This document shows positions 1 through 54,037 of a stretch of 54,037 nt of DNA, one piece after another. The translations under genes and the position numbers were made by a program. Location: contig CASFQZ010000028.1 in assembly GCA_949296825.1 (NCBI GenBank), forward strand, positions 1 through 54,037, written 5' to 3'. Below the pieces are notes generated by a model, which was not told where the DNA came from, ran no database searches, and worked only from the letters and a program-made list of their open reading frames with translations. Each line of letters opens with the position of its first letter. The first letter of the stretch is position 1. Source of the stretch: an uncultured Eubacteriales bacterium (GTDB taxonomy: Bacteria > Bacillota > Clostridia > Oscillospirales > Acutalibacteraceae).

Positions 1-3000
1 ATAATACTCAAGACCTGTTGTGGGATCGCCGCCGGTCTGCCAGGCGTTGGTCACGATCTTGCCCAGAAGCAGATACATCAGCTTACCGTTGGCGGTGTCA
101 TGCACAAAGCCGGTGTAGGTACCCACATCGGTGGTATAACCGCAGACCGAGCAGATCAGCTTATTGTTGGCTCTGTCAAGGTCATAGTCATGGACGCCTT
201 CCTCGGTGCAGGTGATCGCTTTGTTCATCGTGTAAGAATCAAGGATCACAGCCGTACCGTCCGCCTGCAGATCATAGGTCGTGACCGTAAAGGCGGTGTC
301 GGTGACATGGGCGGTCATGTAGGTCGCGTTGTAGGTACCACTGGTAAACGCATAATGATGCGCGGGGTTGAACACGATGTCGTAGCTCTTCTCGCCGGTG
401 GAACCGCAGATGAAGTAAACAGCGCCGTTCTCGCGGTCGATCTCGCCGCCGGTCATCGGCTCGGTTCTCGCATAGGAGTGGTCGTGACCGGAGAAGATAA
501 AGTCAATCTCCGCCGCATCCACCAGGTCGGAAATGACCTCGCGAAGGACATCACTGCCGCCGCTGGGATTGGTATAATAGGGCGCCTGGTGCAGGGAAAG
601 AACCTTCCAGGTCGCATCGGACGCTGCCGCATCGCTGATGATCCACTCCGCAGCCTTACGATAGCTGTCTACGCCGGCATAGTTGATGACTGCGACATAG
701 ACATTGTTGTATTCCACGCTGTAGCAAAGGGGAGCGGTATTGTTCTCGGTGCCGGGCAGGTCAAAGTACAGCGCAGAGTTTTGAGCGGTGTCATCGCCGT
801 AGTACTCGTGGTTGCCCAAAACATGGATGATGTCCTGCGAGCCAAGGAATGCATCGCTGAATACCGGCGCAATGCCCTGCCAGTGCGCATAGTTGCCGCC
901 GTTATCGATCGCGTCGCCGGTCTGGAGACCGAAGTCGAAGTCAATGCCGCTGTCGGCAAGCAAGCCGGAAATCAGGCTGGTGTTGGTGGTATCCGTTGCC
1001 TGGGTATCGCCGATGATGAAGAAATCGGTATCCTGATTGCCGCCGGAGGTGGAGAAGGTCTTCGCCTCGGTGGTCATCAAAGCGCCGTCACCGGCAAAGT
1101 ATACATAATCGGTATTGGGGGTCAGCCCGGTCAGCTCCACAGCGTTGATGCGGACCGCATAGTTGGTCGCTGTATTGCCGGAGCTTGCCATTTCGGAAAC
1201 CACGCTGCTGCCCTCGACGGTGATCAGTGCCGCTTCGCCCTGCGCCTCATAGTCCGCAGCAGCTGCATATTTAACAATCGCTTTTCCTGCGGCGGCGGTC
1301 GGAGAGCTCATCCAGGTGATGCTCTGGGTCGTGGCAGGATCTTCGGTCGCATTGAGCTTCACATAGGTCGGCATACCGTCTTCGCTGCCGCCGCCGGGGT
1401 AGCTCTGACCGTTGTAGATGAAGGAAAGCATTGCGCCCTGCTGCGCATAAATCGCATAGGCAGCCACTTCCTCGACAAACATTTCGGTGAAGACCTTGCC
1501 TTCGCTGTCGGTGGTGCCGACTTTTGTACCACCCGTGGTGAAGATGTCAACGCCGGCAGCCGGGTTACCCGCAGCATCGGTCACGTAGATGTTGCCACCG
1601 GCGGAGCCGACGATCATCGGGTCGGGAGTAATGGTAAAGGCGGAGGTGACCACCGTTTCAATGGTTCCGGTGAAGGAAGCGACGAATGTCTCCTCGGTGA
1701 CCGGATTGGTGTAAGTCAGCGCACCTTTATCGACACGATAGGTGACCGCCAGGTCTTCGGGGGTATTGCTGGCAACGGCAACAACGATTCTGGCGATGGC
1801 GCCGTCATCCAGCGTGGGATCCGCATCCGCTTTGCGCTCCACCGTAAAGGAAATCGGCGTTGCAGGAGCGGTCGAAGAAGCAGTCAATTCATAGTTGTCA
1901 GAGGGAATGATGGTATACTGATTCCAATAATCCGGGAAATTGGAGAACAGCGTCACTTCCACCTCGGCGCTTTCGATGGCAGCGGGATCGTCCGCCTGGA
2001 TTGCCATTGTATAATTGCCGCCAAGGACAGGCGCGGCATCCTCCGCCACAAAGGTGACGACCGGATCCTCGCGTTCACCTGCTACGGCGAAGGTGCGAGT
2101 CTCTGTGGTATTGTTGCCGAATTTATCGGAGACGGAAACGGTCAAACGATGGGAGCCGTTGGTCAGCACCGCGTCGTAGAAATAGATTTCGCTGTCGACT
2201 TCGTTGATGAAGCACTGCTCGGTGACGTCGACGCCGTCGATCAGCACATTGACCGCGTCAAAGTCGATGCCGGTGGCATATTTGCCGTCGAAATCGGCGA
2301 AGGTGGCGCGGAAGGTATTGACGTTGGAGGTCAGGACGGTTTCATTGTCGACGATCTCCACATCGTTGGCGGTACCATAGGTACCGATGGAGTTGATGAC
2401 GGGGCGATCCAGGTCATCGGTATTGGCGCCGTAGACCAGCTGGATATTATCGATATAGATTGTACCGGCGGTTGCAGCAGCGGAACCGGCACCAGGCTGG
2501 AAGGAAACCCAGAAGACACCGCAGCCCTGGTAGTAACCAAAGGGGGCATTCGCCGGACCAAGACCAGCACCGGAACCGGCATCTGTGAAATCCATTTCCA
2601 CATACTGCCAGCCGGACTGGGTGATATCGCCGACTTCCGCATAGGCAAGGTTAAAGCCGTTCACCGGGTCATCCGCCTGGTTGGCACAGTTCAGATACAG
2701 ATGGACGCCCTGCAAGCCCTCCGGCAGCCAGACCCAGCAGCCATAGCCGGTAGGCGAGCCCTCAAAGGCATAATCCGGATCGGTCATACGGACGTAGAAG
2801 TTCGCGTTACTCGAACCATTATAGGATTCAAAGTTATAGTCAAAACGAAGGGAGTGATCGCCGAAGCGGACCGGCGCGCCGTCTTCCCTGGAAACAATGG
2901 TCAGCGTACCATCATGCATATCATTCATAGCGGAGTTTGCCCACATACAAAGCGGGTAGCCCTGTTGACGGAATTCTTCATAGGTACCGTCCATATAATT

Positions 3001-4593
3001 GGGCATAACCAAGCTAGGAACATACGCCAAATCATTGTCCGGGTCGTCGTCCGCCAGACTGGCGTCGACTTCTTCCTGATCATCCGAATACTCGAAATCA
3101 TAGAGCACCGTCGGCATTGCGCCGATGATGGCACGGACCTGAACCGAAATCTCCGCATTGTTGACGTATGTCGCGGTGACATTGGCATTGACCGTTACGC
3201 CGTCAAAGGTGGTAAAGGTCAGTCCGTCCGCATTCCAGGTACCGGCGGTGGCGGAAACATCCGCACCCTCATCGTCCACCATGGTCCAGACAATATCGCC
3301 GGCTTTCATATGAACTTCGCGGTTCTGGTAATAGGCAACGATGCCGAAATCGGTGGTCTCTTCAAAACCAAGAGAAATTTCTGTGGCGGGGACATAGAAG
3401 GTATCCGGCTCCCGTACCTCAATGGAAACGGAGCCGCAGACCTTACCGCCGGAAAGATAATTGACCGTGACGGTACCAATCGTGCCGTTGGAGGTAAACA
3501 TACCCTCGGGCGTAATGGTTCCGAAAGAATCGTCGGCAAGCGCAAAGGCGCCGTCGGCGGGAAGCTCAACAGCCGCGCCGGAGGAATCCGCACCGGTGGC
3601 GGTGAACTGCACGGTGGAGCCGGGGGTATAGACCTCATTGTTGGGCTCCAGCGACGCGGTGGCAAATACGCCGTCCGGGGTCGCGGAGGAGGTCACCAGA
3701 AGGGCGGAGGATACCGCACGGGGGTTGCCGCTGTCGGAGGGGCTGTTTTTCACCGTTAAAGCATCCTCACCGGCACGCTTGGAAACGAAGGTGGCAGAGC
3801 CGCCGCCGTCCAGCTGTCCGCCGGAGACGCAGCCGAGGCTGATCAGCACATCGGCAATCTCGCCCCAGGTCATACCAATGGAGTACGGGTTCTGACGGCC
3901 GTCATTTTCCAGGATAACAACGGAGCCGTCCGCCTTGATACCGACCGCTACACGGGGCTGGGGGTCTACATTGTAGCTGCCCTTACCGCTGGAAACATTC
4001 TCACCGTTCCAGACGGAGATTTCCCACAGACCGATGGCTTCCTTAACGTCGTCATAGGGATCGTTCGCATGACGGATCACGGCGGAGCCGTCATTCAGGA
4101 TGGCGAAATAGGGTCTGCCGGCGGTCGGGTTGCTGCCGCCGTGCTGATTATAAAGCTGACCATCCATGATCAGCATACCGCTGGAGGCGCCGGTCTGCAT
4201 ATTGAAAATATCGCCGTTGACGCCGCCTACGACCTTTACGCCGCGCACTCTTTCGGCAGCGGCTGCCTGATCGGTTACGGTCTGAAGACCCAGGGAATTA
4301 CCGTTCTGATCTTTATAGCTGGCGATCAGAGACGCATTGTTGCCGACCTCGACAGTCATGGCATGGATATGGTTCTGATTCGAGCCGTTTTCGTTATTAA
4401 AAACCAGATGGGTCTCTTCGATACCCGGGGCGATCGGATAGTCGGTTTTGGAAACCAGCAAATTGCCCTCGGGAAGCGTGCTATTGTCCAGATCCACAGC
4501 CGCAAAGACGGACATCGGCAGAATGCCGAGGACCATAACGGCTGCCAAAAGTACCGCAAGGACTTTTCTTGTCCGCGTACCGGATCGTTTCAT
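1..4593 (-). CDS. Giant secreted phosphodiester glycosidase / metallophosphoesterase fusion (partial, C-terminus off the left edge)
   Basis: The frame is open for 1531 codons from the ATG at 4593 to base 1. A signal peptide is clear (basic start, hydrophobic core, SVFAA cleavage site near residue 31). Residues about 35-295 look like a NAGPA phosphodiester glycosidase, with GVNGDIFN near 124 and DGGGSATFV near 260. A Big-like domain follows (about 300-380), then a jelly-roll-like binding region (about 500-720). Residues about 1075-1170 match the Fn3-like N-domain of purple acid phosphatases. A metallophosphoesterase follows with GDTQ (about 1190), GNHEYY (about 1258) and GHDHS (about 1368). 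The last visible residues resemble a surface-binding repeat. It is probably secreted and surface attached, and may split sugar phosphodiesters and then remove the exposed phosphate. The domain calls are firm; the coupled activity is inference. Ribosome site AAAGGA precedes the ATG. Confidence 0.85.
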   Translation of the reverse strand, partial: MKRSGTRTRKVLAVLLAAVMVLGILPMSVFAAVDLDNSTLPEGNLLVSKTDYPIAPGIEETHLVFNNENGSNQNHIHAMTVEVGNNASLIASYKDQNGNSLGLQTVTDQAAAAERVRGVKVVGGVNGDIFNMQTGASSGMLIMDGQLYNQHGGSNPTAGRPYFAILNDGSAVIRHANDPYDDVKEAIGLWEISVWNGENVSSGKGSYNVDPQPRVAVGIKADGSVVILENDGRQNPYSIGMTWGEIADVLISLGCVSGGQLDGGGSATFVSKRAGEDALTVKNSPSDSGNPRAVSSALLVTSSATPDGVFATASLEPNNEVYTPGSTVQFTATGADSSGAAVELPADGAFALADDSFGTITPEGMFTSNGTIGTVTVNYLSGGKVCGSVSIEVREPDTFYVPATEISLGFEETTDFGIVAYYQNREVHMKAGDIVWTMVDDEGADVSATAGTWNADGLTFTTFDGVTVNANVTATYVNNAEISVQVRAIIGAMPTVLYDFEYSDDQEEVDASLADDDPDNDLAYVPSLVMPNYMDGTYEEFRQQGYPLCMWANSAMNDMHDGTLTIVSREDGAPVRFGDHSLRFDYNFESYNGSSNANFYVRMTDPDYAFEGSPTGYGCWVWLPEGLQGVHLYLNCANQADDPVNGFNLAYAEVGDITQSGWQYVEMDFTDAGSGAGLGPANAPFGYYQGCGVFWVSFQPGAGSAAATAGTIYIDNIQLVYGANTDDLDRPVINSIGTYGTANDVEIVDNETVLTSNVNTFRATFADFDGKYATGIDFDAVNVLIDGVDVTEQCFINEVDSEIYFYDAVLTNGSHRLTVSVSDKFGNNTTETRTFAVAGEREDPVVTFVAEDAAPVLGGNYTMAIQADDPAAIESAEVEVTLFSNFPDYWNQYTIIPSDNYELTASSTAPATPISFTVERKADADPTLDDGAIARIVVAVASNTPEDLAVTYRVDKGALTYTNPVTEETFVASFTGTIETVVTSAFTITPDPMIVGSAGGNIYVTDAAGNPAAGVDIFTTGGTKVGTTDSEGKVFTEMFVEEVAAYAIYAQQGAMLSFIYNGQSYPGGGSEDGMPTYVKLNATEDPATTQSITWMSSPTAAAGKAIVKYAAAADYEAQGEAALITVEGSSVVSEMASSGNTATNYAVRINAVELTGLTPNTDYVYFAGDGALMTTEAKTFSTSGGNQDTDFFIIGDTQATDTTNTSLISGLLADSGIDFDFGLQTGDAIDNGGNYAHWQGIAPVFSDAFLGSQDIIHVLGNHEYYGDDTAQNSALYFDLPGTENNTAPLCYSVEYNNVYVAVINYAGVDSYRKAAEWIISDAAASDATWKVLSLHQAPYYTNPSGGSDVLREVISDLVDAAEIDFIFSGHDHSYARTEPMTGGEIDRENGAVYFICGSTGEKSYDIVFNPAHHYAFTSGTYNATYMTAHVTDTAFTVTTYDLQADGTAVILDSYTMNKAITCTEEGVHDYDLDRANNKLICSVCGYTTDVGTYTGFVHDTANGKLMYLLLGKIVTNAWQTGGDPTTGLEYY

Positions 4594-4845
4594 ACACAAC
4601 ATCCTTTCCTTTTTACGATTAAGATTCCGTACGTTTTGAAAAAGCAAAACTGAACCTTTTTCTTTTTTCGCGGGGTCAACTTCCCCTGACGGCGCTGCCG
4701 TCGTTTTCCCGCGGGCCGCCTCACCTCCTACGCGTTGTGAACCATTCGCGCCGTCATATTACCGAACAAAGGCGCGGAATGGAAAAAGCTGCCGCGCTTT
4801 TTTCACACTGTTGATATAATTCGGCAGTATGATTCACTATCATGT
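4594..4845 (-). promoter_or_regulatory. Long structured 5' leader of the phosphodiester glycosidase/phosphatase gene
   Basis: About 245 nt lie between the promoter and the ATG at 4593. They can form a 6-bp stem (4772-4777 with 4792-4797) and a nested pair: outer stem 4669-4674 with 4708-4713, inner stem 4688-4693 with 4697-4702. I do not recognise a known riboswitch, and there is no T-run that would make it a classical attenuator. A 44-codon, very basic frame starting at a GTG near 4726 ends in TGA overlapping the gene's ATG, but has no ribosome site of its own. The 402-nt stretch 4594-4996 holds only this leader, its promoter and the terminator of the next operon. Confidence 0.45.
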
Positions 4846-4847
4846 AT

Positions 4848-4876
4848 ATCTTATACGATTTCAATGTATTTGTCAA
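4848..4876 (-). promoter_or_regulatory. Sigma-A promoter for the phosphodiester glycosidase/phosphatase gene
   Basis: On the minus strand a perfect -35 TTGACA (4871-4876) is followed after 17 bp by a -10 TAAGAT (4848-4853). Transcription would start near 4841, giving a 5' leader of about 245 nt. Confidence 0.65.
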
Positions 4877-4967
4877 GGATTTTCCGGCTAAAATGTGAAT
4901 TTGTTGTATGTTTTTTACGACAAATCAAAGCACCCATAAAAAACACATCAATGCAGATTGCAGAAAA

Positions 4968-4996
4968 AGAAAAAACCGCCGGTGGGCGGGTTTTTG
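4968..4996 (-). terminator. Rho-independent terminator of the lipoprotein-araD-dnaE-patatin operon
   Basis: On the minus strand the stem CCGCC/GGCGG with a 4-nt loop is followed by a TTTTTTC tract. It begins immediately after the patatin stop codon. Confidence 0.75.
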
Positions 4997-5839
4997 CTAT
5001 TTTGATAGAAATTTACGGATTGCTTTCCCGTCCCGGGTCCCCAGCCGGTAGAGCCGGTCGAGATTTTCCGGGCTGCGCTTTAAGGTGTCAACCCCGCAGC
5101 AATCCTCCGGCGCGACGACCAGCGCCCTGCCCTGTTTTTGCAGCGACAGCACTTTTTCCAGACTTTCCGCATAGGTCTGGTGGCGGCGAAAGACCTCGTC
5201 GGCGACCTGCGGGTAAGAGGCCAACAGACGGTGGATTATCTTTTTCGCCCGTTCCATCCGGTGGTCTTGAAAGCCCACAGGACGAGTCAGGATCACCACA
5301 AGCCGGTCACAGCCCTCCGCCAGCAGATGGTCTACCGGCAGGGGGTCGGAAAGTCCGCCGTCAAAATACTCCACCCCGTCGATCACATAGGGCTTACAGA
5401 CCAAAGGAATGCAGCAGGAGGCTTTCAGCACATCGTAATGATCGGGAGAAATATCTTTTTTGGTGAAATAGCAAGGCGTACCGTCCGAAGCGCGGGTAGC
5501 GACCACGCAAAGCTCACCGGGGAACGCGAGCACCCGGCGGATTGCCAGCGGGTCGATGCTGACTGAGTCGGACAAATCGGAATAAATATAGTCCAAATCA
5601 ATATAGCTGCCCTTTTTCAACAGGTTCACCATGCTCATATACTGTTTGCGGAAGGCATATTCGTGATAAAAGCGGTAGGTTCTGCCCGGCTGCCCCGCCT
5701 GATAGGTGATCAGATTGGCGCTGCCCGCCGACACGCCGCAGCAATAATCGAACATCACGCCGTCCGCAAGGCAGCGGTCCAGCACTCCCGCGCCGTACAT
5801 ACCGCGCATTCCGCCGCCGACATCAATGACACCGACCAT
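4997..5839 (-). CDS. Patatin-like phospholipase
   Basis: A 280-aa patatin-family lipid acyl hydrolase. The oxyanion-hole glycines (GGGMRG, residues 8-13), the nucleophile elbow GVSAGS (Ser near 37) and the dyad Asp in FDGGLSDP (near residue 158) are all present, so it should be catalytically competent. There is no signal peptide, so action is expected in the cytoplasm or at the inner membrane face. It is the last gene of the operon, 14 nt after dnaE, and its stop is followed directly by a terminator. The substrate cannot be read from sequence; bacterial family members of this size cleave phospholipids or other acyl esters. Ribosome site AAGGGA precedes the ATG. Confidence 0.85.
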   Translation of the reverse strand: MVGVIDVGGGMRGMYGAGVLDRCLADGVMFDYCCGVSAGSANLITYQAGQPGRTYRFYHEYAFRKQYMSMVNLLKKGSYIDLDYIYSDLSDSVSIDPLAIRRVLAFPGELCVVATRASDGTPCYFTKKDISPDHYDVLKASCCIPLVCKPYVIDGVEYFDGGLSDPLPVDHLLAEGCDRLVVILTRPVGFQDHRMERAKKIIHRLLASYPQVADEVFRRHQTYAESLEKVLSLQKQGRALVVAPEDCCGVDTLKRSPENLDRLYRLGTRDGKAIRKFLSK

Positions 5840-5853
5840 ATTTTTCCCTTCTT

Positions 5854-8800
5854 TTATTGCAATACTACATTTTTATCGCCCAAAAGCTGCTTCAGGCTCG
5901 AAAGCAGCGGGGCGCTGACCCCGACGGTAACGCCGGTTTTCAGATCATATTTTTTGCTGTCATTAAAATAGAAATACACCGGCGTTGAACCGGAAAAAGC
6001 GGAGAGACGGCTCAAGGCCTGCTGCTTCGCGCCGTCGTTTTCGGAAGCAAAGCGCAAAAACAGCCCGTGGGCGCGTTTTTTGCCGCTGTCCGCGCTCTGA
6101 GGGGGTGGCGCGGTCGGAGCGGTCGGAGCAGGCGGCGCGGTCTGCGCCGGCGCGCCGGCGCCGATATAGGAAACCGGCGCATACTCGGGGGGCGGCGCCT
6201 GGGTGTTTTTTTGAAATCCATTCAGCGAGGGCGCAGGCTCGATGCTTTCCAGCAACAGCTTGGGCGCTTCGTCGTCACGAACCGAAAGGCGCGCCCGGAT
6301 CATTACGATGGCGTCCTCGGAAATATAAGGCGCGAACTGGGTATAGGCTTTTGGAAAAACGATCACTTCGATGGCGCCGTACATATCCTCCGCCTCCAAA
6401 AACGCCATGGTTGTATCGTTTTTGGTGATTTTTTTCTTGACGGAAGACAGAATCGCCAGCACCGTAACCTTTGCGCCGTCCTGATAGGAGGAGGGGTCCT
6501 GCGGGTCCGATTCCAGCAGGTGATCTACCCGGGCGCAGTGCAGTTTTTTTGCCATATCGCGGTATTCCGCCATTGGGTGACCGGAAATATACAGCCCCGT
6601 GGTCAGCTTTTCCAGCGCGAGCCTTTCCCGATCGGGCAGCTCGGGCACATCGGGAATCGGCGGCTCGGCGACTTCGGCAAAGGCGGAGCCGACATCAAAC
6701 AGTCCAACCTGACCGTCGATCTTATGCTTACGGTCATCGTCCATGGAGGCAATGATCGGATCCATGATTTGCAGCATCTGGCGGCGGTTGGTCCCCAAGC
6801 CGTCCAACGCGCCGCATTTAATGAAATGCTCCACCGAGCGGCGGTTGAACTCTTTGCCGTACACCCGACGGCAGAAGGTGAAAAAGGAGGTAAAGGGACC
6901 GTTCTTTTCGCGCTCGGCGATAATTGATTTGATAAACACGCCGCTGACGTTCTTAACCGCCAGCAATCCGAAGCGGACCTTGCCGTCCTCCACGATGAAA
7001 TTCTCAGCGCTGTGGTTGACGTGGGGCGGCAGAACCTCTACCCCCAGGTTGGCGCACTCGGAGATATAAGGCACCATCTTTTCGGTGTTATCCAACACAC
7101 TGGTCAGCATGGCAGCCATAAATTCGCAGGGATAGTGCCGCCGCAGATAGGCGGTCTGATAGGTCACGTAGGCGTAGGCGGCGGAGTGAGATTTGTTGAA
7201 TGCATAGGACGCGAAAGACGCCATATCGTCGAAAATTGCGTTCGCCGCCTCCTCGGAAATACCGCGCTTGATACAGCCGTCGCAGGGAGAACTGCCGTCG
7301 GAGCCGTCGGAGCCGTGTAAAAAGTATTTGCGCTGCTGCTCCAGCACGTCCGCCTGTTTTTTGGCGACGGCGCGGCGCACCATATCCGACGCGCCCAGGG
7401 AATAGCCGGCAAGATCGCGGAAAATCTGCATCACCTGCTCCTGATACACGATGGTGCCGCAGGTCACGTCCAGAATGGGCTTAAGCTCCGGGGTATGATA
7501 ATGAATTTTATCCGGATGGGCACGGTTTTCCAGATACGCCGGGATAAAGTCCATGGGACCGGGGCGATACAGCGCAATTACCGCGATGATATCTTCCAAA
7601 TTTTTTGGGCACATATTGATCATCAGGGAACGAATACCCGCCGATTCACACTGGAACACGCCATAGGTACCGCCCTCGGCAAGCATTTGGTAGGTTTCCG
7701 GATCATCGATGCCCACATCGGCGATACGAAAATCCGGCTCTCGACGGCGGATCATTTCTTCCGCGTCGTTAATCACCGTCAGGGTTCGCAGCCCCAGGAA
7801 GTCCATTTTCAGCAAGCCGAGCTTTTCGACCCAGCCCTTATAATACTGGGTTACAATCGAGTCGCCGCTGGTGAACAGGGGGCAATATTCCACCACCGGC
7901 AGGCGGCTGATCACCACGCCTGCCGCGTGCATACCGGTACTTTTTGGCATACCTTCGATTTTTTTGGAGGTATCAATCAGATTGCGCACCTGCTCGCTTT
8001 CGGCGTACATTTTTTTCAGATCCTGATTGGATTCCAGCGCCTTATCGATGGTCATGCCCAATTCCTGCGGGATCTCCTTGGCAACGGCATCCACCTCGGC
8101 GTAGCTCATGCCCAGCACCCGCCCGACGTCGCGGATGGCGCCCTTCGCCGCCATGGTGCCGAAGGTGGCAATCTGCGCCACATGATCCGCCCCATACCGG
8201 CGCTTGACATATTCAATGACCTCCTGCCGCCGGTTGTAACAGAAGTCGATATCAAAGTCGGGCATACTGACGCGCTCGGGGTTCAAAAAACGCTCAAACA
8301 GCAGATTAAAGCGCATGGGGTCGATGTCCGTAATACCGCAGCAATAGGCGGCGATGCTGCCCGCGCCGGAGCCTCTGCCGGGTCCCACCGGGATGCCGAC
8401 GGATTTGGCGTAATTGATATAATCCCAAACGATCAGGAAATAATCGATAAAGCCCATCGACTGAATGACGCCCAGCTCATAATCCAGCCGCTCTCTGTAT
8501 TCCTCGGGATAGTCCGCACCGTAGCGTTTGACCAGCCCGTCATAGCACATATTCTTAAAATATTCAAAATGATCCTGCCCGCCGGGCACGTCGAAATGCG
8601 GCAGGATTGTATTGCCGAATTCAAATTCCACCTGACAGCGCTCGGCGATTTTATTGGTATTTTCGATCGCCTCGGGCACCTCGGGAAACAGCGCCGCCAT
8701 CTCATCGCCGGTTTTCAGATAAAAATCGGGCGACGAAAAATCAAAGCCGGTATTTTCGTTAATGGTGTGTTTGGTCTGGATACAGATGAGGATCTTCTGC

Positions 8801-9450
8801 ACCTCGGCGTCGTCTTTTTCAATATAATGAACATCATTGGTCGCCACCAGAGGGATTCCGGTCTCCCGCGACAGACGGATAATCTGCGGATTGGTACGCT
8901 TCTGGTCCTCGATGCCGTGGTCCTGAATTTCCAGAAAATAATTACCCTGACCGAAGACCTTATTATACCAGAGCGCGGTTTCTTTCGCTTTCTCATAATC
9001 TCCATCCACCAAAGCGCGGGGAATCTCGCCTGCCAAGCAGGCGGACAGGCAGATAATGCCCTCGTGGTACTGCTCCAGCAGCTCATGGTCCACGCGTGGT
9101 TTTGTGTAAAAGCCCTCGATCCACGCGGCGGAGACGATCTTTATCAGATTCTGATAGCCCTGCATATTTTCCGCCAGAAGAATCAGATGGTACCGGCGGC
9201 TGTCGGGTCCGTGCACCTTGTCGAAGCGGGTACGCGCCGCCACATAGACCTCGCAGCCGATGATGGGCTTGATGCCTTCCTTCTCGCAAGCCGAATAAAA
9301 ATCGATCACGCCGTACATGACGCCATGGTCGGTAATCGCAAGGCTCGTCATGCCCAGCTCCTTTGCCTTATGGCAAAGCTGTTTTATCTTCGCCGCACCG
9401 TCCAGAAGACTGTATTCGGTATGTACATGTAAATGGGTAAATTCCGTCAT
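5854..9450 (-). CDS. dnaE: DNA polymerase III alpha subunit DnaE
   Basis: A 1198-aa replicative or lagging-strand polymerase subunit. It opens with an N-terminal PHP domain (HLHVHTEYSLLDG). The palm carries the catalytic carboxylates in PDFDIDF near residue 400, and the family motifs KMDFLGLRTL, RPGPMDFIPAY and YAFNKSHSAAYA follow. A C-terminal OB-fold (about 1000-1080) precedes a proline/alanine-rich linker and a short tail domain. Length is normal for DnaE1-type enzymes. A small Gly/Ser/Asp run with two Cys (SDGSDGSSPCDGC) sits in the region just before the SEEAANAIF motif. The gene is the third of a four-gene operon, 15 nt after araD and 14 nt before the patatin gene. Confidence 0.97.
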   Translation of the reverse strand: MTEFTHLHVHTEYSLLDGAAKIKQLCHKAKELGMTSLAITDHGVMYGVIDFYSACEKEGIKPIIGCEVYVAARTRFDKVHGPDSRRYHLILLAENMQGYQNLIKIVSAAWIEGFYTKPRVDHELLEQYHEGIICLSACLAGEIPRALVDGDYEKAKETALWYNKVFGQGNYFLEIQDHGIEDQKRTNPQIIRLSRETGIPLVATNDVHYIEKDDAEVQKILICIQTKHTINENTGFDFSSPDFYLKTGDEMAALFPEVPEAIENTNKIAERCQVEFEFGNTILPHFDVPGGQDHFEYFKNMCYDGLVKRYGADYPEEYRERLDYELGVIQSMGFIDYFLIVWDYINYAKSVGIPVGPGRGSGAGSIAAYCCGITDIDPMRFNLLFERFLNPERVSMPDFDIDFCYNRRQEVIEYVKRRYGADHVAQIATFGTMAAKGAIRDVGRVLGMSYAEVDAVAKEIPQELGMTIDKALESNQDLKKMYAESEQVRNLIDTSKKIEGMPKSTGMHAAGVVISRLPVVEYCPLFTSGDSIVTQYYKGWVEKLGLLKMDFLGLRTLTVINDAEEMIRRREPDFRIADVGIDDPETYQMLAEGGTYGVFQCESAGIRSLMINMCPKNLEDIIAVIALYRPGPMDFIPAYLENRAHPDKIHYHTPELKPILDVTCGTIVYQEQVMQIFRDLAGYSLGASDMVRRAVAKKQADVLEQQRKYFLHGSDGSDGSSPCDGCIKRGISEEAANAIFDDMASFASYAFNKSHSAAYAYVTYQTAYLRRHYPCEFMAAMLTSVLDNTEKMVPYISECANLGVEVLPPHVNHSAENFIVEDGKVRFGLLAVKNVSGVFIKSIIAEREKNGPFTSFFTFCRRVYGKEFNRRSVEHFIKCGALDGLGTNRRQMLQIMDPIIASMDDDRKHKIDGQVGLFDVGSAFAEVAEPPIPDVPELPDRERLALEKLTTGLYISGHPMAEYRDMAKKLHCARVDHLLESDPQDPSSYQDGAKVTVLAILSSVKKKITKNDTTMAFLEAEDMYGAIEVIVFPKAYTQFAPYISEDAIVMIRARLSVRDDEAPKLLLESIEPAPSLNGFQKNTQAPPPEYAPVSYIGAGAPAQTAPPAPTAPTAPPPQSADSGKKRAHGLFLRFASENDGAKQQALSRLSAFSGSTPVYFYFNDSKKYDLKTGVTVGVSAPLLSSLKQLLGDKNVVLQ

Positions 9451-9465
9451 AAAGTTCCCTTTTTC

Positions 9466-10158
9466 TTATCGTTGTCCATAATAGGCATTTTTACCGTGCT
9501 TACGCAGATAATGCTTGGCGAGCAGGGTTTTTCCCACCGGTGTTCTGCCGCCCAGCGCTTCGGTCTCCAGCGCCATCCCGGCGATAATCTCCAGCACCGC
9601 CGCATGTTCGGCAGCCTTTTTTGCATTGGCACCCCAGGTAAAGGGACCATGACTTTTCACCAGCACCGCAGGGATCGCCGCCGGATCCAACTCCCGCTCC
9701 GCAAAGCAGCGAGCGATAACAAGACCGGTATTTTTCTCATATTCACCGGTGATTTCCTCGTCGCTCAACGCATCGGCACAGGGCACATCCCCAAATGCAA
9801 AATCCGCGTGGGTCGTACCGTAGGCGGGGATATCCCGCCCCGCCTGGGCGAAGGCGACCGCGTGGGGTGAATGGGTATGCACCACGCCGCCGATTTCAGG
9901 GAAGACGCGGTAAAGCTCCAGGTGGGTCGCCGTATCTGATGAGGGCGACAGGGAAGACTCGACCCGGTTGCCCGAAAAGTCAACCACCACCATCTTTTCC
10001 GGTGACAATTCATCATAGGGCACGCCAGAGGGCTTGATGACCATCAGCCCCCTTTCACGGTCAATGCCCGAAGCATTGCCCCAGGTAAAGGGCGCCAGAT
10101 CGTATTCCGTCAAAAGCATATTCGCTTCGTACACTTCTTTTTTCAGCGCTTCCAGCAT
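9466..10158 (-). CDS. araD: L-ribulose-5-phosphate 4-epimerase
   Basis: A 230-aa class II aldolase-fold epimerase that interconverts L-ribulose 5-phosphate and D-xylulose 5-phosphate, linking arabinose-type sugars to the pentose phosphate pathway. The substrate and zinc motifs are present: GNASG near residue 27, IKPSGVPY, the metal-binding HTHSPH near 95-100, and a later HGPF. Length equals that of the AraD family. No other arabinose genes lie nearby; instead it sits between a lipoprotein gene (12 nt upstream) and dnaE (15 nt downstream) in one transcription unit. A related sugar-phosphate epimerase specificity is possible. Ribosome site AAGGAG precedes the ATG. Confidence 0.92.
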   Translation of the reverse strand: MLEALKKEVYEANMLLTEYDLAPFTWGNASGIDRERGLMVIKPSGVPYDELSPEKMVVVDFSGNRVESSLSPSSDTATHLELYRVFPEIGGVVHTHSPHAVAFAQAGRDIPAYGTTHADFAFGDVPCADALSDEEITGEYEKNTGLVIARCFAERELDPAAIPAVLVKSHGPFTWGANAKKAAEHAAVLEIIAGMALETEALGGRTPVGKTLLAKHYLRKHGKNAYYGQR

Positions 10159-10170
10159 GGTGGTTTCTCC

Positions 10171-10929
10171 TTATTCACTCGTATCCTGCTCGGTAATCTC
10201 ATACCCATCGGTCGAGAAGCCGATGCTTTCCTCCGTTACGCCGCCGACGGTCAGGCTTTTCAGCTCCCAGCTGACATTGACCGAGCCGCTCAGGTTATAA
10301 ACCCGGCACTTGGAGGCAAAGCCGTATTCCTCATCAATCCACACAAAGGCGTAAGCGGTCAACAGTCCCGCCGTGTTGTATGCGGATTGGGTGTATTTTT
10401 TCGCCGGTCTGCCCGCCACGCTTTCCTCGCCCTGTAATTCCACATTGGCAAGCGTCGGGAACGCCGCGTCCACCCGGGCAATTTTCAAAAAACCGGGCGT
10501 AATGGAAGCAAGACTCTGATCACTTAAAACCGAATGGGTGCCGGTCTTCGTCTGAGGGTTCAGCACATATTCCTCCACATCATCACCGCTTTGCAAAAAA
10601 CAGGTCAGCGCACCGCTGGTTTCTTCCTTGGCGGTATAGATCCCTTCACAGCGATGCTCGGTCAGATTGGAGGACTGTCCGTTCTCTTCGTAGGTATAGC
10701 TTAATGCATAGTTGGAAAGCCAGCTCTCGTTGATCAGAATCGGACTGCCGGTACCGCCGGAATAGGTCGGCGCGGTGGTACCCTCCTCTTCGTCGTCGGT
10801 GAAGACCTGGGTATTTTTCGCCGTGGTGTCCAGCTCGCTCAGGCTGCCCGCACTATCATCCGCACAGGAGGAAAACAGCGAGAGAGCCAACGCCAGCAGA
10901 CAGAGGATCGCGATCCTTTTTTTGTCCAT
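10171..10929 (-). CDS. Membrane-anchored lipoprotein of unknown function
   Basis: A 252-aa protein with a typical lipoprotein signal: basic start MDKKR, hydrophobic core and a lipobox LFSSC with Cys near residue 22. A low-complexity Ser/Thr/Asp/Glu linker follows (to about 60), then a mixed beta-rich domain without motifs I recognise. It should be anchored on the outer face of the cytoplasmic membrane. It is the first gene of the operon with araD, dnaE and the patatin gene, and carries its own strong promoter facing away from the beta-galactosidase gene. Start ATG with ribosome site GGGAGG. Function unknown. Confidence 0.8.
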   Translation of the reverse strand: MDKKRIAILCLLALALSLFSSCADDSAGSLSELDTTAKNTQVFTDDEEEGTTAPTYSGGTGSPILINESWLSNYALSYTYEENGQSSNLTEHRCEGIYTAKEETSGALTCFLQSGDDVEEYVLNPQTKTGTHSVLSDQSLASITPGFLKIARVDAAFPTLANVELQGEESVAGRPAKKYTQSAYNTAGLLTAYAFVWIDEEYGFASKCRVYNLSGSVNVSWELKSLTVGGVTEESIGFSTDGYEITEQDTSE

Positions 10930-10978
10930 TTCGATTGCCTCCCGGTTTTGATTTTTTACTTTATTTCATACCAAATAC

Positions 10979-11007
10979 ATTTTAGTAGGAACCCCGCGCA
11001 AAGTCAA
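10979..11007 (-). promoter_or_regulatory. Sigma-A promoter for the lipoprotein-araD-dnaE-patatin operon
   Basis: Minus strand -35 TTGACT (11002-11007), 17-bp spacer, -10 TAAAAT (10979-10984). The gaps between the four genes are 12-15 nt, so this promoter probably drives dnaE too. Confidence 0.75.
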
Positions 11008-11039
11008 CGGATAAATTGTAAATTCGCACCCTTTTCCCC

Positions 11040-11069
11040 TTGCAATCGGCGCGGCGGCTATGGTATGAT
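11040..11069 (+). promoter_or_regulatory. Sigma-A promoter for the GH2 beta-galactosidase gene
   Basis: -35 TTGCAA (11040-11045), 18-bp spacer, -10 TATGAT (11064-11069). The predicted start near 11076 leaves a leader of only about 23 nt, with ribosome site GGAGG at 11084-11088. It is divergent from the operon promoter at 10979-11007, with the -35 boxes about 32 bp apart. No clear operator palindrome is visible. Confidence 0.7.
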
Positions 11070-11071
11070 AA

Positions 11072-14107
<3,036 letters not shown>

Positions 14108-14112
14108 AAAGA

Positions 14113-14150
14113 CGCGCGTCCGGGTTCTCCCTCGGGCGCGCTTTTTCTTT
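14113..14150 (+). terminator. Rho-independent terminator after the GH2 gene
   Basis: A 9-bp GC-rich stem (14114-14122 with 14133-14141) is followed by CTTTTTCTTTTTTT. It separates the beta-galactosidase gene from the downstream fusion gene. Confidence 0.8.
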
Positions 14151-14186
14151 TTTTAATTTTATAATATTCTTCCGAGGTGAAATACC

Positions 14187-16751
14187 ATGCTGACCCATCG
14201 CTGGATCGAGGGCAAAGAGGATTATTCCGATGCGCTTTGGATTCGCAGAATTGTTTTTATGAAGGAACAAGGCTATTCCGAACAGATGGAAATCGTTCCG
14301 GAAGAAGATACCATTTCCCAGCATCTGGTGATTTATGACGACGGGAAGCCCGTTGCCTGCGGACGGCTGCTGCCGGACAAAAAGCCCGGCTCCCTGCACG
14401 CCGGACGCATTGCCGTCCTGAAAGAAAAACGAGGAACCGGGCTGGGCAGAACCGTTGTTGAGCTGCTGACAAAGAAAGCAAAAGAGCAAGGCGCCGAAGA
14501 AGTCACCATTGGCGCCCAGGAATATGCCGTCCCCTTCTACCGAAAATGCGGCTATATTCCCTGCTCGGTCGAATATATGGACGGGCATATCCCCCATGTG
14601 ATGATGGCGCGCACTTTTGCGCTGGAGGATTGCAGCTTCCTGAGTTTCCGCGACTTTCCCGGAGCCGTGCTTTTTCGCCGGGATTTCGCCCTGCCTACCG
14701 CCGCCAAAAAGGCGACGCTTCTTCTGCTGCCGCTGGGATTTTGCGAAGGTTATCTCAATGGCAGACGTATCAGCGAGGATTTATATGCGCCCGCCTGGAG
14801 CAATTATGTGCCGCAGGATCTCAGCCATATGAATTATCCGATCCACGATAAAATGTGTCATCGCGCCTACTATCTGGAATACGATGTCACATCCTTTGTA
14901 CAGGAAGGAAAAAACGCCTTGGCGCTGCACATCGGCGACGGCTGGTACGGTCAGTGGGAGACCCGCAATGAGGGCGTAAAGCGCTATGGTGAAAAAAAGC
15001 TTTGCTACCGTCTGAGCATCGAAGGAGAAGACGGTCAACATTATGAATTTTCCTCTTCCGACGGGGGGAAATATCGCGGCAGCTTTATCAAAAAGACCAG
15101 TATGTATTTCGGCGAACGGCAGGACCTGCGCGATTATGCTCGTGCAGACCTGACCAACGAGCCGGTCGGCGCAGTGTGGCTTGACGCCGCGCCAGCTTCT
15201 GCGCCTGATTCGCTTCTTGTCAAGCAGACCTGTCCATCGGATCGGGTGCTGCAGACGATCCGCAATCCTAAAATCATCTATACCTTCGGCGACACCACGA
15301 TCTATGATATCGGCGAAAATCTCGCCGGCTTCGCTGTACTGAAGTTTCCGAACCGCAGCGGAGCGAACCGGCGCATTCTGGTGCGCTATGCGGAGAATCT
15401 GAACGAAGACGGCTCGCTGAACTTTCATTCCACCGGCGGCAGAAATCGAATTTCGATGGATGAATTTTGCAGCGGAGACGACAACGATCTTTTGCTTTAC
15501 CCCCGATTTCTCTGGCACGCCGGCCGCTATATTGAGGTGCGGGGCGAACACGAATTTGTCGCCTTCTGTCTTGCTGCCTCCGATGTCAGGCAGACCGCCG
15601 AATTCTCCTGCGCCGACCCGGTACTGAACTGGCTGTTTGGCGCGTATGTGCGCACCCAGCAGAGCAATATCCACTGCTGCGTTCCCTCCGACTGTCCCCA
15701 TCGTGAGCGGCTGGGCTATACCGGCGACGGTCAATTGACCAGCCGGGCGGCGCTGACGGTATTTGACGCCAAGGAAATGTATCGCAAATGGATTCGCGAT
15801 ATCGCTGACAGTCAGGACATCAAAGGCGGACACGTCCAGCATACCGCCCCCTTTTACGGCGGCGGGGGCGGTCCCGGCGGTTGGGGCTGCGCAATGGTCG
15901 CTATGCCCTGGAATTTTTATGAATTTACCGGTGATCTTTCAATTTTAGAGGATTATTATTGTCATATGACAAAATACCTGGACTATATGCACACCCGCTG
16001 TGAGAATCATCTGGTGGTACGGGAGGAGCCGGAGGGCTGGTGTCTCGGCGACTGGTGTCCGCCTTACGGCAAACCGCAAATTCCGGAACCCTTTGTCAAT
16101 ACCTATTTCTATATCCGTTCCCTGCGCCAGGTCCAAAAGGCGGCGCAGCTTCTGGGCAAAGAGGAGGACATTCCCGTATTTCTCCGGGAGGAGGAAGCCT
16201 GTCTGCGGGCAATAAAAGAGCATTATCTTGATCCGAACACCGGTTCCTTCTGCGGCGGCGTAGAGGGGGCGGATGCCTTTGCTATGGATCTTGGTCTGGG
16301 CGACGAACGCACCGAAAAAAATCTGGTTCAAAAATATCAGGCGCTCAGCATGTACGACACCGGTATTTTCGGCACGGATCTGGTGACCAAGGTACTATTT
16401 GACCGAGGACATGGTGAAACAGCACTGGCTCTTCTGACCAGCCGCAAGGAGGTCTCCTTCGGTCATATGATGGACAGCGGCGCAACTACCCTATGGGAAT
16501 ACTGGTTCAATGACCATTCCTCCAGTCATCCGATGTTTGGCGCAGTGGCTGAATATCTGTTCCGTGATATTCTCGGTATTCGCCAGAGGGAAGGCAGCGC
16601 CGGTTTCCGCGAATGGGAAATCAAGCCCGCTTTTCTGCCATCCCTCGACTGGGCAAGGGGAAAAATGCAAATTCCCGACGGCGTGCTGGAAGTCGAAGTG
16701 GAACACGGCAAATTAAAAAAATGTACGCTCAATGGAAAGGAGATTTCATGA
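14187..16751 (+). CDS. GNAT acetyltransferase - GH78 alpha-L-rhamnosidase fusion
   Basis: One uninterrupted 854-aa frame encodes two enzymes. Residues 1-144 are a YjcF/ElaA-like GNAT domain with the acetyl-CoA motif KRGTGLGRTV (81-90), AVPFYRKCGY and IPHVMMAR. From about residue 148 it becomes a GH78 alpha-L-rhamnosidase: an N-terminal beta domain with WYGQWE, then the (alpha/alpha)6 barrel with DCPHRERLGYTGD near residue 500, matching the catalytic acid region of BsRhaB, and TTLWEYW near 770 containing the catalytic-base Glu. No signal peptide is present, so both act in the cytoplasm. Its TGA overlaps the ATG of the next acyltransferase. A frameshift joining neighbouring genes looks unlikely because the frame and spacing are continuous. 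Ribosome site GAGGTGA precedes the ATG. Confidence 0.87.
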   Translation: MLTHRWIEGKEDYSDALWIRRIVFMKEQGYSEQMEIVPEEDTISQHLVIYDDGKPVACGRLLPDKKPGSLHAGRIAVLKEKRGTGLGRTVVELLTKKAKEQGAEEVTIGAQEYAVPFYRKCGYIPCSVEYMDGHIPHVMMARTFALEDCSFLSFRDFPGAVLFRRDFALPTAAKKATLLLLPLGFCEGYLNGRRISEDLYAPAWSNYVPQDLSHMNYPIHDKMCHRAYYLEYDVTSFVQEGKNALALHIGDGWYGQWETRNEGVKRYGEKKLCYRLSIEGEDGQHYEFSSSDGGKYRGSFIKKTSMYFGERQDLRDYARADLTNEPVGAVWLDAAPASAPDSLLVKQTCPSDRVLQTIRNPKIIYTFGDTTIYDIGENLAGFAVLKFPNRSGANRRILVRYAENLNEDGSLNFHSTGGRNRISMDEFCSGDDNDLLLYPRFLWHAGRYIEVRGEHEFVAFCLAASDVRQTAEFSCADPVLNWLFGAYVRTQQSNIHCCVPSDCPHRERLGYTGDGQLTSRAALTVFDAKEMYRKWIRDIADSQDIKGGHVQHTAPFYGGGGGPGGWGCAMVAMPWNFYEFTGDLSILEDYYCHMTKYLDYMHTRCENHLVVREEPEGWCLGDWCPPYGKPQIPEPFVNTYFYIRSLRQVQKAAQLLGKEEDIPVFLREEEACLRAIKEHYLDPNTGSFCGGVEGADAFAMDLGLGDERTEKNLVQKYQALSMYDTGIFGTDLVTKVLFDRGHGETALALLTSRKEVSFGHMMDSGATTLWEYWFNDHSSSHPMFGAVAEYLFRDILGIRQREGSAGFREWEIKPAFLPSLDWARGKMQIPDGVLEVEVEHGKLKKCTLNGKEIS

Positions 16752-17377
16752 TACCAAACCCAAATCTGGCGTTTCCCAATCCAAATATACCAAGCCTTTG
16801 TCTGATTCGCAATGTTATCACCCGCGAAAATATCGAAGTCGGCGACTACACCTATTATGATGATCCCGAGGGTGCGGCACAATTTGAACAGCATGTGACC
16901 CACCATTATCCCTTTTTGGGAGACAAGCTGATCATCGGTAAATTCTGCTGTATCGGAAAAGACGTAGAATTTATCATGAATGGCGCGAACCACCGCATGG
17001 CAAGCGTTACGACTTACCCTTTCAATCTTCTGGGCGGCGACTGGGAAAATACGGTACCAGCCCTTTCGGAGCTGCCTTTTAAGGGAGATACACGCATCGG
17101 CAATGATGTCTGGATTGGACAGAATGTTACCTTTCTTCCCGGGGCACAGGTTGGCGACGGCGCCATCATCGGCGCAAACGCTGTCGTCGGCGGCACCGTT
17201 CCGCCTTACGGCATCGCTGTCGGGAATCCGGCAAAGGTGATCCGCCGCCGGTTTTCGGATGAAATCATACACCACCTGCTCCGGCTGCGCTGGTGGGATC
17301 GAGACATTGAATGGATTACCGATCACCTCTCCGTGTTGTGCAGCACCGATCCGCAAAAAATTCTAAGCATTGAATAA
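16748..17377 (+). CDS. Vat/XAT-type hexapeptide O-acetyltransferase
   Basis: A 209-aa left-handed beta-helix acyltransferase of the xenobiotic acetyltransferase family, the same length as streptogramin A acetyltransferases. It shows FCCIGKDVEFIMNGANHRM with the catalytic-type His, the family signature TYPFNLLGGDWE, and hexapeptide repeats (IGNDVWIGQNVTFLPGAQVG). The ATG at 16748 overlaps the rhamnosidase TGA (ATGA) and has ribosome site AAGGAG; a longer in-frame extension upstream lies inside the rhamnosidase gene and is not used. Family members acetylate streptogramin A, chloramphenicol or sugar hydroxyls. Coupling to a rhamnosidase makes a glycan or natural-product substrate as plausible as antibiotic resistance. 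Confidence 0.88.
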   Translation: MIPNPNLAFPNPNIPSLCLIRNVITRENIEVGDYTYYDDPEGAAQFEQHVTHHYPFLGDKLIIGKFCCIGKDVEFIMNGANHRMASVTTYPFNLLGGDWENTVPALSELPFKGDTRIGNDVWIGQNVTFLPGAQVGDGAIIGANAVVGGTVPPYGIAVGNPAKVIRRRFSDEIIHHLLRLRWWDRDIEWITDHLSVLCSTDPQKILSIE

Positions 17378-17384
17378 ACCAAAA

Positions 17385-17421
17385 AACCTGCGCCCGGCGA
17401 AAGCCGGACGCAGGTTTTTCT
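17385..17421 (+). terminator. Rho-independent terminator after the acyltransferase gene
   Basis: A stem of about 13 bp with one mismatch and a GAAA loop, AACCTGCG/CGCAGGTT at its base, is followed by TTTTTC. Confidence 0.88.
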
Positions 17422-17432
17422 TTGCTCAAAGC

Positions 17433-17457
17433 AAAAAAAGCCCCGGGAAACGGAGCT
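17433..17457 (-). terminator. Rho-independent terminator after the 58-aa membrane protein gene
   Basis: On the minus strand the stem AGCTCCG/CGGGGCT is followed by TTTTTTT. It faces the terminator of the convergent acyltransferase gene. Confidence 0.7.
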
Positions 17458-17477
17458 GATTCTGCAAAAATGCTTCT

Positions 17478-17654
17478 TTACGCGACGGTTTCGGATACGA
17501 AATCCTCATCGCAGCAGGAGCAGGAAACGTAATTTTCTTCGGTGTTGCCGATCTGCTGCTGTTTTTCCATATACTTCTTCACCAGAGCATAGACAGCGGC
17601 AATGACGCCGGCGATCCCCACAATAATGCCGATGATTTTCAGAGCCTTTTTCAT
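17478..17654 (-). CDS. Small single-pass membrane protein, 58 aa
   Basis: A short gene starting MKKALKIIGIIVG, with one transmembrane helix (about residues 5-25), a basic patch KKYMEK and an acidic tail carrying a Cys cluster, SCSCCDED. It has ribosome site AAAGGA 14 nt upstream of the ATG and a terminator after the stop, both of which support a real gene. The three tail cysteines could bind a metal or be oxidised, but the fold is unknown. It lies 36 nt downstream of rpsT on the same strand and may be cotranscribed with it. Confidence 0.75.
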   Translation of the reverse strand: MKKALKIIGIIVGIAGVIAAVYALVKKYMEKQQQIGNTEENYVSCSCCDEDFVSETVA

Positions 17655-17690
17655 ACAAGAAACCGTCCTTTCAGATTTTTTTGAAAACAG

Positions 17691-17954
17691 TTACGCGTTG
17701 GACTTGTTCAGCTTAACGGCAAGCGCCGCTTTTTTGCGGGCAGCGTTGTTCTTGTGCAGCAGCCCCTTCGCAGCAGCCTGGTCGATCTTTTTCTGCGCAA
17801 GCTTGACAAGCTCCGCTTTATCCGCAGCGCCGGACTCGATCGCAAGGTTCGCCTTTTTGATCGCGGTCTTCAGCGCAGTATTCGCCGATTTATTTCGCGC
17901 GGCTTTGGTCGCGTTCACGCGAACGCGCTTCTTCGCGGACTTAATGTTAGGCAT
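17691..17954 (-). CDS. rpsT: 30S ribosomal protein S20
   Basis: An 87-aa, very basic, alanine-rich helical protein that binds 16S rRNA in the small subunit. The family start MPNIKSAKKR and the motifs NKSANTALKTAIKKA and KKIDQAAAKGLLHKNNAARKKA are all present. The ATG at 17954 is chosen because it follows a strong ribosome site (AAAGGAGGTGG) and gives the canonical N-terminus. Convention in Firmicutes places rpsT next to gpr, as here, where the two genes are divergent. Confidence 0.97.
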   Translation of the reverse strand: MPNIKSAKKRVRVNATKAARNKSANTALKTAIKKANLAIESGAADKAELVKLAQKKIDQAAAKGLLHKNNAARKKAALAVKLNKSNA

Positions 17955-17986
17955 ATCGCCACCTCCTTTACACATGCACACGAAGT

Positions 17987-18015
17987 ATCATACCATCTTT
18001 TCCGCCCAATTGCAA
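17987..18015 (-). promoter_or_regulatory. Sigma-A promoter for rpsT
   Basis: Minus strand -35 TTGCAA (18010-18015), 17-bp spacer, -10 TATGAT (17987-17992). Confidence 0.75.
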
Positions 18016-18055
18016 GAATTTTTTTCAATTTCTTGAGAAAGGCGCGGAAAATTTC

Positions 18056-18084
18056 ACATATCTTTTTGTTTTTAGGACAAACTA
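18056..18084 (+). promoter_or_regulatory. Candidate forespore (sigma-F/sigma-G) promoter for gpr
   Basis: An ACATA box (18056-18060) lies 14 bp before GGACAAACTA (18075-18084), which fits the sigma-F/G pattern of an AT-rich -35 and a -10 ending in A-CTA with a preceding GG. No good sigma-A promoter is visible for gpr, which is forespore-expressed in Bacillus. The match is imperfect. Confidence 0.45.
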
Positions 18085-18116
18085 CCGGTGGAAAACCTAT
18101 GCGGGAGGTTATATTC

Positions 18117-18992
18117 ATGTTTTTCGGAACCGATCTTGCCATGGAACGCCGGCGCATTGCTGGCGAAATGGATGGAATCTTTCATCGAGAATATGCGGTC
18201 GGGGACGCATCCGTCAGCGAAATCCGCATCGAAAGCGACGAGGCGGCGGAAAAGCTGGGCAAATCCCGCGGCAGTTTTTTGACCGTCAGCGTCCCCGATA
18301 TGACCGAGGATATTGAGGTTTTCGAGGGCAGGAGCCGGGCGGCGGCAGATTGTCTGCTATCTCTGCTGCCAAAAAAGGGCAGTGTAATGGTGGCGGGGCT
18401 TGGCAATGAGGAAATTACCTCCGACGCGCTGGGTCCCAAATGCATCGCCCGCATCTTTGCAACCGGTCATATTCCCAAAGAGCAGGCGCGGCAGCTGGGT
18501 CTTGCCGGCCTGCGAACCGTTTATGCCGTTGCACCGGGCGTTGCCGGGCAGACCGGCATTGAAGGAGCGCAGTTTCTCAAAAGCCTTTGCAAAACCCTTT
18601 CGGTATCGGCGCTCATTGCGGTGGACGCGCTGGCGGCGCGGGATATGGCGCGGCTGGGCAATACCGTTCAGATCACCGACACCGGCATTTCTCCCGGCTC
18701 CGGCGTGGGCAATCCGCGAAAAGAATACACCCGGGAAAGCATCGGTGTGCCGGTTATCGCCGTCGGTGTGCCGACGGTTATCCACATCCTGCACGCGGCG
18801 GCAGGCATTTTTGCGCAGGAAATTACCGAAGAAAGCGAAATCCGCGCTAAAAACTACCGCGAAGCCGTCGTTACCGTGCGCGACGCGGACGCGTTGATCC
18901 GCCACGCGGCAAATCTAACCGCGATGGCAATCAATCTGGCGCTGCACCCGTCCCTTTCCGCCGCCGAGCTTTCCCATCTGACCGCGAGGTGA
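18117..18992 (+). CDS. gpr: GPR germination endopeptidase (spore protease)
   Basis: A 291-aa A25-family protease that degrades small acid-soluble spore proteins at germination; in Bacillus it is made in the forespore as a zymogen. Family motifs include GLGNEEITSDALGPK, the VAPGVAGQTGIE region, DALAARD and DTGISPGSGVGN. The ATG at 18117 follows ribosome site GGGAGG at a good distance; an in-frame ATG at 18099 lies upstream of that site. It is shorter than the Bacillus enzyme (about 370 aa), as is usual in Clostridia. Its presence implies the organism sporulates or recently did. A small membrane protein gene follows after 3 nt. Confidence 0.95.
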   Translation: MFFGTDLAMERRRIAGEMDGIFHREYAVGDASVSEIRIESDEAAEKLGKSRGSFLTVSVPDMTEDIEVFEGRSRAAADCLLSLLPKKGSVMVAGLGNEEITSDALGPKCIARIFATGHIPKEQARQLGLAGLRTVYAVAPGVAGQTGIEGAQFLKSLCKTLSVSALIAVDALAARDMARLGNTVQITDTGISPGSGVGNPRKEYTRESIGVPVIAVGVPTVIHILHAAAGIFAQEITEESEIRAKNYREAVVTVRDADALIRHAANLTAMAINLALHPSLSAAELSHLTAR

Positions 18993-18995
18993 GCA

Positions 18996-19193
18996 ATGAA
19001 CCGAAATCCCTTACAGAAGCTGATCCGCCTGTTCCTGATCCTATCCGTATTCCTTCTTTTGTTAACCGGCGCTGCCGCCGGCGCGCTGACCGTCTATCAG
19101 AAAACCCAAAGCGATCCGCCAATCACCGCCGAAGAACAAAACGCGGCGCTGAACGCTTTTCTGTCAGAACTTTTCTTTTCCGGAGAGGAATAA
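18996..19193 (+). CDS. Small membrane protein downstream of gpr, 65 aa
   Basis: It starts three nucleotides after gpr, with ribosome site GAGGTGAG placed in the end of gpr. The protein has a basic N-terminus, one strong hydrophobic segment (about residues 10-32) and a short acidic outside tail ending FFSGEE. In Bacillus the gene after gpr is spoIIP, whose product also begins with such an anchor, so a link to sporulation is possible, but no SpoIIP catalytic domain is present. It ends 2 nt before the convergent DUF2079 gene. Function unknown. Confidence 0.65.
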   Translation: MNRNPLQKLIRLFLILSVFLLLLTGAAAGALTVYQKTQSDPPITAEEQNAALNAFLSELFFSGEE

Positions 19194-19195
19194 TC

Positions 19196-21007
19196 TCAAA
19201 AAATGGCGGCTTCGTCTATCTCTGTTTTTTGCATAACTACTATGGTCTCTTTTTGCACGATAAGCTCATATCCCATATCCAGCAGCGAAGCGATGCGTTT
19301 TTCGTTGTATTCCTGCGGCAGGGTAAACAGCTCCAGCGCCACATACGCCGCGTCATAGGTAACCACCGCCGGGGAAACCTCGCCGTTTTCCTCATACATC
19401 ACATAATCCGGATACAAATAGTCCCGCTCCGCCAGCAGGGGCGTCAGATTGGACGACGCGGTCACCGAAGCGTCATCGGGGATAACGGAAAGCGCCTCTT
19501 TGATCTCGGGCAGGATTGCCTGCCGGTTTTGGTAAAGCGTTACATTTCGCGCACCGCTCAGCGTTGTTCCACAGAACGACAGCAGGCAAACCGTCAGGCA
19601 AAAAACAGCGGCGCGACGGCGAAAAGATGCGGGCACGGCCGGAAAACGAATGGCGAACAAATACAAAAGCAAAGCTGCCGGAGCGAAAGCGTGCTGGTAA
19701 TAAACCGAGCTGTCCGCCGCGTCGGGGCTCAAAAAACCAAGGGTAAAAAAGGGCAGCAGCAGGATATACGCCGCCTTTTCATGTTTCAGCAACGGCACCG
19801 CCGCCAGAGGCAGCAGCATCAGAATCAGGTATTCCCCTTTTCCGGCGGAAAACCATTGTTTCAAAAGATAGCCGGGATCCATCAACAAAAAGCGCCCCAG
19901 TTCCCTTTCATCCAAATCGCCGGTAGCAAAAAAACTGACCTCCGGTAAAAACAGCTCTGTCAGCACAAAGCAGAGCAGTGACAGAACCAAAGCGGTTATC
20001 CCGCTTTTTCTGCATTTCAAGCTAAAAATAGTATAAACCGCCACGGCAAAGACGCAGAGAATCCCCTCCGGTCCGACGGAAAGCGCCAGAAGTGAAAAGA
20101 AGAGGAAGCAAATCTCTTTTTTTCGTTCTGCACACCAGAGCATCCAGAGCAGCAACGGTACCAACAAGCTCTGTTCATGAAAATCATAAAAAATCCCAGC
20201 CCAGAGCCCGCCGAAAAACAGATAACAAAGGGAAAAGAACAGCGTGCGGACGTCATTCATACCCCGACTGCGGCAAATCAGATAAAGGGGAAGCACACCG
20301 CTTGTCAGCGCCAACGCCTGCAAAATCAAACAGGGAAGCATCGAGCGTGTCAGCATCCACAGCGGCAAAAGAACATAAAGGATCGGCGCGGGATTTGTCT
20401 CGAACCGCGAACGGAGAAAAAACTCGGCACAGCTGGTCAGCGGTCCCTCCCCCGCCGCCATATGATAAAACATCTGGCTGTAAACCGCCATATCGTAATT
20501 ATCCGCCCCCAGCGCCGCATACCGCAAACCGGTCTGTACGCTGAAAAAGCCGAACCAGAGCATCGCCAGCGCAAAAATCAGCGAACGGACCGGCAAAACC
20601 ATCTTCTTTCGCAGCGGCGGCGCATCGGAAAAACAATACCAAACACCAACAGCGACAAAAATACAGAGGAACAAAAAGAACCATGCCGAAAAGCGGGAAA
20701 AACAAAGCACAGCAAAATATACCGTCATCGAAGAAAAGAGCAGCAGTTTCTCCGCGAAAAAATTCCGCACATATCGTCCGACGGCACTGACCAGCAAAAA
20801 AAGGACGGCATAAACCAGAAGGGCGGGCAAAAAATCAATTTTTTCCATGAAACGGACATCGGAATAGCTTATATCATTCGAAAAATAGCCCCAAAGCAAC
20901 AGCACCAGGCTGCCCAGCGCATAGGCGGATAAAAGCCGAACCATCCATCTTTCAGCTTTTACTTGCTTTAACTTTTCCTTCATGGTCTGCGCCAACAAAC
21001 CCTTCAC
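19196..21007 (-). CDS. DUF2079 polytopic membrane protein
   Basis: A 603-aa protein with about twelve hydrophobic segments. Family features of DUF2079 are visible: ALGADNYDMAVYSQMFYHM, SRFETNPAPILYVLLPLWML and the DFHEQSLLVPLLL segment carrying the conserved Asp and His. Family members resemble GT-C type glycosyltransferases of the membrane, but none is well characterised. It starts at a GTG 20 nt after the GH2 gene stop and is probably cotranscribed with that gene. The ribosome site is weak (AAAGGG, distant), so an ATG eight codons later (20983) is an alternative start. Confidence 0.82.
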   Translation of the reverse strand: MKGLLAQTMKEKLKQVKAERWMVRLLSAYALGSLVLLLWGYFSNDISYSDVRFMEKIDFLPALLVYAVLFLLVSAVGRYVRNFFAEKLLLFSSMTVYFAVLCFSRFSAWFFLFLCIFVAVGVWYCFSDAPPLRKKMVLPVRSLIFALAMLWFGFFSVQTGLRYAALGADNYDMAVYSQMFYHMAAGEGPLTSCAEFFLRSRFETNPAPILYVLLPLWMLTRSMLPCLILQALALTSGVLPLYLICRSRGMNDVRTLFFSLCYLFFGGLWAGIFYDFHEQSLLVPLLLWMLWCAERKKEICFLFFSLLALSVGPEGILCVFAVAVYTIFSLKCRKSGITALVLSLLCFVLTELFLPEVSFFATGDLDERELGRFLLMDPGYLLKQWFSAGKGEYLILMLLPLAAVPLLKHEKAAYILLLPFFTLGFLSPDAADSSVYYQHAFAPAALLLYLFAIRFPAVPASFRRRAAVFCLTVCLLSFCGTTLSGARNVTLYQNRQAILPEIKEALSVIPDDASVTASSNLTPLLAERDYLYPDYVMYEENGEVSPAVVTYDAAYVALELFTLPQEYNEKRIASLLDMGYELIVQKETIVVMQKTEIDEAAIF

Positions 21008-21027
21008 GCCGTCACCGCGCCCTTTCG

Positions 21028-22731
21028 TTATTCTTCCTCAATGGCAGCCCTTTGCGTATTGATTTCATAAAAAATGTTCGGATCAAATTTTGCCTGCCGG
21101 TCGTAGGTGTACAAGCCATTGCGCTCCTGTTCCACATCGGTCAGCTGCGTATAGCAAAAACCGAACAGCCGGCTGTTGCGCAAAAGCGCCTCGGTCAGCC
21201 CCCGATAGCGTTCCACAAATTCCTCCGGTGTTTTCGGCGCGTTGCCGTACCCCCAGCCTTCGCCGTCGCTCCACTGGATCCCTCCATATTCGCTGATCAT
21301 TGCCGGCGTACCAACGCGGTAAGTCTGCCGTTTTTCATAAAAATGGAACAGCGTACCATCCGCCATCAGCCGATCATACCGCTCTTTCAGAATCTTCGGA
21401 TCCTGCTCATAATCATGCACATCAAAAATATCGGTCTGGACATGGTAATTGCCGCTGGTATCGATGCAGGGGCGGGTATCGTCCGCCGCCTTGGTCGCCA
21501 GATATACCATACGCAGGACCTCGTCGTTCTGCTTCCTTCCGTCACGATCCCAGGTTTCATTGAAGGGACACCAGCCGACAATGGATGGATGGTTGAAATC
21601 CCGCTCCACCTCTTCAAGCCACTCAGGCAGGACCGAAAAGACTGCGGCGCTTCTGGAATGATCCAATCCCCAATTCGGGTACTCCCCCCAAACCAGATAC
21701 CCCATCCGATCGGCATGATAAAGGAAGCGGGGTTCAAAGATTTTTTCATGCAGCCGCGCACCGTTAAAGCCGCAAGCCATCGAACGCTGGATGTCGCCGA
21801 TCAGCTCACTGTCATCCGGCGCAGTATAAATACCGTCAGGATAAAAGCCCTGATCCAACACCAACCGCTGGAAAACCGATTTTTCATTGATCAAAAAGCG
21901 GTATCCGTCCAGCCGCAGTGACCGCAGACCGCAATAGCTTTTCACTTCATCCTCCTCAAAAGAAAAATGAAGCGTGTAAAGATTGCCCTCGCCGGGCTGC
22001 CAGAGATGTTTCTCCGTAAAAACCAGGTTGATTCCGGTTGTTCCGACGCAGGGTGCTTCGGCAAAGCCCACTTCCCTGCCGTCAAAAAATGCCCGCACGG
22101 AAAGCTTGCCGCTGCCGTGTACCTCAGCTCGGATATAGACCGAGCCTTCCTCGGCATTGGGATAAAATTTCAGTTTTTCGATCCGCGTTTTCGGAACAAA
22201 TTCCAGCCATACCGTCTGCCAGATTCCGGTGGTGCGCGTATAGTCGCAGCCATGAGAAAAATATTCCTCGCTCTGCTTACCCCGGGGAATCATCGGATCA
22301 CGTTCGTCATCCGCAGCCCGCACCGTCAGGACATTTTCTCCTACCCGGCAAAGCTTCGTAATATCCAGCGCAAACGAAACATAACCGCCCCGATGGAAGC
22401 CGGCAGTTTTTCCGTTGACAAAGACCTCCGCCTCATAATCCACCGCACCAAAGTGCAGCAGCACATCTCCGGCAAGCTCTTCTTTTGTCAACACGAAGGC
22501 TCGCCGGTACCAGACACAGCGCAAAAAATCCGTATGCGCCACACCGGACAGCCGACTCTGCGGGCAGAAAGGTACCGTAATTTTTCCGCTTAGCACCGCA
22601 TCTTCCCGGGAAAGTCCCCTCGCCTTACCGCTGCCGCCGTGATCGATTTCGAACTGCCATTCTCCGTTTAGATTCCGCCAGTTTTTTCGCTCAAACTGCG
22701 GATTTGGATGCTCACTTCTGGGAATGCTCAT
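21028..22731 (-). CDS. Glycoside hydrolase family 2 enzyme (beta-glucuronidase/beta-galactosidase-like)
   Basis: A 567-aa cytoplasmic GH2 protein, shorter than LacZ and of beta-glucuronidase size. An N-terminal jelly roll (PQFERKNWRNLNGEW, VWYRRAF) and an immunoglobulin-like domain precede the TIM barrel. The barrel has the acid/base in CPFNETW (Glu near 391) and the nucleophile in MISEYGG (Glu near 480). The ATG at 22731 is chosen because GGAGGAG lies 10 nt upstream; an earlier in-frame start overlaps that ribosome site. Specificity cannot be fixed, because no clear NxK glucuronide-binding motif stands out. It is followed by the DUF2079 gene. Confidence 0.88.
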   Translation of the reverse strand: MSIPRSEHPNPQFERKNWRNLNGEWQFEIDHGGSGKARGLSREDAVLSGKITVPFCPQSRLSGVAHTDFLRCVWYRRAFVLTKEELAGDVLLHFGAVDYEAEVFVNGKTAGFHRGGYVSFALDITKLCRVGENVLTVRAADDERDPMIPRGKQSEEYFSHGCDYTRTTGIWQTVWLEFVPKTRIEKLKFYPNAEEGSVYIRAEVHGSGKLSVRAFFDGREVGFAEAPCVGTTGINLVFTEKHLWQPGEGNLYTLHFSFEEDEVKSYCGLRSLRLDGYRFLINEKSVFQRLVLDQGFYPDGIYTAPDDSELIGDIQRSMACGFNGARLHEKIFEPRFLYHADRMGYLVWGEYPNWGLDHSRSAAVFSVLPEWLEEVERDFNHPSIVGWCPFNETWDRDGRKQNDEVLRMVYLATKAADDTRPCIDTSGNYHVQTDIFDVHDYEQDPKILKERYDRLMADGTLFHFYEKRQTYRVGTPAMISEYGGIQWSDGEGWGYGNAPKTPEEFVERYRGLTEALLRNSRLFGFCYTQLTDVEQERNGLYTYDRQAKFDPNIFYEINTQRAAIEEE

Positions 22732-22761
22732 CTTCTTCAACTCCTCCAAGTTTGTAGTTAT

Positions 22762-22790
22762 AGTGTAAAGCATTGCTGCCGGGAAGTCAA
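22762..22790 (-). promoter_or_regulatory. Sigma-A promoter for the GH2-DUF2079 operon
   Basis: Minus strand -35 TTGACT (22785-22790), 17-bp spacer, -10 TACACT (22762-22767). Confidence 0.62.
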
Positions 22791-22827
22791 GGCTTGTAAA
22801 TTTTTATAGAACATCGACCGGAATCCC

Positions 22828-22856
22828 TTGATTTAGTCGACAAAAAAGGCTATGAT
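22828..22856 (+). promoter_or_regulatory. Sigma-A promoter for the zinc-ribbon protein-esterase operon
   Basis: -35 TTGATT (22828-22833), 17-bp spacer, -10 TATGAT (22851-22856). Confidence 0.65.
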
Positions 22857-22890
22857 AGAGAAAATAACAAAATAATTATCAGGTGATTTT

Positions 22891-24051
22891 ATGATAAAAT
22901 GTCCATACTGTGGCAAAGCTTTCTCTGAGTCAGAGACCGACGTGTGTCCGTTCTGCAAAAAAGAGCTGCCGAAATGCGCCGAAGATAAAGCTATGCCGCT
23001 TCCCGCCCAACCGGCGGTGCGAGAGAGCAAAGAAGCGCCGCCGAAAGAACCGGTGGATCCCCAAACGAAAAAAAGACGCATGATCGGCGCAATCGTCGCT
23101 GTTGCCGCTGTTGTTGTCATTCTCCTTGCCGTTGCTATCGGGTCACGCCAGGGGAACCAACCGGTCAGCACCGAATCGGGTATGACGACGGAAGACGGCT
23201 CAACCATTGGGACGAGCAAGAATGCCGTACTGTCTGCAAATAGCGAATCGATCGCCGGGGTGGACGATGACGGGCAAAGCACGCCCGCTGCTTCCGGCAC
23301 GATAGCCGCCGGTCAAAGCGCTCCCGCCGCCTCCGGTGAAGCCGTCTCTTCCGGCGCCGTCTCTGCTCCGAACGTTACTGCTTCCGCCGGCGATAATGCT
23401 TCCTCCGGCGGCTCATCTTCCGGTGGGAATATTTCTTCCGGCAATCAGCAAGAGCCCTCAGTCGGTCAAGCCGCGCAGCCGCAGGAAAATCCCTTTACCC
23501 GCACGGTCAATATCATCAACAGCGGCAACTATTCCATGGCAGGCGACATGGTCACCGGCAGCGACTCCATGCCGGTCTCCATGACCTATTGCGGCGATAT
23601 GATACGCATGGGCGTAAACATAGACGGCATGGCAATGGATATGGCTTCGGTTGACGGTACTTTTTATATGATCAACGACGAGGCAAAGACCTACACCACA
23701 CTGTCTCAGTCCTTTATGGAAATGATGGACTTGGACCCGGCAGATCTGGATATGAGCCAGATGAAATGGACTCTGGACGCGCCTCAGACCGCCAAAAAAT
23801 CTCAAGCCGAACTGAACGGAAAAACGGTGGACTGCTATACCATCGGCGCAAATACCGGACAACTCCGGATCTATATGACCGGCGAAGTTCTGCTTCAGAT
23901 CGATGTATTGGATGACGCCGGCAAGACCTCCGCCTCCTACCATATCACTGCGTTCCGGGGCGGCATCACGGAAAAGGATATTTTACCTGCTGACGATTAT
24001 GAATCCCAGAATTTCATGAGCTTCTTTATGGCTCTGCTGCCGGAGGAATAA
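22891..24051 (+). CDS. Zinc-ribbon, single-pass membrane protein with extracytoplasmic domain
   Basis: A 386-aa protein in three parts. Residues 3-31 are a cytoplasmic zinc ribbon with two CxxC knuckles (CPYC, CPFC). A transmembrane helix follows at about 67-87. A long Ser/Ala/Gly-rich linker (about 90-205) leads to an extracytoplasmic beta-rich domain with many Met and Asp residues (about 205-386), reminiscent of LolA/LppX-type lipid-binding folds by pattern only. The topology suggests an outside domain displayed through a flexible stalk. It is 3 nt upstream of the esterase gene and shares its promoter. The ribosome site AGGTGA is modest. Function unknown. Confidence 0.8.
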   Translation: MIKCPYCGKAFSESETDVCPFCKKELPKCAEDKAMPLPAQPAVRESKEAPPKEPVDPQTKKRRMIGAIVAVAAVVVILLAVAIGSRQGNQPVSTESGMTTEDGSTIGTSKNAVLSANSESIAGVDDDGQSTPAASGTIAAGQSAPAASGEAVSSGAVSAPNVTASAGDNASSGGSSSGGNISSGNQQEPSVGQAAQPQENPFTRTVNIINSGNYSMAGDMVTGSDSMPVSMTYCGDMIRMGVNIDGMAMDMASVDGTFYMINDEAKTYTTLSQSFMEMMDLDPADLDMSQMKWTLDAPQTAKKSQAELNGKTVDCYTIGANTGQLRIYMTGEVLLQIDVLDDAGKTSASYHITAFRGGITEKDILPADDYESQNFMSFFMALLPEE

Positions 24052-24054
24052 AAA

Positions 24055-24804
24055 ATGGTTCTGCGCGGCAGTGTATATTCCAACACGCTGGATATGGAAA
24101 CGGGACTGAGCGTTATCACTCCCAATGACTACGGTCAGGCAGAGCGGTATCGTGTCTGCTATGTGCTGCACGGTTTGTGCGGCGGCAACGGGGATTATTC
24201 CAACTACACCATGCTGCCCTACTTTGCTTACGACAAAGACATCCTCTTCCTCTGCCCGGAGGTGCAGCGGAGTTTTTATGCCAACACCGACTACGGCATG
24301 GCGTATTTTTCCTTTGTATGTGATGAACTGCCCCGGATAGCGAAGCTGATATTCAATATTTCCGCAAAACGGGAGGACACGGCAATCCTCGGCGGCTCCA
24401 TGGGCGGATACGGCGCACTGAAATGCGCTCTGACCCGCCCCGACCGGTTTGGCACCTGCGGCGCCTTCGCGCCGGCGCCGCTTTACTTGAACGAATGGCT
24501 GCAAAAGGGTCAAGAAACCGGCGCGCCGGAATTTCCGGACCTGTTCGGCATATTCGGCAAAACGCTCACGCCGCGAGAAGCGGACGATCTGCCTTCGCTG
24601 CTGCGCAGCTTCCCGCAGGATATGCCAAAGCCTGCCTTATTTCTGACCGTCGGCAAAGACGATCCCTTTCTTTCGGACTGCCGCCGTTTCCGGAGAAATT
24701 TGCAGGACGCGGCGATCCCATTTTCTTATGAGGAAATCGACGGCGGACATGACTTTTACGCTTTTAACGCCGCGCTGCGCCGCTTTATCGAACAATGGAA
24801 ATAA
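24055..24804 (+). CDS. Esterase D/feruloyl-esterase-like alpha/beta hydrolase
   Basis: A 249-aa serine esterase of the esterase D / S-formylglutathione hydrolase type, without a signal peptide. It has the oxyanion motif LHGLCGG near 38, the nucleophile elbow GGSMGGYGA (Ser near 115), and a probable catalytic Asp in GKDDPF and His in GGHDFY. The family includes acetyl-xylan and feruloyl esterases; deacylation of imported oligosaccharides would fit the neighbouring hydrolases, but the substrate is not shown by the sequence. It is translated 3 nt after the zinc-ribbon gene and is followed by a strong terminator. Confidence 0.87.
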   Translation: MVLRGSVYSNTLDMETGLSVITPNDYGQAERYRVCYVLHGLCGGNGDYSNYTMLPYFAYDKDILFLCPEVQRSFYANTDYGMAYFSFVCDELPRIAKLIFNISAKREDTAILGGSMGGYGALKCALTRPDRFGTCGAFAPAPLYLNEWLQKGQETGAPEFPDLFGIFGKTLTPREADDLPSLLRSFPQDMPKPALFLTVGKDDPFLSDCRRFRRNLQDAAIPFSYEEIDGGHDFYAFNAALRRFIEQWK

Positions 24805-24853
24805 AAAAACGATCTTCTCCTGTTGTTTTGCGGAAGAAGATCGTTTCTTTTTC
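24803..24853. terminator. Bidirectional terminator between the esterase gene and feoAB
   Basis: A perfect 12-bp stem (24807-24818 with 24835-24846) is flanked by an A-run on the left and TTTCTTTTT on the right, so it can end both convergent transcripts. Confidence 0.88.
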
Positions 24854-24860
24854 ATCTCTC

Positions 24861-27212
24861 TTATGCAGCGCCGAACAACAGTCCGGCGGTTTTGACCAGA
24901 AAAGCGACGATATAGGCAATCACGCACTGTCCGACCGCCACGCCGACCGCCCATTTGCCGCCCAGCTCACGCTTGACCGCGGCAATGGCTGCCACGCAGG
25001 GAGTATACAGAAGGCAAAAGGTCAATAACGCCAGCGCCGCCATCGGCGTCAGAAAGGCAACAACATGTTCCGTAGAACCAAACAGAACGCCTATGGTCGC
25101 CACGACGCTTTCCTTTGCCATAAAACCGGTAACCAGAGCGGTAGAAATACGCCAGTCGCCGAACCCCAGGGGATTAAAGATCGGGGCGATCCAGCCGGCA
25201 ATCAGCGCCAGCATACTGTCCCTTTGATCGCTGACCGCATTCAGGCGGAAGTCAAAGGACTGCAGGAACCAAATCACAATGGTTGCCACAAAAATCACGG
25301 TAAAGGCGCGCTGCAAAAAGTCCTTCGCCTTATCCCACAGCAGGCGGGCAACATTTTTCGCGCCGGGCAGACGATAATTGGGCAGCTCCATCACAAAAGG
25401 CACCGCTTCGCCCTTGAAGGTGAACAGACGGGACAAAAGCGCCATTAAAATACCGACCAGAATGCCACCGAAATACAGTCCGACCATCACCAGCGCTTTA
25501 TACTCAGGGAAAAACGCGCTGGCAAAGAAGGTATAAATCGGCAGTTTCGCCGAGCAGCTCATAAAAGGCGTAAGCAAAATCGTCATTTTGCGGTCGCGCT
25601 CCGACGGGAGAGTGCGGCTTGCCATAACGCCGGGCACCGTGCAGCCGAAGCCGATGAGCATAGGGACGATGCTTCTGCCCGAAAGACCGATCTTCCGCAG
25701 CAGCTTATCCATCACAAAAGCAACCCGCGCCATATAACCGCTGTCTTCTAACAGAGACAAGAAGAAAAACAGCGTCACAATGATCGGCAAAAAGCTTAAT
25801 ACGCTTCCCACGCCGCCGAAAATGCCGTCGATAACCAGCGACTGCAAAACCTCATTGACATTCAGCGAAAACAGCAAAGAGGAGACTGCGTCCGACAGCG
25901 CGGTAATTCCCATATCCAGAAGATTGGACAATAATTCGCCGATTACATTGAAGGTCAGGAAGAAAATCAAGCCCATAATCAGAACAAAAGCGGGAATTGC
26001 CGTCCATTTGCCGGTCAGGAATTTATCCAGCTTGACACTGCGGGCATGCTCGCGGCTCTCGTGAGGCTTGATTACCGTGTCCGCGCAGACTTTTTCAATA
26101 AAAGCAAAACGCATATCGGCAATGGATGCTGCCCGATCCAGACCGCGCTCGGTTTCCATCTGCTGAATAATATGCTCGGTCATTTCACGCTCGTTTTCAT
26201 CCAGCTCCAGCTTTTCCATAATATCCGCGTCGCCCTCCGCCAGCTTGGAGGCGGCAAAACGAACCGGGATACCCTTTGCCTTCGCGTGGTCCTCGATCAG
26301 ATGCATGATACCGTGCAGGCAGCGGTGTACCGCGCCGCCGTGGTCTTCACTGCCGCAAAAATCCTGCCGTCCGGGCTTTTCCTGATATTTGGCGACATGA
26401 ACTGCGTGATCAATCAGCTCGTCAATTCCCTCGTTTTTAGCGGCGGAAATGGGAACCACCGGAATTCCCAATGACTGCTCCATCTCGTTTACCAGAATCG
26501 AACCGCCGTTCTGACGCACCTCGTCCATCATATTCAGCGCCAGTACCATTGGAATATCCAGTTCCATCAGCTGCATCGTCAGATAGAGGTTGCGCTCGAT
26601 GTTTGTCGCGTCTACAATATTGATGATACCCTTTGGGTGCTCATCCATAATAAACTGACGGGTCACCAGCTCTTCGCCGGAATAGGGCGACAGAGAATAA
26701 ATTCCCGGCAGGTCGGTCACCAATGTCTGAGCATAGCCTTTGATTACGCCGTCTTTGCGGTCTACCGTCACCCCGGGAAAATTGCCGACATGCTGGTTTG
26801 CTCCGGTCAGCTGGTTGAACAACGTAGTTTTTCCGCAGTTCTGGTTGCCCGCCAAGGCAAAGGTCAGCTTTTCGCTCTCCGGCAGCGGATTTTCGTCCGC
26901 TTTGACATGATATTTGCCGCCCTCGCCCAATCCGGGGTGGGAAATCGGCGTTTTATTTATCTGAGAAGCCGACTCCGGCGCCTCGTCTCTCACATGCTCC
27001 ACCGGGATTCTATCCGCATCCGCCAAGCGCAATGTCAATTCGTAGCCATGAACGCGCACCTCTGCCGGGTCGCCCATCGGCGCCAGCTTAACCATGGTCA
27101 CATCCACACCGGGAATCAGCCCCATGTCCAGAAAGTGCTGCCGCAGCGCGCCTTCGCCGCCTACCGAAACGATAGTGGCAGTTTTGCCGACCGGTAAATT
27201 CTTTAATGTCAT
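24861..27212 (-). CDS. feoB: Ferrous iron transporter, FeoA-FeoB fusion
   Basis: A 783-aa protein that imports Fe(II) across the cytoplasmic membrane. Residues 1-75 are a FeoA SH3-like domain (MGLIPGVDVTMVKLAPMG). After a linker come the FeoB G domain, with G1 in NQNCGKTTLFNQLTG near 124 and NMMDE as G4, and the membrane part with two gate regions (CTVPGVMASRTL, PFMSCSAKLPIY) and about ten helices. FeoA is usually a separate gene; fused forms occur in some anaerobes. No separate feoA or FeoC is nearby. It lies 40 nt after typA and may be read from the typA promoter. No Fur box was identified. Confidence 0.95.
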   Translation of the reverse strand: MTLKNLPVGKTATIVSVGGEGALRQHFLDMGLIPGVDVTMVKLAPMGDPAEVRVHGYELTLRLADADRIPVEHVRDEAPESASQINKTPISHPGLGEGGKYHVKADENPLPESEKLTFALAGNQNCGKTTLFNQLTGANQHVGNFPGVTVDRKDGVIKGYAQTLVTDLPGIYSLSPYSGEELVTRQFIMDEHPKGIINIVDATNIERNLYLTMQLMELDIPMVLALNMMDEVRQNGGSILVNEMEQSLGIPVVPISAAKNEGIDELIDHAVHVAKYQEKPGRQDFCGSEDHGGAVHRCLHGIMHLIEDHAKAKGIPVRFAASKLAEGDADIMEKLELDENEREMTEHIIQQMETERGLDRAASIADMRFAFIEKVCADTVIKPHESREHARSVKLDKFLTGKWTAIPAFVLIMGLIFFLTFNVIGELLSNLLDMGITALSDAVSSLLFSLNVNEVLQSLVIDGIFGGVGSVLSFLPIIVTLFFFLSLLEDSGYMARVAFVMDKLLRKIGLSGRSIVPMLIGFGCTVPGVMASRTLPSERDRKMTILLTPFMSCSAKLPIYTFFASAFFPEYKALVMVGLYFGGILVGILMALLSRLFTFKGEAVPFVMELPNYRLPGAKNVARLLWDKAKDFLQRAFTVIFVATIVIWFLQSFDFRLNAVSDQRDSMLALIAGWIAPIFNPLGFGDWRISTALVTGFMAKESVVATIGVLFGSTEHVVAFLTPMAALALLTFCLLYTPCVAAIAAVKRELGGKWAVGVAVGQCVIAYIVAFLVKTAGLLFGAA

Positions 27213-27252
27213 ATCATCAGTCCCCTGTCAGCGATTTATCAATAAACGCACA

Positions 27253-29073
27253 TTATTTTTTTCTGAATTGCTTCTTCATCCGCTGCTCTTTGGACAGAAT
27301 CGTCTTGCGCAGCCGCAGCGAGGAGGGCGTCACTTCCAGCAGCTCGTCATCCTTCAAGAATTCCATGCACTGCTCCAGACTCAGCACCGAATGGGGAACC
27401 AGACGCAGTGCGTCATCACTGCCCGCAGCGCGGGTATTGGTCATCTGTTTTTTCTTACATACATTGCAAACGATATCCTCATTTTTGGAGCATTCGCCGA
27501 CAATCATGCCTTCATAAACCGGCACACCGGGTCCGATGAAAAGTCTGCCGCGCTCCTGGGTGTTAAACAATCCGTAGCCGGTACTTTCGCCTGCTTCATA
27601 TACCACAATGGAGCCGCGCTCCCGGGTGACGATTTCGCCCTTATAGGGTTCATATCCGTGGAACAGATTATTCATCACGCCATAGCCGTTGGTGTCGGTC
27701 AAAAATTCCGAACGGTAGCCGATTAATCCCCGCGCCGGAATTTTAAATTCCAGATGGCTTGTACCGCCGTTGCGCGTGCCCATATTTTCCAATTCACCGC
27801 GGCGCGAGCCGATTTTTTCCATCACCACGCCGACATATTCTTCCGGCACTTCTACAATCAGCAGCTCCATCGGCTCCAGCAGCTCTCCGTTTTTGCCGCG
27901 CTTCATGATCACCTGCGGGCGAGACACCTGAAACTCATATCCCTCGCGGCGCATGGTCTCAATCAAAATCGAAAGGTGCAGCTCGCCCCTGCCCGCGACG
28001 CGGAATGTATCGGTAGAATCGGTCTCTTCCACGCGCATACTGACATTGGTCTCCACTTCCTTAAACAGGCGGGCGCGCAGGTTGCGGGAAGTGACGAATT
28101 TTCCTTCTTTCCCGGCAAAGGGACTGTCATTGACCAAAAAATTCATCACAATGGTTGGCTCATCGATTTTTACAAAAGGAAGCGGTTCCACACAGTCGGG
28201 GTCGCAGACGGTTTCACCGACGTTCAAGTCGGTAATGCCGGACACGGCGATCAAGTCGCCCATTTTCGCCTCCTGCACCTCTACGCGTTTCAGACCGTCA
28301 TACTGATACAGGCGGGAAACCTTAACCTGTTCAGTTGTGCCGTCGGTGTGGCAGAGCACCGCCTGCTGACCGGCGCGGATCACGCCGCGCTCCACTCTGC
28401 CGCCGCCGATCCTGCCGACATAATCGTCGTAATCCAGCGTTGAGAACAGCACCTGCAAGGGCGCATCCATCTCGCCTTCCGGCGGATCGATATTTTGCAG
28501 GATTGACGCAAACAGCGGACGCATATCTCCGCTGCGGTCTTCCGGGTTCAGAGAAGCATACCCATCCTTTGCCGACGCGTATACCACCGGGAACTCCAGC
28601 TGATCTTCATCCGCGCCCAGATCAATAAACAGATCCAGCACCTCGTCCACCACTTCGGCGGGTCGGGCGCCGGGACGGTCGATCTTATTGATTACCACAA
28701 TGGCTTTTTTGCGCGCGTCCAACGCCTTGCCTAAAACAAAGCGAGTCTGGGGCATACAGCCCTCAAACGCGTCCACCAGAAGCAGCACGCCGTCCACCAT
28801 CTGCATGATACGTTCCACTTCGCCGCCGAAATCGGCATGACCGGGCGTGTCCACGATATTGATCTTTACACCGTTGTAATGAACCGCCGTATTTTTTGAC
28901 AGGATCGTAATTCCACGCTCTCTCTCCAGATCATTGGAATCCATCACCCGCTCGGCGACCTGCTCGTTGGCGCGGAAAATACCGCTTTGCTTCAACAGCT
29001 CGTCCACCAACGTCGTCTTACCATGATCCACATGGGCGATAATGGCAATATTTCTCAAATCTTCTCGTTTCAC
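27253..29073 (-). CDS. typA: Translational GTPase TypA/BipA
   Basis: A 606-aa ribosome-associated GTPase related to EF-G, involved in ribosome assembly and stress adaptation. The G domain shows [15 protein letters not shown] (G1), [14 protein letters not shown] (G3) and [10 protein letters not shown] (G4). The later TypA-specific regions [14 protein letters not shown] and [10 protein letters not shown] are present, and length matches the family. The start is a GTG at 29073 with ribosome site AAGGTGA. It has its own promoter; feoAB follows after 40 nt. Confidence 0.97.
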
Positions 29074-29110
29074 GAAGCAATCACCTTATCTTACTTTTCT
29101 ACAATCTTAT

Positions 29111-29139
29111 ATTTTATCACGCCTTGCTCCTTCCCGCAA
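29111..29139 (-). promoter_or_regulatory. Sigma-A promoter for typA
   Basis: Minus strand -35 TTGCGG (29134-29139), 17-bp spacer, -10 TAAAAT (29111-29116). Confidence 0.55.
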
Positions 29140-29201
29140 CAAAAAAACAAAACATGGCGGTTTTTCAGAAAAATAGACAAAAAATCCCCTTTCTTCCCGC
29201 C

Positions 29202-29230
29202 TTGCTTTTTTGTCTGTTATATGATATAGT
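29202..29230 (+). promoter_or_regulatory. Sigma-A promoter for the DUF896-trxA-FTR operon
   Basis: -35 TTGCTT (29202-29207), 17-bp spacer, -10 TATAGT (29225-29230), just upstream of the ribosome site GGAGGG. Confidence 0.6.
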
Positions 29231-29249
29231 CATACCCGGAGGGATTCCA

Positions 29250-29462
29250 ATGAATCAAACCGACATTGACCGCATCAATGAGCTGTATCATCTTTCGCAA
29301 AAACGACCGCTGACCGAAGCAGAAAAGCAGGAGCAGCAGCGATTGCGCCGCGCCTATGCCGATGCATTTCGCGCATCTTTACGCGCCCAACTGGACAACA
29401 GCGTAATCGTCCGCCCTGACGGCACGCACGAACCGGTGCGGGACCGGCGAAAAAAAGAGTAA
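29250..29462 (+). CDS. DUF896 (YnzC family) protein
   Basis: A 70-aa protein with the family start IDRINELYHLSQKRPLTEAE, a helical hairpin and RRAYADAFRASLRAQLDN, ending in a basic tail. YnzC in Bacillus subtilis belongs to the SOS regulon, but its role is not established and no LexA box was seen here. The ATG at 29250 is chosen over an earlier in-frame one because GGAGGG sits 7 nt upstream and the family starts here. It is the first gene of an operon with thioredoxin 12 nt further on. Confidence 0.9.
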   Translation: MNQTDIDRINELYHLSQKRPLTEAEKQEQQRLRRAYADAFRASLRAQLDNSVIVRPDGTHEPVRDRRKKE

Positions 29463-29474
29463 GAGGGAGCCGTT

Positions 29475-29786
29475 ATGATCACAAAAATCACCGACAACAA
29501 TTTCAAGCAGGAAGTTCTACAAGCCGGGAAGCGGACCGTTCTGGATTTTTATGCCGACTGGTGCGGTCCGTGCAAAATGCTTTCACCGATTCTGGATGAG
29601 CTGGAACAGAATCATCCGGAATGGAAGTTCTGTAAAACCGATGTTGACGAATCGCCGTCTCTTGCCGCCCGCTTCGGGGTTCTTTCCATTCCGACCGTCG
29701 CGGTCTTTGAAGGCGGCGAGCTGCTGGACACCTTTGTCGGTTTTCGCAGCAAATCCGAAGTGACGGAATTTATCCAAAATGCATAA
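29475..29786 (+). CDS. trxA: Thioredoxin
   Basis: A 103-aa thioredoxin with the redox site WCGPC (residues 29-33) and the cis-proline in SIPTV. Length and order of elements are those of the family, so it should reduce protein disulfides in the cytoplasm. It is 12 nt after the DUF896 gene and 15 nt before an FTR-like protein that is the obvious candidate reductant. No NADPH thioredoxin reductase gene is visible in the window. Confidence 0.95.
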   Translation: MITKITDNNFKQEVLQAGKRTVLDFYADWCGPCKMLSPILDELEQNHPEWKFCKTDVDESPSLAARFGVLSIPTVAVFEGGELLDTFVGFRSKSEVTEFIQNA

Positions 29787-29801
29787 GGGAGAGGAAACGC
29801 G

Positions 29802-29999
29802 ATGAAAATACGACTGAATGAGGATCAGGAAATCGTCAAAACCGTCAAGGAAGGTTTAAAACGCCGAGGTGGTTACTGCCCTTGCCGCACCGGCACCTCC
29901 GAGGACATCAAATGCATGTGCAAGGAGTTCCGCGACCAGATCGCCGACCCTAATTTTGAAGGATATTGCCACTGCATGCTGTACTACAAAGAAAAATAA
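29802..29999 (+). CDS. Small ferredoxin:thioredoxin reductase catalytic-subunit-like protein
   Basis: A 65-aa protein with six cysteines in three CxC pairs: C26-P-C28, C38-M-C40 and C56-H-C58. This CPC/CxC/CHC pattern is that of the FTR catalytic (beta) chain, where four Cys bind a [4Fe-4S] cluster and two form the active disulfide that reduces thioredoxin. Spacings (9 and 15) differ from the plant enzyme (16 and 8). No variable alpha subunit is encoded nearby. Position directly after trxA suggests it feeds electrons from ferredoxin to this thioredoxin; that role is inference. Ribosome site GAGAGGA. Confidence 0.85.
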   Translation: MKIRLNEDQEIVKTVKEGLKRRGGYCPCRTGTSEDIKCMCKEFRDQIADPNFEGYCHCMLYYKEK

Positions 30000-30014
30000 A
30001 CAACAGATCATAAA

Positions 30015-30055
30015 CAGCAAAAAACCGAGCCGGCAAGAACGGTTCGGTTTTTTTG
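30015..30055. terminator. Bidirectional terminator between the FTR-like and HAD genes
   Basis: The stem AAACCGA/TCGGTTT, extended by GCCG/CGGT, is flanked by A-runs and a TTTTTTT tract, so it can serve both convergent genes. Confidence 0.82.
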
Positions 30056-30057
30056 TT

Positions 30058-30696
30058 TTATGACAAAAGGTCGATTCCCTTTTCCGCCAGCGCCCGGTAT
30101 AAAACGGCAAAATCATCCTTCGCGGCATTGAAGCAGATGCCGTCCATACCGCAGGCGACGGCGCCGTCGATGTTGCGCTGTAAATCGTCCACAAAGACAC
30201 AGGAAGCGGGGTTTAAGTCAAATTTACGTAAAAACGCTTCGTAAATTTCCTTTTCCGGCTTCAGAAGATGGTAATCCGAAGAAACAAAGAGCCCCGTAAA
30301 ATACCGCAGCGCCGGAATCCCTTTGGAATAGATATAAAAATCCGTTCCGGCATTGGACAAAAGATAAATCGGATAGCCCCTCTCATAAGCGCGCCGGACC
30401 AGTTCTTCCGTTTTGGGGATCGGCGGCATATAATCCCGCGCAAAGACATGGTCAATCAGCATATCCTTCGCCTTTGCTGCCAGAGGAGGGGGCAGCGTTT
30501 CAATCAGCGGCAGCAGATCCCGCTTTTCCGCCGTGCCGCGATCCAACTCCTGCCAGAAATCAGAATCAAACAGCACATGCTGGAACAATGCCCGATCATT
30601 TGGGTCAGTGATACCCTGCTCAATCAAAATCCGCTGCGTATCAAAGCTGATCAGGACATTGCCCATGTCCAGAACCAAAATCTTCTGTTCAATCAT
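30058..30696 (-). CDS. HAD-superfamily phosphatase (YihX-like)
   Basis: A 212-aa HAD subfamily IA phosphatase. Motif I is LDMGNVL, with the nucleophile Asp10 but Gly where many HAD enzymes have the second Asp, as in YihX-type enzymes. Motif II is LLSNAG, motif III contains LKPEKEIY, and motif IV is VFVDDLQRNI. YihX of E. coli hydrolyses alpha-D-glucose 1-phosphate; a sugar phosphate is therefore plausible here. Its ATG overlaps the stop of the acyl carrier protein gene (ATGA), so translation is probably coupled. Confidence 0.87.
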   Translation of the reverse strand: MIEQKILVLDMGNVLISFDTQRILIEQGITDPNDRALFQHVLFDSDFWQELDRGTAEKRDLLPLIETLPPPLAAKAKDMLIDHVFARDYMPPIPKTEELVRRAYERGYPIYLLSNAGTDFYIYSKGIPALRYFTGLFVSSDYHLLKPEKEIYEAFLRKFDLNPASCVFVDDLQRNIDGAVACGMDGICFNAAKDDFAVLYRALAEKGIDLLS

Positions 30697-30917
30697 TGCA
30701 CGCTCTCCACATAGCGGACCACATCACCCACGCTTTTGAATCCTTCCAATTCACTGTCGGGAATATCAATATCGAATTCGTCCTCAATGTTCATGGCAAG
30801 ATCTACCGCGTCGATGCTGTCGATATCCAAATCCTCCATGGTAGAGTTCATCGTAATCTCCTCTTCGGGAAGGTCAAACTGATCGCAAATCATTTCCTTG
30901 ATTTTTTCAAATACCAT
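30693..30917 (-). CDS. acpP: Acyl carrier protein
   Basis: A 74-aa acidic four-helix protein. The phosphopantetheine attachment Ser34 lies in DIDSIDAVDL, a slight variant of the usual DSLD. It carries acyl chains in fatty acid synthesis, though no fatty acid genes are close, so a specialised ACP is possible. It has a strong promoter and ribosome site AAAGGA, and overlaps the downstream HAD gene by 4 nt. Confidence 0.93.
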   Translation of the reverse strand: MVFEKIKEMICDQFDLPEEEITMNSTMEDLDIDSIDAVDLAMNIEDEFDIDIPDSELEGFKSVGDVVRYVESVQ

Positions 30918-30966
30918 GAATATTCATCCTTTCCTCTGCGGCGAAAATACGCCGCTGTTATAAAAA

Positions 30967-30995
30967 ATAGTATGTATTTTTGAGCGCTTTGTCAA
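30967..30995 (-). promoter_or_regulatory. Sigma-A promoter for the acyl carrier protein-HAD operon
   Basis: Minus strand -35 TTGACA (30990-30995), 17-bp spacer, -10 TACTAT (30967-30972). Confidence 0.75.
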
Positions 30996-31023
30996 TAGGT
31001 TTCCTTAAAAATTTATACCTTCT

Positions 31024-31060
31024 ACAAAAAATTTTTGAGCCGTCCGTGCGGACGACTCAA
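31024..31060 (-). terminator. Terminator after ftsZ
   Basis: On the minus strand a stem TTGAG-CGTCC paired with GGACG-CTCAA (31034-31060) is followed by AAATTTTTT. It separates ftsZ from the acyl carrier protein promoter. Confidence 0.7.
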
Positions 31061-31097
31061 AATCAGAGAAGAAAAGACAAGAAACGTGTTTCAAAAC

Positions 31098-32192
31098 TTA
31101 TTTTCTGGAACTATTAAACATATCAAAAATAGATTTCAGATCGTCATCATCATCGCTGAATCCTTTGGTAGAAGCGTCGGCAGGCTTGTCCTGTTTGGCG
31201 CCTTCGGCGGCCTTTGCCGGTTCGATTTTATTTTCACTGTTGCCGAACCCGGTCGCAATAACGGTAACATTCATCTCATCTTCCAAATTCGGATCGATGG
31301 AAACGCCAAAAATGATATTTGCGTCGGGGGAAGCCTCATCGTGAACCAGGCTGGAAGCGATGTCCACCTCATCCAGCGTCATATCCGACGATCCGGTGAT
31401 GTTAATGATCACACCCTTGGCGCCTTCGATGGTGGTCTCCAGCAGGGGACTGGAAATAGCGGCTTTGGCAGCCTGCTCAGCGCGCTCTTTGCCTGTTGCC
31501 TTGCCGACGCCCATATGCGCGTGACCGGCATCTTTCATGACGGAAGTAATATCTGCAAAGTCCAAATTGATCAGTCCGGGAACTTTGATCAAATCAGAAA
31601 TGCTACGCACGCCCTGACGCAGGATATCATCCGCTACATCAAAGGCATTCAGAAGGGTAATCTTCTGATCGGTGACTAATTTCAGACGCTCATTGGGAAT
31701 GACGATCAGGCTGTCCACATGCTGCGCCAGCTCATTGATGCCGGCGATTGCCTGGTCCATTCGGTGTTTTCCTTCAAAGGCAAAAGGTTTGGTAACGATG
31801 CCCACGGTCAAGATGCCGGCATCCTTCGCCATCTGTGCAATAACGGGAGCCGCGCCTGTGCCCGTACCGCCGCCCATACCGGCAGTGATAAAGACCATAT
31901 CCGTACCCTTGAGCGCGTCTTTGATGGCGTCCTCACTTTCCTCGGCAGCCTTTTTACCGACCTCGGGTCTGGCGCCCGCACCCTGTCCGCCGGTGATTTT
32001 CTCACCGAGCTGGATCTTGTGCGTTGCTTTTGACTGCACCAGCACATGCTTATCCGTATTTACGGCAATAAAATCAACACCCTGGATCCCCGCGTCGACC
32101 ATGCGGTTGATCGCGTTACCGCCGCCGCCGCCAACACCGATGACCCGGATCTGGGTTACTTCTTCAAATTCATTGGAAATTTCAAACGCCAT
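31098..32192 (-). CDS. ftsZ: Cell division GTPase FtsZ
   Basis: A 364-aa tubulin homologue that forms the Z-ring. The N-terminus ([23 protein letters not shown]), the tubulin signature [13 protein letters not shown] and DFADITSVM are intact. After a short linker the C-terminal end is [16 protein letters not shown], which lacks the usual IPxFLR-type peptide that binds FtsA, SepF and ZipA-like partners. It has its own promoter downstream of the dcw operon; ftsA is not adjacent. Start ATG with ribosome site GGAGG. Confidence 0.97.
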
Positions 32193-32261
32193 GTTGCATC
32201 CTCCGTTTTTTGACTTCTATTCAAAACATTACAGCAGTCTGAGCCATACTTAAACAAAGCT

Positions 32262-32290
32262 ATCATACCATGAATGATTTGGAAATGCAA
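32262..32290 (-). promoter_or_regulatory. Sigma-A promoter for ftsZ
   Basis: Minus strand -35 TTGCAT (32285-32290), 17-bp spacer, -10 TATGAT (32262-32267). Confidence 0.68.
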
Positions 32291-32312
32291 TATATATCTG
32301 CCGTTAAAATGT

Positions 32313-32357
32313 AAAAATTTTTCAGTATATTGTATTTATATAATATAATCTGAAAAA
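32313..32357 (-). terminator. AT-rich hairpin after ftsQ, possible end of the dcw operon
   Basis: On the minus strand TTTTTCAG pairs with CTGAAAAA, with a further 6-bp AT-rich inner stem, followed by TTTTTAC. The stem is weak in GC, so it may only partly terminate. Confidence 0.4.
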
Positions 32358-32377
32358 TACGGTCTTTTTTTACTACC

Positions 32378-33367
32378 TTATCCCTCCGCCGTCAGCAAGG
32401 TGGTAAAAGCCGACACATCCTCTTTGTTCTCCGGCGCATCTCCATTCGGCTGCGATTCGCCGGAGCCCTCATCCGAAGCATCATCCGGCGCCGGCTCGTC
32501 TTCATCCGATTCCTCGCCGTCCGTCCGCGTCAGGGCGGCAGTTGTATGCTCGACGTCCCGCACATAGGCTTTGCTGCCCGAGGACAAATCGATCAGCTTC
32601 ATTCTGTTCGCACTGCCGGCGCCTTCCCGCTCGATTACCTCTGCGGCAATCGCCAGTTTATCCGCCAGATCCTCACCGGTTCCGAGCGAAAGGGTAAAGG
32701 CGTTATCGATGGTCAGGCGAACATCGTAAAGATCCGAGAAGTCCGCGCCGGTAACACTGCCCAGCTGCGCCTGTTCGCAACGGGCAAGCAGCTCCAAAAA
32801 AAGCCGAAACCGTTCATTCTCTATTGTTTGTACGGCATAACCCGGCTTTGTGCGCAGCTGTTCCAGTCCCCTGACCTCGGCGCAGCCCTCCGGCAGGACG
32901 GCGGCGGGATACTCCAACACCTTCCCGGTCGAGTCAAACAGCACGAAACCGCCGGACGTCGCAGCGTAAAAAGCGGGCGTTGTTTCGCGAACGGTCAAAA
33001 CTACCACACCGGTAAGCTCTTTTTTGACCTCCACCGTCCCGATATAAACCAGAGATGTAATGATTCGCTCTTCTATCTTTTCCTTGCTGAGAAGCAGCAT
33101 CGGGCTGCCCGCCTCAATGCCGCTGGCATCGGCGATCTGGAGCTCCGTATAACGGCTGTCGCCCTCGATACGAACGTTGTCTACCCGAAAAAACACAAAT
33201 ACCGCCAGCACTGCAATACACACCAGCGCCGCTGTAAAAAGAACCGCAAGGAACGCCCGGTTCTGACGGCGTTTGAAGTGTTTGATTTTTTTAGTGTGCA
33301 GCTGAATCCGCTCGTTTTTGGAAAGCGGCTCATGCGAAAGCTCCTCGCGATTCTTCGTCCCGCTCAC
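32378..33367 (-). CDS. ftsQ: Cell division protein FtsQ/DivIB
   Basis: A 329-aa bitopic membrane protein of the divisome. It has a basic cytoplasmic tail, one transmembrane helix (about residues 38-62), then the POTRA domain (FRVDNVRIEGDSRYTELQI) and the FtsQ beta domain. The C-terminal 55 residues are a very acidic Ser/Asp/Glu tail. It starts at a GTG inside the end of murA, overlapping by 38 nt, with GAAGGA as ribosome site. As last gene of the dcw operon it would assemble with FtsL and the PBP encoded upstream. Confidence 0.87.
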   Translation of the reverse strand: MSGTKNREELSHEPLSKNERIQLHTKKIKHFKRRQNRAFLAVLFTAALVCIAVLAVFVFFRVDNVRIEGDSRYTELQIADASGIEAGSPMLLLSKEKIEERIITSLVYIGTVEVKKELTGVVVLTVRETTPAFYAATSGGFVLFDSTGKVLEYPAAVLPEGCAEVRGLEQLRTKPGYAVQTIENERFRLFLELLARCEQAQLGSVTGADFSDLYDVRLTIDNAFTLSLGTGEDLADKLAIAAEVIEREGAGSANRMKLIDLSSGSKAYVRDVEHTTAALTRTDGEESDEDEPAPDDASDEGSGESQPNGDAPENKEDVSAFTTLLTAEG

Positions 33368-34628
33368 TGTCCTTCACCCTTTGGATGTCCGCGCCCAGCG
33401 CCGACAATGTTTTGCATATATCTTCGTATCCGCGCTCCATATGGCGGATGTCGCTAATCTCCGTTATTCCTCTTGCCGCAAGCCCCGCCAGCACCAGCGA
33501 AAAGCCGCCGCGCAGATCCGGCGCCGTTACTCGCGCACCGGTCAAAGTCGGCACGCCCTGCACCACGGCAGTGCGTCCTTCCACGCGAATATTTGCGCCC
33601 ATGCGGGCAAGCTCCGGCACGTGTTTATACCGACTTTCAAAAATCGTTTCCACAATAACCGTCGTCCCCCTGGCAACCGCCGTCATCGCCATGATCGGCG
33701 CCTGCATATCCGTCGGGAAACCAGGATAAGGCATTGTGCGGATATTTTTGACCGCCAGCAGCCGCTTCGGCGCGCGAAGCGTCACATCTCGGGCATGGAT
33801 CTCCACCTCGCAGCCGGCGTCCCGCAAAATCGGCAAAACCGGGCCGATATGGGCGGGAATGATATCCGTAAGCCGTATGCAACCGCCCGTCATAGCGGCG
33901 GCGGCAAGATAACCGGCAGCGACGATGCGATCGGGGATCACCGTATGCGCACAGCCGTGCAGGCGCCTGACCCCTTCAATGGTAATTTCTCCGCAGCCCG
34001 CGCCCTGGATACGCGCACCGGCGGCGTTTAAGAAATCTGCAAGGTCGCTGATCTCAGGCTCCCGCGCCGCATTGAACAGCGTCGTCGTTCCCTCGGCGCG
34101 GCAGGCGGCAAGCATGATATTTTCGGTCGCGCCCACGGACGGGAACGACAGAGTAATCTGTGTTCCTTTCAGCCCCTTTGGACACTCACAAACAATTTTG
34201 CCGTGTTCTTCCAGCACTTCAGCGCCAAATTTTCGCATTGCGTCTAGATGCAGATCGATGGGTCGGAGCCCGATCTCACAACCGCCCGGCGCAAACATTT
34301 CCGCCTTTCCGAACCGCCCCAGAATCGCACCCAGAAAAATGATAGACGAGCGCATTTCATGCATCAGCCGTTCGGGAATCGGATTATCCACCGCGCCGGA
34401 ACCGTCTACAAAACAGCAATGCTCTTCCCGCCTGACGCGGCAGCCTAAATGCCGCAGAATATTCACCGTCGCCTGCACATCGGTCAGATCAGGACAGTCC
34501 CGAATCTCACAGCATCCGTCCACCAGCACCGTCGCCGCTAAAATCGGCAGCGCGCTGTTTTTCGCGCCCTGCACGGGAATCTCGCCAACCAGTCTGTTCT
34601 GGCCGTTGATCACAAATTTTGCGCTCAT
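33330..34628 (-). CDS. murA: UDP-N-acetylglucosamine 1-carboxyvinyltransferase MurA
   Basis: A 432-aa enolpyruvyl transferase catalysing the first committed step of peptidoglycan synthesis. The KNSALP loop near residue 23, the catalytic Cys117 in APGGCEIG (the fosfomycin-reactive position) and RPIDLHLDAM are present. The cysteine suggests fosfomycin sensitivity at the target. murA is normally outside the dcw cluster in Bacillus, so its place between murG and ftsQ is a lineage feature. It lies 108 nt after murG; that gap shows no clear promoter or terminator. Confidence 0.95.
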   Translation of the reverse strand: MSAKFVINGQNRLVGEIPVQGAKNSALPILAATVLVDGCCEIRDCPDLTDVQATVNILRHLGCRVRREEHCCFVDGSGAVDNPIPERLMHEMRSSIIFLGAILGRFGKAEMFAPGGCEIGLRPIDLHLDAMRKFGAEVLEEHGKIVCECPKGLKGTQITLSFPSVGATENIMLAACRAEGTTTLFNAAREPEISDLADFLNAAGARIQGAGCGEITIEGVRRLHGCAHTVIPDRIVAAGYLAAAAMTGGCIRLTDIIPAHIGPVLPILRDAGCEVEIHARDVTLRAPKRLLAVKNIRTMPYPGFPTDMQAPIMAMTAVARGTTVIVETIFESRYKHVPELARMGANIRVEGRTAVVQGVPTLTGARVTAPDLRGGFSLVLAGLAARGITEISDIRHMERGYEDICKTLSALGADIQRVKDSERDEESRGAFA

Positions 34629-34736
34629 AACCGCTTCACTCCCTCATTCCGATTACGGTTCATCATATGAATCCGCTCGTGCCGAGGTTCCGGCGGTTTT
34701 TTTGATTTCGCCTCAAAAGCAAAGAAACAGAAGCAT

Positions 34737-35873
34737 TTACCTTCCGTTTTTTTCATCCTTTACCAAAGAAAGGATAATGTCACAAATTCGATCCTTTGCA
34801 TCGGTCTTGGCGAGCAACGCAGCGTTTTGCCCGACTGCCTTGCGCCGCTCGGGGTCATGCAGCAGGGAAAGCACCAGCTTTTTGACTCGATCCGGCTCCT
34901 GCTCCAGTTCTTTTTCTTCCACCAGGAAAGCCGCGTCTTTTTCAACCAGCGCCATCGCGTTATGATATTGATGGTTTTCGGCGACATTGGGCGACGGGAT
35001 CAGAATCGCCGTTTTGCCCAGCGCTTCCAGCTCGGAAATCGAAGACGCGCCGGCACGGGAAATCACCAGATCCGCCGCAGCCAGGCAATCCGCCATATCA
35101 TATATGTATTCGCGCACGTCATAGCGCGGATCCTTATCTTCAATCCCCTGCTCCCGCAATTTTTCCGGCACCCAAGCGCCGTACTGACCGTAGCTGTGGA
35201 TAAAGCGCACACCCGGCTCGTCCCGCAGCGAAAGCATCAGATCCACGACAACCTCGTTGATGGTCCGCGCACCGAGACTGCCGCCTGCCGAAAAAATAAC
35301 AGTCTTATCGCCGCAGCCAAGCTTTGCGCGCGCCTCATCCCGATCCGCTCGAATTATCGCTTCGCGAATCGGCAAGCCGGTCACGACGGGAGGATTTTTA
35401 CATTTCAGATATTCCTTCGCCTCCGGAACCGCCAGAAGCACTCGATCCACCGCTTTTGCCAATGTTTTATTGGCAATCCCCGGATAGGCGTTCTGCTCGT
35501 GGATTACCGTCGCGAAGCCGAGCTTCGCCGCCTCCCGCAGCACCGGACCGCTTACGTATCCGCCGAATCCGATGACTGCGTCCGGCCGGTATTCCTCTAA
35601 AATTTTGCGCGACTGCTCCGAAGATTTCAGAACCCGCCACATTGTCTTGATATTTTCCACGATATTATGGACTGTCAGTTTTCGTTGGAAACCGCTGATC
35701 TCAATATTTCGGAAATTGAACCCGGCGGCGGGTACCAGCTTGGATTCCATTTTTTCCTTGGTTCCCAAAAACAGAATCTCCGCATCGGGACAGCGTTTTT
35801 TTAATTCGCCAGCCACTGCCAGCGCCGGGTTGATATGACCGCCCGTTCCGCCTGCGGCAAATACAAATTTCAT
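34737..35873 (-). CDS. murG: UDP-GlcNAc:undecaprenyl-diphospho-muramoylpentapeptide GlcNAc transferase MurG
   Basis: A 378-aa GT28 glycosyltransferase that converts lipid I to lipid II at the inner membrane face. It has the N-terminal FAAGGTGGHINPALA loop, GGYVSGPV, HEQNAYPG, SAGGSLGAR and the donor-site ISRAGASSISELEALG. The ATG at 35873 is chosen because AAGGTGG lies 7 nt upstream; a GTG two codons earlier overlaps that site. Confidence 0.96.
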   Translation of the reverse strand: MKFVFAAGGTGGHINPALAVAGELKKRCPDAEILFLGTKEKMESKLVPAAGFNFRNIEISGFQRKLTVHNIVENIKTMWRVLKSSEQSRKILEEYRPDAVIGFGGYVSGPVLREAAKLGFATVIHEQNAYPGIANKTLAKAVDRVLLAVPEAKEYLKCKNPPVVTGLPIREAIIRADRDEARAKLGCGDKTVIFSAGGSLGARTINEVVVDLMLSLRDEPGVRFIHSYGQYGAWVPEKLREQGIEDKDPRYDVREYIYDMADCLAAADLVISRAGASSISELEALGKTAILIPSPNVAENHQYHNAMALVEKDAAFLVEEKELEQEPDRVKKLVLSLLHDPERRKAVGQNAALLAKTDAKDRICDIILSLVKDEKNGR

Positions 35874-35934
35874 CCGCACACCACCTTACAAAGAACACGT
35901 TTTTTGCTCTGTTTATGCTTTCGGCTGTCGCCGA

Positions 35935-37176
35935 TTATTTTTTTACCAAACGGGATTCTCTGGATATGGCAAGCACCACACCCATCTGCACCAGGAACAC
36001 CACCAGCGACGTACCCCCGGAGCTAAAAAACGGAAGACCGATGCCGGTATTGGGAATCAAGTCGGTCGCCACCGCTACATTCAACGCGACCTGCACACCG
36101 ATTTCCATCACGATACCGACCGCCAGATACATTCCGAACCGGCTTCTGGCTTTCAGACCGATTTCCACGCCGCGCCAGATCAGCGCCGCAAACAGTGCGA
36201 GCATCAGCGCAGCACCCACCAGCCCCAGCTCTTCGCAAAGGATGGAAAAAATCATATCGTTTTGAGGCTCGGAAACATAATAATATTTCTGGGTTGAATT
36301 GCCCAGTCCCACGCCGAACAAACCGCCGGACCCGATGGCATACAGCGCATTGTTGATCTGCCAGCGCGCATCCCTGGGCGAATAGGATTTATCCAGCCAC
36401 GCTAAAATGCGGCCCTTGGTATCGATTTTTGCCAACAGCTCCGGATCCGCGTAATACAGCAGAAAGATCGCCGCCAGACCGACACCGATCACTACGGCGG
36501 CGGCAATGAACCATCCTTTTTTGAAATCACCGATAAACAGCATACACACGCCGATCAAAAGCAGCAGGATCGCGCCGGAGTTGTGATTGCCCGACAGAAC
36601 AAGCAGCGCCGGCACCACAATCAGCGCGCCGCAGAGCAGCGTGGGATACATGGATTCGGGAATAAAATAATTGACACCTCTTTTCCGGCGAATCGCCTCG
36701 GCAATCGCACCGCGGGAATTTCCCTTACCGATGATGCGGCTATGGTACGTCACCATTACAGAGGAAAGCAGCAGGATCAGACAGAATTTCATCGCTTCCG
36801 AAGGCTGGAAGCTGAATGAGCCGATGCGGATCCAGCGATGGAACCCCGGATACTGGGGGTCCTCAAAAAAGAATGCCGCGATTAGAAGCAATATCCCGCC
36901 CCCATAAATAAAAACGCTGAATCGATCCAAATACCATGTATTGATTTGTGATACCAGGAACATTGCAACAATACCGATAGCTGCCCAAATCAGCTGCCGC
37001 ACAAACATGGCAGATGCGTCGCCGCCTCTTTCGGCAATGGAGGTCGGGATGCTGGCGGAATACATGACAACCAGCCCGTAAGCAAGAAGAACAAAAAGAA
37101 TGATCAGGAAGGGAACATCAAAGCTGCCGAATTGCACAAACGGCTGTCTTTTCTTTTTATTTTTAATATTCGGCAC
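35935..37176 (-). CDS. ftsW: Peptidoglycan glycosyltransferase FtsW
   Basis: A 413-aa SEDS-family polymerase with about ten transmembrane helices, which extends glycan strands at the septum with its partner PBP. SEDS motifs are present: SFQPSEAMKF, SGNHNSGA, the extracellular loop FLLYYADPELLAKI onward, and LPFFSSGGTSL. Position in the dcw operon favours FtsW over RodA or SpoVE, but paralogues cannot be excluded. GTG start with ribosome site AAAGGGGG. Confidence 0.93.
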   Translation of the reverse strand: MPNIKNKKKRQPFVQFGSFDVPFLIILFVLLAYGLVVMYSASIPTSIAERGGDASAMFVRQLIWAAIGIVAMFLVSQINTWYLDRFSVFIYGGGILLLIAAFFFEDPQYPGFHRWIRIGSFSFQPSEAMKFCLILLLSSVMVTYHSRIIGKGNSRGAIAEAIRRKRGVNYFIPESMYPTLLCGALIVVPALLVLSGNHNSGAILLLLIGVCMLFIGDFKKGWFIAAAVVIGVGLAAIFLLYYADPELLAKIDTKGRILAWLDKSYSPRDARWQINNALYAIGSGGLFGVGLGNSTQKYYYVSEPQNDMIFSILCEELGLVGAALMLALFAALIWRGVEIGLKARSRFGMYLAVGIVMEIGVQVALNVAVATDLIPNTGIGLPFFSSGGTSLVVFLVQMGVVLAISRESRLVKK

Positions 37177-37209
37177 GGTTCTGCCCCCTTTTTTTTGGTT
37201 ATCATCTGC

Positions 37210-38238
37210 TTATTTCGGCGCGCCGAACGCCATGAGAAGCACGGCGATCAAGCCTCCGGCGGCATTCACGGCGGAAAAAACATAACAAATTTTCTTTTCC
37301 TTCCAGCCGCACAATTCAAAATGGTGATGGATCGGCGCCATCTTAAAAATACGCTTGCCGTGGGTCGCCTTAAAATAAACAATCTGAATAATATCAGACA
37401 AGAATTCAATCACATAAATCACACAGACGAACAGGATCACCCAGGGAATATCCAGCGCGTAGCAAATCGCCACGATCAGACCACCCAAAAAATTGGAGCC
37501 CAAATCCCCCATCATGACCCTGGCGGGGTTCCAGTTCCAAATCAGATACCCGCAAAGACCGCCGAACAACGCCGCCGTTAAAAAACCGACGCCGAAATTT
37601 TTTTGTAAAATCGCGATAACCGTCAGGGAAATCGCCGCAACGGCGGTCACTGAAGAGCAAAGTCCGTCCACGCCGTCGGTAAAATTCGCGGCATTAACCG
37701 TCGCGTAAATGACAGCGGCGCCGAAAAACCAGAAAAACCAGCCCAGATCCACATTACCGATAAAGGGCAGGTACATATAAGTCGCGCCGGCAGCATACAG
37801 CGTCCCCAGATACACACCGATGATCAGAATTTGCATGATGGATTTCTGCCGGATGGTCAGACCAAGATTTCTCTTTTTGGCGACCTTGATGTAATCGTCG
37901 GCGAACCCGACCAGCCCGTAGCAAAGCGCCATCAACAGCCCACCGTAGAACTTGAGCTTGGCGTTTCTTTCATCCAGAGAATCACCGGTAACAAGATCGC
38001 CACCCATGAGTCGGTCGGTAATCAGAACCACTGCCACCGCCAAAAGGATACCAATGATAAACAGAAAACCGCCCATGGTCGGAGTACCCTGCTTTTTCTT
38101 GTGCCATTTCGGACCAATGTCTAAAATCGTCTGCCCAAATTTCAGCTTATGCAGCCATGGAATCAGGGCATAGCCCAAAAGGAACGATGCAAAAAAGGCG
38201 ATCAAAACCGCCATACAAAGCGCCGCAATATGATTCAT
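37210..38238 (-). CDS. mraY: Phospho-N-acetylmuramoyl-pentapeptide transferase MraY
   Basis: A 342-aa ten-helix enzyme that makes lipid I from UDP-MurNAc-pentapeptide and undecaprenyl phosphate. The catalytic DDYIK motif, NFTDGVDGLCSSV and the C-terminal PIHHHFEL signature are intact. It starts with an ATG 28 nt after murF. Confidence 0.97.
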   Translation of the reverse strand: MNHIAALCMAVLIAFFASFLLGYALIPWLHKLKFGQTILDIGPKWHKKKQGTPTMGGFLFIIGILLAVAVVLITDRLMGGDLVTGDSLDERNAKLKFYGGLLMALCYGLVGFADDYIKVAKKRNLGLTIRQKSIMQILIIGVYLGTLYAAGATYMYLPFIGNVDLGWFFWFFGAAVIYATVNAANFTDGVDGLCSSVTAVAAISLTVIAILQKNFGVGFLTAALFGGLCGYLIWNWNPARVMMGDLGSNFLGGLIVAICYALDIPWVILFVCVIYVIEFLSDIIQIVYFKATHGKRIFKMAPIHHHFELCGWKEKKICYVFSAVNAAGGLIAVLLMAFGAPK

Positions 38239-38266
38239 TTTTTCACAATCCCTTCCGATTCACATC

Positions 38267-39619
38267 TCATTGCGGGTCCAGAAATACCCGTTCAATCACC
38301 TGTTCCATATGCATTCCCCGGCTGCCTTTGACCAACACGGTGTCACCGGGGCGCAGCGTTTCCGAAAGAGCATTGCAAAGAGCATCCATATCCCGAAAAT
38401 GCTCTGCGGCAACCCCTGTTTTTTCAGCTTCCTCCGACGCCGCCGCAGAAAGATTGCCAAATGTAAACAACAGGGTAATCCCGTTTTCGGCAGCCGCATT
38501 TCCGATTTCCCGGTGCAGCTGCTGTGCGTAATCGCCCAATTCCAGCATATCGCCAAGAACGGCGATCCGCCTGCCCTGTCGATAGGCGGAAAGCACTCGA
38601 AGCGCCGCTTTGACCGAATCCGGCGACGCATTGTAGCAATCCTCGATCAGTGTCATGTCCCGCACCCGGGAAACCCGCTGGCGCATCCCCTCGGGGCTGT
38701 AATTTTTCAGCGCACCCGCAGCTTTTTTGGGAGTAATCCCCAAAAGCGAACCAACGGCAACGGCAGCCAGCGCGTCGTACACCAAATGGATGCCCGGCGC
38801 GGGCAACTGCACCTGCGCCGACTCGTCTTTCGTTTCTACGGTAAAGGAAACGCCCTGTTCCCATGTCTTTATATCATATGCGCGAACATCGTTTTTATCC
38901 GACGAAACGCCGAACCGCAGAATGGGATGGCCGGCATTTTCGTACCTGCCCAGCAGCTCGTCATCGCCGTTGAGAATCAGCGGTGCGTTTTCGGGCATTC
39001 CTTCCAGAAGCTCCAGCTTCGCTTTCATGATGTTTTCTTTTGAACCTAAATTTTCGATATGATTGACACCGATGTTGGTAATCACCCCGATGGTCGGACG
39101 ACAGATTGCCGTCAGACGCGAAATTTCACCGGGATGATTCATGCCCATTTCAATAACCGCAGCCTCGTGGGAAGAATCCAGCCGCAGAAGCGTCAGGGGC
39201 ATCCCGATATCATTATTCAGATTTCCCTGGTTTTTCAGTGTATTGTATTTAGAGGAAAGCACATACCAAATCATTTCCTTGGTGGTGGTCTTGCCGACAC
39301 TGCCAGTCAACCCCACCACAGGGATGGAAAATTTGGATCGCTGGTGATATGCCAGCGCCTGAAGCGCCAAACGGGTATCCTTTACCAGAATTTTCGGCAG
39401 CGTGGTCGGCACATCCTTCTGCACCAACACCGCCGAAACGCCGCTGTTTTCCAGTTGGGCAATAAAGTCGTGGCCGTCGAATTTTTCGCCGGTCAAAGCA
39501 ATAAATAAGCCATCTTTCATCGGCTGGCGGCTGTCGGTAAACACGCCGGCAACATCCGCGTCTCTATTCTTTTTTCCGCCGACAGCTTCGGCGGCTTCCT
39601 GCAAACTCATCCGGTCCAC
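38267..39619 (-). CDS. murF: UDP-MurNAc-tripeptide:D-Ala-D-Ala ligase MurF
   Basis: A 450-aa Mur ligase that adds D-Ala-D-Ala to the tripeptide precursor. The ATP-binding GLTGSVGKTTTKEM, EMGMNHPGEISRLT and IEDCYNASPDSV are visible. The GTG at 39619 is preferred to an ATG three codons later because GGAGG, inside the end of murE, is spaced correctly only for the GTG. Three nucleotides separate it from the murE stop. Confidence 0.96.
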   Translation of the reverse strand: MDRMSLQEAAEAVGGKKNRDADVAGVFTDSRQPMKDGLFIALTGEKFDGHDFIAQLENSGVSAVLVQKDVPTTLPKILVKDTRLALQALAYHQRSKFSIPVVGLTGSVGKTTTKEMIWYVLSSKYNTLKNQGNLNNDIGMPLTLLRLDSSHEAAVIEMGMNHPGEISRLTAICRPTIGVITNIGVNHIENLGSKENIMKAKLELLEGMPENAPLILNGDDELLGRYENAGHPILRFGVSSDKNDVRAYDIKTWEQGVSFTVETKDESAQVQLPAPGIHLVYDALAAVAVGSLLGITPKKAAGALKNYSPEGMRQRVSRVRDMTLIEDCYNASPDSVKAALRVLSAYRQGRRIAVLGDMLELGDYAQQLHREIGNAAAENGITLLFTFGNLSAAASEEAEKTGVAAEHFRDMDALCNALSETLRPGDTVLVKGSRGMHMEQVIERVFLDPQ

Positions 39620-39622
39620 CGA

Positions 39623-41071
39623 TCATCCCTCCTGTTCGCTCAGTATTTTTTTCAAAAGGGAGTGAACGATCTCCCGCTCGTCATAATGGATTTTTTCAGT
39701 GCCAAGAATCTGGTAGGTCTCATGCCCCTTGCCCGCTAAAAGAACCGTATCGCCTTCTTTGGCATCCCGCAGCGCCTGCGCGATGGCATCGGTACGAGAA
39801 GAATTGACATAAACGGGCTTTTCCCTATCCGGGATCCCCGTCAGAATTTCCCGAATGATCCCATCGGGGTCCTCGGTACGGGGATTGTCGGAGGTCACAT
39901 AAATCCGGTCCGACAGCCGATAAGCGGTCTCGCCCATAATCGGACGCTTGGTTTTATCCCGATCGCCGCCGCAGCCAAACACTGTCAGCACCCTTCCGCG
40001 CGTGATCGGACGAACCGCCCGCAAGATATTTTCCAGACCATCCGGCGAATGGGCATAATCAATCATTACCACAAAATCGGTATTGGTTGGCACGACCTCA
40101 ACTCTGCCCTTTACCCCTTTCAAAAGGACGGCTTTCTCCGCCAGCTCCGACAGAGAAAATCCCAATTCACACAACACGGAAAACGCGCAAAGAGAGTTAT
40201 AGACCGAAAATTCTCCGGGAATCCCGAGCTGAATTTTTATCTTTTCGCCGCCGTGAGAAAGGATATATTCTACGCCCCGCTGCCCATAATGCACCTGCTC
40301 TGCGCGATAATCGGCTTCGTTCTTTTCGGCATAGGTCGCATAGCCGCAGCGGCTGTCCTGAAGCATCCGCCGCCACGCCGGATCGTCGGCGTTCAAAATC
40401 GCCCGTTCACACTGGGAAAACAGCTTTGCTTTCGCCGCCGCGTAATTTTCAAAGCTGCCGTGATAATCCAGATGGTCCCGTGTCAAATTGGAAAATGCCG
40501 CCGCTTCAAACCGACAGCCTTCCACCCGGCTTTGCGCCAACGCCTGGGAGGAAACTTCCATCACGCAGTATTCACAGCCGTTTTTTATCATATTGGCAAA
40601 CAGCTGCTGCAACGCAAAGCACTCGGGCGTTGTCAGGGAGGCATCCATGCTTTCTTTTCCGTCAAATGTCACAACAGTACCAATCAGTCCGGTTTTTTTC
40701 CCGAAAAGCTCCAGTAATTCGCGGAGCAAAAAGGTCGTTGTTGTTTTGCCGTTGGTACCGGTTACGCCTAAAAGACGCAGCTTTTCTGCGGGATAACCAA
40801 AGAACGCCGCCGACATCAACGCGTAGGCTGCGCGGGTATTATCGGTCAAAATCTCGTTTTGACAGCCGACGCTGTGTTCCGCAACCACTGCCGCAGCGCC
40901 CTTTTTCTCCGCATCGACAGCCGCGTCATGCCCGTCGAAACGCGCGCCCTTCACACAGACAAACACACAGCCTGCCTGTACCTTTCGGCTGTCATCGGTG
41001 ATAAAGGAAATCTCCCGTTCCTGATATTCATTTTTTACCGGGACCCGTTCGAGCAAACGCGATAATTTCAT
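39623..41071 (-). CDS. murE: UDP-MurNAc-L-Ala-D-Glu:meso-diaminopimelate ligase MurE
   Basis: A 482-aa Mur ligase adding the third residue of the stem peptide. The ATP loop TGTNGKTTTTFLL and the substrate motif DNPRTEDP are present; DNPR is the signature of meso-diaminopimelate specificity, so the cell wall is probably DAP type. It is 9 nt after the PBP gene. Confidence 0.96.
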   Translation of the reverse strand: MKLSRLLERVPVKNEYQEREISFITDDSRKVQAGCVFVCVKGARFDGHDAAVDAEKKGAAAVVAEHSVGCQNEILTDNTRAAYALMSAAFFGYPAEKLRLLGVTGTNGKTTTTFLLRELLELFGKKTGLIGTVVTFDGKESMDASLTTPECFALQQLFANMIKNGCEYCVMEVSSQALAQSRVEGCRFEAAAFSNLTRDHLDYHGSFENYAAAKAKLFSQCERAILNADDPAWRRMLQDSRCGYATYAEKNEADYRAEQVHYGQRGVEYILSHGGEKIKIQLGIPGEFSVYNSLCAFSVLCELGFSLSELAEKAVLLKGVKGRVEVVPTNTDFVVMIDYAHSPDGLENILRAVRPITRGRVLTVFGCGGDRDKTKRPIMGETAYRLSDRIYVTSDNPRTEDPDGIIREILTGIPDREKPVYVNSSRTDAIAQALRDAKEGDTVLLAGKGHETYQILGTEKIHYDEREIVHSLLKKILSEQEG

Positions 41072-41080
41072 TCTTTCACC

Positions 41081-43444
41081 TTATTCCGTTCCGTCGTTAA
41101 CGCCGACCGTTGTGCGGAAATAGACTGTAATAACGGTACCGGCATTGACCTGCTGTCCGGCGGCTGCGCTCTGCTTATACGCCAGCAGCTCGCTGCCCGA
41201 ATGGGTATTGCCGGAGAGCTTGACATTGATGCCTGCTTCCTTCGCCATGGAACGCACCTGCGATTCAGTGCAGCCGGTGAAATCCGGCACCTCCACGGTA
41301 TCCGGCTCGCTCATTTCTTCGGTGTATAAAATGATTACGCCGTCCTTGGGAATCTGATTGCCTTCTTCGGGGATTTGGGAAAGCACCGTATCTCCCTCGC
41401 CGCGCACACGCACCGTATAACCCTGCCCGCGCAGAAGAGCGCGCGCTTCCTCGGTCGTCATGCCGACAGCACCGGGGCACTGCGCGATCAGCGTATCCAT
41501 CTCATCTTCGGAATAAGCAGCGTCAATATTCAAATACGGTAAAATACTTTCCAGCACCTGGCTGGCAACCGGCGCAGCAATGGCGCCGCCGCCGTGCTCT
41601 CCCTGGGGCTCATCAATGGCAAGCAATATGGCGATCTGCGGATCATCCGCCGGCGCAAAGCCGACAAAGGAGGCAATATACTGCCCTTTATTCTGCAATT
41701 TTTCAGAAGTACCGGTTTTGCCTGCCACATGGTATCCGGCGACATAGGCGTTTTTACCGGTGCCCTCGGAGACCACCTGCTCCATCATGTCACGGACTCT
41801 GGCGGCGGTCGATTCGGAAACGACCTGACGCTTTACCTGCGGCTGCGCCGTGCGCAGCACATTGCCCTCTTCGTCCAGCTCCTTTCCCACCACATAAGGA
41901 GTCATCAGTTTACCGCCGTTGGCAATCGCGGAAATGGCGGTGATCATCTGGATAGGCGAAACCTGAAAGGTTTGCCCGAAGGAATAACTGGAAAGCTGGG
42001 AAATGCCAAAATCAGAATAGCTGTGATAGTTACTGCCCTCCACCGGAGACGCTTCGCCGGGCAGGTCAATGCCTGTTGTTTCGGTAAAGCCGAAGGCTTC
42101 AAAATATTTATAATATTTTTCTGTGCCCAGCAATCTCGCCACGGTAATGGCAAAGGGATTGCAGGAATTCATCAACAGATCCGGCAACGTTTCGTGTCCG
42201 TGTCCCTCGTGGCGCCAACAATTGTAAATGGTGTCGGCGACCAGAATGGAGCCGGTACAGGTAAAATCATAATCTTCACTGACCACGCCCTCTTCCAGCG
42301 CAGCGGCGACGGTAACGCACTTAAAAACAGAGCCGGGCTCATAGGTATCGCTGATCGCTCGGTTTCGCCATTTGGCATTCTGCGCAGCGGAAACAGCAAG
42401 GCTGTTTTTTTCTTCCTCGCTCTTTGCGGCATATTCCGCCTGCTCTTTCTCTGAGGCTTTTTCGATATTTTTTTCCTGCAAAGCCCGCGCGGCGGCAATT
42501 TCCTCTTCGGTGACCGTACGCGGGTCATTCAAATCATAATCGGGCAGGCTGACCATGCCCAGAATGGCGCCGGTGTCCACCTCCATCACAATGCCGTAGG
42601 CGTAAGTCGCGTCGGTATCCTCCATGGACTGCCGCAGTGCATTTTCCAACGTGTACTGCACCGTCTCATCAATGGTCAGCTGCAAATTCGTGCCCTGTTT
42701 TGCCTCATAAGTGATTTCATATTCGTTTGGGAGCTGATTCTGTTTGGCATCCTTCGCGGAAACGATTCTGCCGTCGACGCCGGTCAGCTCGTCATCATAC
42801 TTTGCCTCCAGCCCAGCCAGACCGTTACCGTCCATACCGGTGAAACCCAACAGTGTGGAAGCCAGATTGGCGTTGGGATAATACCGCTTCGCATCTTCCT
42901 GGATGCCGATCACGGAAAGATACCCCTGCTTCTCCTCATCCTTCTTACGAAATTCCTCCCGACGGAAGGAATCCACTTCTTCCATTTGCGGACGCTCCAC
43001 GTGCCCGAGAATGCGCTGATAATTGGAATCGGTCTTCATCAGCTTTTCAAGAATACTCTCTTCGGAAAGGTCTAATATCTCGGAAAGTCCGGCGGCAACT
43101 TCCTGTCGGATGCGCTGCGCGTCGGCTTCTTTTTCCTGTTCGGTATTGCCCGTCCCTTTTACGCCGGACGGATTGACATAAATCAGCCAACCGGAGGCGC
43201 TCTGCGCCAGCACATTCATATTACGGTAATAAATCGTACCGCGCATGGCGGTAATGGTCGTATCCAGAAGCTGGTTCTGCTCGGCTTGTGAGCGGTATTC
43301 ATCCCCCTGCACCAGCGTGATCACGCCGGTTTTCATCAGGGAAGTCGCAAACCCCAGCAACAGCAAAAGCACCACCAAGAGCCGTGCCCGATTGATTTTG
43401 ATTTTTGGTGCGGACGAAGATTTTTCTTTTTTTTCTGCTGCCAT
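41081..43444 (-). CDS. Class B penicillin-binding protein with PASTA domains (PbpB/SpoVD-like)
   Basis: A 787-aa transpeptidase. It has one transmembrane helix near residues 21-41, a PBP dimerisation region, and the transpeptidase domain with GSVFK (active Ser near 370), NSCN and AGKTGTSE (near 571). Two C-terminal PASTA domains follow at about 665-710 and 715-775. PASTA-bearing class B PBPs in this operon act in septation (PBP2B) or the spore cortex (SpoVD); only one copy is present here, so it may serve division. The ATG at 43444 is chosen for its AGGTGAG ribosome site; a GTG three codons earlier overlaps it. Confidence 0.94.
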   Translation of the reverse strand: MAAEKKEKSSSAPKIKINRARLLVVLLLLLGFATSLMKTGVITLVQGDEYRSQAEQNQLLDTTITAMRGTIYYRNMNVLAQSASGWLIYVNPSGVKGTGNTEQEKEADAQRIRQEVAAGLSEILDLSEESILEKLMKTDSNYQRILGHVERPQMEEVDSFRREEFRKKDEEKQGYLSVIGIQEDAKRYYPNANLASTLLGFTGMDGNGLAGLEAKYDDELTGVDGRIVSAKDAKQNQLPNEYEITYEAKQGTNLQLTIDETVQYTLENALRQSMEDTDATYAYGIVMEVDTGAILGMVSLPDYDLNDPRTVTEEEIAAARALQEKNIEKASEKEQAEYAAKSEEEKNSLAVSAAQNAKWRNRAISDTYEPGSVFKCVTVAAALEEGVVSEDYDFTCTGSILVADTIYNCWRHEGHGHETLPDLLMNSCNPFAITVARLLGTEKYYKYFEAFGFTETTGIDLPGEASPVEGSNYHSYSDFGISQLSSYSFGQTFQVSPIQMITAISAIANGGKLMTPYVVGKELDEEGNVLRTAQPQVKRQVVSESTAARVRDMMEQVVSEGTGKNAYVAGYHVAGKTGTSEKLQNKGQYIASFVGFAPADDPQIAILLAIDEPQGEHGGGAIAAPVASQVLESILPYLNIDAAYSEDEMDTLIAQCPGAVGMTTEEARALLRGQGYTVRVRGEGDTVLSQIPEEGNQIPKDGVIILYTEEMSEPDTVEVPDFTGCTESQVRSMAKEAGINVKLSGNTHSGSELLAYKQSAAAGQQVNAGTVITVYFRTTVGVNDGTE

Positions 43445-43528
43445 GGGTCTCACCTGCCAAATCTATGAGAAGATAAAATAAAGCTCCGCCGATCATCGAC
43501 GCGTTTCCTACCCCTAAAGCCGCCAAAA

Positions 43529-43549
43529 GGGCGAAACAGCGTTTCACCC
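43529..43549 (-). promoter_or_regulatory. Hairpin in the ftsL-pbp intergenic gap
   Basis: A 9-bp stem with a 3-nt loop (43529-43537 with 43541-43549) lies on the minus strand and is followed by TTTT. It could act as a partial terminator or processing site inside the dcw transcript. No promoter with good boxes is visible in this 156-nt gap. Confidence 0.4.
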
Positions 43550-43600
43550 CCGGTTTCCCTATCCATGTTTATGAACCAACAAAAACCAATATGCCTTCTG

Positions 43601-44182
43601 TCAGCCTTCCGCCGTTTGCTGCGCGGGCGTTTCATCGGACGCTTCGCTCGTCTGCGCAGGAGTTTCCGCCCCCGGATACACCGGAGCGGAGGGCAGAACC
43701 GGCTGCTGCGCCTGCTGCGTTTCTTTACCGCCGGAGACCAGAACCCCGTCAGTTTTCGGGATAGAGATCTGAATGGTGTTGTATGTATCTATTTTTACCA
43801 TACCCAAAACATTTTCGGCGTAACTCTCCACCGCGCTTCTGGAAAACAGCTTATCCAGCTCACTGCTTAAACGGACATTATCGCTTTCCTCCAAGGAGAT
43901 ATTTTCCTTCATATCGCGAATTTCGGCGGCAAGGGAGTCAATCTTTGCCCGCCGGTTCAAAAGGATGCCGCAGCCGGCGACCACCAGGACCGAAAGAAAA
44001 ACGGCGACCAGCGCTTTTACCGCTGGGCGCAGCTGCGCTTCTTTTTTTTGCGGCACAGCTTTTACGGAGGATTTCGGCGATTCCGGCTGTTCGGGCAGGA
44101 TCGGCGCGGCAGCCGCACGGGCAGCGCTGCCGTCGGTTTCAAACAATGAAAAATCATACGCTTCTGAAGAATACGCTGCCAA
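43601..44182 (-). CDS. ftsL: FtsL-like division protein
   Basis: A 193-aa bitopic protein with a long cytoplasmic N-terminus, one transmembrane helix (about residues 56-76) and an extracytoplasmic coiled coil (IDSLAAEIRDMKENISLEESDN) ending near LGMVKID, the FtsL pattern. A Gln/Pro/Ala-rich tail of about 45 residues follows and is unusual for the family. The start is a TTG at 44182 behind a very strong AAAGGAGGAG. Identification rests on position between rsmH and the PBP plus topology, since FtsL sequences vary widely. Confidence 0.82.
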   Translation of the reverse strand: MAAYSSEAYDFSLFETDGSAARAAAAPILPEQPESPKSSVKAVPQKKEAQLRPAVKALVAVFLSVLVVAGCGILLNRRAKIDSLAAEIRDMKENISLEESDNVRLSSELDKLFSRSAVESYAENVLGMVKIDTYNTIQISIPKTDGVLVSGGKETQQAQQPVLPSAPVYPGAETPAQTSEASDETPAQQTAEG

Positions 44183-44204
44183 AATAGCTCCTCCTTTTAT
44201 TGAT

Positions 44205-45131
44205 TCAGTCTTTTATCTTTTCCACTGCCCGAAGTCTTGCGCTGCGGGCACGGCGATTGTTCTCTATTTCCTCGTCGCTCGGCACAATCGAGCGGAATAT
44301 CAGGCGTCCCCGCGGCGTCTTGCCGCAGACGCAGACCGGAAACTCCGGAGGACAGGTACAGCCCTTACAAAATTCGCCGAAGCGGTTTTTGACGATACGG
44401 TCTTCCAGAGAATGGAAGGTGATGATTGCCAATCGTCCGCCGACAGACAAACCGTCGAACATCGCATCCACCGCGCCGCCCAGGTCATCCAGCTCGCCAT
44501 TGACAGCAATGCGCAGCGCCTGAAAGGTCTTTTGCGCCGGATGAGAATGGCGGGACGCTTTCTGGGGCACCGAATGTTTGACCAGCTCCGCCAGCTCCAG
44601 CGTCGTTTCAATCGGCTTTTGCGCCCGGCTCTTTATGATATTGCGGGCAATGGAGCGGGCATATTTTTCTTCGCCAAAGCGGAACAGGATGTCCGCCAGT
44701 TCCCGTTCGGATAATGTATGAATCAGATCCTTCGCGCTGACACCTTCGCGGCTCATGCGCATATCCAGCGGCGCATCGGCATGGAAAGAAAATCCCCGGG
44801 CGGCTTCATCGACCTGATGGGAGCTGATGCCGAGATCCGCCACGATGCCGTCCACCTGCGTAACGCCAAGCGAAAACAGAACGGCGTGAATATTTTTGAA
44901 TTGCTCCTGCACAATCGTGATGCGTGATTCGTCCGAAAAGCGCTCCCGCAGATGGGCAATGGCATCCGGATCCCTGTCAATCGCGATCAGACGGCAGTCT
45001 TTTGCACGGGAGAGAATTTCTGCGCTGTGTCCGCCGCCGCCGGCGGTACAATCTACATATATGCCGCCTTCCCGAACCGCAAGCGCGTCCACGGTCTGAC
45101 GCAGCAGAACGGTCTGATGATAGGTTGACAC
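44205..45131 (-). CDS. rsmH: 16S rRNA (cytosine1402-N4)-methyltransferase RsmH
   Basis: A 308-aa SAM-dependent methyltransferase modifying C1402 in the decoding centre. Motifs YVDCTAGGGGHSAEIL, DGIVADLGISSHQVD, RGFSFHADAPLDMRM and the FHSLEDRIVK segment are intact. The start is a GTG at 45131 or the TTG immediately before it; both sit just after ribosome site GGAGGGG. It is 16 nt after mraZ. Confidence 0.96.
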   Translation of the reverse strand: MSTYHQTVLLRQTVDALAVREGGIYVDCTAGGGGHSAEILSRAKDCRLIAIDRDPDAIAHLRERFSDESRITIVQEQFKNIHAVLFSLGVTQVDGIVADLGISSHQVDEAARGFSFHADAPLDMRMSREGVSAKDLIHTLSERELADILFRFGEEKYARSIARNIIKSRAQKPIETTLELAELVKHSVPQKASRHSHPAQKTFQALRIAVNGELDDLGGAVDAMFDGLSVGGRLAIITFHSLEDRIVKNRFGEFCKGCTCPPEFPVCVCGKTPRGRLIFRSIVPSDEEIENNRRARSARLRAVEKIKD

Positions 45132-45147
45132 CAAAACCCCTCCGCTA

Positions 45148-45582
45148 TCAATAGTTGATTTCGGGATACAGCTCTTCGATGGAGGTTCCGTCCGTGCCGT
45201 CAGGCAGCTGACTCATCATGCGATTCCAGCGATCCAGATCCCAAATTTCCACCCGGCTGGTCATACCGAAAATCATCACTTCTTTATTTAACCCTGCCCG
45301 ACGAATCAGCTCCGGCGTCAGAGTTACCCTGCCCTGTTTGTCCGGCTTGACCGATATCACGCCGTACATGGCGTTTCTTTGCCGAATACGGTCGGCAGCG
45401 GTTTTAGACTGGGCAGAGATCTGATCGGCAATCCCCTGCCAATGCGCTTCGGTAAAAACAAAAAGGCAGCCGTCGGGAGAGGGATAAATGATAAAGGACT
45501 CTCCCAGCTCCTCCCGGAATTTGGCGGGAATAAACAGACGGTTTTTGGAATCGATATTATGCACATAATCGCCCTGGAACAT
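45148..45582 (-). CDS. mraZ: Transcriptional regulator / division protein MraZ
   Basis: A 144-aa AbrB-fold protein with two repeats of the DxK/RxR-type motif (DSKNRLFIPAKFREEL and DKQGRVTLTPELIRRAGL). In E. coli MraZ represses its own dcw operon by binding TGGGN repeats. The ATG at 45582 is chosen over an upstream in-frame start because of the strong GGGGTGGG site and the canonical start MFQGDYVHNID. First gene of the dcw operon, with a leader of about 120 nt. Confidence 0.96.
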   Translation of the reverse strand: MFQGDYVHNIDSKNRLFIPAKFREELGESFIIYPSPDGCLFVFTEAHWQGIADQISAQSKTAADRIRQRNAMYGVISVKPDKQGRVTLTPELIRRAGLNKEVMIFGMTSRVEIWDLDRWNRMMSQLPDGTDGTSIEELYPEINY

Positions 45583-45708
45583 ATTCCCACCCCTTCCGGT
45601 TTTCTCTTTTCGGTGCATTGGCAAGAGGACTGCATTTTTCCACCATTTGCGGTGTTTTTTGCCCCTATTCACGCCTAAACGCGTCTTTTTGCGCCACCAT
45701 GCCCTTCA

Positions 45709-45737
45709 ATTATAATAGACATTCGTCCGGATTGCAA
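45709..45737 (-). promoter_or_regulatory. Main sigma-A promoter of the dcw operon
   Basis: Minus strand -35 TTGCAA (45732-45737), 17-bp spacer, perfect -10 TATAAT (45709-45714). The leader to mraZ contains ATGGTGG twice and a GGTGGG next to the start codon, possible MraZ binding repeats. Confidence 0.8.
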
Positions 45738-45841
45738 CCCCTTTTGTTCAAAAACTTATCCATAATCCAAAAATTTTTTCAGAGCAGAACAAAAGTTCCC
45801 TCTATCTGTATGAAAATTCACTGTCCTGTCATTAGTTCCAC

Positions 45842-45883
45842 TAAACAAACATCCCGGGAACCGCTGTTTCGGTTCCCGGGATG
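45842..45883 (-). terminator. Rho-independent terminator of the dockerin gene fragment
   Basis: A perfect 13-bp stem (45850-45862 with 45871-45883) on the minus strand is followed by TTTGTTT. It isolates the fragment from the dcw promoter; the AT-rich 45738-45841 between them shows nothing else. Confidence 0.85.
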
Positions 45884-45905
45884 CGATATCCCTATTTCTC
45901 TTCCC

Positions 45906-46847
45906 TTAAAATGTATCCAGCTTGACCGCAACACGCAGGATTTTTCTTGCGTCAGAAGTTGTCACGCTATTATCCTTATCCGCGTCAGCCGCCAGCGTTT
46001 CGGGCTTTGCAAAGCTTTCGAGTTTGACTGCCGCCCGCAACGCCAGACGAGCGTCGGAGGAGCTGACGATACCGTCGCCGTCAACATCACCGAGCGAATA
46101 GTCGATCGGCGCAGATTCATCCACCACGGCATAGGCGCTGAAATGGTCTGTCTCAAAACAAATACATCCATTTTCGACAACAGAAGATAATTTTTGAATC
46201 CCGCTGCCGTCGTTGGCAACATAATACACCACCGAATGCTCGGCACTGTAGCCTGTGGGAAGCGGAATGCGAATCAGGACAGTGCCGTTCGGCTGTACAA
46301 CCTGCCCATTGACCAGCGTCTGAATATCATACAGGACAAAATGGAAATCCCGCTTTTCCATATTCAAAATCTGATAGGACTGTCCGTCGAATTGCTCACT
46401 TACCTGCAGGGTCAGCTCACCGGCATACGCATCGTCTATGTATTCCAGCGAAACGCCGCTGGAGCTGTCGGTTACGACCGTGTCGCCGACCAGGCGGGCA
46501 AGAACGCGTCGTTCCGCTTGTCCGCAGCGCGAACAGCTGCGGCTTTCCTCCCCTTCGGCAAGAAAGCTCGCTTCGCGGGTAACCGTCCACTCGGCAAATG
46601 TATGTCCCAGGGCGGGAATTTCTTCCTGCGCCATCAAAATCTCTCCGCAGACCGAACACTTTTTCCCTTCGGTCAAGCCGGTTTCGGTGCAGGTCGCTGC
46701 TTTGGCAGGAAGAATTTCTTCGGTATGTCCCAGGGCGGGAATTTCTTCCTGCGCTATCAAAATCTCCCCGCAGACCGAACACTTTTTCCCTTCGGTCAAT
46801 CCGGTTTCAGTGCAGGTCGCTGCTTTGGCGGAAAGAATTTCTTCGGA
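45906..46847 (-). pseudogene. 5'-truncated dockerin-type secreted protein with Cys-rich repeats
   Basis: The C-terminal 314 residues or so of a secreted protein. It begins inside a repeat array: 41-aa units with TCTETGLTEGKKCSVCGEIL and EEIPALGHT, two nearly identical and a third cut at about 46847. A beta-rich domain follows, then a type I dockerin with two calcium-loop repeats (GDVDGDGIVSSSDARLALR and DADKDNSVTTSDARKILR). A dockerin would plug the protein into a cohesin-bearing scaffold at the cell surface. No start codon or signal peptide exists: upstream of the junction the frame reads into antisense of an XRE gene. Transcription is therefore doubtful. Confidence 0.82.
46601..46847 (-). 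repeat. 123-bp tandem repeats in the dockerin gene fragment
   Basis: Two copies of a 123-bp (41-codon) unit, near identical in DNA, start at 46601 and 46724, with a partial third copy ended by the junction at about 46847. The low divergence suggests recent duplication or gene conversion. Confidence 0.85.
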
Positions 46848-47123
46848 GCCCTCATCAAGATTGCCGATTACTTTAATGTCAGTACGGATTATCTGCTAAG
46901 GGGCGTACAGATTGCGCCGTCAGTAGAAAACCATTTGAGCGGGCAAATGCTGAACAGTTCTTTTGTTCAAGCAAACCACGGCGGCATTGTCTTCAACGGG
47001 GATTCGCAAAAGGCGATTTCCCCGGAGGCGATAGAGCTGCTTCGTATTTATGAAACACTGAATGGGCGAGACCGCTTGAAACTGCTGAATATCGCGGTAG
47101 AACTGGAAGGAAGCTCGAAATGA
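46848..47123 (+). pseudogene. XRE-family regulator, C-terminal fragment
   Basis: About 91 residues remain, beginning LIKIADYFNVSTDYLLRG, the last helix of an XRE helix-turn-helix domain, followed by a linker and a helical end (AIELLRIYETLNGRDRLKLLNIAVELE). The first roughly 45 residues of the DNA-binding domain are missing, because the frame runs into antisense of the dockerin gene. Its TGA overlaps the ATG of the next gene. Not expected to bind DNA. Confidence 0.78.
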
Positions 47124-47554
47124 GAGTAACCCTTGACATCAAACAGAAATGCCCATTCTTCTGGCTGCGGGGAATTCGCCGCGCCCGCATTGATAAGTGC
47201 TGCGCGAAATGCTTTATCGGTGAGGTTTACCACGAAGTCTATGACGGGACGCGCTTTAAGGAAAAGGCTCACGTGGATCTGGGACTCCCACCGGATAACA
47301 GCATAAAAGCCTATTACCTCTGCGGCTTGAGCCGCGGGTTCAAGTACGAAGACAACATTCACGTTGCCTTCGTCCCTTGCGCTGGGCAGAATATCGAAAT
47401 TGCGAATGACCGGATTCGCCTTGTGATTACTGATGCTCGCCAAATTGATTTCCAGAGCTACAAGCCGAATCCTGCGGGCGAATACACGGATGAACAGCGC
47501 ACCTGCCGCAACTGGATATTCGCCAATTACCTGTTAGACGGGATGCCGCTTTGA
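47120..47554 (+). CDS. Unknown protein of the mobile-element remnant, 144 aa
   Basis: A complete frame starting ATG in overlap with the XRE fragment's stop (ATGA). The protein is soluble, has a Cys pair CCAKC near residue 27, and shows no motif I recognise. Such genes are often found between an XRE regulator and a serine recombinase. It lacks an obvious promoter, so it is probably silent unless read from upstream sequence. Confidence 0.55.
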   Translation: MRVTLDIKQKCPFFWLRGIRRARIDKCCAKCFIGEVYHEVYDGTRFKEKAHVDLGLPPDNSIKAYYLCGLSRGFKYEDNIHVAFVPCAGQNIEIANDRIRLVITDARQIDFQSYKPNPAGEYTDEQRTCRNWIFANYLLDGMPL

Positions 47555-47613
47555 ACCGCGCTGCCCTCTATATCCGCGTTTCCACGCTGGAACAGACGCA
47601 AGAGGGCTATTCC
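47551..47613 (+). pseudogene. Serine recombinase, N-terminal stub
   Basis: Twenty-one codons, TTG start overlapping the previous TGA, read NRAALYIRVSTLEQTQEGYS. This is the start of a resolvase/invertase catalytic domain, with the nucleophile Ser in RVS. After GYS the frame loses similarity and runs into the ispE terminator, so the enzyme is gone. Confidence 0.75.
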
Positions 47614-47644
47614 GGCGGCAAACGCATTGCAGCAACGACGCAAA

Positions 47645-47686
47645 ATAAAAAAACTGCTTTTCGGAACTTTTGCCGAAAAGCAGTTT
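47645..47686 (-). terminator. Rho-independent terminator of ispE
   Basis: A perfect 14-bp stem (47651-47664 with 47673-47686) is followed on the minus strand by TTTTTTTATTTT. Confidence 0.9.
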
Positions 47687-47695
47687 TAGTATTGC

Positions 47696-48553
47696 TTAAA
47701 AAACGCCTTTTTCAGTTGGAATTGTCACAAAAGCGTCTCTGCCGCCGCGACGGATGGCGGCGGCGCAGTCCTCAGCAGTTTTTTGCTCACGAAAAACACC
47801 GTAAACCACCGAACCGCTGCCGGTCATCAGCGAAAAATCACAGCGGAACGCGCGCATAACGGATTTGATTTCCGCCCTTCCGGGCACATCCACCGCCTGT
47901 TCAAAAACATTGGCGCTTTGACGGAAAAACTCGACCAGGTCGCCGCGCAGATAAGCGTTCAGCGCCATTTCCTTCGCCGGGTGACGCACCTCCCGCAACC
48001 GGTCATAAGCGGCGTACGCTTCGGCGGTAGAAACGGAGGTTTGCGGCTTGACGCAGACAAAATACAGCATTGGCAGCTTCGGCAGCGGGGTACACAGCTC
48101 ACCAAAGTTCTGACAGAGCGCGGTACCGCCCAACAGACAGAAGGGCACGTCCGCGCCGACCTTCGCCCCCAGCTCTGTCAGCTCCCTTGCCGTCAGGGAT
48201 GCGCTGTACAGCTCGTTCAATCCGTCCAGCACTGCGGCGGCATCTGCACTGCCGCCTGCCATGCCCGCGCCGGAGGGAATCTTTTTTTTCAAATTGATAT
48301 GCACACCGCCCTCGACGCCCGTTTTTTCAAAAAACAAAACGGCGGCTTTCCACGCGGTGTTCTTGGGGTTCGCGGGGATCCCCGCAGCATCGCATCTCAT
48401 CGAAACACCCGGTGGGGTTTTCTCCAGCTCAATCGTATCATAAATACCGACGCTTTGCATGATCGTATAAATGCCATGATAACCGTTAGGGAAAATTCCG
48501 GTCAAATCCAGCAGCAGATTCAATTTCGCGGCGGCAAGTCGTTTAACTTTCAA
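47696..48553 (-). CDS. ispE: 4-diphosphocytidyl-2-C-methyl-D-erythritol kinase IspE
   Basis: A 285-aa GHMP kinase of the MEP isoprenoid pathway. It has the catalytic-type AAAKLNLLLDL (Lys10), the ATP loop PSGAGMAGGSADAAA (93-107), GADVPFCLLGG and a C-terminal MTGSGSVVYGVF. The start is a TTG at 48553 with ribosome site AGGTGA; no ATG occurs near the expected N-terminus. It is monocistronic, with its own promoter and terminator. Confidence 0.95.
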   Translation of the reverse strand: MKVKRLAAAKLNLLLDLTGIFPNGYHGIYTIMQSVGIYDTIELEKTPPGVSMRCDAAGIPANPKNTAWKAAVLFFEKTGVEGGVHINLKKKIPSGAGMAGGSADAAAVLDGLNELYSASLTARELTELGAKVGADVPFCLLGGTALCQNFGELCTPLPKLPMLYFVCVKPQTSVSTAEAYAAYDRLREVRHPAKEMALNAYLRGDLVEFFRQSANVFEQAVDVPGRAEIKSVMRAFRCDFSLMTGSGSVVYGVFREQKTAEDCAAAIRRGGRDAFVTIPTEKGVF

Positions 48554-48583
48554 GAATGCTCACCTGTTTCTCCTGTTTGTCCT

Positions 48584-48612
48584 ATGATACCACAGCACAC
48601 GCTGGCTGACAA
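48584..48612 (-). promoter_or_regulatory. Sigma-A promoter for ispE
   Basis: Minus strand -35 TTGTCA (48607-48612), 17-bp spacer, -10 TATCAT (48584-48589). Confidence 0.65.
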
Positions 48613-48633
48613 GAAAAATTTCCGCCGTTCTTC

Positions 48634-48661
48634 TTGAAAAATCGACCGGACCTGCTATAAT
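48634..48661 (+). promoter_or_regulatory. Sigma-A promoter for the PHP phosphatase-ABC exporter operon
   Basis: -35 TTGAAA (48634-48639), 16-bp spacer, perfect -10 TATAAT (48656-48661). It is divergent from the ispE promoter. Confidence 0.75.
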
Positions 48662-48687
48662 GTTAGGGACAGAGAGGAGCGAGAATC

Positions 48688-49503
48688 TTGAGCAACAGCT
48701 GTTTAATCGACACCCACGTCCATTCCGATAATTCGCCGGACGGGCATCATTCCTGTATGTTTCTTTGCGAACAAGCCGCAGCGCAGGGGATGCGCGCCAT
48801 TGCCATCACCGACCATTGTGAAACCGATACCTACAGAACGGAACATTACGACCGCTCCACTATGCAGTCCTATTTAGAGATTCTAAAAGCCAAAACCTCT
48901 TTTACCGGCAAGCTGATTGTGCTGCGAGGCATCGAGCTGGGGCAGCCCGCTTACGATCTGCCGCAGGCGGAAAAAATCATCCAACGGCAGGAATACGACA
49001 TCGTCATCGGTTCTATCCATAACCTGCGCGGCCGGCAGGATTTTTACTTTATGAAAAGCTTCACAGAGCAGGAAGCCTACGATATGATGGAGGAATATCT
49101 GAACGAGCTGCTGATTATGACCGAATGGGGCAAGTTTGATACACTGGCGCATCTGACCTATCCGCTGCGGTATTTTTACAAGCAAAACAATATCCACGTC
49201 GATATGAGCCGTTTTACCAAGAAAACCGACGAGCTGCTGTCGCTGCTGGCAGAAAAGGAAAAAGCGTTGGAAATCAACACCGCCGGACTGCGGCAGCCGA
49301 TCCACGCGCTGTCCCCGGAAACGGAGCTGGTTCGCCGATTTCACGAACTGGGCGGAAAATACATTACCTTCGGCTCCGACGCCCATTTTGCCGAGGATAT
49401 CGCAAAAGGGCTGGCAGAAGCACGGGAAACCGCCCTTGCCGCCGGATTTGACCGCTGCGTTTTTTATCAGAATCGCCATCCGATGGAAATTCCGCTGAAT
49501 TGA
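48688..49503 (+). CDS. PHP-family histidinol phosphatase-like phosphoesterase
   Basis: A 271-aa PHP-domain metalloenzyme. Metal-binding motifs are THVHSDNSPDG, AITDHCETD, GIELGQ, IGSIHN and the late FGSDAH. Length and motifs fit HisJ/HisK-type histidinol phosphatases, which make L-histidinol, but no other his genes are near and related PHP phosphoesterases are common. The start is a TTG at 48688 with ribosome site AGAGGAG. The ABC exporter gene follows after 10 nt. Confidence 0.87.
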   Translation: MSNSCLIDTHVHSDNSPDGHHSCMFLCEQAAAQGMRAIAITDHCETDTYRTEHYDRSTMQSYLEILKAKTSFTGKLIVLRGIELGQPAYDLPQAEKIIQRQEYDIVIGSIHNLRGRQDFYFMKSFTEQEAYDMMEEYLNELLIMTEWGKFDTLAHLTYPLRYFYKQNNIHVDMSRFTKKTDELLSLLAEKEKALEINTAGLRQPIHALSPETELVRRFHELGGKYITFGSDAHFAEDIAKGLAEARETALAAGFDRCVFYQNRHPMEIPLN

Positions 49504-49513
49504 GGGAAAAAGC

Positions 49514-51250
49514 ATGGTCAAAACTCTTTCGCGCCTGCTTCGCATGGCAAAGCCCTGGCGTAAGAATCAACTTCTAACGGTTTTCTCCCTGTTGTTGGCG
49601 GCGCTTCTGAATCTGGTCACGCCGGAAATTGTGCGGCGGTTGACCGCCCTGCTGGAAACGCCGGACACCTTAAGCGGCGGAATTATCCTGACTTTCAGTC
49701 TTCTTTTGCTGTTTTCCTATCTACTGCGCGCCTTTTTCCGTTTTTTGGCGCTGTGGCAGGCGCATATTGGCGCGTGGAATTTTGTGGGCGAGATGATGAG
49801 CCGCACTTATGAAAAATTACAGAAGCTGTCCTTGAAATTTTACAGCGACAAACAAACCGGCGAAATCATGAGCCGCGCCATCAACGACAATCGCAATCTG
49901 GAGCAACTGTTTGCCCACGCGCTGCCGGATCTGGCGTCCAATATACTGATCGTACTGGGCGTCAGCGTCATGATTTTTTTGATCAACCCGGCGCTGGCGG
50001 CGCTGACGCTGATCCCCGTGCCCTTTGTTTTGTGGGCAAGCACACTGTTTTCCAAAAAAATCGCGCCGTTGTTCCGGCGCAATCAGGAAGTACTGGGCGA
50101 GGTCAACGCCGAGATGCAGGACCATATTTCCGGAATCAAGGAAATCCAAGCCTTTGCCAAAGAAGAGCCGACCTTTGAAAAAATGAAGGACGAATGCCGC
50201 CGCTATGCCTCTGTCAATATCAAAGCCAATTTTGCCAACGCATTGTTTACTCCGTCCATTGAGTTTTTAACTTCAATGGGTACAATTATCGTCATGGGCA
50301 TCGGCGGGGTGCTGGCGATGCACGGACAGATGGCTGGCTCGGATATCGTCGGTTTTTTCATGTACCTTTCACTGTTTTACCAACCGCTGCAAACCTTTTC
50401 GCGCATTGCGGAGGATATCCAAAACGGTCTCGCCGGTGCAAACCGGGTTCTGGCGATTCTGGACACGCAATCGGATGTCAAGCAAGCGCCCGACGCGGTC
50501 GAAGCGCCGAAGGGCAAAGGCGACGTCGAATTCCGCGCAGTCTGCTTCTCCTACCGGGAGGGCGAACCGGTGCTTGATCATATTTCCTTCCACGCAAAGC
50601 CGGGACAAATGATCGCTTTTGTCGGCGCGACCGGCGCGGGAAAAACCACGCTGGTATCGCTACTGGAACGGTTTTATGACCCGGACGAGGGCGCGGTGCT
50701 GCTGGACGGTCAGGACATCAAAGCCCTGACGCTGCACTCGTTGCGGGAAAACCTTTCCATTGTTTTGCAGGATGTATTCCTATTCAACGGCAGCATCTAC
50801 GACAATATCGCCTATGGCAGAGACAACGCCAAAGAAGAGGATGTTTATGCGGCGGCAAAAGCTGCCCGGGCAGACGAATTTATCCGCGCTATGCCCGAAG
50901 GATACCGCACCAGGATCGGCGAGCGGGGAGCGCGGCTGTCCGGCGGGCAGAAACAGCGCATTGCCATCGCCCGGGCGATTTTGCGCGATACACCGGTACT
51001 GATTCTGGATGAAGCAACCTCCGCCGTAGACAATGAAACGGAGGAGCAGATTCGGGAAGCTATCCGCGCGGCCGCCAGTGACCGAACCGTGCTGGTCATT
51101 GCCCATCGGCTCAGCACCGTACGCGACGCCGACCGCATTCTGGTGCTCGACAACGGCAAAATCGCCGAAGATGGCACCCACGAACAGCTTTTGACGCAAA
51201 ACGGCATTTACGCCAACCTCTGCCGTATTCACCCTGATTCCATTGAATAA
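49514..51250 (+). CDS. ABC exporter, fused permease and ATPase
   Basis: A 578-aa half-transporter of the MsbA/LmrA type: six transmembrane helices (residues 1-320) and one ATPase domain. Visible motifs are Walker A GATGAGKTT (near 370), the signature LSGGQKQRIAIARAIL (near 474), Walker B VLILDEATS and the H-loop AHRLS. It should work as a homodimer exporting lipids, peptides or drugs. No partner half-transporter is adjacent. An IS remnant lies 24 nt after the stop, so its original terminator may have been displaced. Confidence 0.93.
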   Translation: MVKTLSRLLRMAKPWRKNQLLTVFSLLLAALLNLVTPEIVRRLTALLETPDTLSGGIILTFSLLLLFSYLLRAFFRFLALWQAHIGAWNFVGEMMSRTYEKLQKLSLKFYSDKQTGEIMSRAINDNRNLEQLFAHALPDLASNILIVLGVSVMIFLINPALAALTLIPVPFVLWASTLFSKKIAPLFRRNQEVLGEVNAEMQDHISGIKEIQAFAKEEPTFEKMKDECRRYASVNIKANFANALFTPSIEFLTSMGTIIVMGIGGVLAMHGQMAGSDIVGFFMYLSLFYQPLQTFSRIAEDIQNGLAGANRVLAILDTQSDVKQAPDAVEAPKGKGDVEFRAVCFSYREGEPVLDHISFHAKPGQMIAFVGATGAGKTTLVSLLERFYDPDEGAVLLDGQDIKALTLHSLRENLSIVLQDVFLFNGSIYDNIAYGRDNAKEEDVYAAAKAARADEFIRAMPEGYRTRIGERGARLSGGQKQRIAIARAILRDTPVLILDEATSAVDNETEEQIREAIRAAASDRTVLVIAHRLSTVRDADRILVLDNGKIAEDGTHEQLLTQNGIYANLCRIHPDSIE

Positions 51251-51300
51251 AATTACAGCCGAGAGGGATTTATTGAAATTCTCCCCTTTTGTTAGACAAT

Positions 51301-51438
51301 GTACTGTATTTGCAGAAATTTACGTCAGTTGAACACTTCATTTCTGAGCTTACGAAATACATATACTGGTACAACAAGCGCATCAAGCTTAAGCTTGATG
51401 GACTATCTCCTGTTGAATACAGACGCAAGGCTGCATAA
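51301..51438 (+). pseudogene. IS3-family transposase, C-terminal fragment
   Basis: The frame ending at 51438 encodes KYIYWYNKRIKLKLDGLSP followed by VEYRRKAA, the conserved C-terminus of IS3/IS150 OrfB transposases (DDE integrase fold). Everything upstream, including the catalytic DD residues, is missing. Confidence 0.85.
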
Positions 51439-51440
51439 CA

Positions 51441-51470
51441 AAAGCGACCAAGATCGCTCTTAGTCGCTTT
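51441..51470. repeat. Hairpin inside the IS remnant
   Basis: The stem AAAGCGAC/GTCGCTTT, extended inward by AAGA/TCTT, lies between the transposase stop and the right inverted repeat. There is no T-run beside it on the + strand. It may terminate or insulate transcription. Confidence 0.5.
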
Positions 51471-51518
51471 GCATATTTATTCTTCTTACTCTTTGTCTAA
51501 CTTCTTGGGGTCAGTTCA

Positions 51519-52238
51519 TTATCTTTCCTCCCGGCTGTTTTTAATGGTTTTCAACTCTTCCGCGGTCAATGGGCGGTACTGCCCTTCCGCAAGGCTTTCA
51601 TCAAGAAAAACGCCGCCGATGGCAACCCGCCGCAGCGTTACAACCCGATTGCCCGACTGCGCAAACATCCGCTTGATCTGATGATACAGCCCCTGGCGCA
51701 GGGTGATTTCATACAGCAGATTTTTTTCATCCAAAAGCCGCAGCGTTACGCCCATCAGCTGCTGCCCGTCCAACACCATACCCTCTTCCATCTGATGCTG
51801 CTCCTGCGTACTGACCAGCCGCTCGGCGGTCAGCCGGTAAATCTTCGGCACATGATGTTTCGGCGACAAAATATCGTGGGCGAAGCCGCCGTCGTCGGTT
51901 AAAAGTAAAAAGCCTGTGGTATCCTTGTCCAGCCGTCCGGCGGGAAAAAGCCCCCGGCGCTGCCATGCCGGGTCCAAAAGCTCCAGAACGGTCCTTTCCT
52001 TGCCGTCTTTCGTCGCACTGACAAATCCCGCCGGTTTATTGAGCATCAAATAACTGAACGTTTCATAAAACAAGCGTTTGCCGTTGATCTCAACAATCTG
52101 CCGTTCGGGATCCAGCTTCTGATCGGCGGACTGCACCAAAGAGCCGTCCAATCGGACAGCTCCTCTTTTAACCAACTCTTTGACTTCCCGCCGGGAATAT
52201 TCCGTGCGGGAAGCAATGATTTTATCCAGTCTCTCCAT
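51519..52238 (-). CDS. rsuA: 16S rRNA pseudouridine synthase, RsuA family
   Basis: A 239-aa enzyme with an N-terminal S4 RNA-binding domain (MERLDKIIASRTEYSRREVK) and a pseudouridine synthase domain whose catalytic Asp lies in AGRLDKDTTGFLLLT. Length and motifs fit RsuA (U516 of 16S rRNA); RluB/RluF paralogues are hard to exclude. The ATG at 52238 is chosen for the GGGGAG ribosome site and the canonical S4 start, rather than an earlier in-frame start. It overlaps the upstream DUF4830 gene by 17 nt. Its TAA lies in the target duplication of the IS remnant, so the gene is intact. Confidence 0.92.
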   Translation of the reverse strand: MERLDKIIASRTEYSRREVKELVKRGAVRLDGSLVQSADQKLDPERQIVEINGKRLFYETFSYLMLNKPAGFVSATKDGKERTVLELLDPAWQRRGLFPAGRLDKDTTGFLLLTDDGGFAHDILSPKHHVPKIYRLTAERLVSTQEQHQMEEGMVLDGQQLMGVTLRLLDEKNLLYEITLRQGLYHQIKRMFAQSGNRVVTLRRVAIGGVFLDESLAEGQYRPLTAEELKTIKNSREER

Positions 52239-52761
52239 TGACACTCCCCGCTGATTCCGGCGAAAATCCATGCATAAAGCCGTTTTCCGCCACACAGCAT
52301 ACGTCGCCGCCAATCACAACGCCGTCCGTGATCAGAAGATGCAGGCGCATATCCCCGGTATCTTCGTGACCGGGATAATTGGTCAGCTCATACACCCAGC
52401 GCTTGACCCGCTCGCCCTGGTAGGGGGTCAGATCCAGCCCCTGCTCTTTTTGCAGCGCGTTGTATGTTTCATATACCTCGTCAAAGCTTTCCGGAACAAT
52501 CACTTCTGCGATCTCCACCGGGTCTTCCCGCACCTGCCAGCCAAATTGCTCAATAAACGCCAGCCGCTCTCCGGCGTCCGCTGCGTTATAGGAAATTTCG
52601 CCGGACGCTGCGGCGCTCTGGTCGGGCGCGGTGGTCCCCTGCGGATCGGAACCGTTCGGCTCCAGCTGTGAACAGACCACAAAGCCCAGCACCAGAAGCA
52701 GTAAAATCAGGATGACGGCGATTCCCTTTGCTTTCGGCGATTTTACGGAACAAACAAACAT
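52222..52761 (-). CDS. DUF4830 domain membrane protein
   Basis: A 179-aa protein with a short cytoplasmic start, one transmembrane helix (about residues 14-32), a Ser/Ala/Thr linker and a DUF4830-like domain (FIEQFGWQVREDPVEIAEV, PESFDEVYETYNALQKEQG). In other Clostridia such genes also accompany rsuA-type genes. The ATG at 52761 is preferred; a GTG three codons earlier is possible and the ribosome site is weak. Function unknown; the topology suggests an outside domain. Confidence 0.8.
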   Translation of the reverse strand: MFVCSVKSPKAKGIAVILILLLLVLGFVVCSQLEPNGSDPQGTTAPDQSAAASGEISYNAADAGERLAFIEQFGWQVREDPVEIAEVIVPESFDEVYETYNALQKEQGLDLTPYQGERVKRWVYELTNYPGHEDTGDMRLHLLITDGVVIGGDVCCVAENGFMHGFSPESAGSVNGETG

Positions 52762-52847
52762 CAAGCACACCCGCTTCCCAAACAGTCACAGCGCTTTGCT
52801 GCGTTTCTGTTGCATTCTATGCGCGGGCGAACGGGGTTAGACCAAAG

Positions 52848-52870
52848 AAGCGGCAAGTTTCCCTGCCGCT
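52848..52870 (-). terminator. Weak hairpin after the coiled-coil gene
   Basis: The stem AGCGGCA/TGCCGCT with a 7-nt loop on the minus strand is followed by TCTTTGG, with little T-run. It may end the rsmD-coaD transcript partly. Confidence 0.45.
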
Positions 52871-52879
52871 CCCGTTTGT

Positions 52880-53425
52880 TTATTGATTTTTAGCGACCGC
52901 GCGGCGGATCTGCTCGCGGGCGGCGCGGATATCCTTGACGCTCTTGCTCATTTCATCCATCGCGGTGGAAAGGATCTCATCGCTGTCATTCATAATGGAA
53001 TCCACAAAATCAGTGGCGCTGGCACGCATATCGTGCGACCATTTTTCCGCGTTTTCGGTGATGGTCTGCGCCTCGTCCCGCGCGTGGGTGATCATGTCAT
53101 CCGACTGCGCCTTCGCCTGAGAAATGATATCGGCAGCTGCCGCTTTTGCGCGTTTGATAATTTCCGTTTCTTCTACCAAACGTGCAGCTTCTGCATTGGC
53201 GTCGGCAATGATCTCCTCGCCCTTCTGGTTGGCGCGTTCAATAATTTCCTTTCGGTCATTGGCGATTTTGCGCGCCTGAATCAGCTCGTGCGGCATTTGC
53301 AGCCGGATTTCCTGAACGACCTCCAGAATCGAATCCTTATCGACTTTGATTTTACCTCCGCCCAGGGTGGTTTTACTCTCTTCGAGAATATCTTCGATCT
53401 GTTCCAGTAAGCTTTCGATGCCCAT
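52880..53425 (-). CDS. Coiled-coil protein (ATP synthase B/DivIVA-like)
   Basis: A 181-aa, almost entirely helical, Ala/Glu/Lys-rich protein with heptad-like repeats between about residues 50 and 150 (RANQKGEEIIADANAEAARL). It has no signal peptide or membrane helix. Similar proteins are annotated as ATPase or ATP-synthase-B-like on coiled-coil similarity only and lie beside coaD in many Clostridia. A structural or scaffold role is more likely than an ATPase: no P-loop is present. It is 44 nt after coaD. Confidence 0.82.
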   Translation of the reverse strand: MGIESLLEQIEDILEESKTTLGGGKIKVDKDSILEVVQEIRLQMPHELIQARKIANDRKEIIERANQKGEEIIADANAEAARLVEETEIIKRAKAAAADIISQAKAQSDDMITHARDEAQTITENAEKWSHDMRASATDFVDSIMNDSDEILSTAMDEMSKSVKDIRAAREQIRRAVAKNQ

Positions 53426-53469
53426 TCGTTACCATCCTTCCTTTTACTTGCGCGGCTTAGCCGCAAACT

Positions 53470-53973
53470 TTATTTTTCTGTTTTCCCGGCCCGGCGAATA
53501 CGCGCTTCAATATCACCTAAAATTTCGGGAGAAACAAATTTGCTGATATCTCCGCCCAGCTCGCAAACCTGCTTGACGGCGCTGGAGCTTAGAAACATAT
53601 ACTCCGAGCTGGTGGTAATGAAGATGGTTTCCACCTCCGGCGCAAGACTCTTATTGGTCAGCGCCTGCTGAAATTCATCCTCAAAATCCGACACCGCCCG
53701 CAGTCCTTTTACAATGGCGCAAGCGCCGACTTTTCTGGCATAATCCGCCAGAAGTCCGTCGGAAAAATCCACCGTAACATTGGCAAGATCCCCGGTACAG
53801 CGACGAATAAAATCCGCCCGCTCCTCGGCGGTGAAGCAATTGGTGTTTTTCTTGCGGTAATTTGTCATCACAACCACGATCACCTGGTCAAAAACAGCGG
53901 CAGTGCGCCGAATAATATCCAGATGCCCCAGCGTAACCGGATCAAAACTGCCGGGACAGACTACGGTTTTCAT
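53470..53973 (-). CDS. coaD: Phosphopantetheine adenylyltransferase
   Basis: A 167-aa nucleotidyltransferase catalysing the penultimate step of coenzyme A synthesis. It has the TxGH motif in PGSFDPVTLGHLDI (His17), KGLRAVSDFEDE and the FLSSSAVKQV loop (the SSS equivalent of ISSTxxR). Length matches the family. Its ATG overlaps the stop of the upstream partial rsmD (ATGA), the usual clostridial arrangement. Confidence 0.97.
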   Translation of the reverse strand: MKTVVCPGSFDPVTLGHLDIIRRTAAVFDQVIVVVMTNYRKKNTNCFTAEERADFIRRCTGDLANVTVDFSDGLLADYARKVGACAIVKGLRAVSDFEDEFQQALTNKSLAPEVETIFITTSSEYMFLSSSAVKQVCELGGDISKFVSPEILGDIEARIRRAGKTEK

Positions 53974-54037
53974 ACTTTACCGTCCCCCCTGTGGTATATC
54001 GTGATCAAAATGTGCCCGTAGCGATATTGGCGGTACA
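53970..54037 (-). CDS. rsmD: RsmD C-terminal end (16S rRNA guanine966-N2-methyltransferase), partial
   Basis: The last 21 codons and stop of a gene entering from the right edge, reading YRQYRYGHILITIYHRGDGKV. The RYG..-ILITIY pattern matches RsmD C-termini, and rsmD directly precedes coaD in most Firmicutes. Only the end is visible, so the assignment leans on context. Confidence 0.62.
   Translation of the reverse strand, partial: YRQYRYGHILITIYHRGDGKV

Follow-up and report, generated by a model that had tools for sequence, protein, structure and literature searches.

Locus and domain organization

The window, that is, the whole stretch of 54,037 nucleotides analyzed here, corresponds to the complete contig C28; the draft genome to which it belongs comprises 109 contigs totaling 2.1 Mb and is 92% complete. 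Its beginning is occupied by a minus-strand gene (1..4593) that starts with the ATG at position 4593, with AAGGAAAGG upstream, and encodes 1,531 visible residues. Because the window is all of C28 and the frame is open at base 1, with no stop codon ahead of it, the C-terminus of the protein lies past the contig end and is missing. A plus-strand open reading frame (ORF) in the same region (1-3759; 1,252 residues) was considered as the gene and rejected as a shadow of the coding strand, given that the homology is on the minus strand. Pfam searches and the minus-strand ORF confirm the original prediction that a single polypeptide with a signal-like start combines a NAGPA domain and a phosphoesterase domain.

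Residues 1-31 (4501..4593) resemble a signal peptide, with a basic start, a hydrophobic core, and the motif SVFA/A, and, as judged by eye, the protein is probably secreted; it is also likely to be bound to the cell wall. The NAGPA domain spans residues 46-311 (3661..4458; Pfam core, residues 120-301, 3691-4236) and matches PF09992 with an E value of 3e-30 and 106 bits against a cut-off of 25. Toward the other end of the protein, a Pur_ac_phosph_N domain of the FN3 type (residues 1075-1182; 1048..1371; 38.4 bits against a cut-off of 30) is placed before the catalytic metallophosphoesterase domain (residues 1185-1462; 208..1041), the core of which (residues 1191-1374; 472-1023) matches Metallophos (PF00149) with 42.4 bits against a cut-off of 21.5. 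Thus, the profile check proposed for both domains returned all three models above their Pfam cut-offs. No third enzyme domain was named by Pfam in the window protein, and an NCBIfam search with this protein gave no matching model.

The region between the two enzymatic domains consists of several spacers. Residues 318-412 (3358..3642) form a putative Ig-like domain according to a profile built from the fusion set described below, with no Pfam model above the cut-off in the window protein; residues 519-738 (2380..3039) are tentatively assigned a jelly-roll-like fold from weak matches to Lyase_N, CE2_N, and galactose-binding models, each in one or two members of the set; residues 744-840 (2074..2364) correspond to an Ig-like domain (Big_13 in Pfam) matched in 20 of the 23 members (E up to 1), with the window protein itself below the cut-off; and in the stretch 842-1061 (1411..2070), some members give weak matches to cohesin, Big_1, and CarboxypepD_reg models. 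The metallophosphoesterase domain is followed by a Cys-containing link (C..CG) and what is likely the start of a wall-binding region (residues 1464-1531; 1..204), cut by the contig end; in the relative L043, the matching region leads into choline-binding repeats.

A paralogous fusion gene on contig C55 of the same genome (L008) is likewise cut at the contig end. The first 141 bases of C28 and C55 are identical, with 98% identity over 240 bases (positions 1-240 in both); the DNA of the NAGPA region is 81% identical (window 3404-4503 versus L008 3263-4362), and residues 563-1531 of the window protein are 44% identical overall to the paralog. We interpret the two ends as places where the assembly broke within a repeat common to two mosaic paralogous genes, and the mosaicism suggests recombination between the copies. 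No third contig carrying on the shared C-terminal stretch was found in this genome. In two genomes of the genus, a phosphoesterase-free NAGPA protein is encoded directly upstream of the fusion gene (L008:4507-6666 and L042:9819-11999), the latter with choline-binding repeats detected by Pfam. A germination-protease gene at 17754-18992 of the window suggests that the host is a spore-former.

Distribution and architecture of the fusion proteins

A search for other proteins with this architecture, which the original prediction had called for, recovered the same-genome paralog and 21 more proteins with the same order of enzymes, for a total of at least 23 fusion genes in 20 genomes. The fusion gene was found in at least 12 of 300 genomes of the family (confirmed in G170), at least 6 of 295 genomes drawn from the order (confirmed in G461), and at least 4 of 398 genomes of the phylum, the own genome being counted in the latter two samples; all these counts are lower bounds, with mostly two candidates scored per genome. 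The order in all 23 is NAGPA, Ig-like, jelly-roll-like, Ig-like, cohesin-like, FN3, and phosphoesterase, with the first Ig-like and the cohesin-like spacers falling under the threshold in some divergent members. A chance join or an assembly chimera of the two domains is ruled out by the shared enzyme order of the 23 genes.

Complete relatives span 1,369-2,837 residues. One relative, encoded on an uncultured Eubacteriales contig (L041), is 80% identical to the window protein in the best segment, from which we assume that the host belongs to Bacillota. In six of the seven relatives scanned with Pfam, C-terminal domains of the choline-binding, dockerin, FIVAR, or SLH types were detected: choline-binding repeats in L043, a dockerin in L047, FIVAR and Big_2 in L052, and SLH domains in L094, L095, and L096; the remaining protein, that of L042, is truncated by a contig end. 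Separately, three NAGPA proteins (L061, L104, and L105) carry a conserved N-terminal domain ahead of NAGPA, within the first ~370 residues, which could be the prok-TelC domain described in eLife in 2025 (PMC12419801).

Conservation of the catalytic residues

The best solved relatives of the first domain, by sequence, are 3ohg (DUF2233), 6ozd, and the mammalian NAGPA. The conserved residues of the window domain are N126, D128, D262, G263, G265, S266, and R292, all of which are present in 23 of 23 fusions except for N126, found in 22. The mammalian uncovering enzyme (6pku) aligns through the LDGGGS, NG, R-x-A-x-G, and DG motifs but has Gly in place of the invariant D128, which is kept in 3ohg. 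Two further positions vary: R214 is replaced in L044, L046, L052, and L096, and D231 is changed in L094, L095 (to N), and L096, so that the glycosidase function may be altered in a few fusions. The window protein keeps all compared NAGPA residues, including R214 and D231.

For the second domain, the best solved relatives by sequence are plant-type purple acid phosphatases (PAPs). The corresponding residues of the window protein include D1196, Q1198, D1227, N1261, H1335, H1370, and H1372. D1196, Q1198, D1227, N1261, H1262, H1335, and H1372 are identical in all 23 fusions, and H1370 is present in 22, with L095 having Asp at this position (GDDH). Accordingly, the calcineurin-like motifs D, GD, GNH[ED], H, and GHxH are complete in 22 of 23 proteins, including that of the window; loss of the metal ligands, named beforehand as grounds for refutation, is not seen, and the ligands of the window protein are intact.

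PAPs coordinate their metals through seven ligands, one of which is the Tyr of the GDxxY motif. The plant enzymes 1xzw and 6gja align with the fusion proteins over the catalytic domain and share GNHE and GHxHxYxR, whereas the fusions lack the Tyr ligand and have D-x-Q in motif I. At the position of this Tyr (1230), 21 of the 23 fusion proteins have Asp, and 2 have Glu. The absence of the ligand throughout implies that the catalytic domain should not be filed as a PAP and that monoesterase activity does not follow from the family name. Hence, the designation "purple-acid-phosphatase domain" in the original prediction fits the FN3 domain and is loose for the catalytic one.

Relationship to known systems

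The combination of the two domains, which the original prediction did not know as a characterized enzyme, has a precedent in print. Secreted calcineurin-like phosphoesterases related to ShfP may be fused to NAGPA (Updegrove et al., Sci Adv 2024; PMC11488536, PMC11188070), and the fusion partners in the wider ShfP radiation include NAGPA, cell-wall-binding domains, and FN3 domains of the Pur_ac_phosph_N type (PMC11488536, PMC11188070). The NAGPA-fused relatives are mentioned briefly there, so the architecture is in print, without characterization in the text examined. By description, the window protein has the features of the ShfP-like family, namely, adhesion domains, FN3/PAP-N combined with a calcineurin-like domain, and, judging by eye, secretion. 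ShfP (YvnB) itself is similarly secreted and Ig-rich, with a calcineurin-like domain, but differs in that it has an LTD and, in the text consulted, is not described as carrying NAGPA. Disruption of the phosphoesterase residues of Bacillus subtilis ShfP lowers extracellular glycerol to the level of the deletion (PMC11188070). A second precedent, in the consulted text of PMC12419801, is provided by large wall-binding proteins that combine NAGPA with prok-TelC and are read as conflict systems. These proteins resemble the fusions in that NAGPA is joined to a second enzyme in a large, Ig-rich, wall-binding protein of spore-forming Bacillota, but the second enzyme is a lipocone (TelC) rather than a metallophosphoesterase.

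The ShfP and PhoD precedents, together with the Asp or Glu that replaces the PAP Tyr in all 23 fusions, would fit parallel rather than sequential action of the two domains, with a PhoD/GpdQ-like phosphodiesterase cutting the glycerol-phosphate or polyol-phosphate backbone and NAGPA trimming sugar-1-phosphate links of the same wall or capsule polymer, for phosphate and carbon recovery or for wall turnover. Also consistent with this scheme are a glycerophosphodiester phosphodiesterase (GDPD) gene directly downstream of one fusion (L049:5681-6403) and a PhoD_N match to L094 that falls below its cut-off. Against it, the GDPD gene is a single such neighbor among the 10 of 103 neighboring ORFs scanned, and a match to a CDP-glycerol-type transferase is missing from 12 of the 20 fusion genomes. 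Parallel action is possible, if on the unlikely side.

Evolution of the pairing

Across the fusion set of 23, pairwise identity distances of the NAGPA domains correlate with those of the phosphoesterase domains (r 0.85; 0 of 2,000 permutations), indicating that the two domains were inherited together, a result that speaks to joint inheritance and not to function. In the phosphoesterase tree (43 domains), 19 of the 23 fusions form one clade with L074 (100/100 support), and the remaining four fall outside it. In the NAGPA tree (49 domains), the presence of the phosphoesterase requires 5 label changes, and fusions lie on either side of the midpoint root, so a simple recent addition of the phosphoesterase was rejected; with 5 changes and a root placed for drawing only, gain and loss are not distinguishable. 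In this tree, 26 of the 49 rows lack the phosphoesterase, a proportion that is not a rate because the rows were picked by similarity; among these 26, five have sequences that end early (L053, L068, L103, L107, and L110), L107 stopping ahead of the expected phosphoesterase place. A long NAGPA frame from the control sample (G076:C32) was also found to lack the phosphoesterase. Judging by the distance correlation and the two trees, the pairing is hence old, often kept, yet dispensable.

This dispensability could be taken to mean that the fusion is a modular surface protein in which shuffled domains act separately, without cooperation. The many relatives devoid of the phosphoesterase module fit such a view, as does the locus L074/L117, where the fusion backbone lacks NAGPA and two frames (5806-8322 and 8273-9283 in L117) each encode part of the phosphoesterase; this split either is genuine or stems from an assembly error. 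A check of 11 kb around L074 revealed no NAGPA frame. The constant order and the joint divergence of the two domains over 23 genes are at odds with independent action, making it highly improbable.

Genomic neighborhoods

GH2 and rhamnosidase genes are located 6.5 to 18 kb upstream of the window fusion; one ORF in the window (14187-16751) contains a GNAT acetyltransferase stretch before an alpha-L-rhamnosidase, which is either an unusual join or a start called too long. The glycoside hydrolase genes, the dockerin of L047, the mosaic paralogs in the window's genome, and the NAGPA and prok-TelC conflict systems of spore-forming Bacillota (PMC12419801, as consulted in part) would be compatible with a foraging or conflict exoenzyme that takes phosphate-linked sugars off foreign polymers, such as yeast phosphomannan or the capsules of other bacteria. 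However, choline-binding and SLH tails would attach the enzyme to the surface of its own producer; and patatin, dnaE, and aldolase genes separate the fusion from the glycoside hydrolases. The scan of the relatives' neighbors covered 10 of 103 ORFs. A literature search on phosphomannan use by gut bacteria found only work on vaccine glycoconjugates. We consider this explanation quite unlikely.

Among the neighboring ORFs scanned, which were chosen by a secreted-looking start or by interest, genes for CotH-family kinases (PF08757), with starts resembling signal peptides, adjoin the fusion in L043, L045, L046, L050 (two adjoining genes), and L051, and another is located three ORFs from the fusion in L047. 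In addition, an ORF of G328 (L095:1186-9696; G328:C3:139185-147695) encodes a single protein of 2,837 residues that combines NAGPA, FN3, phosphoesterase, CotH (residues 2087-2462, in frame), and SLH domains, with two catalytic motifs altered. When the 20 fusion genomes were searched in full, 12 of them yielded a total of 26 CotH genes, counting the in-frame one of G328, and the other 8 gave no match. For 7 of the 23 fusion genes, CotH is either part of the gene or at most 5 kb away, versus 0.21 expected (Poisson 3e-9, with relatedness ignored), and these seven are spread over 4 genera. No CotH gene was found nearby, on the available sequence, for the remaining 16 fusions, including both in the window's genome, for which the contig ends leave no downstream sequence to search. 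In a control sample of 130 genomes of the family, 3 of 8 fusions had a CotH match no more than 5 kb away, versus 1 of 67 other NAGPA genes (Fisher 0.003).

The kinases neighboring the fusions apparently belong to two CotH subfamilies. In g4, they are encoded upstream of the fusion and are 54% identical to each other; they share 38-39% identity (above 450 bits) with L115, a CotH protein of G080 whose gene does not adjoin a fusion, and are more distant from the other fusion-neighbor CotH proteins (29-38%, at most 251 bits). A downstream position of the kinase gene relative to the fusion is seen in g80 and g1. Two of the fusion-neighbor kinase genes carry dockerins. Open-licence papers naming CotH together with NAGPA were not found, nor was CotH with these enzymes in the wider literature among the matches listed; the adjacency to, or fusion with, NAGPA-phosphoesterase genes is therefore new as far as our searches show.

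The CotH link hints at a surface module for writing and erasing phosphate. Under this scenario, a secreted CotH-family kinase would phosphorylate a surface glycan or protein, and the fusion enzyme would strip sugar caps and then the phosphate, erasing the extracellular marks. Such a system would parallel, in bacteria, the mannose-6-phosphate cycle of capping, uncovering, and dephosphorylation. The G328 protein, which has all three domains together, counts toward this scenario despite its two altered motifs. We regard this scenario as unlikely for now, and it is best viewed as a possible refinement of the sequential model that follows.

Proposed function and implications

NAGPA enzymes hydrolyze sugar-1-phosphodiesters at the sugar-oxygen bond; a phosphatase could then act on the phosphomonoester left behind. 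The reading that we favor, with a probability of about one half, is that the fusion protein is a secreted, wall-attached bifunctional enzyme that acts sequentially on phosphate-linked surface glycans. Its C-terminal region, known from the relatives, would anchor the enzyme on the wall, and the spacer domains would provide reach and, perhaps, contact with the glycan. NAGPA would hydrolyze the sugar-O bond of a sugar-1-phosphodiester, yielding a phosphomonoester, and the ShfP-like metallophosphoesterase would then attack phosphoester bonds in this polymer, the newly formed monoester probably among them. In some lineages, a neighboring secreted CotH kinase may place the substrate phosphate.

The sequences themselves establish the domains, the intact catalytic motifs, the wall- or scaffold-binding tails of the relatives, and the co-inheritance of the two enzymes, and the glycerol result for ShfP adds to the case for the sequential model; secretion, the substrate, and the order of steps belong to the interpretation, and the phosphoesterase may take monoesters, diesters, or both. 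The two-step order is plausible rather than compelling because the absence of the PAP Tyr would also suit a phosphodiesterase and because NAGPA proteins with a similar backbone exist without the phosphoesterase. CDP-glycerol-type transferases were found in 8 of the 20 fusion genomes and LicD in 7, so no single known phosphopolymer explains all fusions; the window's genome is in both groups, making such phosphopolymers possible substrates in this organism. The Stealth profile (PF11380) had no match in any genome searched, the controls included, and is therefore uninformative.

The NAGPA family includes the human uncovering enzyme, and, to our knowledge, the natural substrates of the bacterial members are poorly known. 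A lineage whose NAGPA domains are joined to a phosphoesterase, and in some cases also to a secreted kinase, suggests a substrate on which phosphate can be both added and removed extracellularly. The question of the substrate thereby becomes testable with a single purified protein, and the fusion enzyme may yield a tool to trim phosphodiester-capped glycans.
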